Source: Anisus vortex (Eukaryota; Mollusca; Gastropoda; Planorbidae). Taken from it: DNA of 64,000 nt. Under the pieces are notes generated by a model. That model was not told the origin of the DNA, ran no database searches, and saw only the letters and a list, made by a program, of their open reading frames with translations. The DNA lies in assembly GCA_949126835.1 (NCBI GenBank), contig OX421502.1, positions 37,977,282 through 38,041,281 on the forward strand, written 5' to 3'. How positions within the stretch are numbered: position 1 is the first letter of the stretch; the number at the start of each line of letters is the position of its first letter. The translations under genes and the position numbers were made by a program. Below, piece by piece: positions 1 through 64,000 of the stretch.

Positions 1-238
1 AGGGTCGGTGAAGCAGCGTTCACTAGTTTTTCTGGCCACGGCATACTAGATGATTGCGTGACCAACACTATGCACAGCCGCCTTTACTTAAACCCCAACT
101 AATGTCAGGTAGTCATCAGAGCTGGGTAGACACAGGTACACCCTCAAGTCCCGGAAAAAATCCTAGCCTGCACCAGGATTCGAACCCGGGACCTTCGAAT
201 CGCCAGTCAAACGCGCTGCCACTCGGCCTCCGCGTCGT
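1..238 (-). mobile_element. tRNA-derived SINE, family A (copy 1)
   Basis: A roughly 240-bp element read on the minus strand. Its 5' part carries a tRNA-like B box (GGTTCGAATCC type) and its body includes the recurring words for 'agctgggtagac' and 'aaccccaactaatgtcagg'. The same body recurs near 11.63, 13.89, 14.46, 14.92, 16.19 and 57.46 kb, in both orientations, which defines a dispersed family. It touches the window edge and may be cut. Confidence 0.75.
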
Positions 239-599
239 TTAGCTTACACAATATTATGCAAAATTTGTGTTTAACTGCAAGTATAGTGTTTTTTTTAACC
301 TTCCCCATCCCGACATATAAAATAGGCGGACACATCATAAATAAGGATGTTAAACGAAAACCGAAATACCGGATTCCGGTTTTGAAACCTAAAACCGGTT
401 TGATTTGTCGGTAGTACACCCTTTTCTTTTTTTTTTTGTTCTGATGGAAATATTTTTTTTTATAAATAATGTTGGTACTGCCACCACTCCGGTTTATCTG
501 TTGGGAACTTAGTTTACACCGAGCCATCGTTATTACTTTCCCCTATATTTTTAGCCTGTGCAGAGCCTACATGTCTTTGTGTCTCTTGTTTAATTCCAG

Positions 600-1077
600 A
601 TAATTGGATAGCCAGTTTCAAGAGATATTTTCTCATCCTGGTGTTAATACTAAATTACAGATTAGTAACCTTGACATTCTTTGTGATGTCTTTGATGATG
701 TATCAAGTAGGAATTTTTCAGGTTCGCTATGTCGGAGCCCAGTTGGAGAAGTATGAAGTAAGTCTCATTGGCAGTTAATTATTGTACCAAGTTTGTTCAA
801 ACTTTAAGACTTATAATATAGGCCCTATATTAAAAATAACTTTTTTCTCCCTTATACAAAGTTACCCCGTTTTATCTATAATGTATTAATGTATTTGATT
901 GCTTAGATCGAACTCATGTATAAAGAAAAAGCCAAACATATTTTTTTTTACTTCATTTAGCTAATCCCCCAATGTGCTATCAACGAAAACTACGCCCCTT
1001 GGAAGTTCGGTGTGGCAGCTGTCGTGGTTTATGTTGATCTGTATGTGTTGTCATGTGTGTATGGGTTTGTAAAGTAA
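600..1077 (+). CDS. 3' part of an unidentified membrane protein gene (two exons)
   Basis: Exon A (600-757) follows an AG and ends before a perfect GTAAGT donor. Exon B (961-1077) follows TTTAG and runs in frame to TAA. Together they encode about 90 residues: a long hydrophobic stretch (FLILVLILNYRLVTLTFF onward), a charged LEKYE segment, then a second hydrophobic stretch (WKFGVAAVVVYVDLYVL). This suggests at least two membrane segments. I do not recognise the family. Earlier exons would lie left of the window. The TAA overlaps a GTAAGT at 1074-1079, so exon B could instead be internal and splice onward at 1073; I found no convincing next exon. Both readings remain open. Confidence 0.55.
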
Positions 1078-1084
1078 GTTAAAT

Positions 1085-1500
1085 TAATTTTAATAATAAT
1101 AATACTTGTATAGCGCATATCCCTTTGGGAACAGTTCTATGCGGGATTGTGTGTAGAGCTTGTGACAGGGGCGAAGGTAGTCAGGGGCAGAGTCATTCAG
1201 GCACTTGTAACAGAGCTTGCAAGTTGCCCCGCCTTGCAGGAGTTCCAGGTGGATGGGGACGGCCAACCGTTTGCGCCGACCCTATATGGGAGTTTGTCAC
1301 AGCTACATGATACAGGAAAATTCGTTCTCCGAGCCCTAAGAGAGTAATCTCGGCTCGCATTCTCGTTGATATGTGGAGGTCAAAACCTGGAAGTACTGGA
1401 AGCCGAAATCACCAAGATGGGTTTCAATTAGAACCAGTTAGAGAGGATGGCCCAGGATACGAGAAGCTGGAGAACTGTTGTTGGTGGAGCATAGGGGGGG
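1085..1500. mobile_element. LINE-derived remnants
   Basis: At 1090-1150 an (ATA)n tract leads into 'tagcgcatatccc' and 'cagttctatgcg'. These words recur at 10.79-10.84 kb and, inverted, at 8.71-8.75 kb beside a reverse-transcriptase remnant, so they look like a LINE 3' end. Around 1440-1490 the plus strand reads ERMAQDTRSWRTVV, a typical C-terminus of RTE-like LINE ORFs. The stretch between is not assigned. A G run at 1493-1506 and a (TA)n run at 1590-1612 follow. Confidence 0.5.
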
Positions 1501-1824
1501 GGGGGCAGAGGGGGCGGCAAATGTAATCTAAATATAGCACTAAACAAGCAGTTACAGTATGCAAAGGGGCGGCAAGAAGGCTCTGTATATTATATATATA
1601 TATATATATATTACAGTATACATACGAGAGATTATTTTATACAGTTTGTACTGTAAGCCTTTAAAGTCACATGACCTTTCTAGTTCTTAGTTTTCTTTGC
1701 TATTTACGTGACTTTCTAGATTGATTTGTGTGATGACAAGAATTGTTGATGAAGAGGATTTCGTGTTTTAACAGTAACAGATGAAGATTATATGGTGTAC
1801 AAGAGTAGTATGTATGTATGTTTG

Positions 1825-2514
1825 TGTGGTGGTGGTGTGTGGTTTAGGTGTTACTTTTGAAAGCACTAACAAAGTCTCACAGTACTTTCAATGAAGATGT
1901 TTTATTTTATAAGCTACAAGACAGGTACCCAGGGTTGGCTTGCCACTGGCATGAACACCTGTTATCAAAATCAAGAGGAATATAATAAATGTAACTAAAT
2001 AGACCATAACATAACGACTAAAACTTAAATAGTCATTAGATCAACAGAATAGGTAAAACAATATGAAAATAATAGACATAACTATAAACTATAATACGGT
2101 ACAAAAAGGAAATAAATACTCAATAGTAAATACTGTAAACTGTAACATGACTTAGCCATCTTAGCATGAATAGCCTTAGCAAAACATGTTCAATGATTAT
2201 AAGCCTACTCAATGAAACAAATTAATCATGAATTAATAATGATATAAAACTAAGAGCAAACAAATAGCTGGGACAAGTGAATAAAAAAGGATTATAATTA
2301 TAGGGCCTACTTAAAATTCAACCATACCAATCAGGAAAAAAGGTGGAAACAAAAGAAACACAAACGGCAGGGCATCAGTCACAACAGCTTAGGGGAATCG
2401 TCGGAGTGTAAGTAAAATCAAATGAGATGACTCCAGAATCCGCGGTTTTTATTTTTTGTCTTGCCAACTTTGTGTTGACAAACTAACCCATTTAAGGATG
2501 GGCACTATACTACA
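1825..2514 (-). repeat. LTR (3' LTR in element orientation)
   Basis: 690 bp, beginning TG and ending CA on either strand. I saw no difference from 3832-4521 on reading through both copies. Confidence 0.85.
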
Positions 2515-2530
2515 GACTCCCCAGCCTGAT
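2515..2530 (-). other. Candidate polypurine tract
   Basis: On the minus strand this reads caggctggggagtc and abuts the 3' LTR. The purine run is short, so the call is tentative. Confidence 0.4.
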
Positions 2531-2555
2531 GCGACCCGTCCCGGGGCGCTACAGT

Positions 2556-3704
2556 TTAAAACATTCTAAACGGCTCACTCATGAGCCCAAGAATGGCATG
2601 TGCCACTGGGAAGGCAGCCAACAACAAGAACAACAAAGGCACTGCGGGTGTTGGCTGACACCTAGTCTCTTGTGCGGTTACATTTATACTGGTTACCCCT
2701 TTAAGTTTTGTGGAAGTACTCGGAGGCCATGCCTGCAGCCGTGACGAATATTGAGACTCATTTTGTTGTTGAATGTTTGGAGGAGGCTCGTTGCTCGCCA
2801 AGGTAGCAGTCACTGGTTCGGGCCTTAGGGTGACGTGGGCTTGAGGCTTATCGATATCTGTTGGTCGACGTTCGGAAAAATGTGGCCTCCCATTGCCGGC
2901 ACCAGAATGTGGTACGCATGATGAATGCCTGTTGTTGGGAAGCACCTGGCTTTTATTTCTTTGCTGGGATGTATAGTCTGTTACCATAGCCTTATCCTCT
3001 TGGAATGTCCTCCTTGGTCTGTCCCCTGTACCATTTTGTGGATACCCTCTATGACTTGATCTGCGACGATCAGGGGCATATTTACTGCCTTTTACATTGG
3101 AACCATCTGGACCCGTTACATTCGCAGCCTGATTACCATTCTCGCCTACAACAACATCGAACTCAACTTTTTCACCATCACCAACACTCCTAAGGTATTT
3201 TCTTGGGTTGTTTCTGATAATGGCTGTATAGTGCACAAACACATCTTCCTTTGTGTCCTCACGATTGATAAATCCATATCCACGTTTGACATTAAACCAT
3301 TTGACTGTTCCTGTCACATTAGCAGCCATAACATTTCTTTTCTTACGCTTTGGTGGAGAGTCGTTGGCAGACCCTGCCAGCACTCGACTCTGCATGCCGG
3401 GGGGCGCTAGTTTTGGATGACTCAATGTGCAACGCCTTTTTATGTGTCCTGGTTCCCAGCAAGAGGTGCAGACAGGCACGTCCTGCTCATTATATGGGTA
3501 GAATTTGCTTCTATATGGAAACACTCTTGACAAAGTCCCCCTCCACACTAAACCAGGCGGTGCAAATTTTCCGCTGCGCTGGTGGTGCTTATACATATTG
3601 CCAGGCTCTCTCTCCGAGACACCTATCCGCTTCTTTGCTTCAATCTCTTCAAGTCTTTCGCTCAACTGCGAAAGCCTTGAAAGTATATTATAACGGTCCT
3701 CCAT
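2556..3704 (-). CDS. Retroelement protein: CCHC zinc knuckle fused to Y-box cold-shock domain
   Basis: A 382-residue intronless ORF filling nearly all of the element interior. Residues 4-26 look like a short leucine/glutamate coiled coil. C79-x2-C82-x4-H87-x4-C92 is a retroviral-type CCHC knuckle as in Gag nucleocapsid. PPKRKKR (117-123) is a basic, NLS-like patch. Residues 127-205 form a full Y-box cold-shock domain: [12 protein letters not shown]1 RGYGFI (141-146), RNP2 VFVH (155-158), then [14 protein letters not shown] and ANVTGP. Residues 206-245 are basic and RG/aromatic-rich, as in Y-box tails. The end (about 355-375) is hydrophobic. Family knowledge: Y-box proteins package mRNA; Gag knuckles package element RNA. 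Inference: a host Y-box cDNA was captured into a Gag-like ORF. It could instead be two ORFs fused by chance, but the frame is open throughout. Confidence 0.85.
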
Positions 3705-3811
3705 CAGTTGCTAGGACATCTCTCTCTCTTGGGAAGGCAATGCACATCAGCTCTCTCCTTTTCTGGCGTACCTGTCTCTGCTTGTCGATGCACACACCAA
3801 ATTGCGAACAA

Positions 3812-3828
3812 CCCCACTCGTGCTCCCA
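3812..3828 (-). other. Candidate primer-binding site
   Basis: On the minus strand a sequence starting TGGGAGCACGAG begins 3 nt inside the 5' LTR. The position and TGG start fit a tRNA-primed minus-strand origin. The tRNA could not be assigned from memory. Confidence 0.55.
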
Positions 3829-3831
3829 GTT

Positions 3832-4521
3832 TGTGGTGGTGGTGTGTGGTTTAGGTGTTACTTTTGAAAGCACTAACAAAGTCTCACAGTACTTTCAATG
3901 AAGATGTTTTATTTTATAAGCTACAAGACAGGTACCCAGGGTTGGCTTGCCACTGGCATGAACACCTGTTATCAAAATCAAGAGGAATATAATAAATGTA
4001 ACTAAATAGACCATAACATAACGACTAAAACTTAAATAGTCATTAGATCAACAGAATAGGTAAAACAATATGAAAATAATAGACATAACTATAAACTATA
4101 ATACGGTACAAAAAGGAAATAAATACTCAATAGTAAATACTGTAAACTGTAACATGACTTAGCCATCTTAGCATGAATAGCCTTAGCAAAACATGTTCAA
4201 TGATTATAAGCCTACTCAATGAAACAAATTAATCATGAATTAATAATGATATAAAACTAAGAGCAAACAAATAGCTGGGACAAGTGAATAAAAAAGGATT
4301 ATAATTATAGGGCCTACTTAAAATTCAACCATACCAATCAGGAAAAAAGGTGGAAACAAAAGAAACACAAACGGCAGGGCATCAGTCACAACAGCTTAGG
4401 GGAATCGTCGGAGTGTAAGTAAAATCAAATGAGATGACTCCAGAATCCGCGGTTTTTATTTTTTGTCTTGCCAACTTTGTGTTGACAAACTAACCCATTT
4501 AAGGATGGGCACTATACTACA
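3832..4521 (-). repeat. LTR (5' LTR in element orientation)
   Basis: 690-bp direct repeat of 1825-2514. Element transcription should start here and run leftward. Confidence 0.85.
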
Positions 4522-5209
4522 TTTGTATGCATGTATGTATGAATGAAAGATCAGAAATAAAACAACATCTTTGCAACATAGCTTTTGTTACGTGTCATCT
4601 TTTTTCTTGTTTTTTTTCAATTAAATTCTTTGTGGTTTTGTTTTTCTGGTAAGTTGTTTAAAAAAAATAATACATGATTAGGTCAAGTAAGGCAGAGGTC
4701 AGTATTTGGCAAATATGGTGTGCGGCCAGCCGATCCTGTAGTTAGTTCACCGTACTGTCAACCCTGCTGACCGATCACTGTCGCCCTAACATTTACTAAT
4801 ATTATTATTGTTATTTCTTTTTTTGTATTTTTTTAATTATTAATGGCGATTCATTGAGGTTCTTGCTTGTGGCCCTCATCCCCACTCCCTCCCCACACAT
4901 ACACTCACTCCCACGCCACTATTGCTGTTTTTTTGCTGTTGTTGTATTGAGTATGATCAATGAAGTAACAGAAGAGCGGCCATTGACGTCCAACTGAAAT
5001 CCCAAAATGTTACTTTTGTATAGATTTAAAATCCAAACAAATAATTACATTACCAATTTTACAGTTATGATGACATCTGAGAAACATTTCTATCACTGGA
5101 TTTTACAATTATTTAACTAGTTCTTCAGGTAAAATTCAAGTAGCCTGTATCCATAGATATCTATGCTGTATCTCCCGTATGTCTCACGTAGGCTTTTGTC
5201 TCATATTTT
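4522..5209. other. Non-coding stretch with a SINE fragment
   Basis: At 4722-4795 lies a copy of SINE family B (the 'tagttagttcaccg...actgtcaacc' type, also at 21.88, 32.39 and 43.00 kb). No other supported feature is visible. Confidence 0.5.
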
Positions 5210-5395
5210 CACTATTGCCAAAAACAGTTATATCAAAGCCACTATGTCCAAAAAAATAGTTATTTCAACGCCACTATGTCCAAAAAACAACAACAGTTAT
5301 ATATCAAAGCCAATATGTCCAAAAAAATAGTTATTTCAACGCCACTATGTCCAAAAAAAACAACAGTTATATCAAAGCCACCATGTCCAGAAAAC
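5210..5395 (+). repeat. Degenerate tandem repeat, about 45 bp
   Basis: Four imperfect units built on 'cagttatatcaaagccac' and 'tatgtccaaaaaa'. Confidence 0.75.
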
Positions 5396-5472
5396 ACTTT
5401 CTTGTGTGCTATAAAATATTATAAGTAGTTCATGGACACATTTGATCACAGAGCATTAGCAATGAAGTCACC

Positions 5473-5738
5473 ATTAAATTGTGGACATTAAATTGTGGAC
5501 ATTAAATTGTGGACATTAAATTGTGGACATTAAATTGTGGACATTAAATTGTGGACATTAAATTGTGGACATTAAATTGTGGACATTAAATTGTGGACAT
5601 TAAATTGTGGACATTAAATTGTGGACATTAAATTGTGGACATTAAATTGTGGACATTAAATTGTGGACATTAAATTGTGGACTTTAAATTGTGGACATTA
5701 AATTGTGGACATTAAATTGTGGACTATAAATTGTGGAC
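5473..5738 (+). repeat. 14-bp minisatellite (ATTAAATTGTGGAC)n
   Basis: About 19 near-perfect head-to-tail copies. Only the last few units differ (acttta, actata). Confidence 0.95.
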
Positions 5739-6714
5739 TTTTCTCTCGGATCATTGCACCTTCTATAGTTAAGAACAAATCCTAGGGAAACATTGTATGC
5801 TAAGTAAGGCCTCCTGACCCCCCAAATATGTTGCAGTACAAGGGTCGGCAAGCGTTTAATAATAGTGTATCAAAGTAGGATTTCTAATTCTTTCAGCGTA
5901 TCAACAAGCTAAAAGTCAATCTGTTCTATCACTCAATTTCTTATAGAGGAGACTTGAATTATCTTTTAAATGGCGTATTCTGTGGGCACTTGAATTATAG
6001 TTACCGGCATCTGAAAAGGTAGTCAATTAGGCCGACCTCTGTACTAACTAGCATCACACACCGTACCTTCTCAATTTTTAAAAGCATTTAGTCATAGTAA
6101 ATGCTATTCAAATAAATCTAAATAATTTCAATGATTTCATTTAATTCCGCTAATTTAATCATTTAAATATTTTATAGAGAAAAATTGTCAATTGTAAAAT
6201 GGGTGTTTTAGAGCTTAGATATACAATGAGTAATCATGAAATACTTTATATTTTTGTTTTTTTCTTTTATATATAAATATTAGCATAAATTATTTGTATA
6301 CAATTTGTGAATTGTTTTAAGGGGAATAAAGGATGTGAAAACATAATATTATCGCAAAGAAAATCGTATTATCTCCCTTGAATTTAATTTAAATTTTATA
6401 CCAGATGCTAAAATTTAGATTTATATAGCAGAAAATATTTAGATACGTATTATTTTCTTGTAATCGATGCCAAACAAAATATGACTATAAATGAAGAATG
6501 CTGTTATGAAGATTTTGTGATACAATTGACAATTTATGTACAAGAAGTAATTGTAAACCATGTGCTGCGTCCATTGATGTTTTATGTGTAATAAAATTCT
6601 CATCTGAATGAAACCAATGTGTAGGCCTACTCAAGTATTTATGTTACATTGTTCAATAGATAATATTACACGCCTCTCAAATAATTATAAATCTAGGAAC
6701 AATACAGTAACAGG
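5739..6714. other. AT-rich non-coding stretch with a hAT-type MITE copy
   Basis: Around 5839-6000 a copy of the MITE family seen intact at 52114-52277 is recognisable ('gggtcggca', 'aaagtaggatttctaat', 'tctatcactcaatttctt'). The rest shows no supported gene. Confidence 0.45.
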
Positions 6715-7150
6715 AGCCTGTGTGTGTGTGTGTTCAACCAATCATATTAGTTAATATAAAGACAAATAACCTTATTGTATAACTATATTTTTACACTTTG
6801 ACTTCAGACATGTGTCTTTGATAGCTAAGTGGTTAACGTATCGGACTGCCATGCGGGCGGCCCGTGTACTTTTCTCCAGTTCTAAGTCTTATACATTTTC
6901 TTACTACTTTTTTTTTCAATTAATATTACTGATTTTTTTAAAAAAGATTGTAAATCTACGAGCAACACCGGATATTTAGATTTGTTATGTCACATAAAGA
7001 GACTTGACTATTTTTTTTACCCGATTACAATATGAATTTTAAATTACTTTCCTAAAAGTCTTCAGTAAAAAATATTTTTTTTATTATTAGATTTATAGTT
7101 TTCTGTGCATTGTAGTTTATAACATTTTTATACAGGCCTGTTTTATTTCC
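6715..7150 (+). mobile_element. About 430-bp dispersed repeat with tRNA-like core (copy 1)
   Basis: It matches 25555-25980 along nearly its whole length. Shared words include 'gctaagtggttaa', 'gtatcggactg', 'catgcgggc' and 'aaatctacgag'. The 'gctaagtggtta...atcggactg' part resembles a tRNA D arm and anticodon region, so this is probably a long tRNA-derived SINE. Confidence 0.7.
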
Positions 7151-7559
7151 CCCCCAGGCAAGTCCGGGCAATTTAGCTTGTAGCCTATAAAGAAAGGCAG
7201 GCCTATGCTAGATCTATATGTTTTAATTTTTTGTTTGTTAGACATTTTATTACATTTTATTTGTTTCTATAAAACTTTGTTCCTTGATATTTCGATGTGT
7301 CCTAATGTTAGCTTTAAACAAGTTACACCGCTATAAAAGTAAATGTTCAGTTAGTTTATCTTTTATGCATGGGCGGTAACCCATTCAGCACGAGAAAAGC
7401 ACCTGCTCGAACGTTACAGGAAGAATGTACAAAAGAAATGAAACCTTAGCAAAAAAGTTAATTAGGTCTTCACCATTTAAGTGCGATACTGCTACTGTGC
7501 CATTTAAAAGTGCACTATTACTATTCTACCATTTAAAAGTGCACAATTACTATTGTGCC

Positions 7560-7635
7560 ATTTAATTGCACCAGCCTCACCCCCCCCACACACACACACA
7601 CACAAACTCACACATATACAAACATACACATAATA
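7560..7635 (+). repeat. (CA)n microsatellite
   Basis: An imperfect CA run directly precedes the LINE remnant at 7640. Confidence 0.7.
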
Positions 7636-7639
7636 TCAA

Positions 7640-8290
7640 TGCTATGGTTAAGGCTTGTTCGTCTCGTCTACGCGCCCTGGGTCAACTGCGACCTCAACTC
7701 AATAGAAGGACGGCCAATACCGTAGCAGTCTCTCTTATCCAGTCAAGGTTGGATTACTGCAATAGTTGCCTGTGGGGCTTGCCCCAGAACCAGCTGCAGA
7801 GATTACAGAACACCGCGGCGCGCATTGTTTCGGGGGTGTGGAGGCAAGAACATATCTCCCCAACACTAAGAGATCTCCACTGGCTCCCGGTGATAAAACG
7901 AATAGAGCACAAAATTATGTCCATTATGTACGGATGCATAAAGGGCATTGCTCCTTCCTATCCTTCTTCGAGAGCTTATCTCAAGGCATGAGCCATCTAT
8001 GGAACTGCGCTCTTCAACACAGTCATTCCTCAAAACTCCCTGTTTGGATGGACACAAAAAGAAGTAGCTGGGAGTGCGCTCATTTGAATCAGTTGCGCCT
8101 TCTTTATGGAACAGTTGATATCAGACACTGAGAGAATCTGGGACAAGAGAAACTTTTAAAAAGAACTCAAAAAACTTTCTCTTTGGTTAATACATCTACC
8201 ATTGCAAGTCACACCAAGAGCGCACTGAGCATGCTAATTTAATAGCATGGATAGAAGCGCTATAAGAAGTGCCTATTCTTATCTTATCTT
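7640..8290 (+). pseudogene. LINE reverse-transcriptase C-terminus (L2/CR1-like), broken
   Basis: The frame through 7991 reads RRTANTVAVSLIQSRLDYCN then LWGLPQNQLQRLQNTAARIV and LRDLHWLPVIKRIEHKI. These are hallmarks of L2/CR1-type LINE ORF2 C-termini. Beyond a frame change near 7985 the text continues with GVRSFESVAPSLWNS, also typical. The copy ends in (cttat)n. It is frameshifted and 5'-truncated. Confidence 0.85.
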
Positions 8291-8424
8291 AGATTTATTC
8301 AACTATAACAATATCACTCATATATTACAGGCCTTTACCAGCCTATGATTTACTCTAACAGGGTCGGTGCTTCGTATAGAGTAGGCCTATAAAAGAACTA
8401 AGCAATCGCCTATCATTTTGCTTA

Positions 8425-8755
8425 TAAGCTTTAAGGCCTCCAACGTATCCAGAACTGCGCAGCCCGACTAGTCCTCAAGAAGAAGAAATCAAATATCACT
8501 CATCTGCTCCGTTCTCTGCAATAATTACCCATCAACAACCGGATCGCGTATAAGCTGGCTTCTCTCTGCTATAAGTGTCTAAATAACTCTGCCCCGGATT
8601 ACCTTTGCTCCTGTCTTGAGCTCTAAGCTTACACCCAATCTCGCCCACTCCGCTCAGCTTCTGATACGCTTTTCGTCTGTTGTCGTTTCAGCGCATAGAA
8701 CTGTTACCAACGGGATATGCGCCCTATAAGCATCATCATTATTATTATTATTATT
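8425..8755 (+). pseudogene. Second LINE reverse-transcriptase remnant
   Basis: The plus strand reads LQRIQNCAARLVLKKKK, ITHLLRSL, LPINNRIAYKLA and CYKCLNNSAPDYL with internal stops. It is a decayed LINE C-terminus of the same broad class, ending in 'gggatatgcgcc' and an (ATT)n tail. Confidence 0.8.
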
Positions 8756-8944
8756 AAGTGTGCCAAATTAGGATTTCTAAATCATTCAGTGCGCCAACAG
8801 CCTGACAGACAATCTGCTCTCCTATATACTATATTTATATTTTTTTAAAAATAAAACAATTTATTTATGCCACAGGCCTATGCCAAAAGCAAAGAAGCTT
8901 TAGGCCTATATAGAAAATTGCATTTGATATTGAATAAAAAAAAA

Positions 8945-9160
8945 TCTTGTTTGTGATTAGGACTTAATGCCGTTGCTAGGGATTTGGGGGCCCGGGGGGC
9001 TTGGCCTCTTTAGGGGCCCCTGCATTTTGACATTCGACATTATTATTTAAAAAAAAAAACAATTCGGACACTCCTTTGGGGTCCCCCCTCAAGTAGGGGC
9101 CCGGGGGGACTTTTAAATTTGGACCCCCTCCCCCTCCCCTAGCTACGCCACTGTTATGAC
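8945..9160. mobile_element. MITE with 'TAGCTACGCCACTG' end
   Basis: The right end reads cctagctacgccactg and the left end is a degenerate inverted match (gccgttgctaggg). The interior is rich in G and C runs. The class is not certain. Confidence 0.45.
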
Positions 9161-10544
9161 TATCATCTTTTTTTTTCCTGCATTTATAGCGAATAACAAA
9201 AATATTAATAATTAATTAACTTTTAATAACTGTAACATTCAAGGTTAAAGTCTAAAAAATATTAATTTAGTTGTCAAGATTTAATTCTAGCACATTCTAA
9301 ATATCATTATATTTTGTATCTCTTTTCTTTTCTCCTTTCTTTTCTCAAGGAGAAAACTTGAGAACTTTTATATAACTTTTCCCGAGCCCCGTCTCTCTCT
9401 AGTTGCCTTATTAGCTAAGCCATATTTGGGTGATTAGACTTTCGATGCTTTTTTTTCTTTCTTTGTTTTTTAAAGCATGACCCCGGTGGGGAGGAAGAAA
9501 TTAGCGCAGAAATCCGTCTCAACCCCGCTCTGGTGCCTGCATGGATGCCCGTACCTATAGTATGGGATTTGTTCTACCGGGCGACATTGCAGGTATACGG
9601 GCGAGCCACTACGATAATGATCCGAGGGGAATACCGCAGTTTGTGCATGGGCTGCGGATGTTAGGCTACACGGCGTGTCGTTAGGTGTCTGGCGCCCGGG
9701 GCCCGGACAGAACCTTGGTATATGCCCCCTCTCCCCCCCCCCCCAACCCGTTTAACCCTGAACATAGCTACCCCTCTGGGCCCTGGCATTGAATGAGAGC
9801 TCGTCCTATTTTTTTTTTTTAGACGTTCAAAAGTCGACGACGTCACTGAAACCGTAGCCTACTGACTACACTCCTTGAATGGCGGATCATCATGCAGCCA
9901 CGGAACAGCACGCAGGCCATATGTTGCTGAACGCTGAACTGATCATACACATTTCTCCTGAAACCGCTGGAGTCACCTAATTTATTAAAGACTTTCATAA
10001 CGCGGGTTTCCCTTTCAGGCAAAAGTCTTGAAGTGGTTGCTCTAGTTGCCACTCCAAACGTACCGCACCCGCATACATTAAAAACAACCGCTAATCTTTG
10101 TCCCTATGCAAGGGCTAAATCATAAAATTGCTCATTTTCTCCAGTGACATTTTGGGCATGCAATGGGTAGCAGCCTATATTTGTAAACTAGTCGGTCTTT
10201 AAAACAACAACTTAAGTTAACTTTTTACGTCTGCCTATGGCTAGCTATTATATGATAAGAAGATATAAATCTATTGAATAAAATAGCTATGAATACAGAT
10301 ATAGGCCTATGCAATACAGACGAAACATATTTGAGCCTATAAATAGTACCATAAAATTCGCAGAGATAAGAATTCGGCCTATCTAGACTAGTCCACTGTA
10401 GTCGTATGCTTCGGCTACTATATTTAGCGCTGATTTTATTGAGTTCACTTTCGGATTTTAGTTTTGGTGTGTATTCAGTGGCATTGTAAAGGGAAACTAC
10501 TACAAATAACTTTTCGGAAAACATTTGACAACAATACGGAAAGC
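9161..10544. other. Unassigned stretch, partly GC-richer
   Basis: 9480-9720 and 9840-10060 are richer in GC than their surroundings and give short open frames on both strands that match nothing I recognise. They may be transposon remnants. No splice-consistent gene model was found. Confidence 0.3.
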
Positions 10545-10598
10545 ATGGCTGCAGAGGAGGAACAATTTACTTCAGCCGTTCAAAGAGTTGAAAGGACG
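10545..10598 (+). CDS. Candidate first coding exon or upstream ORF
   Basis: An ATG followed by 18 codons (MAAEEEQFTSAVQRVERT) stops exactly at a GTGAGA donor. The composition is coding-like. Two readings are possible. It may be exon 1 of an unidentified gene whose other exons I cannot find. Or it may lie in the 5' leader of AMDHD2: splicing to the AG at 12609 would give a 20-codon upstream ORF ending just before the AMDHD2 start. The EEEQF..AV..V pattern is vaguely like acyl-CoA-binding proteins, too short to claim. Confidence 0.35.
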
Positions 10599-10779
10599 GT
10601 GAGAACTTAATTTTTTTAAAAATACTAATTAAAAAAATATCTTTTCGTTTTATGAGCTAGAGATCTCAATAGTTTAGATTTTTTTTTGCCTGACCAATTT
10701 CTAGCCGGTTACTAAGTGTTTCGTCACTCACTTCACTTCACTGAATTCAGTCTGAATCAAACTAGTCACTATAATAAAT

Positions 10780-10880
10780 AATAATAATAATAATGAAGCT
10801 TATATAGCGCATATCCCGCAATCAGTTCTATGCGCTTAACAATTACAGACGATGATAACAATAACAGACAAATATTTAAA
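10780..10880 (-). mobile_element. LINE 3'-end fragment
   Basis: (ATA)n followed by 'tatagcgcatatccc' and 'cagttctatgcgc', the inverse of the LINE tail at 8.70-8.75 kb. Confidence 0.55.
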
Positions 10881-11489
10881 AATGTGAGTGGGCTAGGGCT
10901 AGGAGTCAAAACAGGTGCGTCTTGAGTCCGGTCTATGAGTAGTAGTAGTATGAGTCTAAGTCTATGAGTATGATCTATCACTAGGACTCAGACTAGATAT
11001 AATCTAAATAGACTACTCGACTACTCTAGGCTAGGCTAAAGATTACTAGATCTAGGACTAGTCAGACTCATTGACTCATTGAGTATGAGTATGAATGATT
11101 GAGACCCAGACAATTCAGACAGTCTTAGACATAAGTGGGCCATAAGCTCATAGGCCTAGGCTATAAGTAGCCACTATAGCTTTAAAAAAAACCCAATGAA
11201 ACAACAAATGAATGTGACAAATGTCATTTGAAATGACTGACAAAATAAAGAAAATAATAAAAAAAATTTAATAATATAATATATTAATATATGACAGATT
11301 TTAATTATATGTACACATTGCAATTTTTTTACTAGACAAGCTAATTTTTTAATGTGCCTCTGCCTATAGAATGTTTTTAGTAGGCTATATATTGATGGAA
11401 TGATAATTTAAACTTATATTATACTTATTCATTACAAACCGCTCTTTATCACACTCAAAAAAGTACAATGACAAAATTAAGAATTTTAA

Positions 11490-12125
11490 CTCTAGCATAG
11501 AATCTGTCCTGCTGTATGGCTCAGAAAGTTGGCAATTAATAAGGGGGACTGGAACAAACTACAAACTTTTGAGAATGGCTGCCTATATGAAGCATATTAT
11601 AGAGTAAAATATCTCATTGGACCAATGTGATCCATGGGGCAGGTGAAGCAGTGTTTACCAGTCTCTGTGGCCACACCATACTTGGGCATTGTAACCAAAG
11701 TCAGGGACACCCACCAGGCCTGAAAAAAAATATTCTAGCCTACACCAGGATGGAACCCACGACCTACAGTATGGCAGCCAAACACGCTGCAGCTCATCCA
11801 CCAATCCCCTCCATTGAAGCATAGGACTGTAACAAACCCATACATAAATGGTATGAAAAAAATTACAAACACAAACGTTTGAGAAAGGACAGCACAAATT
11901 CCACCAGAGCAAGAAAACCCAAAAAGAAGATGTAGCTAGATATAGGCTACACATTGAGTAAACCGACTACAAATTTTACTGGACAAGCGCTTGCATGGAA
12001 CCTACAGAGTGCTAGACCAATAGGTAGACTCAGGAACACCTTGTGGAGTGAAGTAGACAAGGACGTGCTGCTGACCAGGAAGAGCTGGAAAGAGCTGGAG
12101 AGTTGCAATGCACACTAAAAGTGAC
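11490..12125 (+). pseudogene. RTE-like LINE remnant split by a SINE
   Basis: Upstream of the SINE the plus strand reads SVLLYGSESWQLI, a common RTE-type segment. Downstream it reads GRLRNTLWSEVDKDVL then SWKELES, the usual ORF end. A family A SINE (about 11630-11823) sits inside, so the SINE is younger. Confidence 0.65.
11630..11823 (-). mobile_element. SINE family A (copy 2)
   Basis: Contains 'gcaggtgaagcagtgtttac', 'tctgtggccacaccatac' and the degenerate B-box end. It is nested in a LINE remnant. Confidence 0.7.
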
Positions 12126-12213
12126 CATCAACATCATGATTTTAAGTTATAGCTAAAAGCATATGTTGCATAACTCTACATATCCCAATTATTATTTTTT
12201 TTGCTACCCTGTT

Positions 12214-12298
12214 ATTTTAACCCTTCCACTACCGACCTACTTCTATCTATGCTGCCTTCAGTTCCGCTATATACGCGCCCGGGACTGTAAGGGTTAAT
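12214..12298 (+). mobile_element. Short MITE with TTAACCCTT ends (copy 1)
   Basis: About 85 bp, beginning 'ttaacccttcc' and ending 'ctgtaagggttaa'. It is repeated in inverse orientation at 43905-43986 with almost the same interior ('ctacttctatctatgctgcc'). Confidence 0.65.
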
Positions 12299-12633
12299 AC
12301 TTCTACTCTATGTTCCACTAACTTGATATCACAGATACTAACCTATAGACTCTATGTAAGAAATAACATATAAATCTTCTCACAATTTTAAACACTACTG
12401 ACATCACTACTCATAGGATTTAGTGATAATGGGTTCAAAGATCACAAAATGTACACTTAGGAGCAAACAATAGTGTTTCTATCTATAGGTCCATTACTAT
12501 AATGAGATTTATATTATTATTATTCTTTTAGCAGCCTGGTCATTTTGCTTTTGTAATGCCAATTTTAGGTTTAAAATATATTTTCTTTTTGCTTTCAATG
12601 AATGAGTAGGCCTTGTGAACCATTGACACAAAC

Positions 12634-15600
12634 ATGGCACCATCTTCAAAAACCGGAGCTGGCGTCCTCTTTCAGTACACGAACTGTCGCATTTTGAGAA
12701 ATGGAAAGATCATTCGAGAAGATCTGTGGGTGAGAAATGGCAAAATTATGAACCCTGAAATACTTTTTTATGTGGAAAAAGTCAGTGCAGACAAAAAGAT
12801 AGACTGCAGAAATTCAATTATAGCTCCAGGATTTATAGACGTTCAGATAAATGGTAATTATTGTTGTGAACTCATTCATCAGTATTGTTGATATTTTAAA
12901 AAGGGATCACTGAGTTATGTGCAATGATTTTGATCATTTTAAAAGCTGCCCTTCATAAAAGTTTATAAAAGCTATTCACCTCAATAAGGCAAATGTACCA
13001 TTTTTTATAAAGAACATTAAATTCTGGGAAATTTTAAACTACAATGTAAAAGAATATTCAGAAAAACATAGAGATAAAACCACTTTTCTTATTCCATTTC
13101 GAAGGACATACTTACTTCCATTTTTTCCAATTTGGCACTCAGGCATGTAATAGGTTACCTGAGCTAGTCAGAAAAAACAAAGTAACATCATTTGAAACTT
13201 ATCACAATGAATGACTATATGTATATAAATGATTAGCATACAACATTATAATCTTCTTTATAGAAGAGGCTATGGTAACGATTTGATAAGATTCTTGGTA
13301 ATTTTTATAAACTCCTACATCTTGTAAATGTTTATTGTCAATTTAATTTTCTTAAAAAAAATTAGAACTTGTTTTCAATTTTTTTTGGGTACTGGCTACC
13401 TAAACGAAGAAATTAACACCCACAATTTGTATGTGTGGATAATACTGGCAATAATGATAAAACTCATACCACAGCAAACAAGAAAAACTGATTTAAAAAT
13501 TAAACTTTTTTTTCATACTCATAGATCATTGATGATTTGCATGAATCCTTTCTTTGAGCTTTTGTTTTAAGTTGGTTTCAGATGCACCCCATTTTTTCCA
13601 TATTATCTAGCTCCTATATTGTACTCTTTCTTCCCGAGTGGCATTCGGGCATGGAATGGGTTGCGTGAACAAACCAGGAAAACCAATAACTTAACATCAT
13701 TTAGAACATTGATAAAAATGCAAGACTAGACTCGGACCACGGATGAGCTATATTGATAAGATAAGATATATTGTATGTTCAATTTCCATCCTCTCAACCT
13801 CTGCCACTGTGGGTTTCATGTTGGTGTTTGGTCTGGGGATATTCTGGTTTACCCAGTACATTAACAGACCTATAGTAAAGAACTCGTCTGACCAAATTGA
13901 TCATAGGGCTGGTGAAGTAGGTCTATTCACCAGTTTCTGTGGCCATGGCACACTAGGGGATTGTGTGGCTAGCACAATGATCAGCCACCTTTACTTTACC
14001 CCAACTAATGTCAGGTACCCAGCAGTACTGGGTAGACTCAGGGGCGCCTTCCAATCCTAGGAGAAAATTCTAGCCTTCACACATCAGCCAAATGCGCTGC
14101 TGCTCGGCCACCGTCCCCTATCAGCAGACATACATATTGCTACTATTACTTCTTATTTTTACTGACTCTGGCTGTTCTCTATAGAGCAAAAACTTATGTG
14201 AAGATACTAACAATGTTAATGAAATTAGAAGAACAAAAAAAAATTCCTTGTATCAACTATTCCTCTATTCTTTTAGGTGGATTTGGGTTTGATTTTTCTA
14301 CCAGCGCCAATGTTGAATTATCTGTAGAGAAAGTGGCTCTTGGTATTCTTGCACATGGAGTGACATCATTTTGTCCAACGATCATCACATCATCCCCAAG
14401 TTTTTACCACAAGGTTAGTAAAATCAATGTGTATCAATTCTTGTTAAGGTAAAAGTAAAGTGGACCAAACTAATCTATAGCAGTGTTCATTTTACAGTGG
14501 CCACAGCAGAGTGGGGGATTGTGTGGACAGGTTAAGGCCCAGTCATCTTTACATTGCCACAATTAATCTCAGGTCAGAGCTGGGTAAACTCAAGGGCACC
14601 CTCCAGACCTGTGGAAAAACCCTAGCCTTCACCAGGGTTTGAATCTAAAACATTTGGTCTGGCAAACAAAAGCTCTGACACTCTGTCCCTCCACCATCCA
14701 TTGTAGATAGTTCAGTTTTAATTTTTAAGTTTGGGGATGCATTTGCTAATAAAATAAATTGATATTATTCAATTACCATTTTCTCCACCTATGATTGTTA
14801 TTTTACATTGACATTTACTTCATTTAGCACAAATTTCAACCTTGCTGTCAATATTATATAAAAAAAAAGGGCCTTTACAAAGTTGATCAATTAGTAGAAA
14901 TGGTTTATGGAATTCAAAGGCACGGTAGCTGAGGGGCAGTGCGTTCGGCTCTGGGGTCCTGCATTCGAATCATGGTTAAGGCTAGGATTAATCCTGGGAT
15001 TAGAAGGTGTCTCTGAGTATACCCAGCTCTTATGGGTACCTGACCTTAGTTGAGGTAAAGTAAAGGTGGCTGTGCATAGTGATGGCAACACGATCACCTA
15101 GTAATCCGGGGCCACAGAAACTGGTGAAGGCTGCTTCACCGGCCCTATGAATCAATTTGGTCCCACGGAAAACTTTACGTTACTTCTCTGGAATTCATTG
15201 CTCTGTTTGATGATGTTTAAAGAAAAATCAATCTGATCTAATCCCTGCATGACCAAAACAGTCCTGGTATGGCATTTACTGGTCAAATGATATCCAACTC
15301 ACTGATCTTGCTTATATAGATGACGTAATGTTAATTGCTAAAAGACAACCAAAACTACAAGATGCGACACTAAATTCTGAAAAATTCAGCTTTGTATAAA
15401 AAAAATATTTTAATCTTAAGCTTCTGCAGAACCACATAACTACATATTATACCTATTGAAGAAATACATGATTTCACTCGTTCAAGCACTACAGTAGCAA
15501 ATTATGGAGATGTGGTTTTGGGTGTTCAGACACTAATTTGACTGGCCGCTGTGAGCGTCCTAAAAATAAGGAAAGCCAGGATCATGGAAACAATAAAATT

Positions 15601-18600
15601 TTGTCACTAAACTACACCTGTACTAAAGCTGTGTACTCCAAATTGCTTATTATGTCAGCAAAATATGGAGGGCGAAAACTTAAATTCTTTCCTTTAAAAG
15701 TGCAGTTTGAAAATTATGTGTATAAGTTGCTCTGGTGTCATAAAAAATGAAGTAGTGCTTAAACAGTATGACCTATTGACATTTGGCAGACGTGATTAAA
15801 AATACATCAGGGTGAGGCAGATATAATAAAGAAAAGAACTGCAAGGTTCATTACTAGGGAATATTGACAATTGTACCAACAATAGTTAAATCACTAAACC
15901 TTAAAACACTAGAGGACAGAAGGGGGGAAGAGCACAGTAGTATATTTTCAATAAGATATAGATCAATAAGATATTTTCATTTTGAAAACAGGCAAAAAAA
16001 ACATCCTAATGGAAGCATGTTTTGTTTCAGGTTCTTCCATGCATCAAGAAATGTGATGGCAGTGCAAAGGGAGCAGGTGTACTAGGTATTAGTTCAGAAT
16101 TGAAATCTGTTTAGCAGACAACAAAAACATACATTTATTCATACATTTTTCTTTTCTAATAGATTAATGCACCATATTAATATGGGGCACAGTGTCCGAG
16201 CAGCAGAGCGTTCTACTGGTGATTCGAAGGTTCTGGGTTTGAATCCTGGTGCAGGCTAGGTTGTTTTTCCCGGGACTTGAGGGTGCCCCTTGGTCCACCC
16301 AACTCTGTTGACACTAGTTGGGGTAAAGTAAAGGCGGCTGGGCATTGTGCTGGCCACACATCCCCTGAATGCAGTGGCCACAGAAACTGGTGAACGCTGC
16401 TTCACCAGCCCGATGATCAGTTTTATCCGAAGGGTACTTTACTTTACAAGATTAATAAGAGATTTTACAATTTAATCATTTATATTTGATTATATTTTTA
16501 AAATTAATCACAGCATTTCAATAATCCTGTTATTTATGGCATTTGAATGTCTTTGCAATGCTCTTAGTAGGCTACAGACTGGTGTAAACTAAATTGATTA
16601 AAGTTTTTTTATTTTTGAAGGGTTACATCTGGAGGGCCCCTTCATTAGCCTGGAGAGAAACGGAGCCCACCCCAAGCAATTCATCAGGGACTTTGACAAT
16701 GGTTTTTCTGACGTCAGTGACACTTATGGGGATCTTTCCAATGTTGCTTTAATTACTCTTGCACCAGAAAAAAGAAACTCATTGCAGGTTATTGAAGAGT
16801 TATGTAAACTGAACATTGTAGTTTCTGTAGGTGAGTTCACATAAAACTATTTATATTTATATATATATATGTATGTATATATATATATAAAATTAAATTA
16901 TATTCAACAAAAAATAATTTGCTTGAATTTAATCTATTTATAAGTCCTAATTCAAATTTAAATTATAATAATATTAATTGATTTGATAAAACAGTATTTA
17001 AAATCTGTAAAATGACAAAATGTAAAAAATTAAGAATTTTTTAATTTTTATTATAAACAAAATGCAATTTCAAAAAGCACTACAAACAGCTTAGGCCTAC
17101 ATTTTTGAAGAAATTTAAATACATATAAAATTATGGTTTTAAGCTTGCATATTTATGATTAAAATTGTATAATCTTTATATAAGAATGATTTATCTGTCC
17201 AGGTCACTCTAGCGCAAATCTAATAGAAGGAGAAGAGGCTGTGAGGTCAGGTGCCAAGTTTATTACTCATCTTTTCAATGCCATGCTTCCGGTGAGTTTA
17301 TTTAATGATGTAGTATTTCATTTTTCATAGTCATCAAATTATATTACTCATTATTGTATAGCATACACAATTTTTGAATACTCTGTAATTTCAGATTTGA
17401 GTTTTAAAAAAAAAAGATTACTTTAAACAGAACAAAATTTGAAACGAATAAGTTTCAAGAAAAACCTTTTCATTATACCAAAGACAATCACTTTCTTTTA
17501 CTTTCCAATGAATTTGTAGATTTTCAGGCAAAATGTTTAACAAAATTTATGCAAAGACATAATCAAGAATAAATAAATTCTTTGTTTTATAGCCTACTTT
17601 TAATTTTATGATTTTCTACTGTTTTTATAAATTATACATAAATATTAAGAATGGGAGATATTTTAAACACCAAAAAAGGAATTTAACCTCGGTAAATCTC
17701 TGTCTAAGCTAATCACATTCAGAATAGGCTTTTTTTTATTATCAGGCTACCTTATACAATAATATATCAAAGTCACAGTTGGGTTTTTTACAGATTTTTC
17801 TTGAGTGCATTTTATGTCATTAATTACTTTTAATAAACAAATATGATAATAATAATGGCTTGTATATAATAATATTTTAGTAAATTATTATAGGTTTTTA
17901 ACTTACATTAATATAGGTTTTTAACTTAAATTAATATAGGTTTTTAACTTAAATTAATATAGGTTTTTAACTTAAATTAATATAGGTTTTTAACTTAAAT
18001 TAATATAGGTTTTTAACTTAAATTAATATAGGTTTTTAACTTAAATTAATATAGGTTTTTAACTTACATTAATATAGGTTTTTAACTTACATTAATATAG
18101 GTTTTTAACTTAAATTAATATAGGTTGTTTCACAATGCTCATAGAATATAAATGTATAATTGTATCCACCAACAGTTTCACCATCGTGATCCTCATCTTG
18201 TTTTATCCACCAACAGTTTCACCATCGTGATCCTCATCTTGTTGGTTTATTAACTAGTGAAAAGCTTCCAAAGAATCGGCAAGTTTTTTATGGCATTATT
18301 GCAGATGGCATTCACACACATCCTGCAGCTCTACGTATTGCCCACAGAGTACACCCTAAAGGTAGATTATCTATAAGTCATTTCTTGTCTTGTTTCATAT
18401 ATTTGCTGTTGGAAGTTTTTAACTCTGCATCCATCTAATGCATTTGTTATATATTACTCTATACCTTTAGTGAAGGAAAATGCTTCAAACAGGCATACAT
18501 GCTGCTGAAAATGCATATACAATTTATTATAAATGAATGCAATTTGCTAAAATATTATTATATACAAATTACTCAATTGAAATCATACAATATCATAAAA

Positions 18601-21600
18601 ATCCTATAATTATTTTAGGACTAAGCTTTATTTCTGCTTTTAGTTCCTTGTAGTGCTTTTACAAAATTTTTTTTTCTAGCCCTTAGGAACACATTGATTT
18701 AACCTCCGTAACTTTGTGATTCAACTTTTAATAGTTAAGTTCTTCAGTATGCTTACACTATTGTTCTATCATTTCTACTAAATATAGGCCTACTATGTTC
18801 TGATATAGAAATCTTTGAATGATTGTAGGGACTGTGCTTGTTACTGATGCCATTCAGGCCATGGGACTCCCAGATGGAAGTTATCCATTCGGTGAACAAA
18901 CTGTTGTTAAGAGCGGCAAATATTCTTACATTAAGGATACGAAAACTTTAGCTGGGAGGTAAACATTTTATTATAAATACAAAAACATTAGCAGGGAGGT
19001 AAACATTTTATTATAAATACAAAAACATTAGCTGTGAGGTAAACATTTTATTATAAATACAAAAACATTAGCTGTGAGGTAAACATTTTATTATAAATAC
19101 AAAAACATTGGTTAAAAGCTAAACATTTAGTTGATAAGTTGCTGATTCTTAATTGAAATGGAAAATATTTATTTGTAGATGCTAAAAGTTAATCAGAATG
19201 GTAATACTGTACGGGTAAAAAAAAAAAGAATTGTATATTATATGGATAAGGTTTTACAAAGGTTGAATGATGTGTTGGGTTAACTCAATAGGGTGTTGAA
19301 TAATTATGTTGCTTTCTGCCAATTGTGTGAATTTTTTGTTTTTCTTCTCAATGATAAAATTATGTCAGGGCATTTATATTATTTTACTAATATTGTAGGT
19401 ATTTCAACTTGGTCACTAAAGTGCTAGGAACCAAAGAGAAAGATATGATTGACTTCATAGTCAATTTCTTGCCAACTTAAAATTATTTCCTTTTAAAATG
19501 TTGTCTCCATGATAAAATGAATGTCCAGGTGTTAAAACATGATTTGAATTTTGAATGTCTCCACTGTTTTTTTTTTTTTTTTCAGTGTGGCCACTCTGGA
19601 TACTTGTGTGAGGCTGTTTGCTAAACAAACAGGTGAGTTACTTAAAGTATTTGTAGGCTGCGTCCCGGAGAGGCAGCAAGCGCTGTCCCTAATTAAGTTT
19701 TTTTTAGTAAAAAAAAATGTTGAACTTTATTAAAAGCTTATAAAAAAGCATTTCGTTGATTATTATTATCTTATCCTTGGACAAATCATCTTTCGCTTAT
19801 GCTAACCAACGCCCTTCTGTGTGCAGTAGCCATCGCTTGTAGATGTAGTCCTCGTCAATGAACAATATTTATTTTGCCACATAGTACAAAAAATAAGTAC
19901 TATAAAGGCAATAAAGTGATATCCGAAGACATAGCTAGAAAATTATAAAATTGGCAAACATTAAGAAATTAAATCCAGACAATAATAGTAATACAGATAT
20001 TAATAATAATAATTAATTAATTTAAGGTATCAATGCAAAGCTGTCTAAAAAAATCATTGAATGCATTACTTATTTGTGAACTGCTGTAATATTGTAGTGA
20101 GCAATACAGAGAATCACCAAGACTTTTAGTAACTAAATATTGTCACACAATAGACAGCCAATACATCTGGAACAGACTACTTTTTTAAAAACTACAACAT
20201 CAATCCACGATACGCCCTACCATCGCCGCTTGAGGAATTTCTTTTACACTAAAAAGTTATCTAGTACAATTATTCTAATAGATTATTATATTTATTTATG
20301 TTTTGAAATGGGCAATTCTCTTTTTTTTTACTCAGATAAACGTTAGCTAGAAGTAAAGCTTATTGTCTGGTAGCGTAAACTCATCCAGTTATAAAGGAAA
20401 TTTTGATATCTTAAGGAAATCTCACATTGTTCTCTAAATCAGGAATCGGCAACCAAAGGCATGCATTCCAAACTTGGCCCGCAGTGCGAGTTTCAATAGC
20501 ACGCGAGAGACCTCCAATGGGTGTTTTTTTTTTATTAATAAAAACAACAACATTTTCCCGTTCGGATTGAGGAGCCGATGTTTCCGACACATTTCAGTTG
20601 ATCTTGCATTTACAAGGACCACTGGAATGGATTTGCATTGTTTCAATGTCTCCAGTTTCTGGAGATCTTGCCGAGAAATCAATTTCACAACATTTAACTA
20701 TATGTACATCCCTAAGTTAAAGAATATATTAAGATAGATAGTTGGGCTTTTTCACAAGTACATCATACCACTCAAAGCGGAGTTTTCTAATCAAAGGCAA
20801 GACTTTCAAATTGATGGACTCATTTTTTTCATACCACACCAAGCCTTACTGGTTTGATATTACTACAACCGTCTTAGATTTAAATCTTATTTTAAAGCGG
20901 AGCAAGTTGAATTTTAAACCTTTTAAAAATGGGCATCCAAATGTGCCCATTTGCGGAAAAAATCTGGAAGGAAGCTGCTAAGGAAAGTCATCTGCTATTC
21001 TCAACTGCTAGGCATTTAATCTTTTACTTTTAGCGTTTGGTTCAACTTACAACTGTGAATAGATTTTATTGCACATCAGAGCTGTTTTAAGCATATAAAG
21101 AAGTCTATACACTTGACAGCTAATTAATTCATACAGACTAATTACATTTTTAAAAGTTTTTATGCTCATTTCTTTAATTAAACATAAATTTAATTAATTC
21201 TAAAACAAATTTATTTGTAGGCTATTATTAATTTAGAAATATAAGAAACTTATTTAAAAGCACTATATTATGTCATTTCTGTAATTATTAATGTTTAAAA
21301 TATTAACTCCTTAAATGGACAAACAATTAATGCAGGAAATAGTTTTTTACAACTGTTAAACCTAAACTTTTAAAATCCTTTTTCTTCACATTATTTTGGA
21401 GACCCCGTCAGGACCGTTGAAAACGTCCACAATTTAACTACATATACAATTTTAAATCATCCTCTAATAATTAAATCTTGTTTTGAATACCATAATGTTG
21501 AATTTATTATAAAGAGATAATAGCCTAATTAGTCAGTAATATTTGGTATATTACAAAACAGACCTTGTTTGGCAATGGGCATCACTATTGAATTAAATGT

Positions 21601-22855
21601 GGAAACATTTTTTAATTAAAGGGAGATTAACCAGTTTTATTTGAGCTAATATTACAATTTATACATTTAAAATGATCAAATTGTAAAAAGTATTTAAAAA
21701 TTATATAAATATTATTTGACTAAAATCTATAGACTATGTATAGTTTCAAACATTACATTAACTACCCAGTTTGTATGATTAATCAATATCTATTCCACTT
21801 AAAATTAATATGTAGAATAAATATAATGTCCATCTCAGTGAAGCTGAGATCAAAATATCATTTATATTAAAAGACAGGGATCAGTCGGCGGCAGGGATAG
21901 AACTCGCCACGGTTGACAGTCCGGTGAACCAACCACATGACCAGGAGGCCGCACACCATATTGTTTAATACTTAATACTGACCCCCTACTTCCTTGAAAA
22001 GTCATTGCGATTCCAATTTCTTATTAGTACTGTTGGGGGATATCAGATATTTAGCAGCACTTGTGTTTACATCCCATTTCATCCAAAAACTAATCGATTT
22101 AAATAGTTGAGGTGCACAAATTATATCAGGTACGTTTGTACGCCCACTTGCCCCTCACCGCCCCCGGAAACATCAGCGCCCCCCCTAAAGCCTCTCACCA
22201 CCCCCCAAGGGGGGGGGGGCGATATCGCCCCCGTTGAGAACCTATGCTCTATACTAACAGTGTCTTTCTTCAACTAAGATAGCTCTTGCTACTGTTTGGT
22301 ATTTCAATTTTTCCCCCACAAACAAATGCATTAATTCTTTACCTGCGCTGCTAGGTCTATGATAAAATGTATAAGTCCACCCTTTATCTTCCTCCACAAC
22401 CCATTCAACTTTCCTCAAACTTAAGAGTCCATTAAAACATCAAAAAATTAACTGCTGCTACAATTGTTTCCCAACATTTTTCTTTCATTCAGCAAAAAAT
22501 AATATACAGGGATGCCAGCAGGCCTAGACAAAAAAGCCTGAAAATTTTTTTCTCTTTAAAAACTAATATGCAAGCTTGAACGCCTGAAATCCGGCTTTAG
22601 CCGGAAAACTGGCATCCCTGAATATACTCAAATAAAAATACTAATGGATTTTGTTTGTCTTCCCTAAATCCATTAGGTTGTGGCCCTGAGTTAGCCCTGG
22701 AAGCTGCATCTCTACATCCTGCCCAGCTTATTGGAATTGAAGACAGAAAAGGAACGTTAAATTTTGACACAGATGCTGATTTTGTTCTCTTAGACGATGA
22801 CTTGAATGTCAAGGCCACTTACATTGCCGGCCAGTGTGTTTACACTGCACCTTAG
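12634..22855 (+). CDS. AMDHD2: N-acetylglucosamine-6-phosphate deacetylase
   Basis: Converts GlcNAc-6-phosphate to GlcN-6-phosphate plus acetate in cytosolic amino-sugar catabolism. Nine coding exons: 12634-12853, 14277-14413, 16031-16085, 16621-16830, 17203-17291, 18217-18361, 18829-18958, 19586-19632, 22677-22855. Frames join exactly to 403 aa (human 409). The amidohydrolase ligands by analogy with E. coli NagA are present: E142 in HLEGPF, H209 in GHSSA, H230 in THLFNAM, substrate H270 in DGIHTHP, catalytic D292 in VTDA. The start fits the human N-terminus ([12 protein letters not shown]) and follows an AG at 12608-12609, so a non-coding 5' exon is likely. Introns hold SINEs, LINE pieces and a hAT remnant. 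Two exons have junction-spanning tandem duplications. PPAT lies convergent downstream. Confidence 0.97.
13100..13230 (+). mobile_element. LINE 3'-tail family, degenerate copy
   Basis: In AMDHD2 intron 1. It resembles the tail copies at 13.6 and 30.6 kb (tggcactcaggcatgtaata, ...aacatcatttgaaac). Confidence 0.45.
13590..13775 (+). mobile_element. LINE 3' tail with (taaga)n end
   Basis: Reads [20 protein letters not shown] then [10 protein letters not shown], a reverse-transcriptase C-terminus, followed by 'gactcggaccacggatgagc' and 'gataagataagat'. The same tail recurs near 30.6, 37.8, 40.9, 42.6, 47.7, 48.8, 51.5 and (inverted) 56.4 kb. Confidence 0.75.
13886..14121 (-). mobile_element. SINE family A (copy 3)
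   Basis: In AMDHD2 intron 1. Carries 'ggctggtgaag', 'ctgtggccatggcacac' and 'accccaactaatgtcaggta'. Confidence 0.8.
14456..14695 (-). mobile_element. SINE family A (copy 4, degenerate)
   Basis: In AMDHD2 intron 2. Recognisable by 'cattgccacaattaatctca' and 'cttcaccagggtttgaatc'. Confidence 0.65.
14915..15172 (+). mobile_element. SINE family A (copy 5)
   Basis: Plus orientation with a tRNA-like head (ggtagctgaggggcagtgcg, B box 'cattcgaatcatgg') and body 'ttgaggtaaagtaaagg'. Confidence 0.8.
15255..16015 (+). pseudogene. Decayed LINE reverse-transcriptase pieces
   Basis: 15298-15400 reads [19 protein letters not shown], a degenerate Y/F-x-D-D reverse-transcriptase core. 15830-15960 reads [12 protein letters not shown] then [17 protein letters not shown], a LINE C-terminal segment. 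Stops and gaps separate them. Confidence 0.6.
16188..16442 (+). mobile_element. SINE family A (copy 6, best preserved)
   Basis: Head 'gtccgagcagcagagcgttc', B box 'gggtttgaatcctgg', body 'gttggggtaaagtaaagg', ending 'cgaagggtactttacttt'. Lies in AMDHD2 intron 3. Confidence 0.85.
17883..18125 (+). repeat. 23-bp tandem repeat
   Basis: About ten copies of ttaatataggtttttaactt plus AAA or ACA, in AMDHD2 intron 5 just upstream of the duplicated exon 6 acceptor. Confidence 0.9.
18163..18243 (+). repeat. 41-bp tandem duplication across the AMDHD2 exon 6 acceptor
   Basis: The intron end 'tatccaccaacag' plus the first coding bases of exon 6 occur twice; exon starts at 18176 and 18217 are 41 nt apart. 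Only 18217 keeps the frame. Use of 18176 runs into a stop soon after. Confidence 0.9.
18919..19118 (+). repeat. 40-bp tandem array copying the AMDHD2 exon 7 donor
   Basis: The exon 7 end and its donor (gggag|gtaaacattt) repeat with exact 40-bp spacing: GT at 18959, 18999, 19039 and 19079, with a decayed fifth unit. Only the first is the ancestral donor. Frame is lost with the others because 40 is not divisible by 3. Confidence 0.9.
19399..19480 (+). CDS. Possible alternative last exon of AMDHD2
   Basis: After an AG at 19397-19398 the frame set by exon 7 stays open for 27 codons ([20 protein letters not shown] onward) to a TAA. Splicing here instead of to 19586 would give 355 aa lacking the C-terminal strand region. 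The composition is coding-like but chance is not excluded. Confidence 0.3.
20440..21090 (+). pseudogene. hAT transposon remnant
   Basis: Starts with caggaatcggcaacc, a hAT-like terminal sequence. Near 21.03 kb it reads [10 protein letters not shown], like the hAT transposase dimerisation-domain segment FGSTYxCE, followed by a stop. The frame is broken throughout. Lies in AMDHD2 intron 8. Confidence 0.55.
21880..21965 (-). mobile_element. SINE family B (copy 2)
   Basis: Contains 'ggttgacagtccggtgaacc', the inverse of the tRNA-like head at 43.00 kb. Confidence 0.65.
22507..22620. mobile_element. 114-bp MITE with cagggatgccag ends
   Basis: Perfect terminal inverted repeats cagggatgccag / ctggcatccctg, flanked by AATATA on both sides. 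It sits 56 bp upstream of AMDHD2 exon 9. Confidence 0.8.
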
Positions 22856-24231
22856 TTTCTGTATTCTCAGTTTGATGTCAACTCAAATACTTTTATTTCT
22901 GACAACTTTCTTTATATAAGATCTTTATTAAATCGGATAAACAACTTTTTGTTAATATTTATAAATATAAAAAATATATATTTGTATATATGGTTTTTAA
23001 ACATTTCATTTCATTTTTAGTAGAATTGAATTTTTTTTAATTTTAATATTGTAAAGGAAAGTTTATTTCTTAACAAAACAATGTTGTAACATTCCAGCAA
23101 ACCAAAGCTGACAACTTTATTGAATGAGCCATAGAAAAAATGTTTCACCATTATTTTTGGGTGAACAAAAAACACATTGAGTCCTTAATCAGCTTGCATG
23201 TTTCAGTCTCAGCAGGCAATGAACCATGACATTTTCAGCTTTAAGGTCTGAGAAGATGAACTAGCCCAAGTACTAAAAAAACAAAACCAGGCCGCCACAT
23301 CTCATACTCAGCAACCTTGAAAATGGCGCACAGCTGAGAAAGGTTCATGAGCATTCTATATAATTATAATATACCATGGCAGATACTTCAGAACTACACA
23401 AGAGTTGATAATCTAATGTCTCAGGAACATTTGATGTATTTTGAATTTGCTTCCAAGCTTTGGTTAATTTGGAACAATAATCCAAAATAGTCATTATTTG
23501 TTTTAAAAATTATGTGGCCTAAGGTCAAAGTTCAGTTGACCATTTATTAGGTATTATTTTTCATTTTGTTGAGGTTTGCAAAATTCTCTCTTAGCTAAAA
23601 AAAAATATTTAAATTCATTGTTTCATTTTAATACATGAAATAAGGATTGGTGTAAAATAGACTAAAATGAATTTCACCTAATAAAAAATAGACTGATTAT
23701 GTATTCTTGCTTTCATAGTTATTTAGATTATTTAATCTTGCTTTCATATCATGGTTAATTGTTTATGTAATTCTGTTATTGAATAAATGCATTTATCAGT
23801 ATAAGAGGATTTCTATTTTGTTATCCTGATAGATATTTTCCCCTTGAATTACCTCCCATTGAGGTTGGTGTGCTCATTCTACATGTGTACATCCTGGGTC
23901 CACACTGTGTATTTGTGTAAAAATGCATCCAAGCATGGATGGGCATTGTCTTGGCCACACTTCAAAATAATAACAGAATTTTTTTAACAAAAATTTCAAT
24001 AAATGAATTTCAAGACATTTAGACTACAGTATAAAAGAAGTTAAAAAGTAAAGCAATGGAAAGTGCTTTTATAACATAATGCTTTATTAGTATTGCTCAT
24101 AAATAGAAGTTTTATTATAGTGCCACCGTCAGTGCACACAGAATTGTTTTAGTTGAATGGAATAAAAAAATGAACAATAACATAAAAATACACAATGAAA
24201 TTGAATTGAAAAACATACAAAAAGAAACATA
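22856..24231. other. AMDHD2 3' flank, non-coding
   Basis: AT-rich. The proximal part is probably the AMDHD2 3' UTR, with a candidate AATAAA at 23782. No other gene is visible. Confidence 0.5.
23782..23787 (+). terminator. Candidate AMDHD2 polyadenylation signal
   Basis: AATAAA about 0.93 kb after the stop codon. A nearer non-canonical signal is possible. Confidence 0.4.
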
Positions 24232-24641
24232 CCGTATATACTCGCATATAAGTCGCACTTTTTTTTACAGAAAATAGGGGTGCGACTTATACACCCGACA
24301 CTGTTTATGAAAAGTTCGAAAAACAACACTACTCTGTCATAAAGTTTCCTACATAACCCCTATAGTTTATTGGAGTTATGTATAATTATATGCCTTTATT
24401 TGATTATGTCTGCCTTATGCACGATTACAACAATTTTTTAAGGAAAGTTTCCAAATTAGGGTGAATATTTAGTAACTTTTATGTTTAAAAGGTATGAATT
24501 TGTGAGATATTAAAAGGCAGTGTAACCCGGGAAGTCGGGGTGCGACTTATGCGCGGGTCAATGACAACGTATAAGGAAAAAAAATCTTAAACTAGGGGTG
24601 CGACTTGTACACCGGTGCGACTTATACGCGAGTATATACGG
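24232..24641 (-). mobile_element. 410-bp MITE of the CCGTATATACTCG family
   Basis: Terminal inverted repeats begin CCGTATATACTCG and continue into 'tataagtcgcac'; TA flanks both ends. It shares ends and subterminal sequence, in inverse order, with the 1170-bp element at 36161 and looks like its internal-deletion derivative. Confidence 0.85.
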
Positions 24642-25057
24642 TATATATAAAATCCAGAAATTTTCTTGTCAGCTATTTTATGAATTATACAAATTGACAG
24701 AATACAATAAGTTGCCCCTTTGTTGGCATCAAGTCTTAAAATATTAAAACATTCTAAACAGACCAAAAAAATATAATACTTGTGCGCCTGATCAAAAAAA
24801 GTCACATGACATTAAGAATGCCAACTCTGAAACGGCTATGTCTGAAACTTGTGCATTTAATTCCAGGCTAAAGATAAAATTTGAGTATTTTTTTTTATAC
24901 ATGTTAAGTGCCAATCAATAGATTGGCATCATTTGACTCATTTTCTCTGCATGTCTCAATCAACAAGTTCACACATACAAAATACACTCCAACATAAATG
25001 AAAATCCCAGAGTATTTCTACAGGTATATAATACACAGAAACAGAACAAATGTCGAC

Positions 25058-25197
25058 GGTTACAAGCTCTATGTATGATACCAGTATACAAGCTCTAAGT
25101 ATGATACCAGTATACAAGCTCTAGCTCTATGTATGATGCCAGTATACAAGCTCCATGTATGATACCAGTATACAAGCTCCATGTATGATACCAGTAT
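25058..25197 (+). repeat. 26-bp tandem repeat
   Basis: Five imperfect copies of 'tacaagctctatgtatgata' plus 'ccagta'. Confidence 0.85.
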
Positions 25198-25554
25198 GAG
25201 TGGTTATAGATCCCAGGTAGTTTTATGTCTGCACTTAAGCATGGTGTTAGAATCTATTGCGCCCTAAACTATCGTTAATACACCTGCAGTTACGTTGCAG
25301 CTAAATCAACATGGAAATATATAAACATTAATGTTTGATTCTGCCCTCTATATCAAGGATATAATAGGCACAAAGATATAATTTTGAGGTAAGTTCAGTT
25401 GGATATTGAGACAGTTTCATTTTAGCAATTAACCAACAAAGCATTTAATCTATAAAAAAAAAAGTTTCTTGTTATAGCAAAACATTCAACAAATGAACAG
25501 TTTTTGTAGGCTACCACTCAATTTAATCTCTTAGTGTAAAATCTATATATATAT

Positions 25555-25980
25555 AAAAAGCTCGGTGTGTGTGTTCAGCCAATAATATTCGTTCATTTAA
25601 AAATGTGACCATATTGTCTCATATTATACTTTTGCGATTTCACACTGGACATGTGTCATTGCCAGCTAAGTGGTTAATGTATCGGACTGGCATGCGGGCA
25701 TCCTGGGTTTGGTTCTTCTCCAGTTAGTCTATACTTTACTTTTCTACAAAAAATTTATTTATTTCAATTAATATTACTTTAAAAAAAAAGATTCTAAATC
25801 TACGAGCCACACTGGGCAATTTATATTTTTGTTAAATAAAAAGACTTGCCTATTTTGTACCTCGATTACAATATTTATTTTAAATTACTTTCCAAAAAGT
25901 ATTCAGTAAAAAAAAAAAATAATTATTTTTTAGATTTATAGCTTTCTGTTCATTGTAGCTTATACTGGCCTGTTTTTTTT
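25555..25980 (+). mobile_element. About 430-bp dispersed repeat with tRNA-like core (copy 2)
   Basis: Same family and orientation as 6715-7150. The tRNA-like part is 'gctaagtggttaatgtatcg' followed by 'gactggcatgcgggc'. Confidence 0.7.
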
Positions 25981-26371
25981 CACCATAAATGATAAATGAA
26001 CACCAAAAAATTCCAGTTTTCCAAAAGGTGTACGTACCATGAGACAAATCGTTTATGATTATGAAAATAAATACTTTTTAAGTTATTAAAATGCACAACC
26101 AACTCTATTTCAAAATAAAACATTCAAGATAACAACTCATCCAATATATATATTATGTAAAGAGTAGTTTCCCCTACTTACATGTTTTTGAGCATTATAT
26201 AAAAAAACATCCAGTGAAATGTGCAATGGAAACAAAGTAAATAATGCCTGAGTTAGGAATACATTCATATTACAGTAAATAATCTAAAAATAACATTGTA
26301 CACTCACAAATAGTTATAATAAAAAAAAAAAATTCTATACAAAAATGTGTGTTACATCACCAGATGAGTGT

Positions 26372-26377
26372 TTTATT
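26372..26377 (-). terminator. Candidate PPAT polyadenylation signal
   Basis: TTTATT on plus (AATAAA on minus), about 260 bp after the PPAT stop. Confidence 0.45.
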
Positions 26378-26634
26378 TACACAATGAATGTGTGAGATAA
26401 TGACACTAAAAAAAAATACTGCAGCAGATGCATAGAGGAAAAAATTGAAACTTACAGCTGATTGAGCACCTTCTGGGGAAGTTAAAGTTAGCACTAAACC
26501 ATACTGAGAAGTTAACAAAGTTAACACCATCTCTGTGTCAAGTGATCGAATTTACAGAAATTTACAGTAACTTTGCTACATCATCAATTGGCTGTCACTT
26601 GGATAAGCAACGGATTTACAGCAACTTCATAGAT

Positions 26635-29600
26635 TTACCATTCCAACTTTTTCACGGGGTATTCCCCACTTAAACACGCAGTGCAGTGACCAGTTTCTTG
26701 ACCTTCCTTCAGGCCTTCAGTGACCGCTTTCTTGAGTCCCTCCAGAGACAAATATTTCACAGAGTCAGCACCTGGTGGAACACAGAAACATTTTACACTC
26801 AAGTAATTATCCAGAAGAAGTATTCAACAAAGGTGTATTCAACAGAAGATGTATTCAACAGAAGATGTATTCAACAAAGGTGTATTCAACAAAAGATGTA
26901 TTCAACAAAAGATGTATTCAACAAAAGATGTATTCAACAAAAGATGTATTCAACAAAGGTGTATTCAACAAAAGATGTGTTCAACAAAAGATGTATTCAA
27001 CAAAAGATGTATTCAACAAAAGATGTATACAACAAAAGATGTGTTCAACAAAAGATGTGTTCAACAAAAGATGTGTTCAACAAAAGATGTATTCAACAAA
27101 AGATGTATTCAACAAAAGATGTATTCAACAAAGGTGTATTCAACAAAGGTGTATTCAACAAAAGATGTATTCAACAAAAGATGTGTTCAACAAAAGATGT
27201 ATTCAACAAAAGATGTATTCAACAAAAGATGTATTCAACAAAGGTGTATTCAACAAAGATGTATTCAACAAAAGATGTATTAAACAAAAGATGTATTCAA
27301 CAAAGGTGTATTCAACAAAAGATGTATTCAACAAAAGATGTGTTCAACAAAAGATGTATTCAACTAAGATGTATTCAACAAAAGATGTATTCAACAAAAG
27401 ATGTATTCAACAAAAGATGTATTCAACAAAAGATGCATTCAACAAAAGATGTATTCAACAAAAGATGTATTCAACAAAAGATGTATTCAACAAAAGTGTA
27501 TTCAACAAAAGATGTATTTAACAAAAGATGTATTCAACAAAGGTGTATTCAACAAAAGATGTATTCAACAAAGATGTATTCAACAAAAGATGTATTTAAC
27601 AAAAGATGTATTCAACAAAAGGTGTGTTCAACAAAAGGTGTGTTCAACAAAAGGTGTGTTCAACAAAAGGTGTATTCGACAAAAGATGTATTCAACAAAA
27701 GATGTATTTAATCAAGATGTATACCAATTGGCATTATAGTAAAAAAAAATGTAAACTACTTTTTCAAGAAAGATTTCTTGGTATTTTTATATTAAGGATG
27801 AAACTATCTATATATAACTAACTCATTTTCAATTCTTAAAAAAAAGGCTAGTAAAGTTAAATCTCTGCATCTAATGACTTTAGTTTCAACGATTTCGGTT
27901 TTTCTAATTTCTTCCTGAGAGAAAGTCTTGGTTTTCGTTGACTCCATTAGAATTCATCGTCTCTGAAGCTGGTCTTCTAGTGCCAAAAGACACCAATAAG
28001 GGAAATAAATCACACGACTTAAAGTCAGTATGAATGGGAATTTTCTATTCAAACAATAATATCTGCACCTTCTACTCATCTTTCACATACTTAGTAGTTT
28101 TTTTTAAAGGTAACTTTTTTTAACGGCTAAGTTTTCTTTACATTAGTGTTTACATTCATTTTATATAAACTTCTAAGTGTTTTGTTTAGTATTAAACAGT
28201 ATATTTCTTCGCTATAAAATTATTGCTGGCATGGATTTTACATAGATTCATATGAAAATAATTGTCTCAGTTTTTCAGCATTTACAGTTTTCTTACGGTC
28301 CATTCAGGCGGAACTATCAACAAGAAGCGTGGTTAGACTGTAATGCAAATAAAGAACTCCACTAAAATTAACAAATAAAGAGCTGAAATATCTACAAACT
28401 CTGACAATGACACAAAAAAAACTTACCAAAACATTTAGCAATTTCATCCAAGGGGATAATGTTGGCAATAAGTTCTTCCTTTGTTGGAATATTGATCCCC
28501 ATGTAGCAAGGGTATTTAATAGGAGGGGACGCAACTCTCACATGCACCTGTCAATGAGATAAAACAAACATCTTGAAATTGTTTCTTGAAACCAACTGGT
28601 TTTATTTTGTTGGCTGACATATTCATATACTTCAATTTCATTTCCTTCTATTTATTCATTATTCATAGAAGTCTATGGACAATAATAGCAGTAGAGAAAA
28701 AATCAAACGGGTTTCTTACTTTAAAATCATTTCAGAATTACCCAAACAAAATAAATTCACAAACTTATCTATCATGGAAATCATCATATTAATTTCTTTC
28801 ACAATTTATACATTTTTACATGCTGCTTCAGCTATTTATTGCTCATTTCACAAATTTTGTCAATGTATATGAACCCTCATCAGCATTAGTTTCCTGCTAT
28901 GTCTAAAGCATAGATTCTTCTGATGTGTATCTTATATGTTATTACATTAATATGCATTTTGCATCTACTGGTAAAATATTAATGTGTCACTGAAAGTAAA
29001 AAATGTATTTGTATTTAAGTCTGTCCATCAGCACCTTTGCCATTCTTCATGTCTAGTTAGAAATTGTTGACAATTACCTATAACTTTGTTTTTGAACATA
29101 ATTTTTCTTTCTTTTTTTTTTATCGTTCTAATAGATTTCAAGCTCAAATTTTTAAATGGCTTTCTGACAAAGAAAATAAATTTAAAAACTTTATAAAAAC
29201 AATTTACCTCTTTAGCACCAGCTTTTTTTAAAAGTGCCACCAACTGCCCCATTGTCGTGCCCCTGACTATTGAATCGTCTATCAAAACCAATCTTTTCCC
29301 AAAAAAATTGTCCACCAAGGGCCCAAATTTTTTGGCCACTCCGAGTTTTCGCAGTCGCGTGGAAGGTTGTATAAATGTGCGGCCAACATATCTGTTTTTG
29401 CAGAGAACCTCACGATAGGGAATATTGAGCTGAAATGGAAGAACATTCTCTGTAGATGAATCTGCGGCATTAGAAATGGGAATATCAATGAACCAAAATT
29501 AGGAAAAGAAAAGTTCATCAGAAGATAATTTATAATTATTTTTTGTAGTAACATAAAAGTCTATTAATCACTCTGCCTCCAGTTACCTAGAATACACTCG

Positions 29601-32600
29601 ATACAGAAGCTGCTTTGTAGCAGCCATACTATTTTTTAAATAATGTAATGTGTTGTCTAACGTTCTGAAAGATGCAGTAAACTCATCATCCTGTCTAAAG
29701 ACATTGCACTGGTTACCTATAACTCTAAGGATAAATTCAAAGTTCTGACTGTGCTCTATGAAAGTCTTCATGGTCAATCTCCCCAGCACATCACATCCCT
29801 GGCTGAGCTACACAATACTACACACATCAGTGAACTCGGGACTGTGTTCAAACAACATATATCAACAACTCGAGGTACCAAAAGTAAAAAGAGAAACATT
29901 TGCAGCTCGCACCTAAAGTGTTGTAGCACCTCCGTGGTGGAACAAACTTCCGAACACAAACAAACCAGACAATATTGACATTATTAAATTAAAACATAAT
30001 TAAAAACATACTTATTCAGTTTATTTCAATAACATAGGGTTGATGTAAAGCGCATTCAAAGCCGAATTGTCATGAATAGTGCTATATAAAATATGTAATT
30101 TGTAATTATTTGTAATGTTCTGGAAGTAAATGTTGTCTTGTAATGTTATTTTTTATATTCACAAAGGAAACTAAGAAAAAACAAATTGCCAACTTACAAC
30201 TGAAGCGTACTCCATAGCGGCTGGTGTTGCTGATTCTGGCACTGTGCTAACCAGGTCAACATCTGCAGGCCATTCTAATGCCAACTGCCTGCCACAGCGC
30301 CGCCGGACAGAGGCTACCATTTGGCCTACATTTGAAAATTAAGGTTATGACAAGTTTTTAGAAAATCCAAAATGTAAGAACACATTTTTTCAAATACAGA
30401 TTGAGTCGCAGCAGTTTTAAGATAGAAAATATAATAGTTCATGACATTAAATTAAATAGTTATGTAAATTAAATATTATAGTTGAAGACAATAATTAGGG
30501 ACATTGAATATAATAGTAATCCAGGGGTAAGATTAAAGCCTCATAAGATTAAAAGTCTCATCATTATGGTTTCAATTTGTTCTTCTAGTGTGGCATCCGA
30601 GCATGGAAAGGGGTTTTCTGAACAAACCATGAAAACCAGTAACTTAACATCTTTTAAAAAACACTAATAAAAATGCAAAACTAGAATCAGACCACAGATA
30701 ATTGTTAAACGCAATAATGTAAATAATAATAAAGATATGTCTGTAATACATAAGATTTCAGACTGGGCTTGGACATCTTAATTTTATCCCTAAGAAAAAA
30801 AAAGACATAATCAGCATGTCCTGTATTTTGTTATCCCTTTTGCTTTTTAGAAGAAACAGTTTTCTAAAGCTAAGCACAAGTTTCTTCACTTCTACTTTAT
30901 GAAATTTTTTAAAATGCTTCTTTTTGCACTCTGATAATGTTTTGATACAACTACTAGTGTATCTCTAAAAAATAAAGCCATGACCAAAATCAGCCATCGG
31001 GTGAGACTTTACCTTCAAATCTTGAATCTGGTCGAGCGAAATAGACATACTCAAAAATACAAAACGCTGGTGGGTGGGCTTCGGGTCTCGGGACAATACA
31101 ACGAGATATGACTCCATTTTTGGTGACTTCGACAATCTCTCCTGCAACCAAAACAACAAACAATACTTTTTAATGTGTTTTAACGAACTTTAAAAATTTC
31201 TATAGTTATGCTATTTGCACACCAAACCAAGCCGGACAATTCTAATTTTTAAGCTTAAAGAATTTTTGTTTCAAATAATGTTTGTGTACAGCATACTCTC
31301 CAGTCAATACAGCGTCCATATCAAACTTACCTGGCAAGACATCTCTTACATATTCTGCCCCCATGGCATTGAATGTGCAGGATTCAGAAGCAACTATCCA
31401 GGCCTCGGATTCATCCGGCAGGGACAGCCTGTTGCCTGTGACAAGAAAAAAATATTATATTCCCATGATGCAGGGGAAACAACCAATAGGACGGGATACA
31501 AACACTGCAGTAGGGCTGAATATATATTTTAAAAATCCAAATTAATTCCTTTACATGGAAGTTTTCATTAATTTAGATTCTAAAATAAATCTCAGCTTAC
31601 AAAATTGTATGGTTTTAAAAAAAGATTGAACATTTAAGTTAATCAAAGACTTTAAATGTTTATTAATAGAATTCAGCATTTAAGCCAATGTATATGAACA
31701 GTGAGTGCTAATGCTTTTGAAAAAAATTACAAGCACCACAACCTGTGTTCACAGCAAACACACAGAAACATTTTGGCAGCTTAGGACGAAATACCCAGTT
31801 TAATAAAACAAATACAGCACAAAAACTAAAATGTTTTTAAACATGTAATTATGTTACTGGTCCTTTTATAGAGAAGCTTATTAATTGCATTTTTTTAGGT
31901 ACCAAATACAGATTTGAAATAAAATATTATTTAAATTTGTTTTTTTATATAAATATTGTAATTTTTCTTCAGCTGAACAGCTTGGCGGTGATAGTTTTTA
32001 TTGCTTTGCAGTAGATTAACGACACAGACTTAAAGGCTTGGGGAACGCTATGAATATATAAAAGAGAGATGCCTCAAAATGAAATTGTTCACAGCCATTG
32101 AGTTCCTTCTCATATGGTATCTAAATGTTCACTGTGAACACAAAGAATGAATTCTTAGTTATGAAAAGAAATTATAATGGGAATCTGATAGTGAAGTGTC
32201 AAACTTACAAATTGTTTCATTTTAATCACCCAGTTACAAATATTAGTCACCCTTATGTAACAATCCTTTCTTTTTAATATTAATCATTCAAGGCATACAT
32301 AGTCTATCTTATAAGTTTACAGACGTTCCTTCTAGGTAGAAGATTATTACGTCCACTAGGCCCAAAACTCCTGCAGGGCGACAGGGATCCGTCTGTGGCA
32401 GTGATAGAACCCACAACCTGTCAGTTGGTTTTTGGTTGACAGTCCGGTGAACTAACCGCTGGACCAGCCGGCTTCACTACATAGTAGTAAGTAACTAAAT
32501 ATATTCTAAGTTTGTTTACTTGTGACATCCTAATTCTTACTATACATTAATGACTTCTCTGTAAGTATTGCTGCCTTTGTGGTTAGTTCACAACTTGTAC

Positions 32601-35416
32601 AATTATTAGTAATATCATTTATTCTTTTTACGCACATTCATTATAAATGAATAGGACATAACCAAAGCAAAAAAATTTAATTGTATATATGGGGTCAATA
32701 GGAAGTTAAATGTAAGACAATGTCTTGAGTACAATCTTGAGTTAAACCAAATACAAAGACTTTTTTTTTCATTTTCTTTTATATACACTATGTAAAAAAA
32801 AACTTTTTATAAACATTATGATCAAACTTTGCTTTACAATATGTCCATATTTACAGAAAATTATTTTTTTTAACAATTTAATACTTTACTGCTTTTAAAT
32901 ATTATTTATGATCACTTTCTAAAGCAGTACTTTGTTAAAAAAAGTATTTAAAAAAATATTTCATCCTACAAGACAATAAGACCTTAAAATATGAAGTAAT
33001 TCCAGAGCTTGGAGTTGAAAGCCAATGCATCTGACAGAAAGAAAGCAGGAATCATGTTGAAGATTTTATAACAACAAAAGAATGCAATGATTTAAATTAA
33101 TTCATTGCCAAGGCATTTTTTTTTCAGCAAAATTTTTTTTAAAAGGCAGCAAATGATTCATATAGGTATTTTTAATGATCACTCAGGGAACAATGTGACA
33201 TGAGCAACCTACCTGAAGGTTTTCTCACCACTGTTTACAACAAACAAAAAAAATATTGAATGTGATCAATAGTTTATATATAAATCACATCAAAGCAAAC
33301 AGGCTATATATATATTTAGCAATACTATACAAAATCACATGCAATTAATACAATAGAAAAAACCTGACACCATAAAGAATAAATATCACAGTGTATAAAC
33401 ACAAAACCATAACACCAATAGTTTTACATAAAAGAAGATGATTATTTTCCTGTTAATAATAGGTTATTTTTCACTGGAACATATGAAGGTTTTCAATACA
33501 ATTCATGGCATTAGCTTTTTGCTTTTGATGTACAGAAATAACGTACCGGGCAGAATATGAACGTTTGTAATTCTTCATAATAAAGTCAGGTTTTTAATTA
33601 TTTTTAATATGGCCTTTAAACAACACTTTGCATTTATGAGTCTACTAATTGGAACAAAAAAGTTTGGCGGTACATTCAAAAACAATTTGTTTTTTTTTTA
33701 CTGAATTCTTTTTCACCCAAGTTATCAAAAACGTATAAATTAAACTAAACTCTCTGTTCTTTCATTAATATTTTAAAATAAAATAATTGTAATTACCTGT
33801 AAGAGCGTCTGCAGGTAAAAGCTTCCCTATGCAGAGTGGACGGTTCCCATACGAGTCCCTAACTGCCCAAATCCTATCTTTGTGCATGATCAACAGGGAG
33901 TAGGACGCTACTGTTTCCTGCATCATATTTTTTATCCTAAAAGAGTTTTTTTTAATCGTATAATTATTTTGAGCATTACACACCTTACAGAATAGTATGA
34001 AAAAAAATTACATGTTTGATGCTTACCTGCCAACCCAATTGGCTCCATTGGGCTCTCCACAGTCAGGCGTGTGTGTCAGTAACTGGGTGATCAGCTCACT
34101 ATCTGAACTAGTAGACAAGCCAACGCCATGTCGAAGTAGCTGCAATGCAAGAGAATGAAGCAATTTGCACTTCTGCCGATAAATATCACACATTTGTTTT
34201 TAACATATTACAAATGCAAGAATAACCGTAAATTACGTTATGTGTGAGAATGGGTTTGAGTAAAGAGTTCATGAAACATAGTTAAAGGATTAAAACACTA
34301 ACTGTACCTTCTGTTTTAAGTAAAGTGTTTATGAAACATAGTTAAAGGATTAAAACACTAACTGTACCTTCTGTTTTAAGTGTGTGGCATTCACCAGCTC
34401 ACCATTGTGTGCTACTGCAATCAAGCCGTGCAAACTTTCTACAACAAATGGCTGAATGTTGGCAGCATCAGAAAGACCTTGAGTTGAATATCTCACATGA
34501 CCTACAATGTAGCATGGCACATACATATACAAAAATACAGTTTTGCATACATCAAATTTATTAATTATTACAAAATCAATTAACAAAAATGTTTTTTTTA
34601 GACAATAAACCAGTATAACATAGACAATTAAAGCTCTAACATTTTTCTTTCTCTCTTAACAGACAAAACTTTTTTCAATACAGCAATTAAACAACCTTTT
34701 ATCAATACAGCAAATAAACAACCTTTTTTCAATACAGCAAACAAGCTACCTTTTTTATAAAATGAAAACATTGTATATTGTTTTAAACCTAAAAACTGTT
34801 TTTGTTTCTTATTGATGTTATGTAAAATATTGACCTAAATAACTATCTTGGTTATTTAAATTATGATGAAATAAAAACATGTAAATAACTAACCAATGCC
34901 CAAATTTCCTTTTAAAACAACAATGTCATCATCTGAGAATGCACCATTGACAAGGCCCATCGCTTTCCGCGTAACAAAGGGATCATTGGCTCCTCCCATT
35001 GAAGTAACAATTCCTGCACTCTCTTGGCCTCTGGAACAGAAAACAATTGAAATAAATAATACACATACTAATCAGTTAACACATTATAGAACTAGCTAGT
35101 GGTTCATACATTATATACAAACACAGAACTATATATGCTAATGATTTACACATCTGATACAAACACAGAACTAGGCTTTATAAGCTAATGGTTTACGACA
35201 TTAGATACAAGCACAGAACTATAAGTGCTAAGGAATTAACCAGTACCTGTGCTGCAGACCAACAAGTCCCAAGTGTATCAAATGCGACAGGGTGATGTCG
35301 ACACCGCTGTTGGTGGCAACCATACCGAACACTCCACATTCTTCTCTCAGCCCAGACTCAATGTTGAGATCTTGAGTGACAAAAGAATTGCTGGCAGTAG
35401 ATGATGACAACTCCAT
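26635..35416 (-). CDS. PPAT: Amidophosphoribosyltransferase (glutamine PRPP amidotransferase)
   Basis: Makes 5-phosphoribosylamine from PRPP and glutamine, the committed step of de novo purine synthesis. Eleven coding exons (minus): 35416-35247, 35030-34894, 34501-34368, 34139-34027, 33936-33797, 31435-31331, 31141-31013, 30325-30198, 29429-29208, 28547-28427, 26771-26635. All frames join to 511 aa (human 517). C27 in REECGVFG is the N-terminal nucleophile after propeptide removal; the leader is 26 residues against 11 in human. The PRPP loop is [12 protein letters not shown] (400-411). Four cysteines at the Fe-S ligand positions are kept: C294, C440, C496, C499. An acceptor AG just upstream (exon edge 35452) implies a further non-coding 5' exon. 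It faces away from PAICS. Confidence 0.97.
26818..27725 (+). repeat. 15/16-bp minisatellite in PPAT intron 10
   Basis: Nearly 60 head-to-tail copies of gtattcaacaaaagat, interspersed with a 15-bp variant containing 'aaggt'. It starts about 47 bp from the exon 11 acceptor. The long open frames through it only reflect the repeat. Confidence 0.95.
29630..30100 (+). pseudogene. LINE reverse-transcriptase remnant in PPAT intron 8
   Basis: Reads [20 protein letters not shown], then [13 protein letters not shown], then segments like a LINE ORF2 C-terminus with frame changes. It is antisense to PPAT. Confidence 0.75.
30575..30715 (+). mobile_element. LINE 3' tail copy in PPAT intron 7
   Basis: Same tail as 13.6 kb: 'tggcatccgagcatggaaag', 'gaacaaaccatgaaaaccag'. 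Confidence 0.7.
32385..32475 (-). mobile_element. SINE family B (copy 3) in PPAT intron 5
   Basis: 'ggttgacagtccggtgaact' and 'ccgctggaccagccggc' match the inverse of the 43.00-kb copy. The rest of this 2.4-kb intron shows no supported feature. Confidence 0.7.
34261..34380 (-). repeat. 60-bp tandem duplication across the PPAT exon 3 donor
   Basis: Two 60-bp copies (34261-34320, 34321-34380) differ at about three bases. Each contains the last 13 nt of exon 3 plus its donor. The exon-proximal donor (exon end 34368) keeps the frame. The distal one would add 60 nt with an in-frame TAA. Confidence 0.9.
34665..34758 (+). repeat. About 31-bp tandem repeat in PPAT intron 2
   Basis: Three copies built on 'tcaatacagcaa' and 'aaacaaccttttt'. 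Confidence 0.75.
35093..35238 (+). repeat. Imperfect tandem repeat, about 55-60 bp, in PPAT intron 1
   Basis: Three degenerate copies marked by 'atacaaacacagaacta' and 'gctaatg'. They fill most of the short intron 1. Confidence 0.75.
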
Positions 35417-35779
35417 TATATAACAGGAGTTGCTCCCCTTAATGGTTCTTTTCTGGAAATAAAAACAAAAGATAAGATAAAAAGAATCTGTGTTTTAGGA
35501 ATGCAAAGACATGTAAAGAAATGGAGAGGGAGATCAAATCATGCAATCTTTTTTTTGGTTTCCCGTTATTGTATATATGAGGGAGGGTAAACAAAAGTGG
35601 TGGCAGCAATATCTTAGAATGAAAACAAAAGATTGTCAGGAATATCTATTTTTAACACAAAATTTTAACATAACAGTGCACTTATTGACTTCTATTATCT
35701 CTTTTCATCCTTCGAATCATATTTCATGACAACATGTCATTTTTTTCTGCTATTAGAATTAGTGTCAATTCAATTTAGC

Positions 35780-36060
35780 GGTATAGGTGGCACCGGTGGG
35801 TTGGTCGCACCCTTAGTTTATTATCATCCGAGCTATTAAAATAATATTTTTGTACTTGATTTAAAGGTAGGGAGTTACACTTCGTTTTAATATAAAAGTT
35901 CTCAAAAAATAATATTTTTAAAACATAAAAATTACTAAATATTCATCTTAATTTGGAAACTTTCCTAATAAATAGTATGCAATCATACATTTTACGTAAA
36001 CATAAACAAAATTAAATCAAGGCTGCGGCTGCATTTTATTGTCAGGTCATGGTCAGAGGC
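35780..36060 (+). mobile_element. Decayed copy of the CCGTATATACTCG element
   Basis: It shares 'ttactaaatattcatctta' and 'tttggaaactttccta' with 36161-37330 but lacks clean ends. Confidence 0.6.
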
Positions 36061-36160
36061 CATGCATATACAATGATATACATAGCCATCCATAGTCATA
36101 GGCCTATGCAATAGGAGTCTTAGTGATAAAAATATAACCTATAACTATAATAATAAACTA

Positions 36161-37330
36161 CCGTATATACTCGCGTATAAGTCGCACCGGTGTATAAGTC
36201 GCACCCCTAGTTTAAGTTTTTTTTTCTTATATGTTGTCATTGACCCGCGCATAAGTCGCACCCCGACTTCCCGGGTTATACTGCCTTTTAATATCTCAAA
36301 AATGCATAACTTTTAAACATAAAAGTTACTAAATATTCACCTTAGTTTGGAAACTTTCCTTAAAAAATGGTTTTAATCGTGCATACGGCAAACATAATCG
36401 AATAAAGGCAGGGCTTCATTTATTTTAAACAACCGATCAATAGGCCTACAGACATTAGTGAGATGGGAAAGTAAGGTATGTGTTTCTTCATCTAAGTCTT
36501 TCCCTACACAAGTTCCTATCCTACACATAAAAAAGTCTTTGAAGTACGTCATTAGACTCAATGTCGCCTAGACTGGAGACTGGGAGGCGCCGGCATTTAT
36601 GACGCGCTATACATGTGTCCTAATTACCATTAACATTGTTTGTAATGATTTCAAGTGCGTCTGCGCGATCGACAAATAATAAGCTGTGTTTTTTTTCAAC
36701 TCTTACATGCAACTAATGAAAAATAAAACACACTATTGACATTTCGGCGTCCATCTACCGATCGTACTTTTGGAAACATCGCCTTGACCTGGGGCGGTCT
36801 TATCGGAATTCTCAACACTGCCTTATTAGTAGGCTATAGCCTATAAGCCTAGACCTTAAATACTAAATAAAACGCATCTTACGCTTATTGGCCTAATTAC
36901 ATAGACAGGCTTTCATACATTTACGATTCTTTCCATACTTAATTTGCGTTCAATAAGCCTACCAAAAAAATGCCGCCTTTAAACTTACGCTACGTTTCGG
37001 CAATATACAATCGGCCCAAAAGTTCAAAAGAAAAGAGGGTGGGTGTCAGAAAAAACTAAAATATTTGTCCATTTCAATTTCAGTTACATATAGATAGTAA
37101 TATTTACAAGACGAAAGTTTTCTAAATGTAAAATGTCGGCCTAGGCATATCCTAGTAGATCTAATTCTACATCACTACAATCAACTAAACGGGTTATGTA
37201 AGAAACTTTATGACAGAGTAGTGATGTTTTTTGAACTTTTTAAAAACAGTGTCGGGTGTATAAGTCGCACCCCTACTTTTTGTCGAAATTTTCGGTAAAA
37301 AAAGTGCGACTTATACGCGAGTATATACGG
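36161..37330 (+). mobile_element. 1170-bp TA-flanked DNA transposon
   Basis: Terminal inverted repeats of about 27 bp begin CCGTATATACTCGCG and run into 'tataagtcgcac'. TA lies on both sides (36159-36160 and 37331-37332), as in Tc1/mariner/pogo-type insertions. Additional 'taagtcgcacc' words lie subterminally. The interior has no long transposase ORF; a 62-codon minus frame at 36373-36561 is not recognised. Longest family member in the window. Confidence 0.8.
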
Positions 37331-37779
37331 TAACTAGGCCTACTAATTACTACTATAGCTAAGCTATAGCCTAACTCTAACTGTAACTTTGAAAATATTA
37401 TGAATCATTACTATTATACCGGTACTATAAAACTACATAACTATAATGAACTCTATACTGACTAATGAGCAAGACTATACTATAGGCTACTGTATAACTG
37501 TTTACTACTTAAACAACACTCGCTCACTTTACTTTAGGCCTACTTATTTTTTTACTAAACTTTGCTCAGCTGACAAACTGACATTTATTTAACAATGTGG
37601 TCAATGTTGAAAAATAGTAGGCCTAAGCCTAAAAAACAGTGACAGTGCCTAACAACTAGTGAACTTTAAGCTTAGCTGTCTAAAACTCTAGTCTAAGATA
37701 GAAGGTGGCTCAGGCTTATAATTAGGCCTATACGGCCTATACCTATAACTATAATGTTAATGAATAATAATGGCTTATT

Positions 37780-37890
37780 ACCACGGATCACGGATGAGCG
37801 TAGGACGCAATAATCTTCTCTATTTTTATAGAAGGAGCGTCTGTTACAGTCTGTAATGTATATAACTATATAAGATAAGGATAAGATAAA
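37780..37890 (+). mobile_element. LINE 3' tail copy
   Basis: 'cacggatgagcgtaggacgc', 'aataatcttc', 'gaaggagcgtctg', ending in gataag repeats. Confidence 0.7.
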
Positions 37891-38046
37891 ATGACTTTAA
37901 ATTTAAATGGACTAAAATTTAGTCTAAATTTGTGAAATTTAAGTCAACAAAAGAGTCTCAAAAGAAACTAAACTTAACTTAAACCGATATGAGATATGTC
38001 CCGGTAACATTAATAAGGATTAGATCTATATAATTACGAAGTGTCT

Positions 38047-38095
38047 TCCTACCCCAAAAATTTGGGGTATCTAGGCGTACGCCTAGAGACCCCAA
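38047..38095. repeat. Two adjacent palindromes
   Basis: A near-palindrome taccccaaaaatttggggta is followed by the perfect palindrome ctaggcgtacgcctag. It is related to the array at 39.1 kb. Confidence 0.75.
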
Positions 38096-38590
38096 AAGTT
38101 TTTTAGCCTACTGCGCATGACATTATTTTGATTTCAAAAGCTTTCGCTTCCGATTTAGCTAGATCATCCTTTCATTATTCATGTCTAGTTTTGACTAATG
38201 ATCTAAATTATGGAATTTTATCTAACTTAATCTTATGACGGTGGCCTTGTGACTGTGGAAAAAAGTAAATGCAGAACAAATGATAGCACTTAATATTTGG
38301 TTTGCCTCTTGTTTAAGGGGACACTTTTTGCACCTTAAGGATAGTGACAGTAGGGCCTACATATGAGCATGTACCTATTTTAATACATTGTATAATTGTA
38401 AGTGTAACCATTCAAAACAAAATTTAAATACTGGATAATTATAATAAACGGAGTGTCTGCGCGTCCGGCGACCGGACGTATAGCGCGGGAGATATACGTC
38501 CGGCGACCCAAGTCACGTGACTGACCATGCGCATAATCGTTTTTTCTTGTTTAAGTTGCTTAATTACTATTTATTGTCAAACTTATCCAA

Positions 38591-38680
38591 GGTATCTTGG
38601 CCTAATGGTCAGTAGCGTGTTCTGGCAACCGGAGTCTCGCAGGTTCGAATCCAGCTATTGCCATCTTTTTTTTTTTTTTA
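38591..38680 (+). other. tRNA-like sequence with terminal T run
   Basis: A D-arm-like 'tggcctaatggtcagtagcg', a T-arm 'caggttcgaatccagc' and a final TTGCCA are followed by a T run. The acceptor stem does not pair well, so this is probably a tRNA pseudogene or SINE head, not a working tRNA. Confidence 0.5.
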
Positions 38681-39084
38681 AATTCAAATACAGTACAATG
38701 AGATATTTTTTTAGTTCAACACGAGAATACCCTTCATTTATTCATGTGGGTGGAAATAATTTCATTCAAAGTATCAAAGAAATAAAAAATTCGACTGTTA
38801 GGCCTAATGTCGAGCCTATTTCTTGAGAAAACGTGTTAAATGTCATTACCAAACAATTTATAAAGTAGTTTAATAAAGTCATTAGTAAACATCTTGACTT
38901 GCGCTACAATTTCAATTACGATAAGCCATTCATTTAGCCTACTATGAATGCGGGTGGACATAACAATCTCATTTAATGTATCCATTCAAAGTATTAAACT
39001 AATAATTAGACTATTAGGCATAATGCCCGTTTCTTTATAAATATGTTAATATCAATACGCTCTACGTCTCTCGTTTGTACTTGT

Positions 39085-39262
39085 AGTTGGGTGGTCTATC
39101 TAGGCCACTAGCTAGAGACCCCATTTTTTTGGGGCATCTAGACCGCCAGCTAGATACCCCAAAAATTTGGGCTCTTTAGACCGCCAGCTAAATACCCCAA
39201 ATTTTTGGGGCATTTAGGCCGCCAGCTAGATACCCCAAATTTTTGGGGTATCTAGCCTCTTC
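39085..39262. repeat. Tandem array of palindromic units
   Basis: About four units of roughly 48 bp, each with 'ccgccagctagataccccaa' and a hairpin of the form ccccaaatttttgggg. Each unit can fold on itself. Confidence 0.8.
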
Positions 39263-40189
39263 CATATAATTATATATTTTATAGAGTTTATTTGGTAGGC
39301 CTAGCCTAGACATTTATTTTATTGTAAATTATAGATCTCCAATGGAGCAATGGTTTAGGCCTATATTTTATTGTGGTCAATGGTCAATGCGCAGAAGAAG
39401 CAGGCCCCTGTCCATGCCAGCCTACTTTTATTTTTATCGTTTTTTTTTTTGGACAAAACTTGACAAAAGCTTAGAGTTTAGAGGCTTAGAAGTCCTAAGA
39501 AGTGCAACTAATACTCATATTATATAAATGAATTGGCAAAAATATATTTACGCTGAAAATCTGAAATACCAATTTAATGCTTCCGATAAAAGTGAACAAG
39601 AAAAAAATAAGTAAATAGTTTTAAGAAGTCACGCTTGTTTACAATTCTTTAGTATACAAAGGTCAAAAACTAAGATCAATTTCATTTGCCGGTAGTGTTT
39701 CCATTTCGCACTGATCTATATAACTTATGTTTAAGTCTTATCTTACTATTTAATCATAGTTCGTTATATAATTAATTATTATAATGCTGACTATTTTTGT
39801 TTTAATCAGAAAAATCCATTCTCTTGGTGCCAATAACAACAGATAACGATAAAGAAAATATAAGTCAACAAACAAAAACGCTTTCGTGGCTGTGAATATC
39901 TATAGATGTAAATCAAGTTTCAATTGTGTTTTTCTCGTATTATAGCCCACTTGTTTGGTCTAGGCTAGGCAAACCGCCGTTAACCTTAAAAAAAATTAGC
40001 CTGTTTAGCCTAAATTGTCACATGTATCACCAATGCCATGAAAAAACGCCGCTCGCTCGTTCTCTGGTATAATTTTTCTTTTGGTCTTTGTATATGGTAG
40101 CCAAATAATAGATCAAGTCTCGCGATATAAATATATTGGCGTCACAATTAGGCCTACTGACAAACTGACTTAAATTGGTCTGACCAGTG

Positions 40190-40700
40190 CCAAAGCCTCT
40201 GTAAGAAAATGCACCAACAACTTTTCTTTCTTAGTAAACTAAAAACATTTCAAATAGAGAAAACCATTATGAATCTCTTTTACTCACTACGACTGTTGGT
40301 ACCGGTAGCATCATAAACTTCGCAATCACCTGCTGGTATGGTAATAATACCACCACATTGAATTCATATGAACCAACACCGTATAGACCGCCTAATAAAC
40401 AAAGCCTCTCGTAGGCCTACTACACAGACAGAATAACCATCTCTTGCAGATATTTTCAGTTCAAGGTGCCTGTCTATGATTGATAAAATCCTCCAAGATC
40501 ATGCTTCATGGTAGTTACATAATAAGGACAAGAACAGAGATATTTAGGAACTCTTTTGTTCCACTATCAGTGAGACTCTTTCAGAAGAATCATCTTTCAG
40601 CCAGGAAATACAATGGCTCAATAGCTGCGACTCCCAAATGATAGGCCTACTTTTTTCTTGAATGATAAATGGTATGATAGTTTGCGCGAATGTCTATTGT
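40190..40700 (+). pseudogene. LINE reverse-transcriptase remnant
   Basis: Broken frames read LFFLSKLKTFQIEKTIMNLF and TCWYGNN, typical of a LINE C-terminal region. The copy is decayed. Confidence 0.55.
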
Positions 40701-40879
40701 GTTTGAGTACAAATGGTTCTTTAATATTGTTTTAAGTATGCTGAAAGACGGAATTTATGTAATCAAATCAAATTTCCATTTATTTGGATCAATAAAGCAA
40801 TTTTTAATAATCTTATCTTATCTATAGGCCTATATCTATAATATATATTATAAAGTATGCCTAGTAGAGTCCTATATAT

Positions 40880-41070
40880 ATAGCCTATGGCATTCCGGCA
40901 TGGAATGGGTTGCCTGGACAAACCAGGAAAACCAGTAGGCCTAACTTACCATCATTTAAAACATTAATAAAAATGCAAGACTAGACTCGGACCACTGATG
41001 AGCGTAGGACACAATAATCTTCGTTATAGAAGGAGCGTCTGTAATGTATAAGATAAGATAAGATATGGTT
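40880..41070 (+). mobile_element. LINE 3' tail copy (well preserved)
   Basis: 'catggaatgggttgcctgg', 'aagactagactcggaccac' and a terminal 'aagataagataaga'. Confidence 0.8.
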
Positions 41071-41172
41071 TAAGACTTAAGAAAATGTTTGTAGGCTACA
41101 GCGTTATTTTATTACACGGTTGTCTATGCTTATGCCTACATTTCTCGGTTTGAAAGTTATACTTTTAAAAAA

Positions 41173-41345
41173 AATTAGGGGCCTTCCATAAATAACGTCA
41201 CGCGATTATGGCCAACTTTTGCCCCCTCTCCCCATCATCACAATAAGTCGTCACAAAAAAGTTAACCCCGCCCCCGCCTTCCCACTCCAATACGACGTCA
41301 CCAAGCACTGAATCCCCGCCCCCTCCTCCTCCCCACATAAAAGCA
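41173..41345. mobile_element. MITE-like 'ccataaataacgtcacgc' repeat
   Basis: The left end 'gggccttccataaataacg' resembles 42778-42830 ('ggggtcatccacatattacg'). Inverted 'tacgacgtcac' lies near the other end. Confidence 0.45.
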
Positions 41346-42604
41346 CACCACCCTATATATATTTCCAAATTCAAAATTATAATATCGTGTTTCAATTCAC
41401 TCTTATAGTCGATATCGTAGCCTATATTTAGTATTGTAGCCTACGTCTTTTTACAACAAACACTCGATAAGCCTATAATATTATAATCATAATATGATGT
41501 AGTAAATTAAGTGGAACTTGTTACAGCGGACACTTTATTTAAAGATGCACTTTTCTTTTATGTGACGTCAATGTCATTGTTTAACTTAAACACATAGGCC
41601 TATTACTATATATTATATATAGGCTTTAAAAAAAAGGCTTTTTTTTAAATCTAAGGAAAAGTGCTTTTTTTAGACTGGAACAAATGTAATAAAAGATTAT
41701 TACAAGTGAATTCACAATTGATAGGCCTACGAGTAACAACAATAGGCCTATATATAGTTGAGTCACTAGGCCTAAACCTAGAAACACTAGATGGAGAAAA
41801 GCGAGCAAGGAGTAAAGTAGTAATAATACACAGTCTAAATCATACAAATAGGGCCTACAACACAAAAACAATGTTATAGCCTATTGCTTATACAATGCTC
41901 ATGTAGACATACGGAAAAAACTCTTTTCTCATCCCATAATATGCAAAGGCATGAGCATGAGTCTATCTAAGTGTGACATCCGTGCATAGAATGGGTTAAA
42001 TACTTATATAGTATATGCCTATACATATTACTGGCACTACCCGATGGTTTATATCATATTTATTAAATGCTCGAAATCGTATAAAAATATATAAACCAGG
42101 AAACAATATAGGTCTATAGGCCTATTAGTAGACTAAATAGTAGGAATATAAAATGCCTTACCACGTGTTAAATGAAACCCTTTCGCTAAATAAAAGCAGC
42201 TGGATAGAATAGCCTAATATTAAATATGCTTGTAAAAATGAAAACGTATTAAGCTTAGCCTATATTTATAAGAAGCGCTCGGTAGCCTACTTCATTAGTT
42301 TTTTTTTCACCCTTATAAACGTGCGGCATAAATAACATGCAATGAGAGAGAGAGATAACGAAATTGCCGGAATGGACTTTATTTTGTAATCTTCAAAAGT
42401 TGTCATCTATATAAGTAAAATAGCCAGTGATACAAAAAAAAAGGTGTCACCACGACCACCACGACCCCTACAATTTTTTGACCAAGGCCTGTCATAAAAA
42501 ATAACAAAGCAATAACAAAACAATATTTTAAGAAAACAAAACAAAAAATAAATAAAGTCAGTCAAGACGTAAATCAATTGTTTTGGATTAATTTGTTATT
42601 GTTT
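41346..42604. other. Intergenic DNA between PPAT and PAICS, no gene seen
   Basis: AT-rich, with many GGCCTA/TAGGCC words. No splice-consistent ORF. Confidence 0.4.
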
Positions 42605-42692
42605 TGTTGTATAAGATAAGACTCGGACCACGGATGAGCGTAGGACGCAATAATCTTCTTTATAGAAGGAGCGTCTGTAATGTATAAGATAA
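42605..42692 (+). mobile_element. LINE 3' tail copy (short)
   Basis: Flanked by 'taagataag' on the left and 'taagataa' on the right; core 'gactcggaccacggatgagc'. Confidence 0.7.
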
Positions 42693-43003
42693 TAGTTTAT
42701 TTGGCATTAGATCTAGTAAAAGTGTGTTTTAAAAATAAGTGACTTAATAAGCAAGTTAAAATAATTACATGTAAACAGGGGTCATCCACATATTACGTCA
42801 CGTTTTCTGTTCAATTTTATGACGTTCTACCCTTAAAACATGTAGGCCTACATCAAGACAGCGTTAGCGTAACAAAGCTGCTGAAATTGTTATTATAAAT
42901 ATAGATCTAGATTAATATTAGTTTCTCTATATTTATATGTTGGGATGAAATTAACGCATTAACGTGGAAGGAATAGGTCAAGAGGAGGGGGGGCACATTA
43001 AAA

Positions 43004-43130
43004 CCGGCTGGTCCTGCGGTTAGTTCACCGGACTGTCAACCAACACTATCCCTGCCGCCCTGCAGGAGTTTATGGCCTAGTGGACGTAATAATCTTCTAT
43101 CTCGAAGGAACGTCTGTAAATTTTATAAGA
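43004..43130 (+). mobile_element. SINE family B (copy 4)
   Basis: tRNA-like head 'ggtcctgcggttagttcacc' followed by 'ggactgtcaacc' and the tail 'gaaggaacgtctgtaaattt'. Confidence 0.7.
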
Positions 43131-46100
43131 CTAAGAAAACCCTATCCGAGGCATGCAGCATGCCGTCTTGGGGCACGCCGCATACAGAAGCTACTTTCCC
43201 GCAGACACATATACTACTCTCCACCCTGCTGTGAAATTCTCAAATGTTTTCATTAGAGAGGCGGCATTGCTCGTACGCTCAACCAGGGGACGTTCCCCAA
43301 TCGTTAGCCCAACGGTGCATTTTTAATGGGAGCGTATCGGTGGTTTACACACTTTGTCATCTTTGAGGCCCATGGGTGCAGAAGTGCTTAATGTAGTAGA
43401 AGCGTCCAGGCCGATATTCTTTTTTATAAGATGAAGAGTCGGGCCCATAAATGCTGCTGGCACCCTGGACAAGTGCAGGGAACATCCATGGCCCCTACCC
43501 AATCCCATCGGAGCTTCTTTCTCTCGTTAAAAGAAAAGTTAGATCTAAATTGAGAGCAAAATTAGTTATAAGTTCAATTATTTTCCTTATCATATAGAAT
43601 ATCCTTAAATTGAGTCCCTCCCCCCACCACACACACACACTTTAAGATCTTGCGGCAACCCTGGCAAAACGCCCGTCAACTTGGAACAGCGCTGATAAGA
43701 TGTAGGGATTAAATAAATTATGGTCCTGTATTTTAACAACTGACTTTAAGTGACGCAATCTTAGTGTAATTAAGCCTAATTATATATGCGAGTGCAATCT
43801 TCGAGGGCACGAGAAAGGTGAAGAAGTCATTGTATGTTAGCAGAAGTGAAATCAGTATGTAAAGGTCAAGGCTAGGAAAGACATTACATAAATAAAAAGT
43901 GTATTTAACCCTTACAGTCCCGGGCGCGTATATAGCGGAACTGAAGGCAGCATAGATAGAAGTAGGTTGGTACAGGAAGGGTTAATTTATGTCAAGCGTG
44001 ATCTATGGGTGACTATATAGTACATTAAATATTTGGTATATTTATGAAGAGAAAAAGGAACGTTAGTACGACTAACGATTAGATCTAGATCTATAAGGTG
44101 CAAAACGTAACAAGTCAAGACTCGTCGTTTTCTGACCGAAGTAATCAGCAAGCAAATTATATTGACGTCTAAATCAATATGGTTAAGCCTATGTAATAAG
44201 GCCGTAGATTTATTTTAAAAAAATACAAAGTTTAATTGTATAAATAGTCAAGCTGATGGCGCCGTGATCACGTGAACTCTTGGACCGTTAAGGGGGACAA
44301 CCCTCGCAGGCCCGGTAGTTGAGTCAAAGCTTGACATATAACACTCTCTCACTGCCTCGCTTCTTAATTGTTCTGAGTGAGTTTATAGGCCTAATATTTA
44401 TTATATATAGGCTATTTGGCATCCGTCCGTCCTCTAGGGACCTTCGCTTTTCTCTTGTCTTTACTAGCTTCTCTTCCTGGCATCTGTTATTTGCGTGCCC
44501 TCTCGCACGTTTGACAGCCAGGAGGCGCATTCCCCAACAAGCGGCCCTACCACGATTTAAGCTTAGGCCCCTATAGTCGATGTGCACCAGAATAATGTCT
44601 CTTTTTTTTTTGCATACGTCTTTAAACCGCAGTCAAGGCCTTGCTTTTTACGCGGTGCTAACTGAACACTATATTGGCCAATATTCTGACAGAATTTAAA
44701 TCTTGGCCAGTGTTGGGCCAACAATATTGTTGGCCTTTACGCTGGTGGTGGCTATTTAACCCCTGCGACTTCTCGGAACCGTCATCGCGCCTACTTTTGC
44801 AAGCTTACAATAATATTGAATCAATATTGATGTAAATAATTTAAATTATAATTATTGCCTTTAGGCCTACTGTATTGAGCAACAAGATGCCTATATATTG
44901 ATCTATTATAGCCTATATAAAAGTTTTTATATATAGCCTCCGTTAATCAGAATATTGCATTGCACGAGAAGTGTAGTTTTTATTAAAAGCTGAACCTAGG
45001 TCTACATTAAATATATTTATTCAAAAAGCAAAATTAATTTAAGATTCACACACAAAAAAAACGCAGACAAAAGCAAACCAACTCCAATAATTATTGTGAC
45101 CTTAAAATGTGATGTCACATTTGTTCAACACTCCATTAAATTGTCACCAATTTTAAATCCTTCCCTTTTGCTTACTGTCTTTACTGCGTGACGTCATTTG
45201 TGGACGACCACCCGATGAGTTCATAATATCTGAATAACTGTTGTTTGAATATACATTTATAATATCTAGATCTAATTGTCAAATAAAACTTTAAAAAGAA
45301 CAAGACAATTTAGCCTGATTATAACCGCTTAAGTAATATTTACATGTATAGACCTAGATCTACTTATTTTTCTTACTAATCGCACTAACATTAGAAAAAA
45401 GCAATAGCAACGCAATAAGATTTTACAGGTCAGGGCTATGCTGTTATTCACACTTCTCACTGTTCTCACTCAGTTTGGGTTGTTTTTGTTCGATAAGTTC
45501 ATAATACAGGTATGGCTGGGCAGCCACACTTCAGTTTCTCTAAATAGACCTAGATATTATTGTATAGAACTTTCTTTTTATTAATTATTTATTTTATTTT
45601 TTTATTTTTTTTAAATTTTTTTAAATTTTTTTTTTGCCACTTGGCATTTTAATCATAGCCTATAAATCTAGTCTAGACCTCTGCCGTAGTAAGCCTATAG
45701 GCCTATACACATAGGCTATATATGGTGCATTGCATCAATTCAGGTGACTTTTGACCATACCATATAAAATCAACTAAAGAAAAAGAAACAAGATTGAATT
45801 CTTATATAAAGAGCTGTAAGGCTAGGATATATCGTAAATGCCCTTCTAGATTTATTAGATGCAAATATTACATGTAGTAAATTTTTAATGAAGCCGCTAT
45901 ATATAAGCTATAATATAAGCTAGGCCTCAGCAAACATCACTGCTATATTAGCCTAAATTATGATTATGATTAAGTATAAGACCTAACACTAAATTATTCA
46001 AATACTTTAGGAAAGAACACCAAAAATAAAGCTAAGTCAGAGTAATAGACCCATATGATCTCTACCGTTTTTACAGTGAAGGTGCAATATAATTATTAAT

Positions 46101-46480
46101 GTTACGTGTATACACTGTATATAGGCCCTATTTCATTAATTGCGTCGTTGTTTTCTGTTACAACTACGGAAAATGTCTAAATGGAGTGGTTATAGTGATG
46201 GGAGTCGTAAGCCACGTAGATCTAATTCAATTTTTTTATTAATTAAGTCTAGATAGTAGGCTCTAAATGCCTGAATATAATTAACAGACAATTGAAAAAA
46301 TATTTAAAAAAATAAACAACAAATCTCATAATATTCTTCTATTAAACTGTGTTTTTGCATAATCAACTTCTGGGTGGAAACTAAAATGTGACAGATTGAC
46401 AGCATTCTTAAATTCATTGTAAGCCGACTCAGTTATAAAACAACCAGATCATCAAACCAGTCTTCAGACGCACCAAGTTG
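43131..46480. other. Intergenic DNA upstream of PAICS
   Basis: Holds the second copy of the TTAACCCTT MITE (43905-43986) and GC-richer unassigned stretches at 43140-43510 and 44270-44820. The remainder is AT-rich. Non-coding first exons of PPAT could lie here or further left; I cannot place them. Confidence 0.4.
43905..43986 (-). mobile_element. Short MITE with TTAACCCTT ends (copy 2)
   Basis: Inverse copy of 12214-12298; starts 'ttaacccttacagtcccggg' and ends 'ggaagggttaat'. Confidence 0.65.
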
Positions 46481-46485
46481 AGAAA

Positions 46486-46491
46486 CACGTG
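46486..46491. promoter_or_regulatory. E-box CACGTG just upstream of PAICS start
   Basis: CACGTG lies 15 bp before the PAICS ATG, probably in or near the 5' UTR, with a TATA-like 'ttataaaac' at about 46433. Myc/Max-type factors bind CACGTG and regulate purine genes in vertebrates; a role here is inference. Confidence 0.35.
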
Positions 46492-46505
46492 GATAACAAG
46501 ACAAA

Positions 46506-49500
46506 ATGTCAGGTAAATTATGTGTTGTAATCCTCCGTCAAAGTCGTATGTATGTGAGAGTCTTTGGACACTTTGGTATGGCTATATGAGTGTACGAGTA
46601 CGGATATCATTAGGGCTTAGGGGGTACTAGGGTAGGCATGAGCTGACGCGCGATTTATTGCGTGATTCAAATAAACTTTTTTGACTTGTCCAAGTGCATA
46701 TAGATCTTAGACAGCTAGTCTCTAGTCTAATTTGGCTTTGGTCACAAAAATAGGCCTAAAAAGAAATTTTAGAAATCAAACATTAAGTTTCAAGCTAATT
46801 TCTAAGTCAGTCTCAGTCAGGCATAGGCCTATATTGATTATAATTTAATTAATAGTTAAAATAGCCTATACCTATACCTATAATATTTAAAAAAAAAAAT
46901 TAATTTAGTCTTATTAAATATCTATTAATTAGTTAGCCTATTCCTAGTAGAGTACTAGTAGGCCTACGTAGTAACTAGTTTGTAGAATAACTAGTATTAT
47001 AAGTTATAAGTCATAACCTCATAACTTATGACTCATAAAAAGTAGGCTATAAATAAGTATAAGTAAATGCACTAACTTCAGTTAGAGTTAGAGTGAGTAG
47101 GCCTATTATAGTGCCTATAGTATAGTCATATTAATATATTAATTTAATAATTATTATATTATCAGTCAGATTTTTATAATTATATAATTTTTGCATTCAT
47201 TTCATTGTTGCAGATCTAAAACTTGGTCAGAAAGTTATTGAAGGAAAAACCAAAATCATCTATGATCTTGTCGACTCCCCAGGACAAGTTCTAGTTGAGT
47301 CTAAAGATCGCATAACAGCAGGAGATGGAGCACGCGCTCATGACATGGTTGGGAAGGCAAAAATTTCAAATGCAACAGCAGCTACTGTTTTTACGTTGTT
47401 AAAAGAGGCTGGTAAATGCAGAAACTTAAAATTTAATTTAAACTGAGGTCTCGGGGCAGCATGCTCCACTTTAGTAATTTGTACTAACAACTTTTCAACA
47501 TTGTTGGCTAGCTTTTAAAATGTAGCCTATTCATAAAGTTGTATGTATCTATTACAGTGCTCCGATATTAGGATAAAAACTTTTTGTATTCAGGGACAAA
47601 TGCATTCAAGCTCTTTCTTTTTAGAAGTGGCATCAGGGCATGGAATGGGTGACCTAAACACCTACAGGAAAACCAACAACTTGACATTATAATTTTAAAC
47701 ACTAATCAAAATTCAAGAATAGACTCAAACCACTTATAGGTTTAGGACGCAGTGATCTTCTGTATAAAACTCAGAAGGTGCGTCTGTAACATGCAAGATA
47801 CAATTGTAAAGATGTAAATTATGATTCGTTTCAGGCATCAAGACTCATTTCATCAAGCTTCATGGTGACCATTCATTCATAGCCTACAAATGTCATATGA
47901 TCCCTCTGGAATGGGTGACAAGAAGAGTAGCGACAGGTTCTTTCCTGAAGCGAAACCCTGGTGTAGAAGAAGGCTTCAAGTTTTGTCCACCAAAATTAGA
48001 GACATTTTATAAAGTATTTTGATACATTCTATTGCTATAACTTATTAAAGGTTTTTATAATTATGATGTAAACATATAATTAAAAAAATATGAAAAACAT
48101 TTTGCAGGTTATGTTTTGTTTCTGCTTTCATAGGACGATGCTAATCATGACCCACAGTGGACATTTGAGCAGTGCGTGGCTGCTAAAATGACTTTTGGGA
48201 ACGTCACCATTGGCCCCGATCAGTTGCACATGATGGAGAAGATGACAGTGACTATTTTTGAAATTTTGGAAAGAGCCTGGACTTCCCAAGACTGTAGTTT
48301 GATTGACATGAAGATTGAGTTTGGTGTAGTTGATACAACAGGTAGGCTGATATCAGTAGCTTAGTTTTGTATCACTTTTTTAAAAGTTTCATTCAATAAT
48401 TAGGTCCCTATTTAAACAAATGTTGTATCAGAATTGTTAAACTTGTATGATATATAGCCTGTATTTGAAGTTCAAAGTGTAAATATTTATTTTCCAGGTG
48501 AAATAGTTTTAGCTGACATTATAGACAGCGACTCTTGGCGCCTGTGGCCGTCTGGGGACAAGCGTTTAATGAAGGACAAACAGGTGTATAGAAATTTGCA
48601 AGAAGTTACACCCGAGGCACTTGACACAGTAAAGCGCAACTTTGAATGGGTGGCAGAAAAAGTCCAGGTTAGTGCAGCACAAGTCAAATACTAGAGGAAG
48701 TAATGAATTACAAAGATGAATTTATGCAAGAACAATTGCATATAAGTACTCTTTCTTCAGAGTGGCACCAGGGCATGGAATGGGTTGCCTGAACAAACCT
48801 GGATGCAATATTTGTTTATAAAAGGAGCGCCTGTAACATGTCAGATTAGACAAGAGAGTCATAATGTTTTTTAATGGAAAAGTTTCATCTTTTTTGTTTT
48901 TCAATCTTTTTTTTTTCCAAAGCTCCTCAATACTCCATCCAATGGTCGTGTTGTTGTATTCATGGGTTCTCCCAGTGATGTTCAACATTGTGAGAAGATT
49001 AGAACTGTTTGCAAGACTTTAGGCATTCCATGTAAACTCAGGGTTACATCAGCTCATAAACAGACGGAGCAGACAATGCGAATGTTGTCTGAATATGAAG
49101 GTAATTTTCTCAGTCATGCTATAGAATTATAGTTTTTTTTTATTTACTTTGATTCTGAAAAAAATGTATATGTTTGTTAAAGATACATTTAAAATAAATT
49201 TATATCATTGCTAACAAGACCTCTTTGTGTTTTAGCTGATGCTGTACCTACAGTTATCATTGCTGTTGCTGGTCGTAGCAATGGTCTGGGCCCAGTTCTT
49301 TCTGGTAATTCTGTTCTTCCAGTCATCAATTGTCCACCCATCACTGCTGACTGGGGTGCACAGGATGTCTGGTCTAGTCTCAGAATGCCTTCAGGTATCA
49401 TTTCATTTTTCTTCTTTCAAATTTAACATTACAGCTCTATTCATTTTCTTCTTTCAAATTTAACCATATATCTCATTTAATTTTCTTATTCCAAATTCAA

Positions 49501-50100
49501 CATTAAGAGCAAGAAGTGACTATAGATTTACAAAGTCAAACTATTAAACCGTCTAGATAATTTTAAACAAGTGTTTCCCTATTGACTATTAAATTTTGAA
49601 CAAAATTGTCTTAACTCCATTAAAATGTTTTTTTAAAATGTTTATAGCTGTGTCATTTATTTTGTAATTTATAGTCACTAACTTTATTCTATATCAGTTT
49701 TAAAGTAGAAGTTCTAGAGATGTTCTAGTTCTATGTTAAATTTTTTTAATTGCTATGACTGCATTGGTTTAATCATTTTATTTCAATTATTGTTGTTGCG
49801 GGTGTCTGTGTTTTACTTAGTGAACAAGTTAGTGTTGTTGATTTGAGCCACTCTAACAGAGACATAGTCTAAGCCTAAGGATGCAATGATCATGTGTGTA
49901 TCTGAAATAGTTTAAGGCTGTATTTCTGTCCTATTTTAGGTTTAGGCTGCTCCACCGTGACTGACCCTGAATGTGCGGCGTTGGCAGCTGCCCAGATCCT
50001 AGCACTCAAGGATCACATGGTGTGGGCCAGACTTCGAGCTCGTCAACTCAACACATGGCTCGGGCTCGTTGAAACCGATTTAAAATTGAACAAGATTTAG
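46506..50100 (+). CDS. PAICS: Bifunctional AIR carboxylase / SAICAR synthetase
   Basis: Catalyses steps 6 and 7 of de novo purine synthesis in the cytosol: AIR to CAIR, then SAICAR using aspartate and ATP. Eight coding exons: 46506-46512, 47214-47411, 47835-48013, 48134-48341, 48498-48667, 48923-49100, 49236-49394, 49940-50100. Frames join to 419 aa (human 425). Exon 1 codes for only seven bases (M, S, and one base of the third codon). Residues 1-254 are the SAICAR synthetase half ([46 protein letters not shown]). Residues 255-419 are the PurE-like half ([10 protein letters not shown] at 264-273, [22 protein letters not shown]). It is divergent from PPAT. Introns 2 and 5 hold LINE tails. Confidence 0.97.
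47620..47805 (+). mobile_element. LINE 3' tail copy in PAICS intron 2
   Basis: 'tggcatcagggcatggaatg' to 'gtgcgtctgtaacatgcaag'. Confidence 0.7.
48750..48850 (+). mobile_element. LINE 3' tail copy in PAICS intron 5
   Basis: 'gtggcaccagggcatggaat' followed by an internal deletion and 'ggagcgcctgtaacatgtc'. Confidence 0.7.
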
Positions 50101-50393
50101 ATACAGTGTGTCGTTTTTGTTATATTAAGAACATTTTGAGCTTTATAGCAGTTTTGTTAAAATTTTGGCATTTAATTCCTGAAAACTGTAATGAGATCCA
50201 GATTGCATTTATGCATTTATTTACAGATTTGTTTATTCTACACATCTATGATATTAATATTGTAATTTTATAGAAATTTTGTTGTTTGTTTATTTTCATT
50301 CTTGTTGTTTTTTATTTGATATGTTCTTTGCTGTAAGTTTTGACTTTCCACTTTTATATATTACTATATATGTCAAGGATAATGTTTTGATGG

Positions 50394-50399
50394 AATAAA
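50394..50399 (+). terminator. PAICS polyadenylation signal
   Basis: AATAAA about 295 bp after the stop, with another AATAAA about 12 bp further on. Confidence 0.6.
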
Positions 50400-50866
50400 C
50401 TTACAAAATAAATATAAGTGATAACAATAATTTGTTTTATGTCATTGTGTAGTCAATATAAAATGTAATACAAACTCGATTTTCTAATATTAATATGAAC
50501 ACTGTTTGAACAATACAATCAAACAATTTAGAATATTAAAATATTTCATACAAATAACACACACAATTAGAATTTATTGTGGATTGTTTAATTTAGCCAA
50601 TATTTATAGTCTATATCAACGACAATGGGGAACAATATTTTATTATAGGAAACCAAAACTCTGTAGAGTTCAAGTTGCAGGAGTTAACCTAAAATAGGTC
50701 TGAACTCTGGCAATTCTCAATGCTTGCAGCTGATAAAGTTAATCTGTTTCAAAGTTTTTAGTTTCTAATTGAATGTATTGTATATCTTAAGAAGTTGACA
50801 TTGCATCAAGTGCCATCTATTGGCAATTTTGAATTAGTAAATAACTCTTTCTAAACAAATATTTCA

Positions 50867-50872
50867 TTTATT
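50867..50872 (-). terminator. Candidate polyadenylation signal of the kinase gene
   Basis: AATAAA on the minus strand about 185 bp after the stop at 51056. Confidence 0.5.
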
Positions 50873-51055
50873 GATAGCTACAAATTACAAATACAATATT
50901 TAACCTAAGTAACTGTAAGAAGTACATTGTAACACAATACTGGTGCCCTAAATTTTTCTGTTACTACTGAAGGACTCTTGGTACATTGATGAATGATGAG
51001 ATTGTGGAATTTCCCGACTGCGAATGTGTAAATGTGACCCAATTTGAACCTCTCT

Positions 51056-53771
51056 TTAATCTACCCCTTCATCGACTGGTTGTTTGTGGTAACGAGAGCC
51101 TGTGCCTCGCCCTTGGAAGAATTTGGAAGCTTTGTCTAAAGCAGTTGACTGTGGACACGTGAAATAAAATATAACAAAATAATAGTTGATACAAAGCATT
51201 CAGGAATTAATTGCAATGCTTCTCTAATACCAATAGCCAATACAATAATGATAATAGCAATTGATTATATTATTATAATAATAATTGTTTCTTTCAATAA
51301 TATCTCGAATGTTTTACAGGAAAAAAAAATATGCGGGCTTAGAGCCTTGACTGTGTATGTCTTAGTAGCAGAGAGGGAAAGGCGCCAAAACAATTATGAA
51401 ATTTGCTTTTAACCATTTTTGCCATAGTTACACCACTAACTATATTACATAGTCTATGTTAGCCACATTAAACTTGATCAAACAGATTTGCTTCCACTTT
51501 CTATAAGATAAAATGAACGAGACTCAATGGGCGTATGGCGCAGTAATCTTATGTATGGAAGGGGCGTCTCACGCCTGTAATAATTAAGATAATGTCAAGG
51601 GCGTTTTACAAGGTGAAAGTTATACAGTAGCCCTGTATTTGAAATTAGGATTTGAAGATATAGGCCTAATATGGCCTACAGTTTAAACACAGGCTTTTTG
51701 CCCCTCTAACCTACCGCTATCATTGTAATCCCCGCATATCTTTGCCTTGCCCTTTGCCCATGACGAAAGTGAGTGTGAAGTCCGGAGGAAACCTGTTTGC
51801 GCAGATCTGCATCGTAATGAGTTTCATTCTGAAATTCAGAACATGCTACATTATTTCCCCTGGTTTTTGTCTTTTATTCAAATGGCCCGGAAGCGTCTGC
51901 TATAGCTGGTGGCAACATTTCTGTCGTTACTACAGAAACTCTGAAAGTTAACAACAAAAATTTGTTAGACTTGTCTTGCATCGGTGTAGGACCTACTAAT
52001 TTATATATATTCATAGAACTAGGTCATGTCATTGCACGTGATGCACCAATTGAACACAATGTGGAGATGAACAACATGAAAGTGACAATGTCGAATTTTT
52101 CAATACAGTAATGCAGGGTTCGGCAACCTTTATTTTTTTATTTTTATAAAAGTGTGCCAAAGTAGGATTTCTAATACATTCAGCGTACCAACATCTCAAC
52201 CCACTCTATCACTCAATTTCTTGTAGAAGAAACTTTAGTGACCTTCTGGCACGCGTTCTGTAGGCTGCCGACCCCTGTAGTAATACATCCCTCACAACTG
52301 CAAGGCTTATATATACCCTAGGCCTAAAAATATATCTTACTGTATACCACATGGTCTCAAATTAAAGTCTACTCAAAGGGCCGAGTGAATATTTAGAGGG
52401 CCGCATTTTAGTAGAAGGCTAAAAGTAAAGTATCCCTTGGGACCAACATTTATCCATAGGTCCAGTGAAACAGTGTTGAGGAGTTTCTGTAGCCAAGATA
52501 TACTAGCACAATGCCCAGCAGCTTTTAGCCCAGCGATAGTGAACCTATGACACGCGTGCCACAGCTGGCACGCAGAGCTATTTCTGTGGGCCCGCGAACA
52601 TTTACCAAAACTTTACTACAGTTCAAGTTTTTTTTTAATATAAAAAACTGTTTGTATCATTCAAAGACCTGTTAATTTTTTTTATTTTTGGACAAAATAT
52701 GTTAATTAGTTCGGACAACTGTATGAGCTTTTTTTTTTCTAAAGTAAAACCTCAGGAATAAGTTGGTTTTGTATTGCATTTTGGGCACGCGGCCTCAAAA
52801 AGGTTCGCCATCACTGCTTTAGGCCTACGTTTCCCAGGAGCTTCGGTACACCAGCAGAACGAGAACACCGAGCCCACTCTCCCCCCCCCCCCCCCCCCTG
52901 CATTTTAGCAGGCCTAATGATAGCCTACAAAATCTGTACAATTGTAAATATATTTATTATTGTAATTTATGAATTAAATCTAGCGCTCGACTATTAGCCT
53001 AATAGAACGTTCACCAGTATCTAGATCTAAGTGAGGAAATGTTTTTACATTATATGGTTCAAATGGCTCTAAGGGCTTATGTCTAGTGGTGCCAACTTTA
53101 AAGCTCAAGCCGCGATTTTAAAAAAAATGAATAATGACAATTTTATGTATACGGGTCGAATGAAGCCCTCGGGTCACTTATGATACCCTTGGTATATAGT
53201 ATCCAGGTAATATTAATAGTACAATACAGTATGTGCAGCCTATTTTTGAAAAATGGAAAATTCCCGTGTTTTGACGTTAACTGCGTGCATGGGTTCTAAA
53301 TAAATTAGTTATGGAACCCCCTCCATTTCGATGTTCCCTAATTCATTCTTTGGTCAAAACCATTGATTTAGAATAGTGGGGCCTTATATCTAAGGTCGAA
53401 ATCATGGGTTAGATATAAAAAAAAAATTGAATGATATTCAGAAGCTGAGGCCTACACGTTATAATTAAGGTTATATAAAAATACTACAATATATTGACTG
53501 CCAGTGTCATATTTAGTTGTCACTTGTCACGCGCCAATTAAAGACTATGGAAAGTTGCACTTTTGTTTGTGTGACTGTTTATGTTTATCAATTAGACCTT
53601 TTGTACTTTCTAGTTATCAACAGCCAGTGGTGTTATTGTTATTGCAGATAAGTAAGTGACACCTTTGAGTCATGGTTTTGTGCAACTTACCGACACCCAA
53701 GGGTGTTCTAAGACCTGTGAAGCGGACAGCCGGTTATCTGGATCGACGTGTAACATACCAGAGATCAAATT
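51056..53771 (-). CDS. 3' end of a protein kinase gene (three exons)
   Basis: Minus-strand exons 53771-53691, 51828-51715 and 51148-51056, each in phase 0 with AG and GT borders. The first encodes NLISGMLHVDPDNRLSASQV then LEHPWVS, the end of a Ser/Thr kinase C-lobe (subdomain XI, invariant Arg in DNRLSA). MLHVDP is most like RSK-type C-terminal kinases of the CAMK group. The second encodes 38 basic residues (NETHYDADLRKQ...RARQRYAGITMIA). The third encodes STALDKASKFFQGRGTGSRY and ten more residues to TAA. The tail does not match RSK well enough to name it. No upstream kinase exon was found before 64 kb. They may lie outside the window, with DFFA nested inside, or this may be a truncated relic. 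Convergent with PAICS. Confidence 0.65.
51515..51600 (+). mobile_element. LINE 3' tail copy (degenerate)
   Basis: 'atgggcgtatggcgcagtaa' with 'ggaaggggcgtctc' and a final 'aattaagataat'. Lies in the last intron of the kinase gene. Confidence 0.55.
52114..52277. mobile_element. 164-bp hAT-type MITE
   Basis: Ends cagggttcggcaacc / ggctgccgacccctg. Flanks CAGTAATG and TAGTAATA match in six of eight positions, as for a decayed 8-bp duplication. Relatives lie at about 5.84 and 8.75 kb. Confidence 0.7.
52430..52515 (-). mobile_element. SINE family A fragment
   Basis: Matches the end of the family: 'aaagtatcccttgggaccaa', 'gtccagtgaaacagtgtt'. Confidence 0.6.
52531..52816. mobile_element. 286-bp hAT-type MITE
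   Basis: Ends cagcgatagtgaacct / aggttcgccatcactg are imperfect inverted repeats. Flanks TTTTAGCC and CTTTAGGC match at six of eight positions. Confidence 0.75.
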
Positions 53772-54177
53772 CTGTGGAATACACACACACAATTTGAAAC
53801 TGTTTGCATGTTTGTACTTAAAAGCGCACGCGCAATACAAATACATACACACACATATCATACACTTATAAACTGTAGACTCACACACACGTGGTGAACA
53901 TACGCAGGTGCTGTAGCCTACACATTTACATAGGCAAATGTACACATATATAATTATAGGGCTTATTCACACATAGGCCACGTGGTAAGTGGTAAGGATA
54001 ATACATTAATAACCTTGGCGACTGTTACACTGATTTTTGCATACGCATTATTGAAACTTTAAAAATAATTTTCTATAATATTGAAGATCTTTTTTTTTTT
54101 TTGTACTATGGCCATTTTACACTGCTCTAAACTGTGTAAACGTATGGCTAGTAGTATATTAAGTAACATTTAGGTAG

Positions 54178-54610
54178 CATCCCCCCTCTCCTCTCCCCCT
54201 CCCCCTCTCCTCTCCCCCTCTCCTCTCCCCCTCTCATCCCCCTCTCCCCCTCCCATTCCCCCTCTAAGAGTGAGGAAGGGGTGACGTCAGTCAAGCTCCC
54301 CCTCTCGAGCTGTGACATGACCTCCCCCTCACGTGACATTTCGTGACCTCCCCCTCTCGACACGTGTTTATTTTTTTTTTCCGTTCTCTCCCCCCTCCCT
54401 ACCCCTGTAATGTCAACTATCCATGGGTAAGGTTGGGTAAGGTTGGGTAAGGCTGGGTAAGGTTGGGTAAGGTTGGGTAAAGCATTTTTTACCCACCCCC
54501 TCAGCATTTTTACCCACCCCCTAGCGACATGTGGCATGACCTCCCCCTCTCGACACGTGTTTATTGTTTTTTTTTCCCGTTCTCTCCCCCCTCCCTACCC
54601 CTGTAATGTA
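54178..54610. repeat. Pyrimidine-rich low complexity with GGGTAAGGTT repeat
   Basis: (CCCCTCTCCT)-type runs, five units of gggtaaggtt at 54425-54480, and two copies of a block around 'gacctccccctctcgacacg'. Confidence 0.85.
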
Positions 54611-55139
54611 TAGTTGAAATATACTTATGTATGTAAAAGAGATGACCCACATCAGCAATACATGAACAATGACATGTGTTCAGTACATTTTTAAATAGTT
54701 TTTTCCCCTTAGTAATTTAGTTATCTTTATATTTATGTATGTAAAAGAGATGTAGGCTATCGAACTTTTAGTTCCGGCTTGTCGTCCTAGGTTATTGAAC
54801 TTTTGCCCTGGCTTGTACATACTTAAAACACCAACACTGGCTCAATAATGTATAATTAATTAGATGAAAAGATTCATCCTCTCGACATCCTTCCTCCCCA
54901 CACCCACCATACATTCACCCCACCCACTCGATCAATAATAATTTGAATGTATAATGTCGCATATGTTTACAGCTAAACTCAAGCCCACATCTATAATTAA
55001 GATGTAATTTCGGATTATTGATCTTTTGCCTCTCGTGCAAAACAACTCGAAAAGTCCCCTCTTACTTCTAAAAACAGGTGTTGTTTTCTAAATATATAAT
55101 TGATTTGAGCAATAAACTCAACTGCAGATCAATAGAATA

Positions 55140-56310
55140 TTCACATTTTGTCACTCTTCACACACATTCATATATATACACACACACACACACGTACCTC
55201 ACACACACACTCATTTCTTTTTCCCCTATACAGACATCTGTTTATGGTTTATCTATGCACTGTAGGTTATTTACCTTTTTTGTACTATCATTTTCTTTTC
55301 TTCCATTCAGACATATCTATGCAGTGTAGTTATTAACCTTTTTTTTTGTACTATCATTTTCTTTTCTTCCATTCAGACATATCTATGCAGTGTAGTTATT
55401 AACCTTTTTTGTACTATCATTTTCTTTTCTTCCATTCAGACAGCTGTTTAATTCAATCCTCCCACCCAATCGATAATGCCAACATTTCACTTACTATTTT
55501 CACGTTTTCCCAAAGGCTATAGTAGTATTGCTGCCATTTTGTCACCACTAGACAAAGTAAACAAACAGCACGCCCGCTATAATTATTTTAAGCGCTTTAG
55601 TATTCTTTTATAGTTCTTAATAAAGGGTACCATTAAAATATTTTAGAACCAGTGTATTCACATTTCATTCATACCAACAGCCTAACCACTGGATCAATAA
55701 TAATTTGAATGTATAATGTCACATGTGTTTATATAGTAGAATATTCACATTTTGTCACTCTTCACACACACATACACACACACATACACACACACACACA
55801 ATATTTGTATCACACACACACACACACACACACACACATTTCCATACAGATATCTGTTTATTTACCCAATCGATAAACATACAGACATCTGTTTATTTCA
55901 AACATCCCAACCCAATCAATAAACTATTGTACTGGTTTATCTATGCAGTGTAGTTATTAACCTTTTTTGTACTATCATTTTCTTTTCTTCCATTCAGACA
56001 GCTGTTTAATTCAATCCTCCCACCCAATCGATAATGCCAACATTTCACTTACTATTTTCACGTTTTCCCTACACACACACACACATACATACAGACAATC
56101 ACATTTACAAACGCACACACACACACACACATACAGACAATCACATTTACAAACGCACACACACACACATACATACAGACAATCACATTTACAAACGCAC
56201 ACACGCACATACATACAGACAATCACATTTACAAATGCACACACGCACATACATACATACAGACAATCACATTTACAAACGCACACACACATACATACAG
56301 ACACTCACAT
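55140..56310. repeat. (CA)n tracts and larger tandem blocks
   Basis: CA runs near 55.17, 55.77, 55.82 and 56.07-56.29 kb. From 56070 five to six units of about 45-50 bp repeat 'cagacaatcacatttacaaa'. A 'tgtactatcattttcttttc' block repeats near 55.28, 55.35, 55.41 and 55.97 kb. 55442-55512 is copied at 55999-56069. Confidence 0.9.
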
Positions 56311-56379
56311 TACTCATACTGGCATACAAATACGCACACAGGCCCGTCAGACCATATTTACATTGTCACAGCTGTCTCT

Positions 56380-56515
56380 CTGCAAACGCTCCTTCTATAA
56401 AGAAACTTATTGCTTCCTACGTTCATCCGTGGTCCAAGGCCAGTCTAGTTGCATTTTTTTATTAATGTTTTAAATTATGTTACTGGTTTGTTCAGGCAAC
56501 CCATTCCATATGAAC
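56380..56515 (-). mobile_element. LINE 3' tail copy, inverted
   Basis: Inverse of the tail family: 'aaacgctccttctataaag', 'cgttcatccgtggtccaagg', 'gttcaggcaacccattccat'. Confidence 0.75.
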
Positions 56516-57219
56516 CTTGCAGCTCGTTTTATTTTTTTTTGTAATTTTTTTGTTTAATGTTTTCGTAAAAGTATTCAGGCAATTTTAAAATTTTAATAGT
56601 TAACACATGCATCAGTCTAAACTAAAATATTCAACGTGTCTCTGATGGCATCCTTTTTAACTTTCTGTTATACAGAAGTCATAGTCATAGTCCCATGGTT
56701 CTTTTAGGAACACGTGGTATCCAATATGGCGGAAGGGATGTATCCAAGGGGAGTAATCGTGTAATTATTATTTTTTGTCATTATTACCATTGTATTTTTT
56801 TTTCTTTTTGTTGTAGTAAGACAGGGTTAAGCATTTTTATTCTAAACTTAAAATGTTTCAGCTATTAGTATATATATTACGAGCTCTAAATTTTCACATA
56901 ATAGTGAAGGGTGATATTCTTTTATAGAATTATTATACACTAATGCAATTTTGTTTTCTCTTTTTGATATTATAAGACATGTAAATCTTGAGTAATTTTT
57001 AATTTTAACTTTAAGAGTTCGCATGTTATTTTCTTTACGATTGCACTAGATGTATAAACTTTTATATACTGTATTTAATCAAGTAATTATTTTCTTTAGC
57101 ACAATTAAGGGAGCCAGAAATATTGAATAGATTAAAATCAAGGGTAGCAACCGTGTAATTAGTTGTTTTAATTTTTGTAAAATTTATATTAATCTTGTCT
57201 TAAGTTAATGGATTTTCAG

Positions 57220-57338
57220 GGCGATTTGCAGCTCGTTGTTTTCAACTAAAGAGTTACCAGATAGTAGATACGCTTCTAGAATCTTCAACATATATTGATA
57301 CACATCTGTCGAGCTTTATGAATAGTCATAATAACTGG
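57220..57338 (+). CDS. Orphan candidate exon
   Basis: Bounded by TTTTCAG and a GTGAGT donor. The frame matching the donor codes for 39 residues (RFAARCFQLKSYQIVDTLLE then SSTYIDTHLSSFMNSHNNW) with a helical look and no stop. One base of a split codon comes from an upstream exon. A possible start, MAEGMYPRGVIV at 56726, is on the same strand, but its phase does not fit simply. I do not recognise the protein and found no downstream partner exon before the antisense DFFA gene. Confidence 0.4.
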
Positions 57339-57457
57339 GTGAGTAACAGGTTCACAATAGTAACAAGACAGTCTTTGTTAAACAAAAAATCACCATATAC
57401 ACAGTTAAATATAAAAGAGTATATTAAACTAGCTTCCATCTTTCTTTTCGTCACAGA

Positions 57458-57630
57458 GGTGTCCCTGAGTCTGCCCAGCTCTGATGGGTACCTGACATTA
57501 GTTGGGGTAAAGTAAAGTCGGCTGGGCATTGTGCTGACCACACATCCCCTTTTATGTCGTGGCCACAGAAACTGGTGAACGCTGCTTCACTAGCCCTATG
57601 ATCAGGTTGGTCCGAAGGGTACTTTACTAA
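57458..57630 (+). mobile_element. SINE family A (copy 7, 5'-truncated)
   Basis: 'acctgacattagttggggta' to 'ccgaagggtactttact'. The tRNA-like head is missing. Confidence 0.8.
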
Positions 57631-57760
57631 GTCATGTTTTGTTTGTTATTATTATTGTAAACGTGTAACGTTAGTATGAAAACATGGGTGTCATTTATTT
57701 ATTGCATTCAATTCATTAAAGAATAAAAGTGGGGAAAAAGAAATGTTTGTTTCCTTTGTC

Positions 57761-57766
57761 TTTATT
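57761..57766 (-). terminator. DFFA polyadenylation signal
   Basis: AATAAA on the minus strand about 80 bp after the DFFA stop. Confidence 0.6.
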
Positions 57767-57847
57767 TCATCTAGTACATCTAAGTCCAATGTTTTCATTG
57801 CCCTAGTATGTATAAAATAGTTGTAATTTTAAAGTTATTTTGAAATA

Positions 57848-59026
57848 TTAAGTTAACCCAATAGATTCGTTGTAAAAACAAATAAGCTCCAGAAGATCTT
57901 TTACGTCTGCTTGCTCATCAATTAGGCGCTGACAAGATTCTTGCAGAGATATGATGACTTTCGTAGACCTACCAAGTATCTGAGCTAGCCCTTCAGTATC
58001 CGCTTCCACAAGTTGCTAGATAAGACATTGAAAATAAAAATTATATTTATTATTTATTTATTTTGTCTATACCTGCAAGATGTAATAATTTGGTAGTATC
58101 TTACATGCATTTCATCTTCATTCAATAATACAACACAAGCGAGGTCTACTTTGATTTTCTCAATGACTGAAGATAAATCACAGTCTTTACGGCCACATTC
58201 TAATACAGCGCCATCTGGGTGATCGTAACTCGTAATGGCTACACAGGGAAAAAATAATGGAAAATTGAATTTTTTACTGTATCATGACTACACTGTTGGT
58301 TTCTGTGATCTAGCTACATGACTTTAGGTGACCAAGACTATCATGGCTTTAGGTTGACCTCACCCAAGACTATTAAAACTGTTAGGGAAATATTTTTTTT
58401 TAATTTTTTTTTTCTCCCAAGAGTCCAGAGGGAAGAGTTTACAATGCTATCACTCGCATTTAATCAGGGGAAGTAATTGGGAAAGTAAAGGTGTTGAGGC
58501 GCTTTGCTGACCACACTATCCCCACATTAATGTAAAGGATTTAAAATATAAAAATAATCTACATATTGTAAAAGTAGATTGGATGGATACTTTAAACAAA
58601 ACAATTTTGACTTTGACTTTAAAACATAAAAAATCGATAGAAAATATATTAAACTACACCTACAAGAGTGTGGAGGCATCCATTCGCTTCGACCGGGTAG
58701 CAACATGAACACTGTGTTGTCTGGCAAGAAGGAGAAATATTCCTCATCAATTTCTGTTCCATCCTCTGCAAGAACGACTGTGACAGGAGGATCAATTTGG
58801 AGTTTTTCACAACCTTCAAACGTAAAAAACAACAAATACCAAACAACAACAAACAAACAAAACAACAAGAATAAAATAATTGATAGCTTTTAATTTACTT
58901 TATTTATTTATTTTTTATTTTTTTACCTTTGTTTTTAAGCTCTTGAAATGATGAGACAGTAAATCCTTTTGTGACAATTCTTTCTTTATCCCAGACTTTA
59001 AACGGTCTATACTTAGGTTCACACAT
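57848..59026 (-). CDS. DFFA: DNA fragmentation factor subunit alpha-like (ICAD), short form
   Basis: ICAD chaperones and inhibits the caspase-activated DNase until caspases cleave it. Four exons (minus): 59026-58927, 58813-58664, 58238-58105, 58015-57848, joining to 183 aa. Residues 1-83 form a CIDE-N domain (RPFKVWDKERIVTKGFTV, then TVVLAEDGTEIDEEYFSFLP, then NTVFMLL). The rest resembles the ICAD middle domain: IEKIKVDLACVVLLNEDEM and ISLQESCQRLIDEQADVKDL. Human DFFA is 331 aa with a C-terminal chaperone domain, which is absent here; the length is near the human short isoform. Either this is a natural short form or a further exon is missed. Exons 1-2 lie in the left arm of an inverted duplication. 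Confidence 0.85.
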
Positions 59027-60331
59027 TTTTAAAAAATGTGATAATCCTTTAAAAATAAATATAAAAATAGTCAAACTTGGTTACCTACCCTTGCCAATAA
59101 TATTGGCAATATAATATTTGTTGACTACGCCTAGTTTTCTTTTTATCGGTCCCTCTTTCTAACTCCCACTCTATCAAATCTTATAGAACTACAAACTCTT
59201 ATCTTCAACTCCCTTGTCAGCTGTTACATTCGCATTATTTGTGCCTCATTTCTTTATTATAGCTCCAGATCGTTCTCACTACTATCTTTCTCACCCAAAA
59301 CTGTTAGTTACTCTACTTTCAATAATGTTCCCTCTCTACAACGTGCGTCAGACATACATTGTTTTTCTGCCTAGAAAGTTTTTTAGTACACTTGTCTATG
59401 GACACCTTTTTTTTTTCTCCAACTCTCTTGTTATTTTTTTCTCCCTCTCGAAAAAAAGTCTCCCTCTCGAAAAGAAATATTTCCTTCCAATAAGGAAATA
59501 GAGACCGGCTTGTAATTTTTTTTCTCCCTCTTCGAAAAAAAAAGTCTCCCTCTTGAAAAGAAATATTTCCTTCCAATAAGGAAATAGAGACCGGCTTGTA
59601 ATTTTTTTTCTCCCTCTTCGAAAAAAAAAGTCTCCCTCTTGAAAAGAAATATTTCCTTCCACGAAGGAAATAGAGACCGGCTTGTAATTTTTTTTCTCCC
59701 TCTTCGAAAAAAAAGTCTCCCTCTCGAAAAAATTTCTTCCCTGGCATCCTTCTTTCTCCAATCATCTTGTAATTTTTTTCTCCCTCTTCGAAAAAAAAGT
59801 CTCCCTCTCGAAAAAATTTCTTCCCTGGCATCCTTCTTTCTCCAATCATCTTGTAATTTTTTTCTCCCTCTTCGAAAAAAAAGTCTCCCTCTTCGAAAAA
59901 ATTTCTTCCCTGGCATCCTTCTTTCTCCAATCATCTTGTAATTTTTTTCTCCCTCTTCGAAAAAAAAGTCTCCCTCTTCGAAAAAAAAGTCTCCCTCTCG
60001 AAAAAATTTCTTCCCTGGCATCCTTCTTTCTCCAATCATCTTGTAATTTTTTTCTCCCTCTTCGAAAAAAAAGTCTCCCTCTCGAAAAAATTTCTTCCCT
60101 GGCACCCTTCTTTCTCCAATCATCTTGTAATTTTTTTCTCTCTCTCTTCGAAAAAATGGTCTTCCCTGCCATGTCTTTATAACAGGCAAATCGTTTAGCA
60201 TATCTACACTCCTAACTCTAAAACGGTGTGTACATTACACGTCACCAAGGTTTTTGCAAGTAACGTTCTTTAGAGATATCAAAGGCCAAGTTGTAAACCT
60301 AAAGTTATCCCGACTGACCCTCATGTGAATT
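58609..60331 (+). repeat. Inverted duplication, left arm
   Basis: Reverse-complement match to 62277-64000 with matching positions summing to about 122608-122610, so indels are few. It contains DFFA exons 1-2, the 5' flank and a minisatellite. Divergence is patchy: most stretches look identical, but about five changes occur within 100 bp near 59.15 kb. Confidence 0.95.
59400..60160 (-). repeat. Minisatellite in left arm
   Basis: Units of roughly 84-92 bp in two types, sharing 'tctccctcttcgaaaaaaaa'. One type contains 'ttccctggcatccttctttc', the other a hairpin 'tatttccttccaataaggaa'. The open frames in the array are repeat artefacts. Confidence 0.95.
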
Positions 60332-60345
60332 GGGGAAAAGTAAGG

Positions 60346-60379
<34 letters not shown>

Positions 60380-62276
60380 AGTTTTATCTAGTTTGGGGTT
60401 GATAGTATTGTAAAGAGCTTTGTGAATCGCTAAAATTAGTTTGAAGGAATTGTGATAAGTTTTAGGATGTGTATTTATGATTATAATAAATTACTACTAT
60501 AAATTGGATAAGGCCGAAAAAAGCACTAGTCTTAGACTGAAATGTGTGGTGTTTTAAATGTGTTTTGTATAGTCTTATCCCTAAAAGTATTCTAAGGGTT
60601 TTTCAGTCATGCAAATTGCATATGTATGGTGTGGTTTATCTGGTGGTGGTAATATTTATTTTGTCAAGAGATTTTTTTATTGTAAAAGTTAGACATCGTT
60701 CATGGTACGAATAAAATAAGTGTGATGTTAAAAAGTGTTGATGATGTGTATTTTGTAAAGATGGTGTTTTGTAAATGGCAGAAATAGTCTAAGGCCAAAC
60801 AAGTGATCGGAGTTCGAGCGTGAAGTTGTGCAGGGTTGTTTCTCCTATTACTAGGGTTCAAAGCCCCTTTGAACTTAGGAAGAGGAAATTCTAGATACAC
60901 GTTTATCGAGGAAACAAAGAATAGGTCTAAATTTTTGTCTATCTTGTAAATGCATTCATTGAAACACAAGATTACCTATAAAGATAGTTATATAAGGATA
61001 AGTCTCTAGGAACTCTATGTCCTGGGGAGAAAGTCTGAAACAATAAGTCTTGTATCAACTGGTGAATGGTAGTATATGTTACAAAGGTTCTGACAACTAT
61101 TAATAAATGTTGGTAATTAAAGGTTCCATAGCTAGTTTGGTAATATTCTGTAAACTTTATAACAGTGAAAGTTAGGGAGAGATATGGGAGGGTTTTCTTC
61201 AAACTGACACCTGGGTCAGTTGGAGAAAAGGGAGAAGCTGAAAGTAATTAGTTTGATCTTGTGTGGAGGTGATAGTGATGAGTTACAAGTATAGGGAGGT
61301 AATGAAAAGTCTGTGAAAAGTCATTAGAAGGCATATTTTTAAGTCGTAGGAGGTATTTGGAATGGGTAATGCCACATCCCTAGTATTAGACTTTTGAAAG
61401 GTGTTATTGAAAGGTGTGTGTTTTGTAAAAAGCTTTTGTTGTGGTATGAGTCAAGCAAGATTGTCTAATGTTATACTAGTGTTGGGATAGGGTTATACAT
61501 AAAGTTGGAGTGTCAGATATATTTCATGACATGACTAGGGGCATACAAATGTTAAGTTATACTTATTTGATGAAGATATGCTATGTGTTTTTGTAAAGTT
61601 AGTGTTTTGGACAGGGCTATCTATAAAGGTATTCTAAAGGTTTGAGCCACGCAACATTGCCTAAGTGGGAAGGTATACTTGGGTGTTGTCGATATGTGTT
61701 TTGTAAAGTTAGTGTTTTGAACAGGGCTATTTATAAAGGTAGACTATCAGAATAAAAGTATTCTAATGGTTTGAGTCAAGCAAGATTGCCCTAGTGGGAA
61801 GGTGATGTAGCTATGTGTTTTGTAAAGTTGGTGTTTTGAACAGGGCTATATCAGAAATCTTTCGTGACACGAGACAAGCAAGATTACCTAAGTGGTAAGA
61901 TATACTTGGGTGTTGTAGATATGTGTTTTGGGTTGTGTTTTGGCTATGTTCGCTAATAGTAAAAAATCTTTCGTGGTATGACTGTAGTCATACGGGGCTG
62001 TTTAACCTATTACTAGAGTTGAAAGTCTTAGTGAACTTAGGAAAATGAAATGTAGAGCTATCTTAAAACAACTATACCTACTTGATATGTATTTTGATTT
62101 GAGAAGTCCTGAGACGGTAGTAAGAGTGCTAAGGCTTTTATAGGGTATTGAGTGGTCATATGTGTTCCAAAGGTTCTGACCACTACTATTAAATGTCGGT
62201 TTGGTAATTAAAGTTTTCCATAGCTAGTTTAGTAATATTTGGTAAACTTTACATAGTGATAGATAGGGAAAGGAAA
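60332..62276. other. Palindrome spacer, C-poor on the plus strand
   Basis: Single-copy between the arms. It starts with an A run at about 60349-60377. The plus strand has many G and few C. It contains old direct repeats: 60830-61190 resembles 61995-62270, and 61560-61960 has about three degenerate units marked by 'ttttgtaaagttagtgtttt' and 'acagggctat'. No supported gene. Confidence 0.6.
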
Positions 62277-62444
62277 AATTCACATGAGGGTCAGTCGGGA
62301 TAACTTTAGGTTTACAACTTGGCCTTTGATATCTCTAAAGAACGTTACTTGCAAAAACCTTGGTGACGTGTAATGTACACACCGTTTTAGAGTTAGGAGT
62401 GTAGATATGCTAAACGATTTGCCTGTTATAAAGACATGGCAGGG

Positions 62445-63200
62445 AAGACCATTTTTTCGAAGAGAGAGAGAAAAAAATTACAAGATGATTGGAGAAAGAA
62501 GGGTGCCAGGGAAGAAATTTTTTCGAGAGGGAGACTTTTTTTTCGAAGAGGGAGAAAAAAATTACAAGATGATTGGAGAAAGAAGGATGCCAGGGAAGAA
62601 ATTTTTTCGAGAGGGAGACTTTTTTTTCGAAGAGGGAGACTTTTTTTTCGAAGAGGGAGAAAAAAATTACAAGATGATTGGAGAAAGAAGGATGCCAGGG
62701 AAGAAATTTTTTCGAAGAGGGAGACTTTTTTTTCGAAGAGGGAGAAAAAAATTACAAGATGATTGGAGAAAGAAGGATGCCAGGGAAGAAATTTTTTCGA
62801 GAGGGAGACTTTTTTTTCGAAGAGGGAGAAAAAAAATTACAAGATGATTGGAGAAAGAAGTATGCCAGGGAAGAAATTTTTTCGAGAGGGAGACTTTTTT
62901 TTCGAAGAGGGAGAAAAAAAATTACAAGCCGGTCTCTATTTCCTTCGTGTAAGGAAATATTTCTTTTCAAGAGGGAGACTTTTTTTTTCGAAGAGGGAGA
63001 AAAAAAATTACAAGCCGGTCTCTATTTCCTTATTGGAAGGAAATATTTCTTTTCAAGAGGGAGACTTTTTTTTTCGAAGAGGGAGAAAAAAAATTACAAG
63101 CCGGTCTCTATTTCCTTATTGGAAGGAAATATTTCTTTTCGAGAGGGAGACTTTTTTTCGAGAGGGAGAAAAAAATAACAAGAGAGTTGGAGAAAAAAAA
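62445..63200 (+). repeat. Minisatellite in right arm
   Basis: Mirror of 59400-60160, with small differences in the unit series and a few point changes (for example a tatgcc for gatgcc near 62860). Confidence 0.95.
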
Positions 63201-63583
63201 AAGGTGTCCATAGACAAGTGTACTAAAAAACTTTCTAGGCAGAAAAACAATGTATGTCTGACGCACGTTGTAGAGAGGGAACATTATTGAAAGTAGAGTA
63301 ACTAACAGTTTTGGGTGAGAAAGATAGTAGTGAGAACGATCTGGAGCTATAATAAAGAAATGAGGCACAAATAATGCGAATGTAACAGCTGACAAGGGAG
63401 TTGAAGATAAGAGTTTGTTGTTCTATTAGATTTGATAGAGTGGGAGTTAGAAAGAGGGAAAGATAAAAAGAAAAACTAGGCGTAGTCAACAAATATTATA
63501 TTGCCAATATTATTGGCAAGGGTAGGTAACCAAGTTTGACTATTTTTATATTTATTTTTAAAGGATTATCACATTTTTTAAAA

Positions 63584-63945
63584 ATGTGTGAACCTAAGTA
63601 TAGACCGTTTAAAGTCTGGGATAAAGAAAGAATTGTCACAAAAGGATTTACTGTCTCATCATTTCAAGAGCTTTAAAACAAAGGTAAAAAATTAAAAATA
63701 AATAAATAAAGTAAATTAAAAGCTATCAATTATTTTATTCTTGTTGTTTTGTTTGTTTGTTGTTGTTTGGTATTTGTTGTTTTTTACGTTTGAAGGTTGT
63801 GAAAAACTCCAAATTGATCCTCCTGTCACAGTCGTTCTTGCAGAGGATGGAACAGAAATTGATGAGGAATATTTCTCCTTCTTGCCAGACAACACAGTGT
63901 TCATGTTGCTACCCGGTCGAAGCGAATGGATGCCTCCACACTCTT
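63584..63945 (+). pseudogene. Partial DFFA copy with stop in exon 1
   Basis: Exon 1 copy 63584-63683 and exon 2 copy 63796-63945 mirror the DFFA exons with intact splice sites. Exon 2 looks identical. In exon 1, codon 31 reads TAA (63674-63676) where the left copy has AAA (Lys), so the copy would end after 30 residues. Exons 3-4 would lie right of the window if the duplication includes them. Confidence 0.85.
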
Positions 63946-64000
63946 GTAGGTGTAGTTTAATATATTTTCTATCGATTTTTTATGTTTTAAAGTCAAAGTC

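What the first reader, a model, noticed from the sequence alone, without database searches (positions are those of the whole stretch)
2556..3704. Y-box cold-shock domain captured in a Gag-like LTR-element protein
Seen: one 382-aa intronless ORF between matching LTRs, with a CCHC knuckle (C79, C82, H87, C92) and a complete Y-box cold-shock domain (127-205) with RNP1 and RNP2, followed by a basic RG-rich tail. Known: Y-box proteins bind and package mRNA and are multi-exon host genes; CCHC knuckles select element RNA. Inference: a host Y-box cDNA was transduced into a non-autonomous retroelement, giving a protein that may package element RNA into particles. I know of no described element with this pair of domains.
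Basis: partly seen in the sequence, partly recalled or inferred. Interest (0 to 1): 0.92.

Follow-up and report, generated by a model that had tools for sequence, protein, structure and literature searches.

The report
Retrotransposon that captured a Y-box protein
A 2.7-kb DNA element with two identical long terminal repeats carries a single open gene that joins a zinc-knuckle motif to a complete Y-box cold-shock domain; the Y-box part was likely copied from a snail's own mRNA-packaging gene and the fusion protein is predicted to coat the element's RNA, and no other mobile element with this cargo turned up in our searches.

Summary
On the MINUS strand, 690-bp LTRs (1825-2514, 3832-4521; identical, TG..CA, TTTG outside both) enclose 1317 bp holding one 382-codon ORF. 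[quoted passage not shown] Three corrections: the tail is not RG-rich; 'Gag-like' rests on the knuckle alone (no capsid found, no relatives for residues 1-122); the capture includes about 70 tail residues with an RPRxxFQED signature seen in panpulmonate snails. The CSD falls in a poorly resolved, gastropod-rich part of a tree on a long branch (0.26). No second copy appeared among predicted proteins or viral contigs. The host genome could not be searched, so copy number, parent gene and autonomous partner are untested. Best reading: a young non-autonomous LTR retrotransposon that transduced a Y-box cDNA, likely encoding its own RNA-coating protein and copied in trans. Passive cargo is the main rival; evidence for selection on the ORF is only modest.

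The parts
3832..4521 (-). 5' LTR of the element (690 bp)
   Evidence: 690/690 identical to 1825-2514, TG..CA; TATAAA at 3913-3918 on the minus strand
1825..2514 (-). 3' LTR of the element (690 bp)
4522..4525 (.). target-site duplication TTTG (right)
1821..1824 (.). target-site duplication TTTG (left)
3811..3828 (-). putative primer-binding site, TGGGAGCACGAG..., 3 nt after the 5' LTR; primer tRNA not identified
   Evidence: sequence; no tRNA set at hand (0 tRNA genes in the window)
2517..2527 (-). putative polypurine tract AGGCTGGGGAG (two pyrimidines inside), 2 nt before the 3' LTR
   Evidence: sequence
2556..3704 (-). single ORF, 382 aa plus stop
3624..3701 (-). residues 2-27: predicted helix with a leucine/isoleucine heptad, probable coiled coil
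   Evidence: block pLDDT 87, 95, 79 and helix 2-27; heptad read by eye
3429..3470 (-). residues 79-92: CCHC zinc knuckle [14 protein letters not shown]
   Evidence: (below Pfam cut-off)
3111..3314 (-). residues 131-198: Pfam core of the Y-box-type cold-shock domain
2832..3338 (-). residues 123-291: captured Y-box segment (CSD plus tail part with RPRRTFQED)
2577..2645 (-). residues 354-376: hydrophobic stretch near the C-terminus, origin unknown
   Evidence: highest Kyte-Doolittle 19-mer 2.36 at 357

Best explanation
This is an LTR-flanked element with no reverse transcriptase frame of its own, whose only open gene fuses a CCHC zinc-knuckle motif to a Y-box cold-shock domain; the Y-box part was likely transduced from a gastropod host mRNA, and the protein is predicted to coat the element's RNA while an autonomous relative would copy it in trans. 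Shown: identical LTRs with a 4-bp target duplication, no pol frame, one intact ORF, a knuckle motif, a Y-box-type CSD and part of a Y-box tail. Inferred: transcription from the LTR (TATAAA near its 3' end); self-association through the N-terminal helix; RNA binding by knuckle plus CSD, much as a retroviral nucleocapsid or a LINE ORF1 protein acts as an RNA chaperone (recalled comparison); preferential binding of the RNA being translated, giving cis-preference for packaging or stability; reverse transcription and integration by a Ty3/Gypsy- or BEL-type partner.
For: Element anatomy: LTRs, TSD, TG..CA, a TGG-starting site at +3 and a purine-rich run before the 3' LTR, both on the coding strand. 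ORF longer than the longest frame of each of 2000 Markov copies. CSD: PF00313 E 1.6e-25; Y-box chains at 141 bits; model at pLDDT 83.5, its five best Foldseek hits YBX2 and YB-1 CSDs bound to RNA at rmsd 0.7-1.0 A. Captured tail: 13.3 bits against a profile of 23 host tails, 0 of 1000 shuffles as high (maximum 7.6); RPRRTFQED matches a pattern found in 6 of 97 host tails (looser [FY][QE]E[DE]: 9 of 97, including the four named rows that I class, from recall, as panpulmonates) and in 1 of 200,000 shuffles of the element tail. Age contrast: zero LTR differences, yet 15 of 94 CSD residues differ from the nearest host row P0021 (branch 0.26), and the frame is still open: in a substitution-only neutral simulation reaching that divergence, 5.5% of 3000 runs kept the whole ORF free of stops. 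Changes avoid conserved columns over all 94 columns (166 of 50,000 permutations as extreme). Precedent: YB-1 supports retroviral particle production in an RNA-dependent manner (PMC6040738, passages).
Against: No second copy seen; host genome not searchable. The knuckle is below Pfam's cut-off. For the CSD alone, 54% of the neutral runs had no stop. Restricted to the 82 core CSD columns the constraint test is not significant (3778 of 50,000), and 4 changes hit columns invariant in all 87 host rows (K123R, Q159Y, K189N, E192Q). The long branch may have arisen in a host paralogue before capture; the tree is weak, its bootstrap had not settled and the element's letter make-up was flagged as odd. 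No capsid domain found. The tail has lost its RG repeats. No unusual fold in the 219-nt stretch of LTR 3' end plus leader (z 0.56). The leader has two upstream ATGs.
Confidence: 0.52

Rival explanations
1. Passive cargo: an LTR element that transduced a Y-box cDNA by template switching, as plant elements carry host gene pieces; the ORF is open because this copy is young or the capture recent, and the protein does nothing for the element.
For: Transduced host segments in LTR elements are well known in plants (PMC13317346, passages). LTRs are identical, so this copy is probably recent. 5.5% of neutral runs keep the whole ORF open and 54% keep the CSD open, and the core-column test is not significant. 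No second copy seen.
Against: CSD divergence (15 of 94 from the nearest row) is large for a domain that differs by 4 of 94 residues between Candidula P0017 and Physella and by 3 between P0017 and Elysia, yet there is no stop and the frame is kept through CSD and tail; the Y-box segment is fused in frame behind an RNA-binding knuckle. The simulation ignored indels, which would lower the neutral probability.
Confidence: 0.3
2. Host Y-box paralogue or retrogene first, element second: a diverged single-exon Y-box gene was fused to a knuckle in the host and was then enclosed by LTRs, or the element was taken over by the host as a regulator.
For: The long CSD branch (0.26) could have accumulated in a host paralogue.
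Against: 0 of the 120 listed relatives (of 2176 matches) carry the CCHC spacing anywhere; the TSD lies outside the LTRs and the ORF fills 1149 of 1317 bp of the interior.
Confidence: 0.12
3. Assembly artefact: two LTR copies brought together around an unrelated retrogene.
For: The window end carries an inverted repeat of 1725 aligned bases at 99.4% identity, so local assembly oddities are possible.
Against: Identical LTRs, TTTG on both outer sides and plausibly placed terminal signals; the inverted repeat lies about 54 kb away.
Confidence: 0.04

Closest known systems
Bs1 of maize (LTR element carrying transduced ATPase and other host gene segments; PMC13317346, passages and reference titles)
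   Same: LTR element with host coding segments joined into a hybrid ORF
   Different: Plant; the captured parts come from a membrane ATPase, a xylan endohydrolase and a glucanase gene, not an RNA-packaging protein. Whether Bs1 keeps gag sequence was not checked here
TRIMs, including biv-TRIM of bivalves (PMC6934838, abstract) and Helenus/Ajax (PMC10886601, passages)
   Same: Short non-autonomous LTR elements, some in molluscs, thought to be copied in trans
   Different: [quoted passage not shown] its longest Helenus is 1263 bp); this element is 2697 bp with a 382-aa ORF
Bdelloid rotifer LTR elements with captured ORF3s (PMC5408684, abstract and passages)
   Same: Animal LTR elements with foreign ORFs; [quoted passage not shown]
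   Different: Most keep gag and pol; the captured ORFs are esterase, exonuclease or env-like; 'cold shock' and 'CCHC' do not occur in the main text
Y-box factors of heterobranch gastropods (for example P0017, P0021, P0024, P0027; grouping by named rows and recalled taxonomy)
   Same: CSD at 77-79 of 94 residues for the twelve nearest rows, tail partly alignable
   Different: No CCHC spacing (0 of 120 listed proteins); RG-rich tail (12-15 RG in six counted)
LIN28 (CSD plus CCHC knuckles in one host protein)
   Same: Same two domain types
   Different: LIN28 has the CSD first and two knuckles behind it (recalled); the CSD here is Y-box type

Membership tests
Non-autonomous LTR retrotransposon | Two direct LTRs with TG..CA ends | tested here: met
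   690/690 identical
Non-autonomous LTR retrotransposon | Target-site duplication of about 4-6 bp (range recalled) | tested here: met
   TTTG on both sides, 4 bp
Non-autonomous LTR retrotransposon | PBS and PPT next to the LTRs | tested here: inconclusive
   TGG-starting site at +3 and AGGCTGGGGAG before the 3' LTR; no tRNA matched
Non-autonomous LTR retrotransposon | No pol of its own | tested here: met
   The only coding-strand frame of at least 120 aa in the interior is the 382-aa ORF; Pfam shows no RT, RH, IN or protease in it
Non-autonomous LTR retrotransposon | Several dispersed copies | not tested
   The genome search unanswered eleven times; no other copy in the window
TRIM | Under 1000 bp and encoding no protein for mobilization | tested here: not met
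   2697 bp with a 382-aa ORF; definition from PMC10886601
Retroelement Gag | Capsid (CA) domain | tested here: not met
   Besides the CSD and OB-type matches Pfam gives only the weak knuckle; residues 1-122 without relatives; residues 30-120 nearly all at pLDDT under 50
Retroelement Gag | CCHC nucleocapsid knuckle | tested here: inconclusive
   C79/C82/H87/C92 with GH, rare in shuffles; Pfam 14.2 bits, below the 20.8 cut-off
Y-box protein (YBX) | Y-box-type CSD with RNP1 and RNP2 | tested here: met
   W136, F145, F156 and H158 kept (RNA-contact role recalled)
Y-box protein (YBX) | RG-rich basic C-terminal domain | tested here: not met
   One RG in the tail, although residues 221-291 align with gastropod tails
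LIN28 | CSD followed by two CCHC knuckles (recalled) | tested here: not met
   One knuckle, in front of the CSD

The most novel reading that the evidence does not exclude
An animal LTR retrotransposon that replaced capsid-type Gag by a captured host mRNA-packaging protein: the knuckle-CSD fusion coats the element's own RNA in cis, shields it as an mRNP and hands it to another element's reverse transcriptase, so that a host translational packager has become the nucleocapsid of a selfish RNA.
Probability: 0.27. Interest if true: 0.85.

Novelty: new variant of a known kind. Interest (0 to 1): 0.6.

Why it matters
Host-gene capture by LTR elements is well documented in plants (PMC13317346, passages), but here the cargo is a protein whose host job, coating mRNA, is what a retroelement needs. 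If the ORF is under selection, the element is a natural test of how little an element-encoded RNA-binding protein needs in order to secure cis-preference without a capsid of its own, and of how nucleocapsid-like proteins can be rebuilt from host parts. YB-1 is reported to support several retroviruses (PMC6040738, passages), so capture would internalise a known cofactor.

Tried and rejected
Gag parent: residues 1-122 searched against proteins of 210-668 aa (56 candidates, none at E<=10) and, with a longer reference to shift the length window to polyprotein size, about 550-1750 aa (107 candidates, none at E<=10). Viral contigs: none of six peptide patterns matched. Y-box homology upstream of the CSD: against a profile of host N-termini the element's N part was not listed while 731 of 1000 shuffles were, so the match drawn by MAFFT there is not accepted. 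Fold of LTR end plus leader: ordinary (z 0.56). Rfam and tRNA in the window: none. A 39-residue leader stretch gave only a sub-cut-off EGF_Tenascin match, E 0.032, taken as noise. Whole-protein fold: only the N-terminal helix and part of the CSD are confident (mean pLDDT 48.4, 13 rows). NCBIfam gave only bacterial cold-shock models, all below cut-off.

Papers: ten library searches. Five paired cold-shock or Y-box wording with LTR, retrotransposon, Gag, CCHC, mollusc or transposable-element terms, three concerned non-autonomous or gene-capturing LTR elements and two YB-1 with retroelement packaging. Judged by titles and starts of abstracts, none of the papers listed is about an LTR element with a CSD; the lists show only the top of 75, 17, 43, 1342, 135 and 23 papers. 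The library lacks most subscription journals, and no repeat library (Repbase, Dfam) was at hand. LIN28, LINE and TRIM readings were considered and dropped on domain order, CSD type, LTRs and size.

Full report
The element. On the minus strand, two 690-bp direct repeats (5' LTR 3832-4521, 3' LTR 1825-2514) are identical at every base, begin with TG and end with CA, and have TTTG immediately outside each end. The whole is 2697 bp, its interior 1317 bp. Three bases into the interior, on the coding strand, comes TGGGAGCACGAG..., placed as a primer-binding site would be, and AGGCTGGGGAG ends two bases before the 3' LTR, placed as a polypurine tract would be; I could not match a tRNA (none lies in the window). 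A TATAAA lies near the LTR's 3' end. No other copy of LTR or interior lies in the window (only matches of 14 and 16 bases). By eye, two plus-strand frames with donor-like ends just upstream (about 595-757 and 958-1075) suggest that it sits antisense in an intron.

The ORF. The interior carries one frame of 384 codons from stop to stop (382 from the ATG), against a maximum of 321 in 2000 order-2 Markov copies. The finding's coordinates are right; its strand is minus. Residues 2-27 are predicted as a helix (block pLDDT 87, 95 and 79) with I7, L11, L14, L18 and I21 in heptad spacing (by eye). Residues 79-92 are [14 protein letters not shown]; 2 of 200,000 shuffles of residues 1-122 contain the CCHC spacing and none the GH form, though Pfam gives only 14.2 bits against its cut-off of 20.8. 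Residues 131-198 match PF00313 at E 1.6e-25. Against solved structures the best rows are Y-box CSDs at 141 bits; LIN28 rows reach 38.7 or less. A model of residues 115-225 on a 43-row alignment has mean pLDDT 83.5, and its five best Foldseek matches are YBX2 and YB-1 CSDs in complex with RNA, rmsd 0.7-1.0 A.

What was captured. The Y-box similarity does not stop at the CSD. A profile of 23 gastropod-like tails, which I picked from the 120 listed proteins, scores the element tail at 13.3 bits, with residues 221-291 aligned; 0 of 1000 shuffles reach this (maximum 7.6). The element has RPRRTFQED; the pattern RPRx(x)[FY][QE]E[DE] occurs in 6 of 97 host tails, and [FY][QE]E[DE] in 9 of 97 (97 are those of the 104 proteins after P0016 in which the script found the tail start). 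The named rows among the nine are Candidula (two), Biomphalaria and Physella, all panpulmonates by recalled taxonomy; the named Aplysia, Elysia, Plakobranchus, Haliotis, Mizuhopecten and Orussus rows are not among the nine. 1 of 200,000 shuffles of the element tail has the pattern. So the parent was probably a panpulmonate Y-box mRNA. Upstream of the CSD no Y-box similarity is supported. The tail is basic but has a single RG, against 12-15 RG in six gastropod proteins counted, so 'RG-rich' is wrong.

Where it falls in a tree. With 88 CSD rows of 94 columns (P0001-P0016 and P0030 left out as multi-domain or odd, duplicates and short extracts dropped), the element falls in an unresolved group whose named rows are heterobranch gastropods, with an end branch of 0.26 against a median of 0.015; no well-supported set holds it, the bootstrap had not settled and the element's letter make-up was flagged as odd. 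The twelve nearest rows share 77-79 of 94 residues; Candidula P0017 and Physella share 90, P0017 and Elysia 91.

Is it under selection? The evidence is modest. This copy is probably recent (zero LTR differences), whereas the CSD differs at 15 of 94 residues from its nearest row (P0021). In a substitution-only neutral simulation run to that divergence, 5.5% of 3000 runs left the whole ORF without a stop, but 54% left the CSD alone without one; indels, which were ignored, would lower both. Changes fall in columns that vary in hosts more than expected over all 94 columns (166 of 50,000 permutations; 2 of 100,000 for the 17 differences from the overall consensus), but not significantly over the 82 core columns (3778 of 50,000). 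Four changes hit columns invariant in all 87 host rows. W136, F145, F156 and H158, which correspond to RNA-stacking residues of YB-1 as I recall them, are kept. A host paralogue that diverged before capture would produce the same picture and cannot be excluded without the genome.

Gag? No matrix, capsid or protease match was found. Residues 1-122 have no relative among proteins of 210-668 aa or about 550-1750 aa. The knuckle alone makes the protein nucleocapsid-like, not Gag-like. If particles are used they must be a partner's.

Second copies. The whole-protein search (candidates of 210-668 aa) gave 2176 matches, of which the 120 best are listed; none of these covers more than 48% of the query in its best local alignment, and 0 of the 120 contain the CCHC spacing. 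A full-length copy would be expected to head the list. The viral contigs gave nothing. Records of the window's own genome may be left out of these sets, and the genome search did not complete (eleven tries), so absence elsewhere says little about copy number in the host.

Mechanism. The likeliest reading: the LTR transcript is translated to a protein that self-associates through its N-terminal helix and binds single-stranded RNA through knuckle and CSD; binding to its own message would give cis-preference, protect the RNA and present it to the reverse transcriptase and integrase of an autonomous Gypsy- or BEL-type relative. Every step after 'open ORF with these domains' is inferred. [quoted passage not shown]

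Known kinds. Transduction of host segments into LTR elements is established for plants: Bs1, and 1343 transduced sequences in sorghum LTR elements, as reported in the review PMC13317346 (passages). Bdelloid LTR elements carry captured ORF3s, mostly beside gag and pol, and one family (TelKA2n) is non-autonomous with an env-like ORF (PMC5408684, abstract and passages), so a pol-less animal LTR element that keeps a foreign ORF has a precedent. Mollusc TRIMs exist (PMC6934838, abstract; PMC10886601, passages), but TRIMs are short and encode no mobilization protein. The main text of the mollusc LTR survey PMC6238403 contains neither 'captured' nor 'non-autonomous'. Searches of the open library for cold-shock or Y-box wording with LTR, retrotransposon, Gag, CCHC or transposable-element terms listed no paper about such an element, judged by titles and abstract starts. 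I therefore call it a new variant of a known kind: a gene-transducing, non-autonomous LTR element with a new and functionally suggestive cargo, seen in one copy so far.

Noticed in passing
58609-60331 and 62277-64000: Inverted repeat, 1725 aligned bases at 99.4% identity, about 1.9 kb apart and running to the window's end; the left arm takes in most of the CIDE-N exon frame (58527-58889). A local inverted duplication or an assembly fold-back.
   Followed up: partly
59414-60156 and 62452-63199: Arrays of 84-190-bp units with frames encoding FFEEGE/KNYKMIGE-like repeats on opposite strands inside the inverted arms.
   Followed up: no
26815-27708: 16-bp tandem array (56.6 copies), open in several frames; its Pfam HC2 match (41.9 bits, cut-off 40) is probably low-complexity.
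   Followed up: no
5472-5738: 14-bp tandem array CATTAAATTGTGGA, 19 copies, 98% matches.
   Followed up: no
7566-7991 (+): Frame that by eye looks like the C-terminal part of a LINE reverse transcriptase; no Pfam match at E<=0.1.
   Followed up: partly
29028-29498 (-): Frame with a phosphoribosyltransferase match (22.9 bits, below the 26.3 cut-off), probably an exon of amidophosphoribosyltransferase (gene name recalled).
   Followed up: partly
58527-58889 (-): Exon-like frame with a CIDE-N domain, E 3.2e-15.
   Followed up: partly
2577-2645 (-): The C-terminus of the element ORF holds a 23-residue hydrophobic stretch with no assigned origin; it may be non-coding sequence read in frame or a membrane anchor.
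   Followed up: no
about 595-1075 (+): Two exon-like frames of a membrane-like protein with donor-like ends upstream of the element, so the insertion is probably intronic and antisense (by eye).
   Followed up: no
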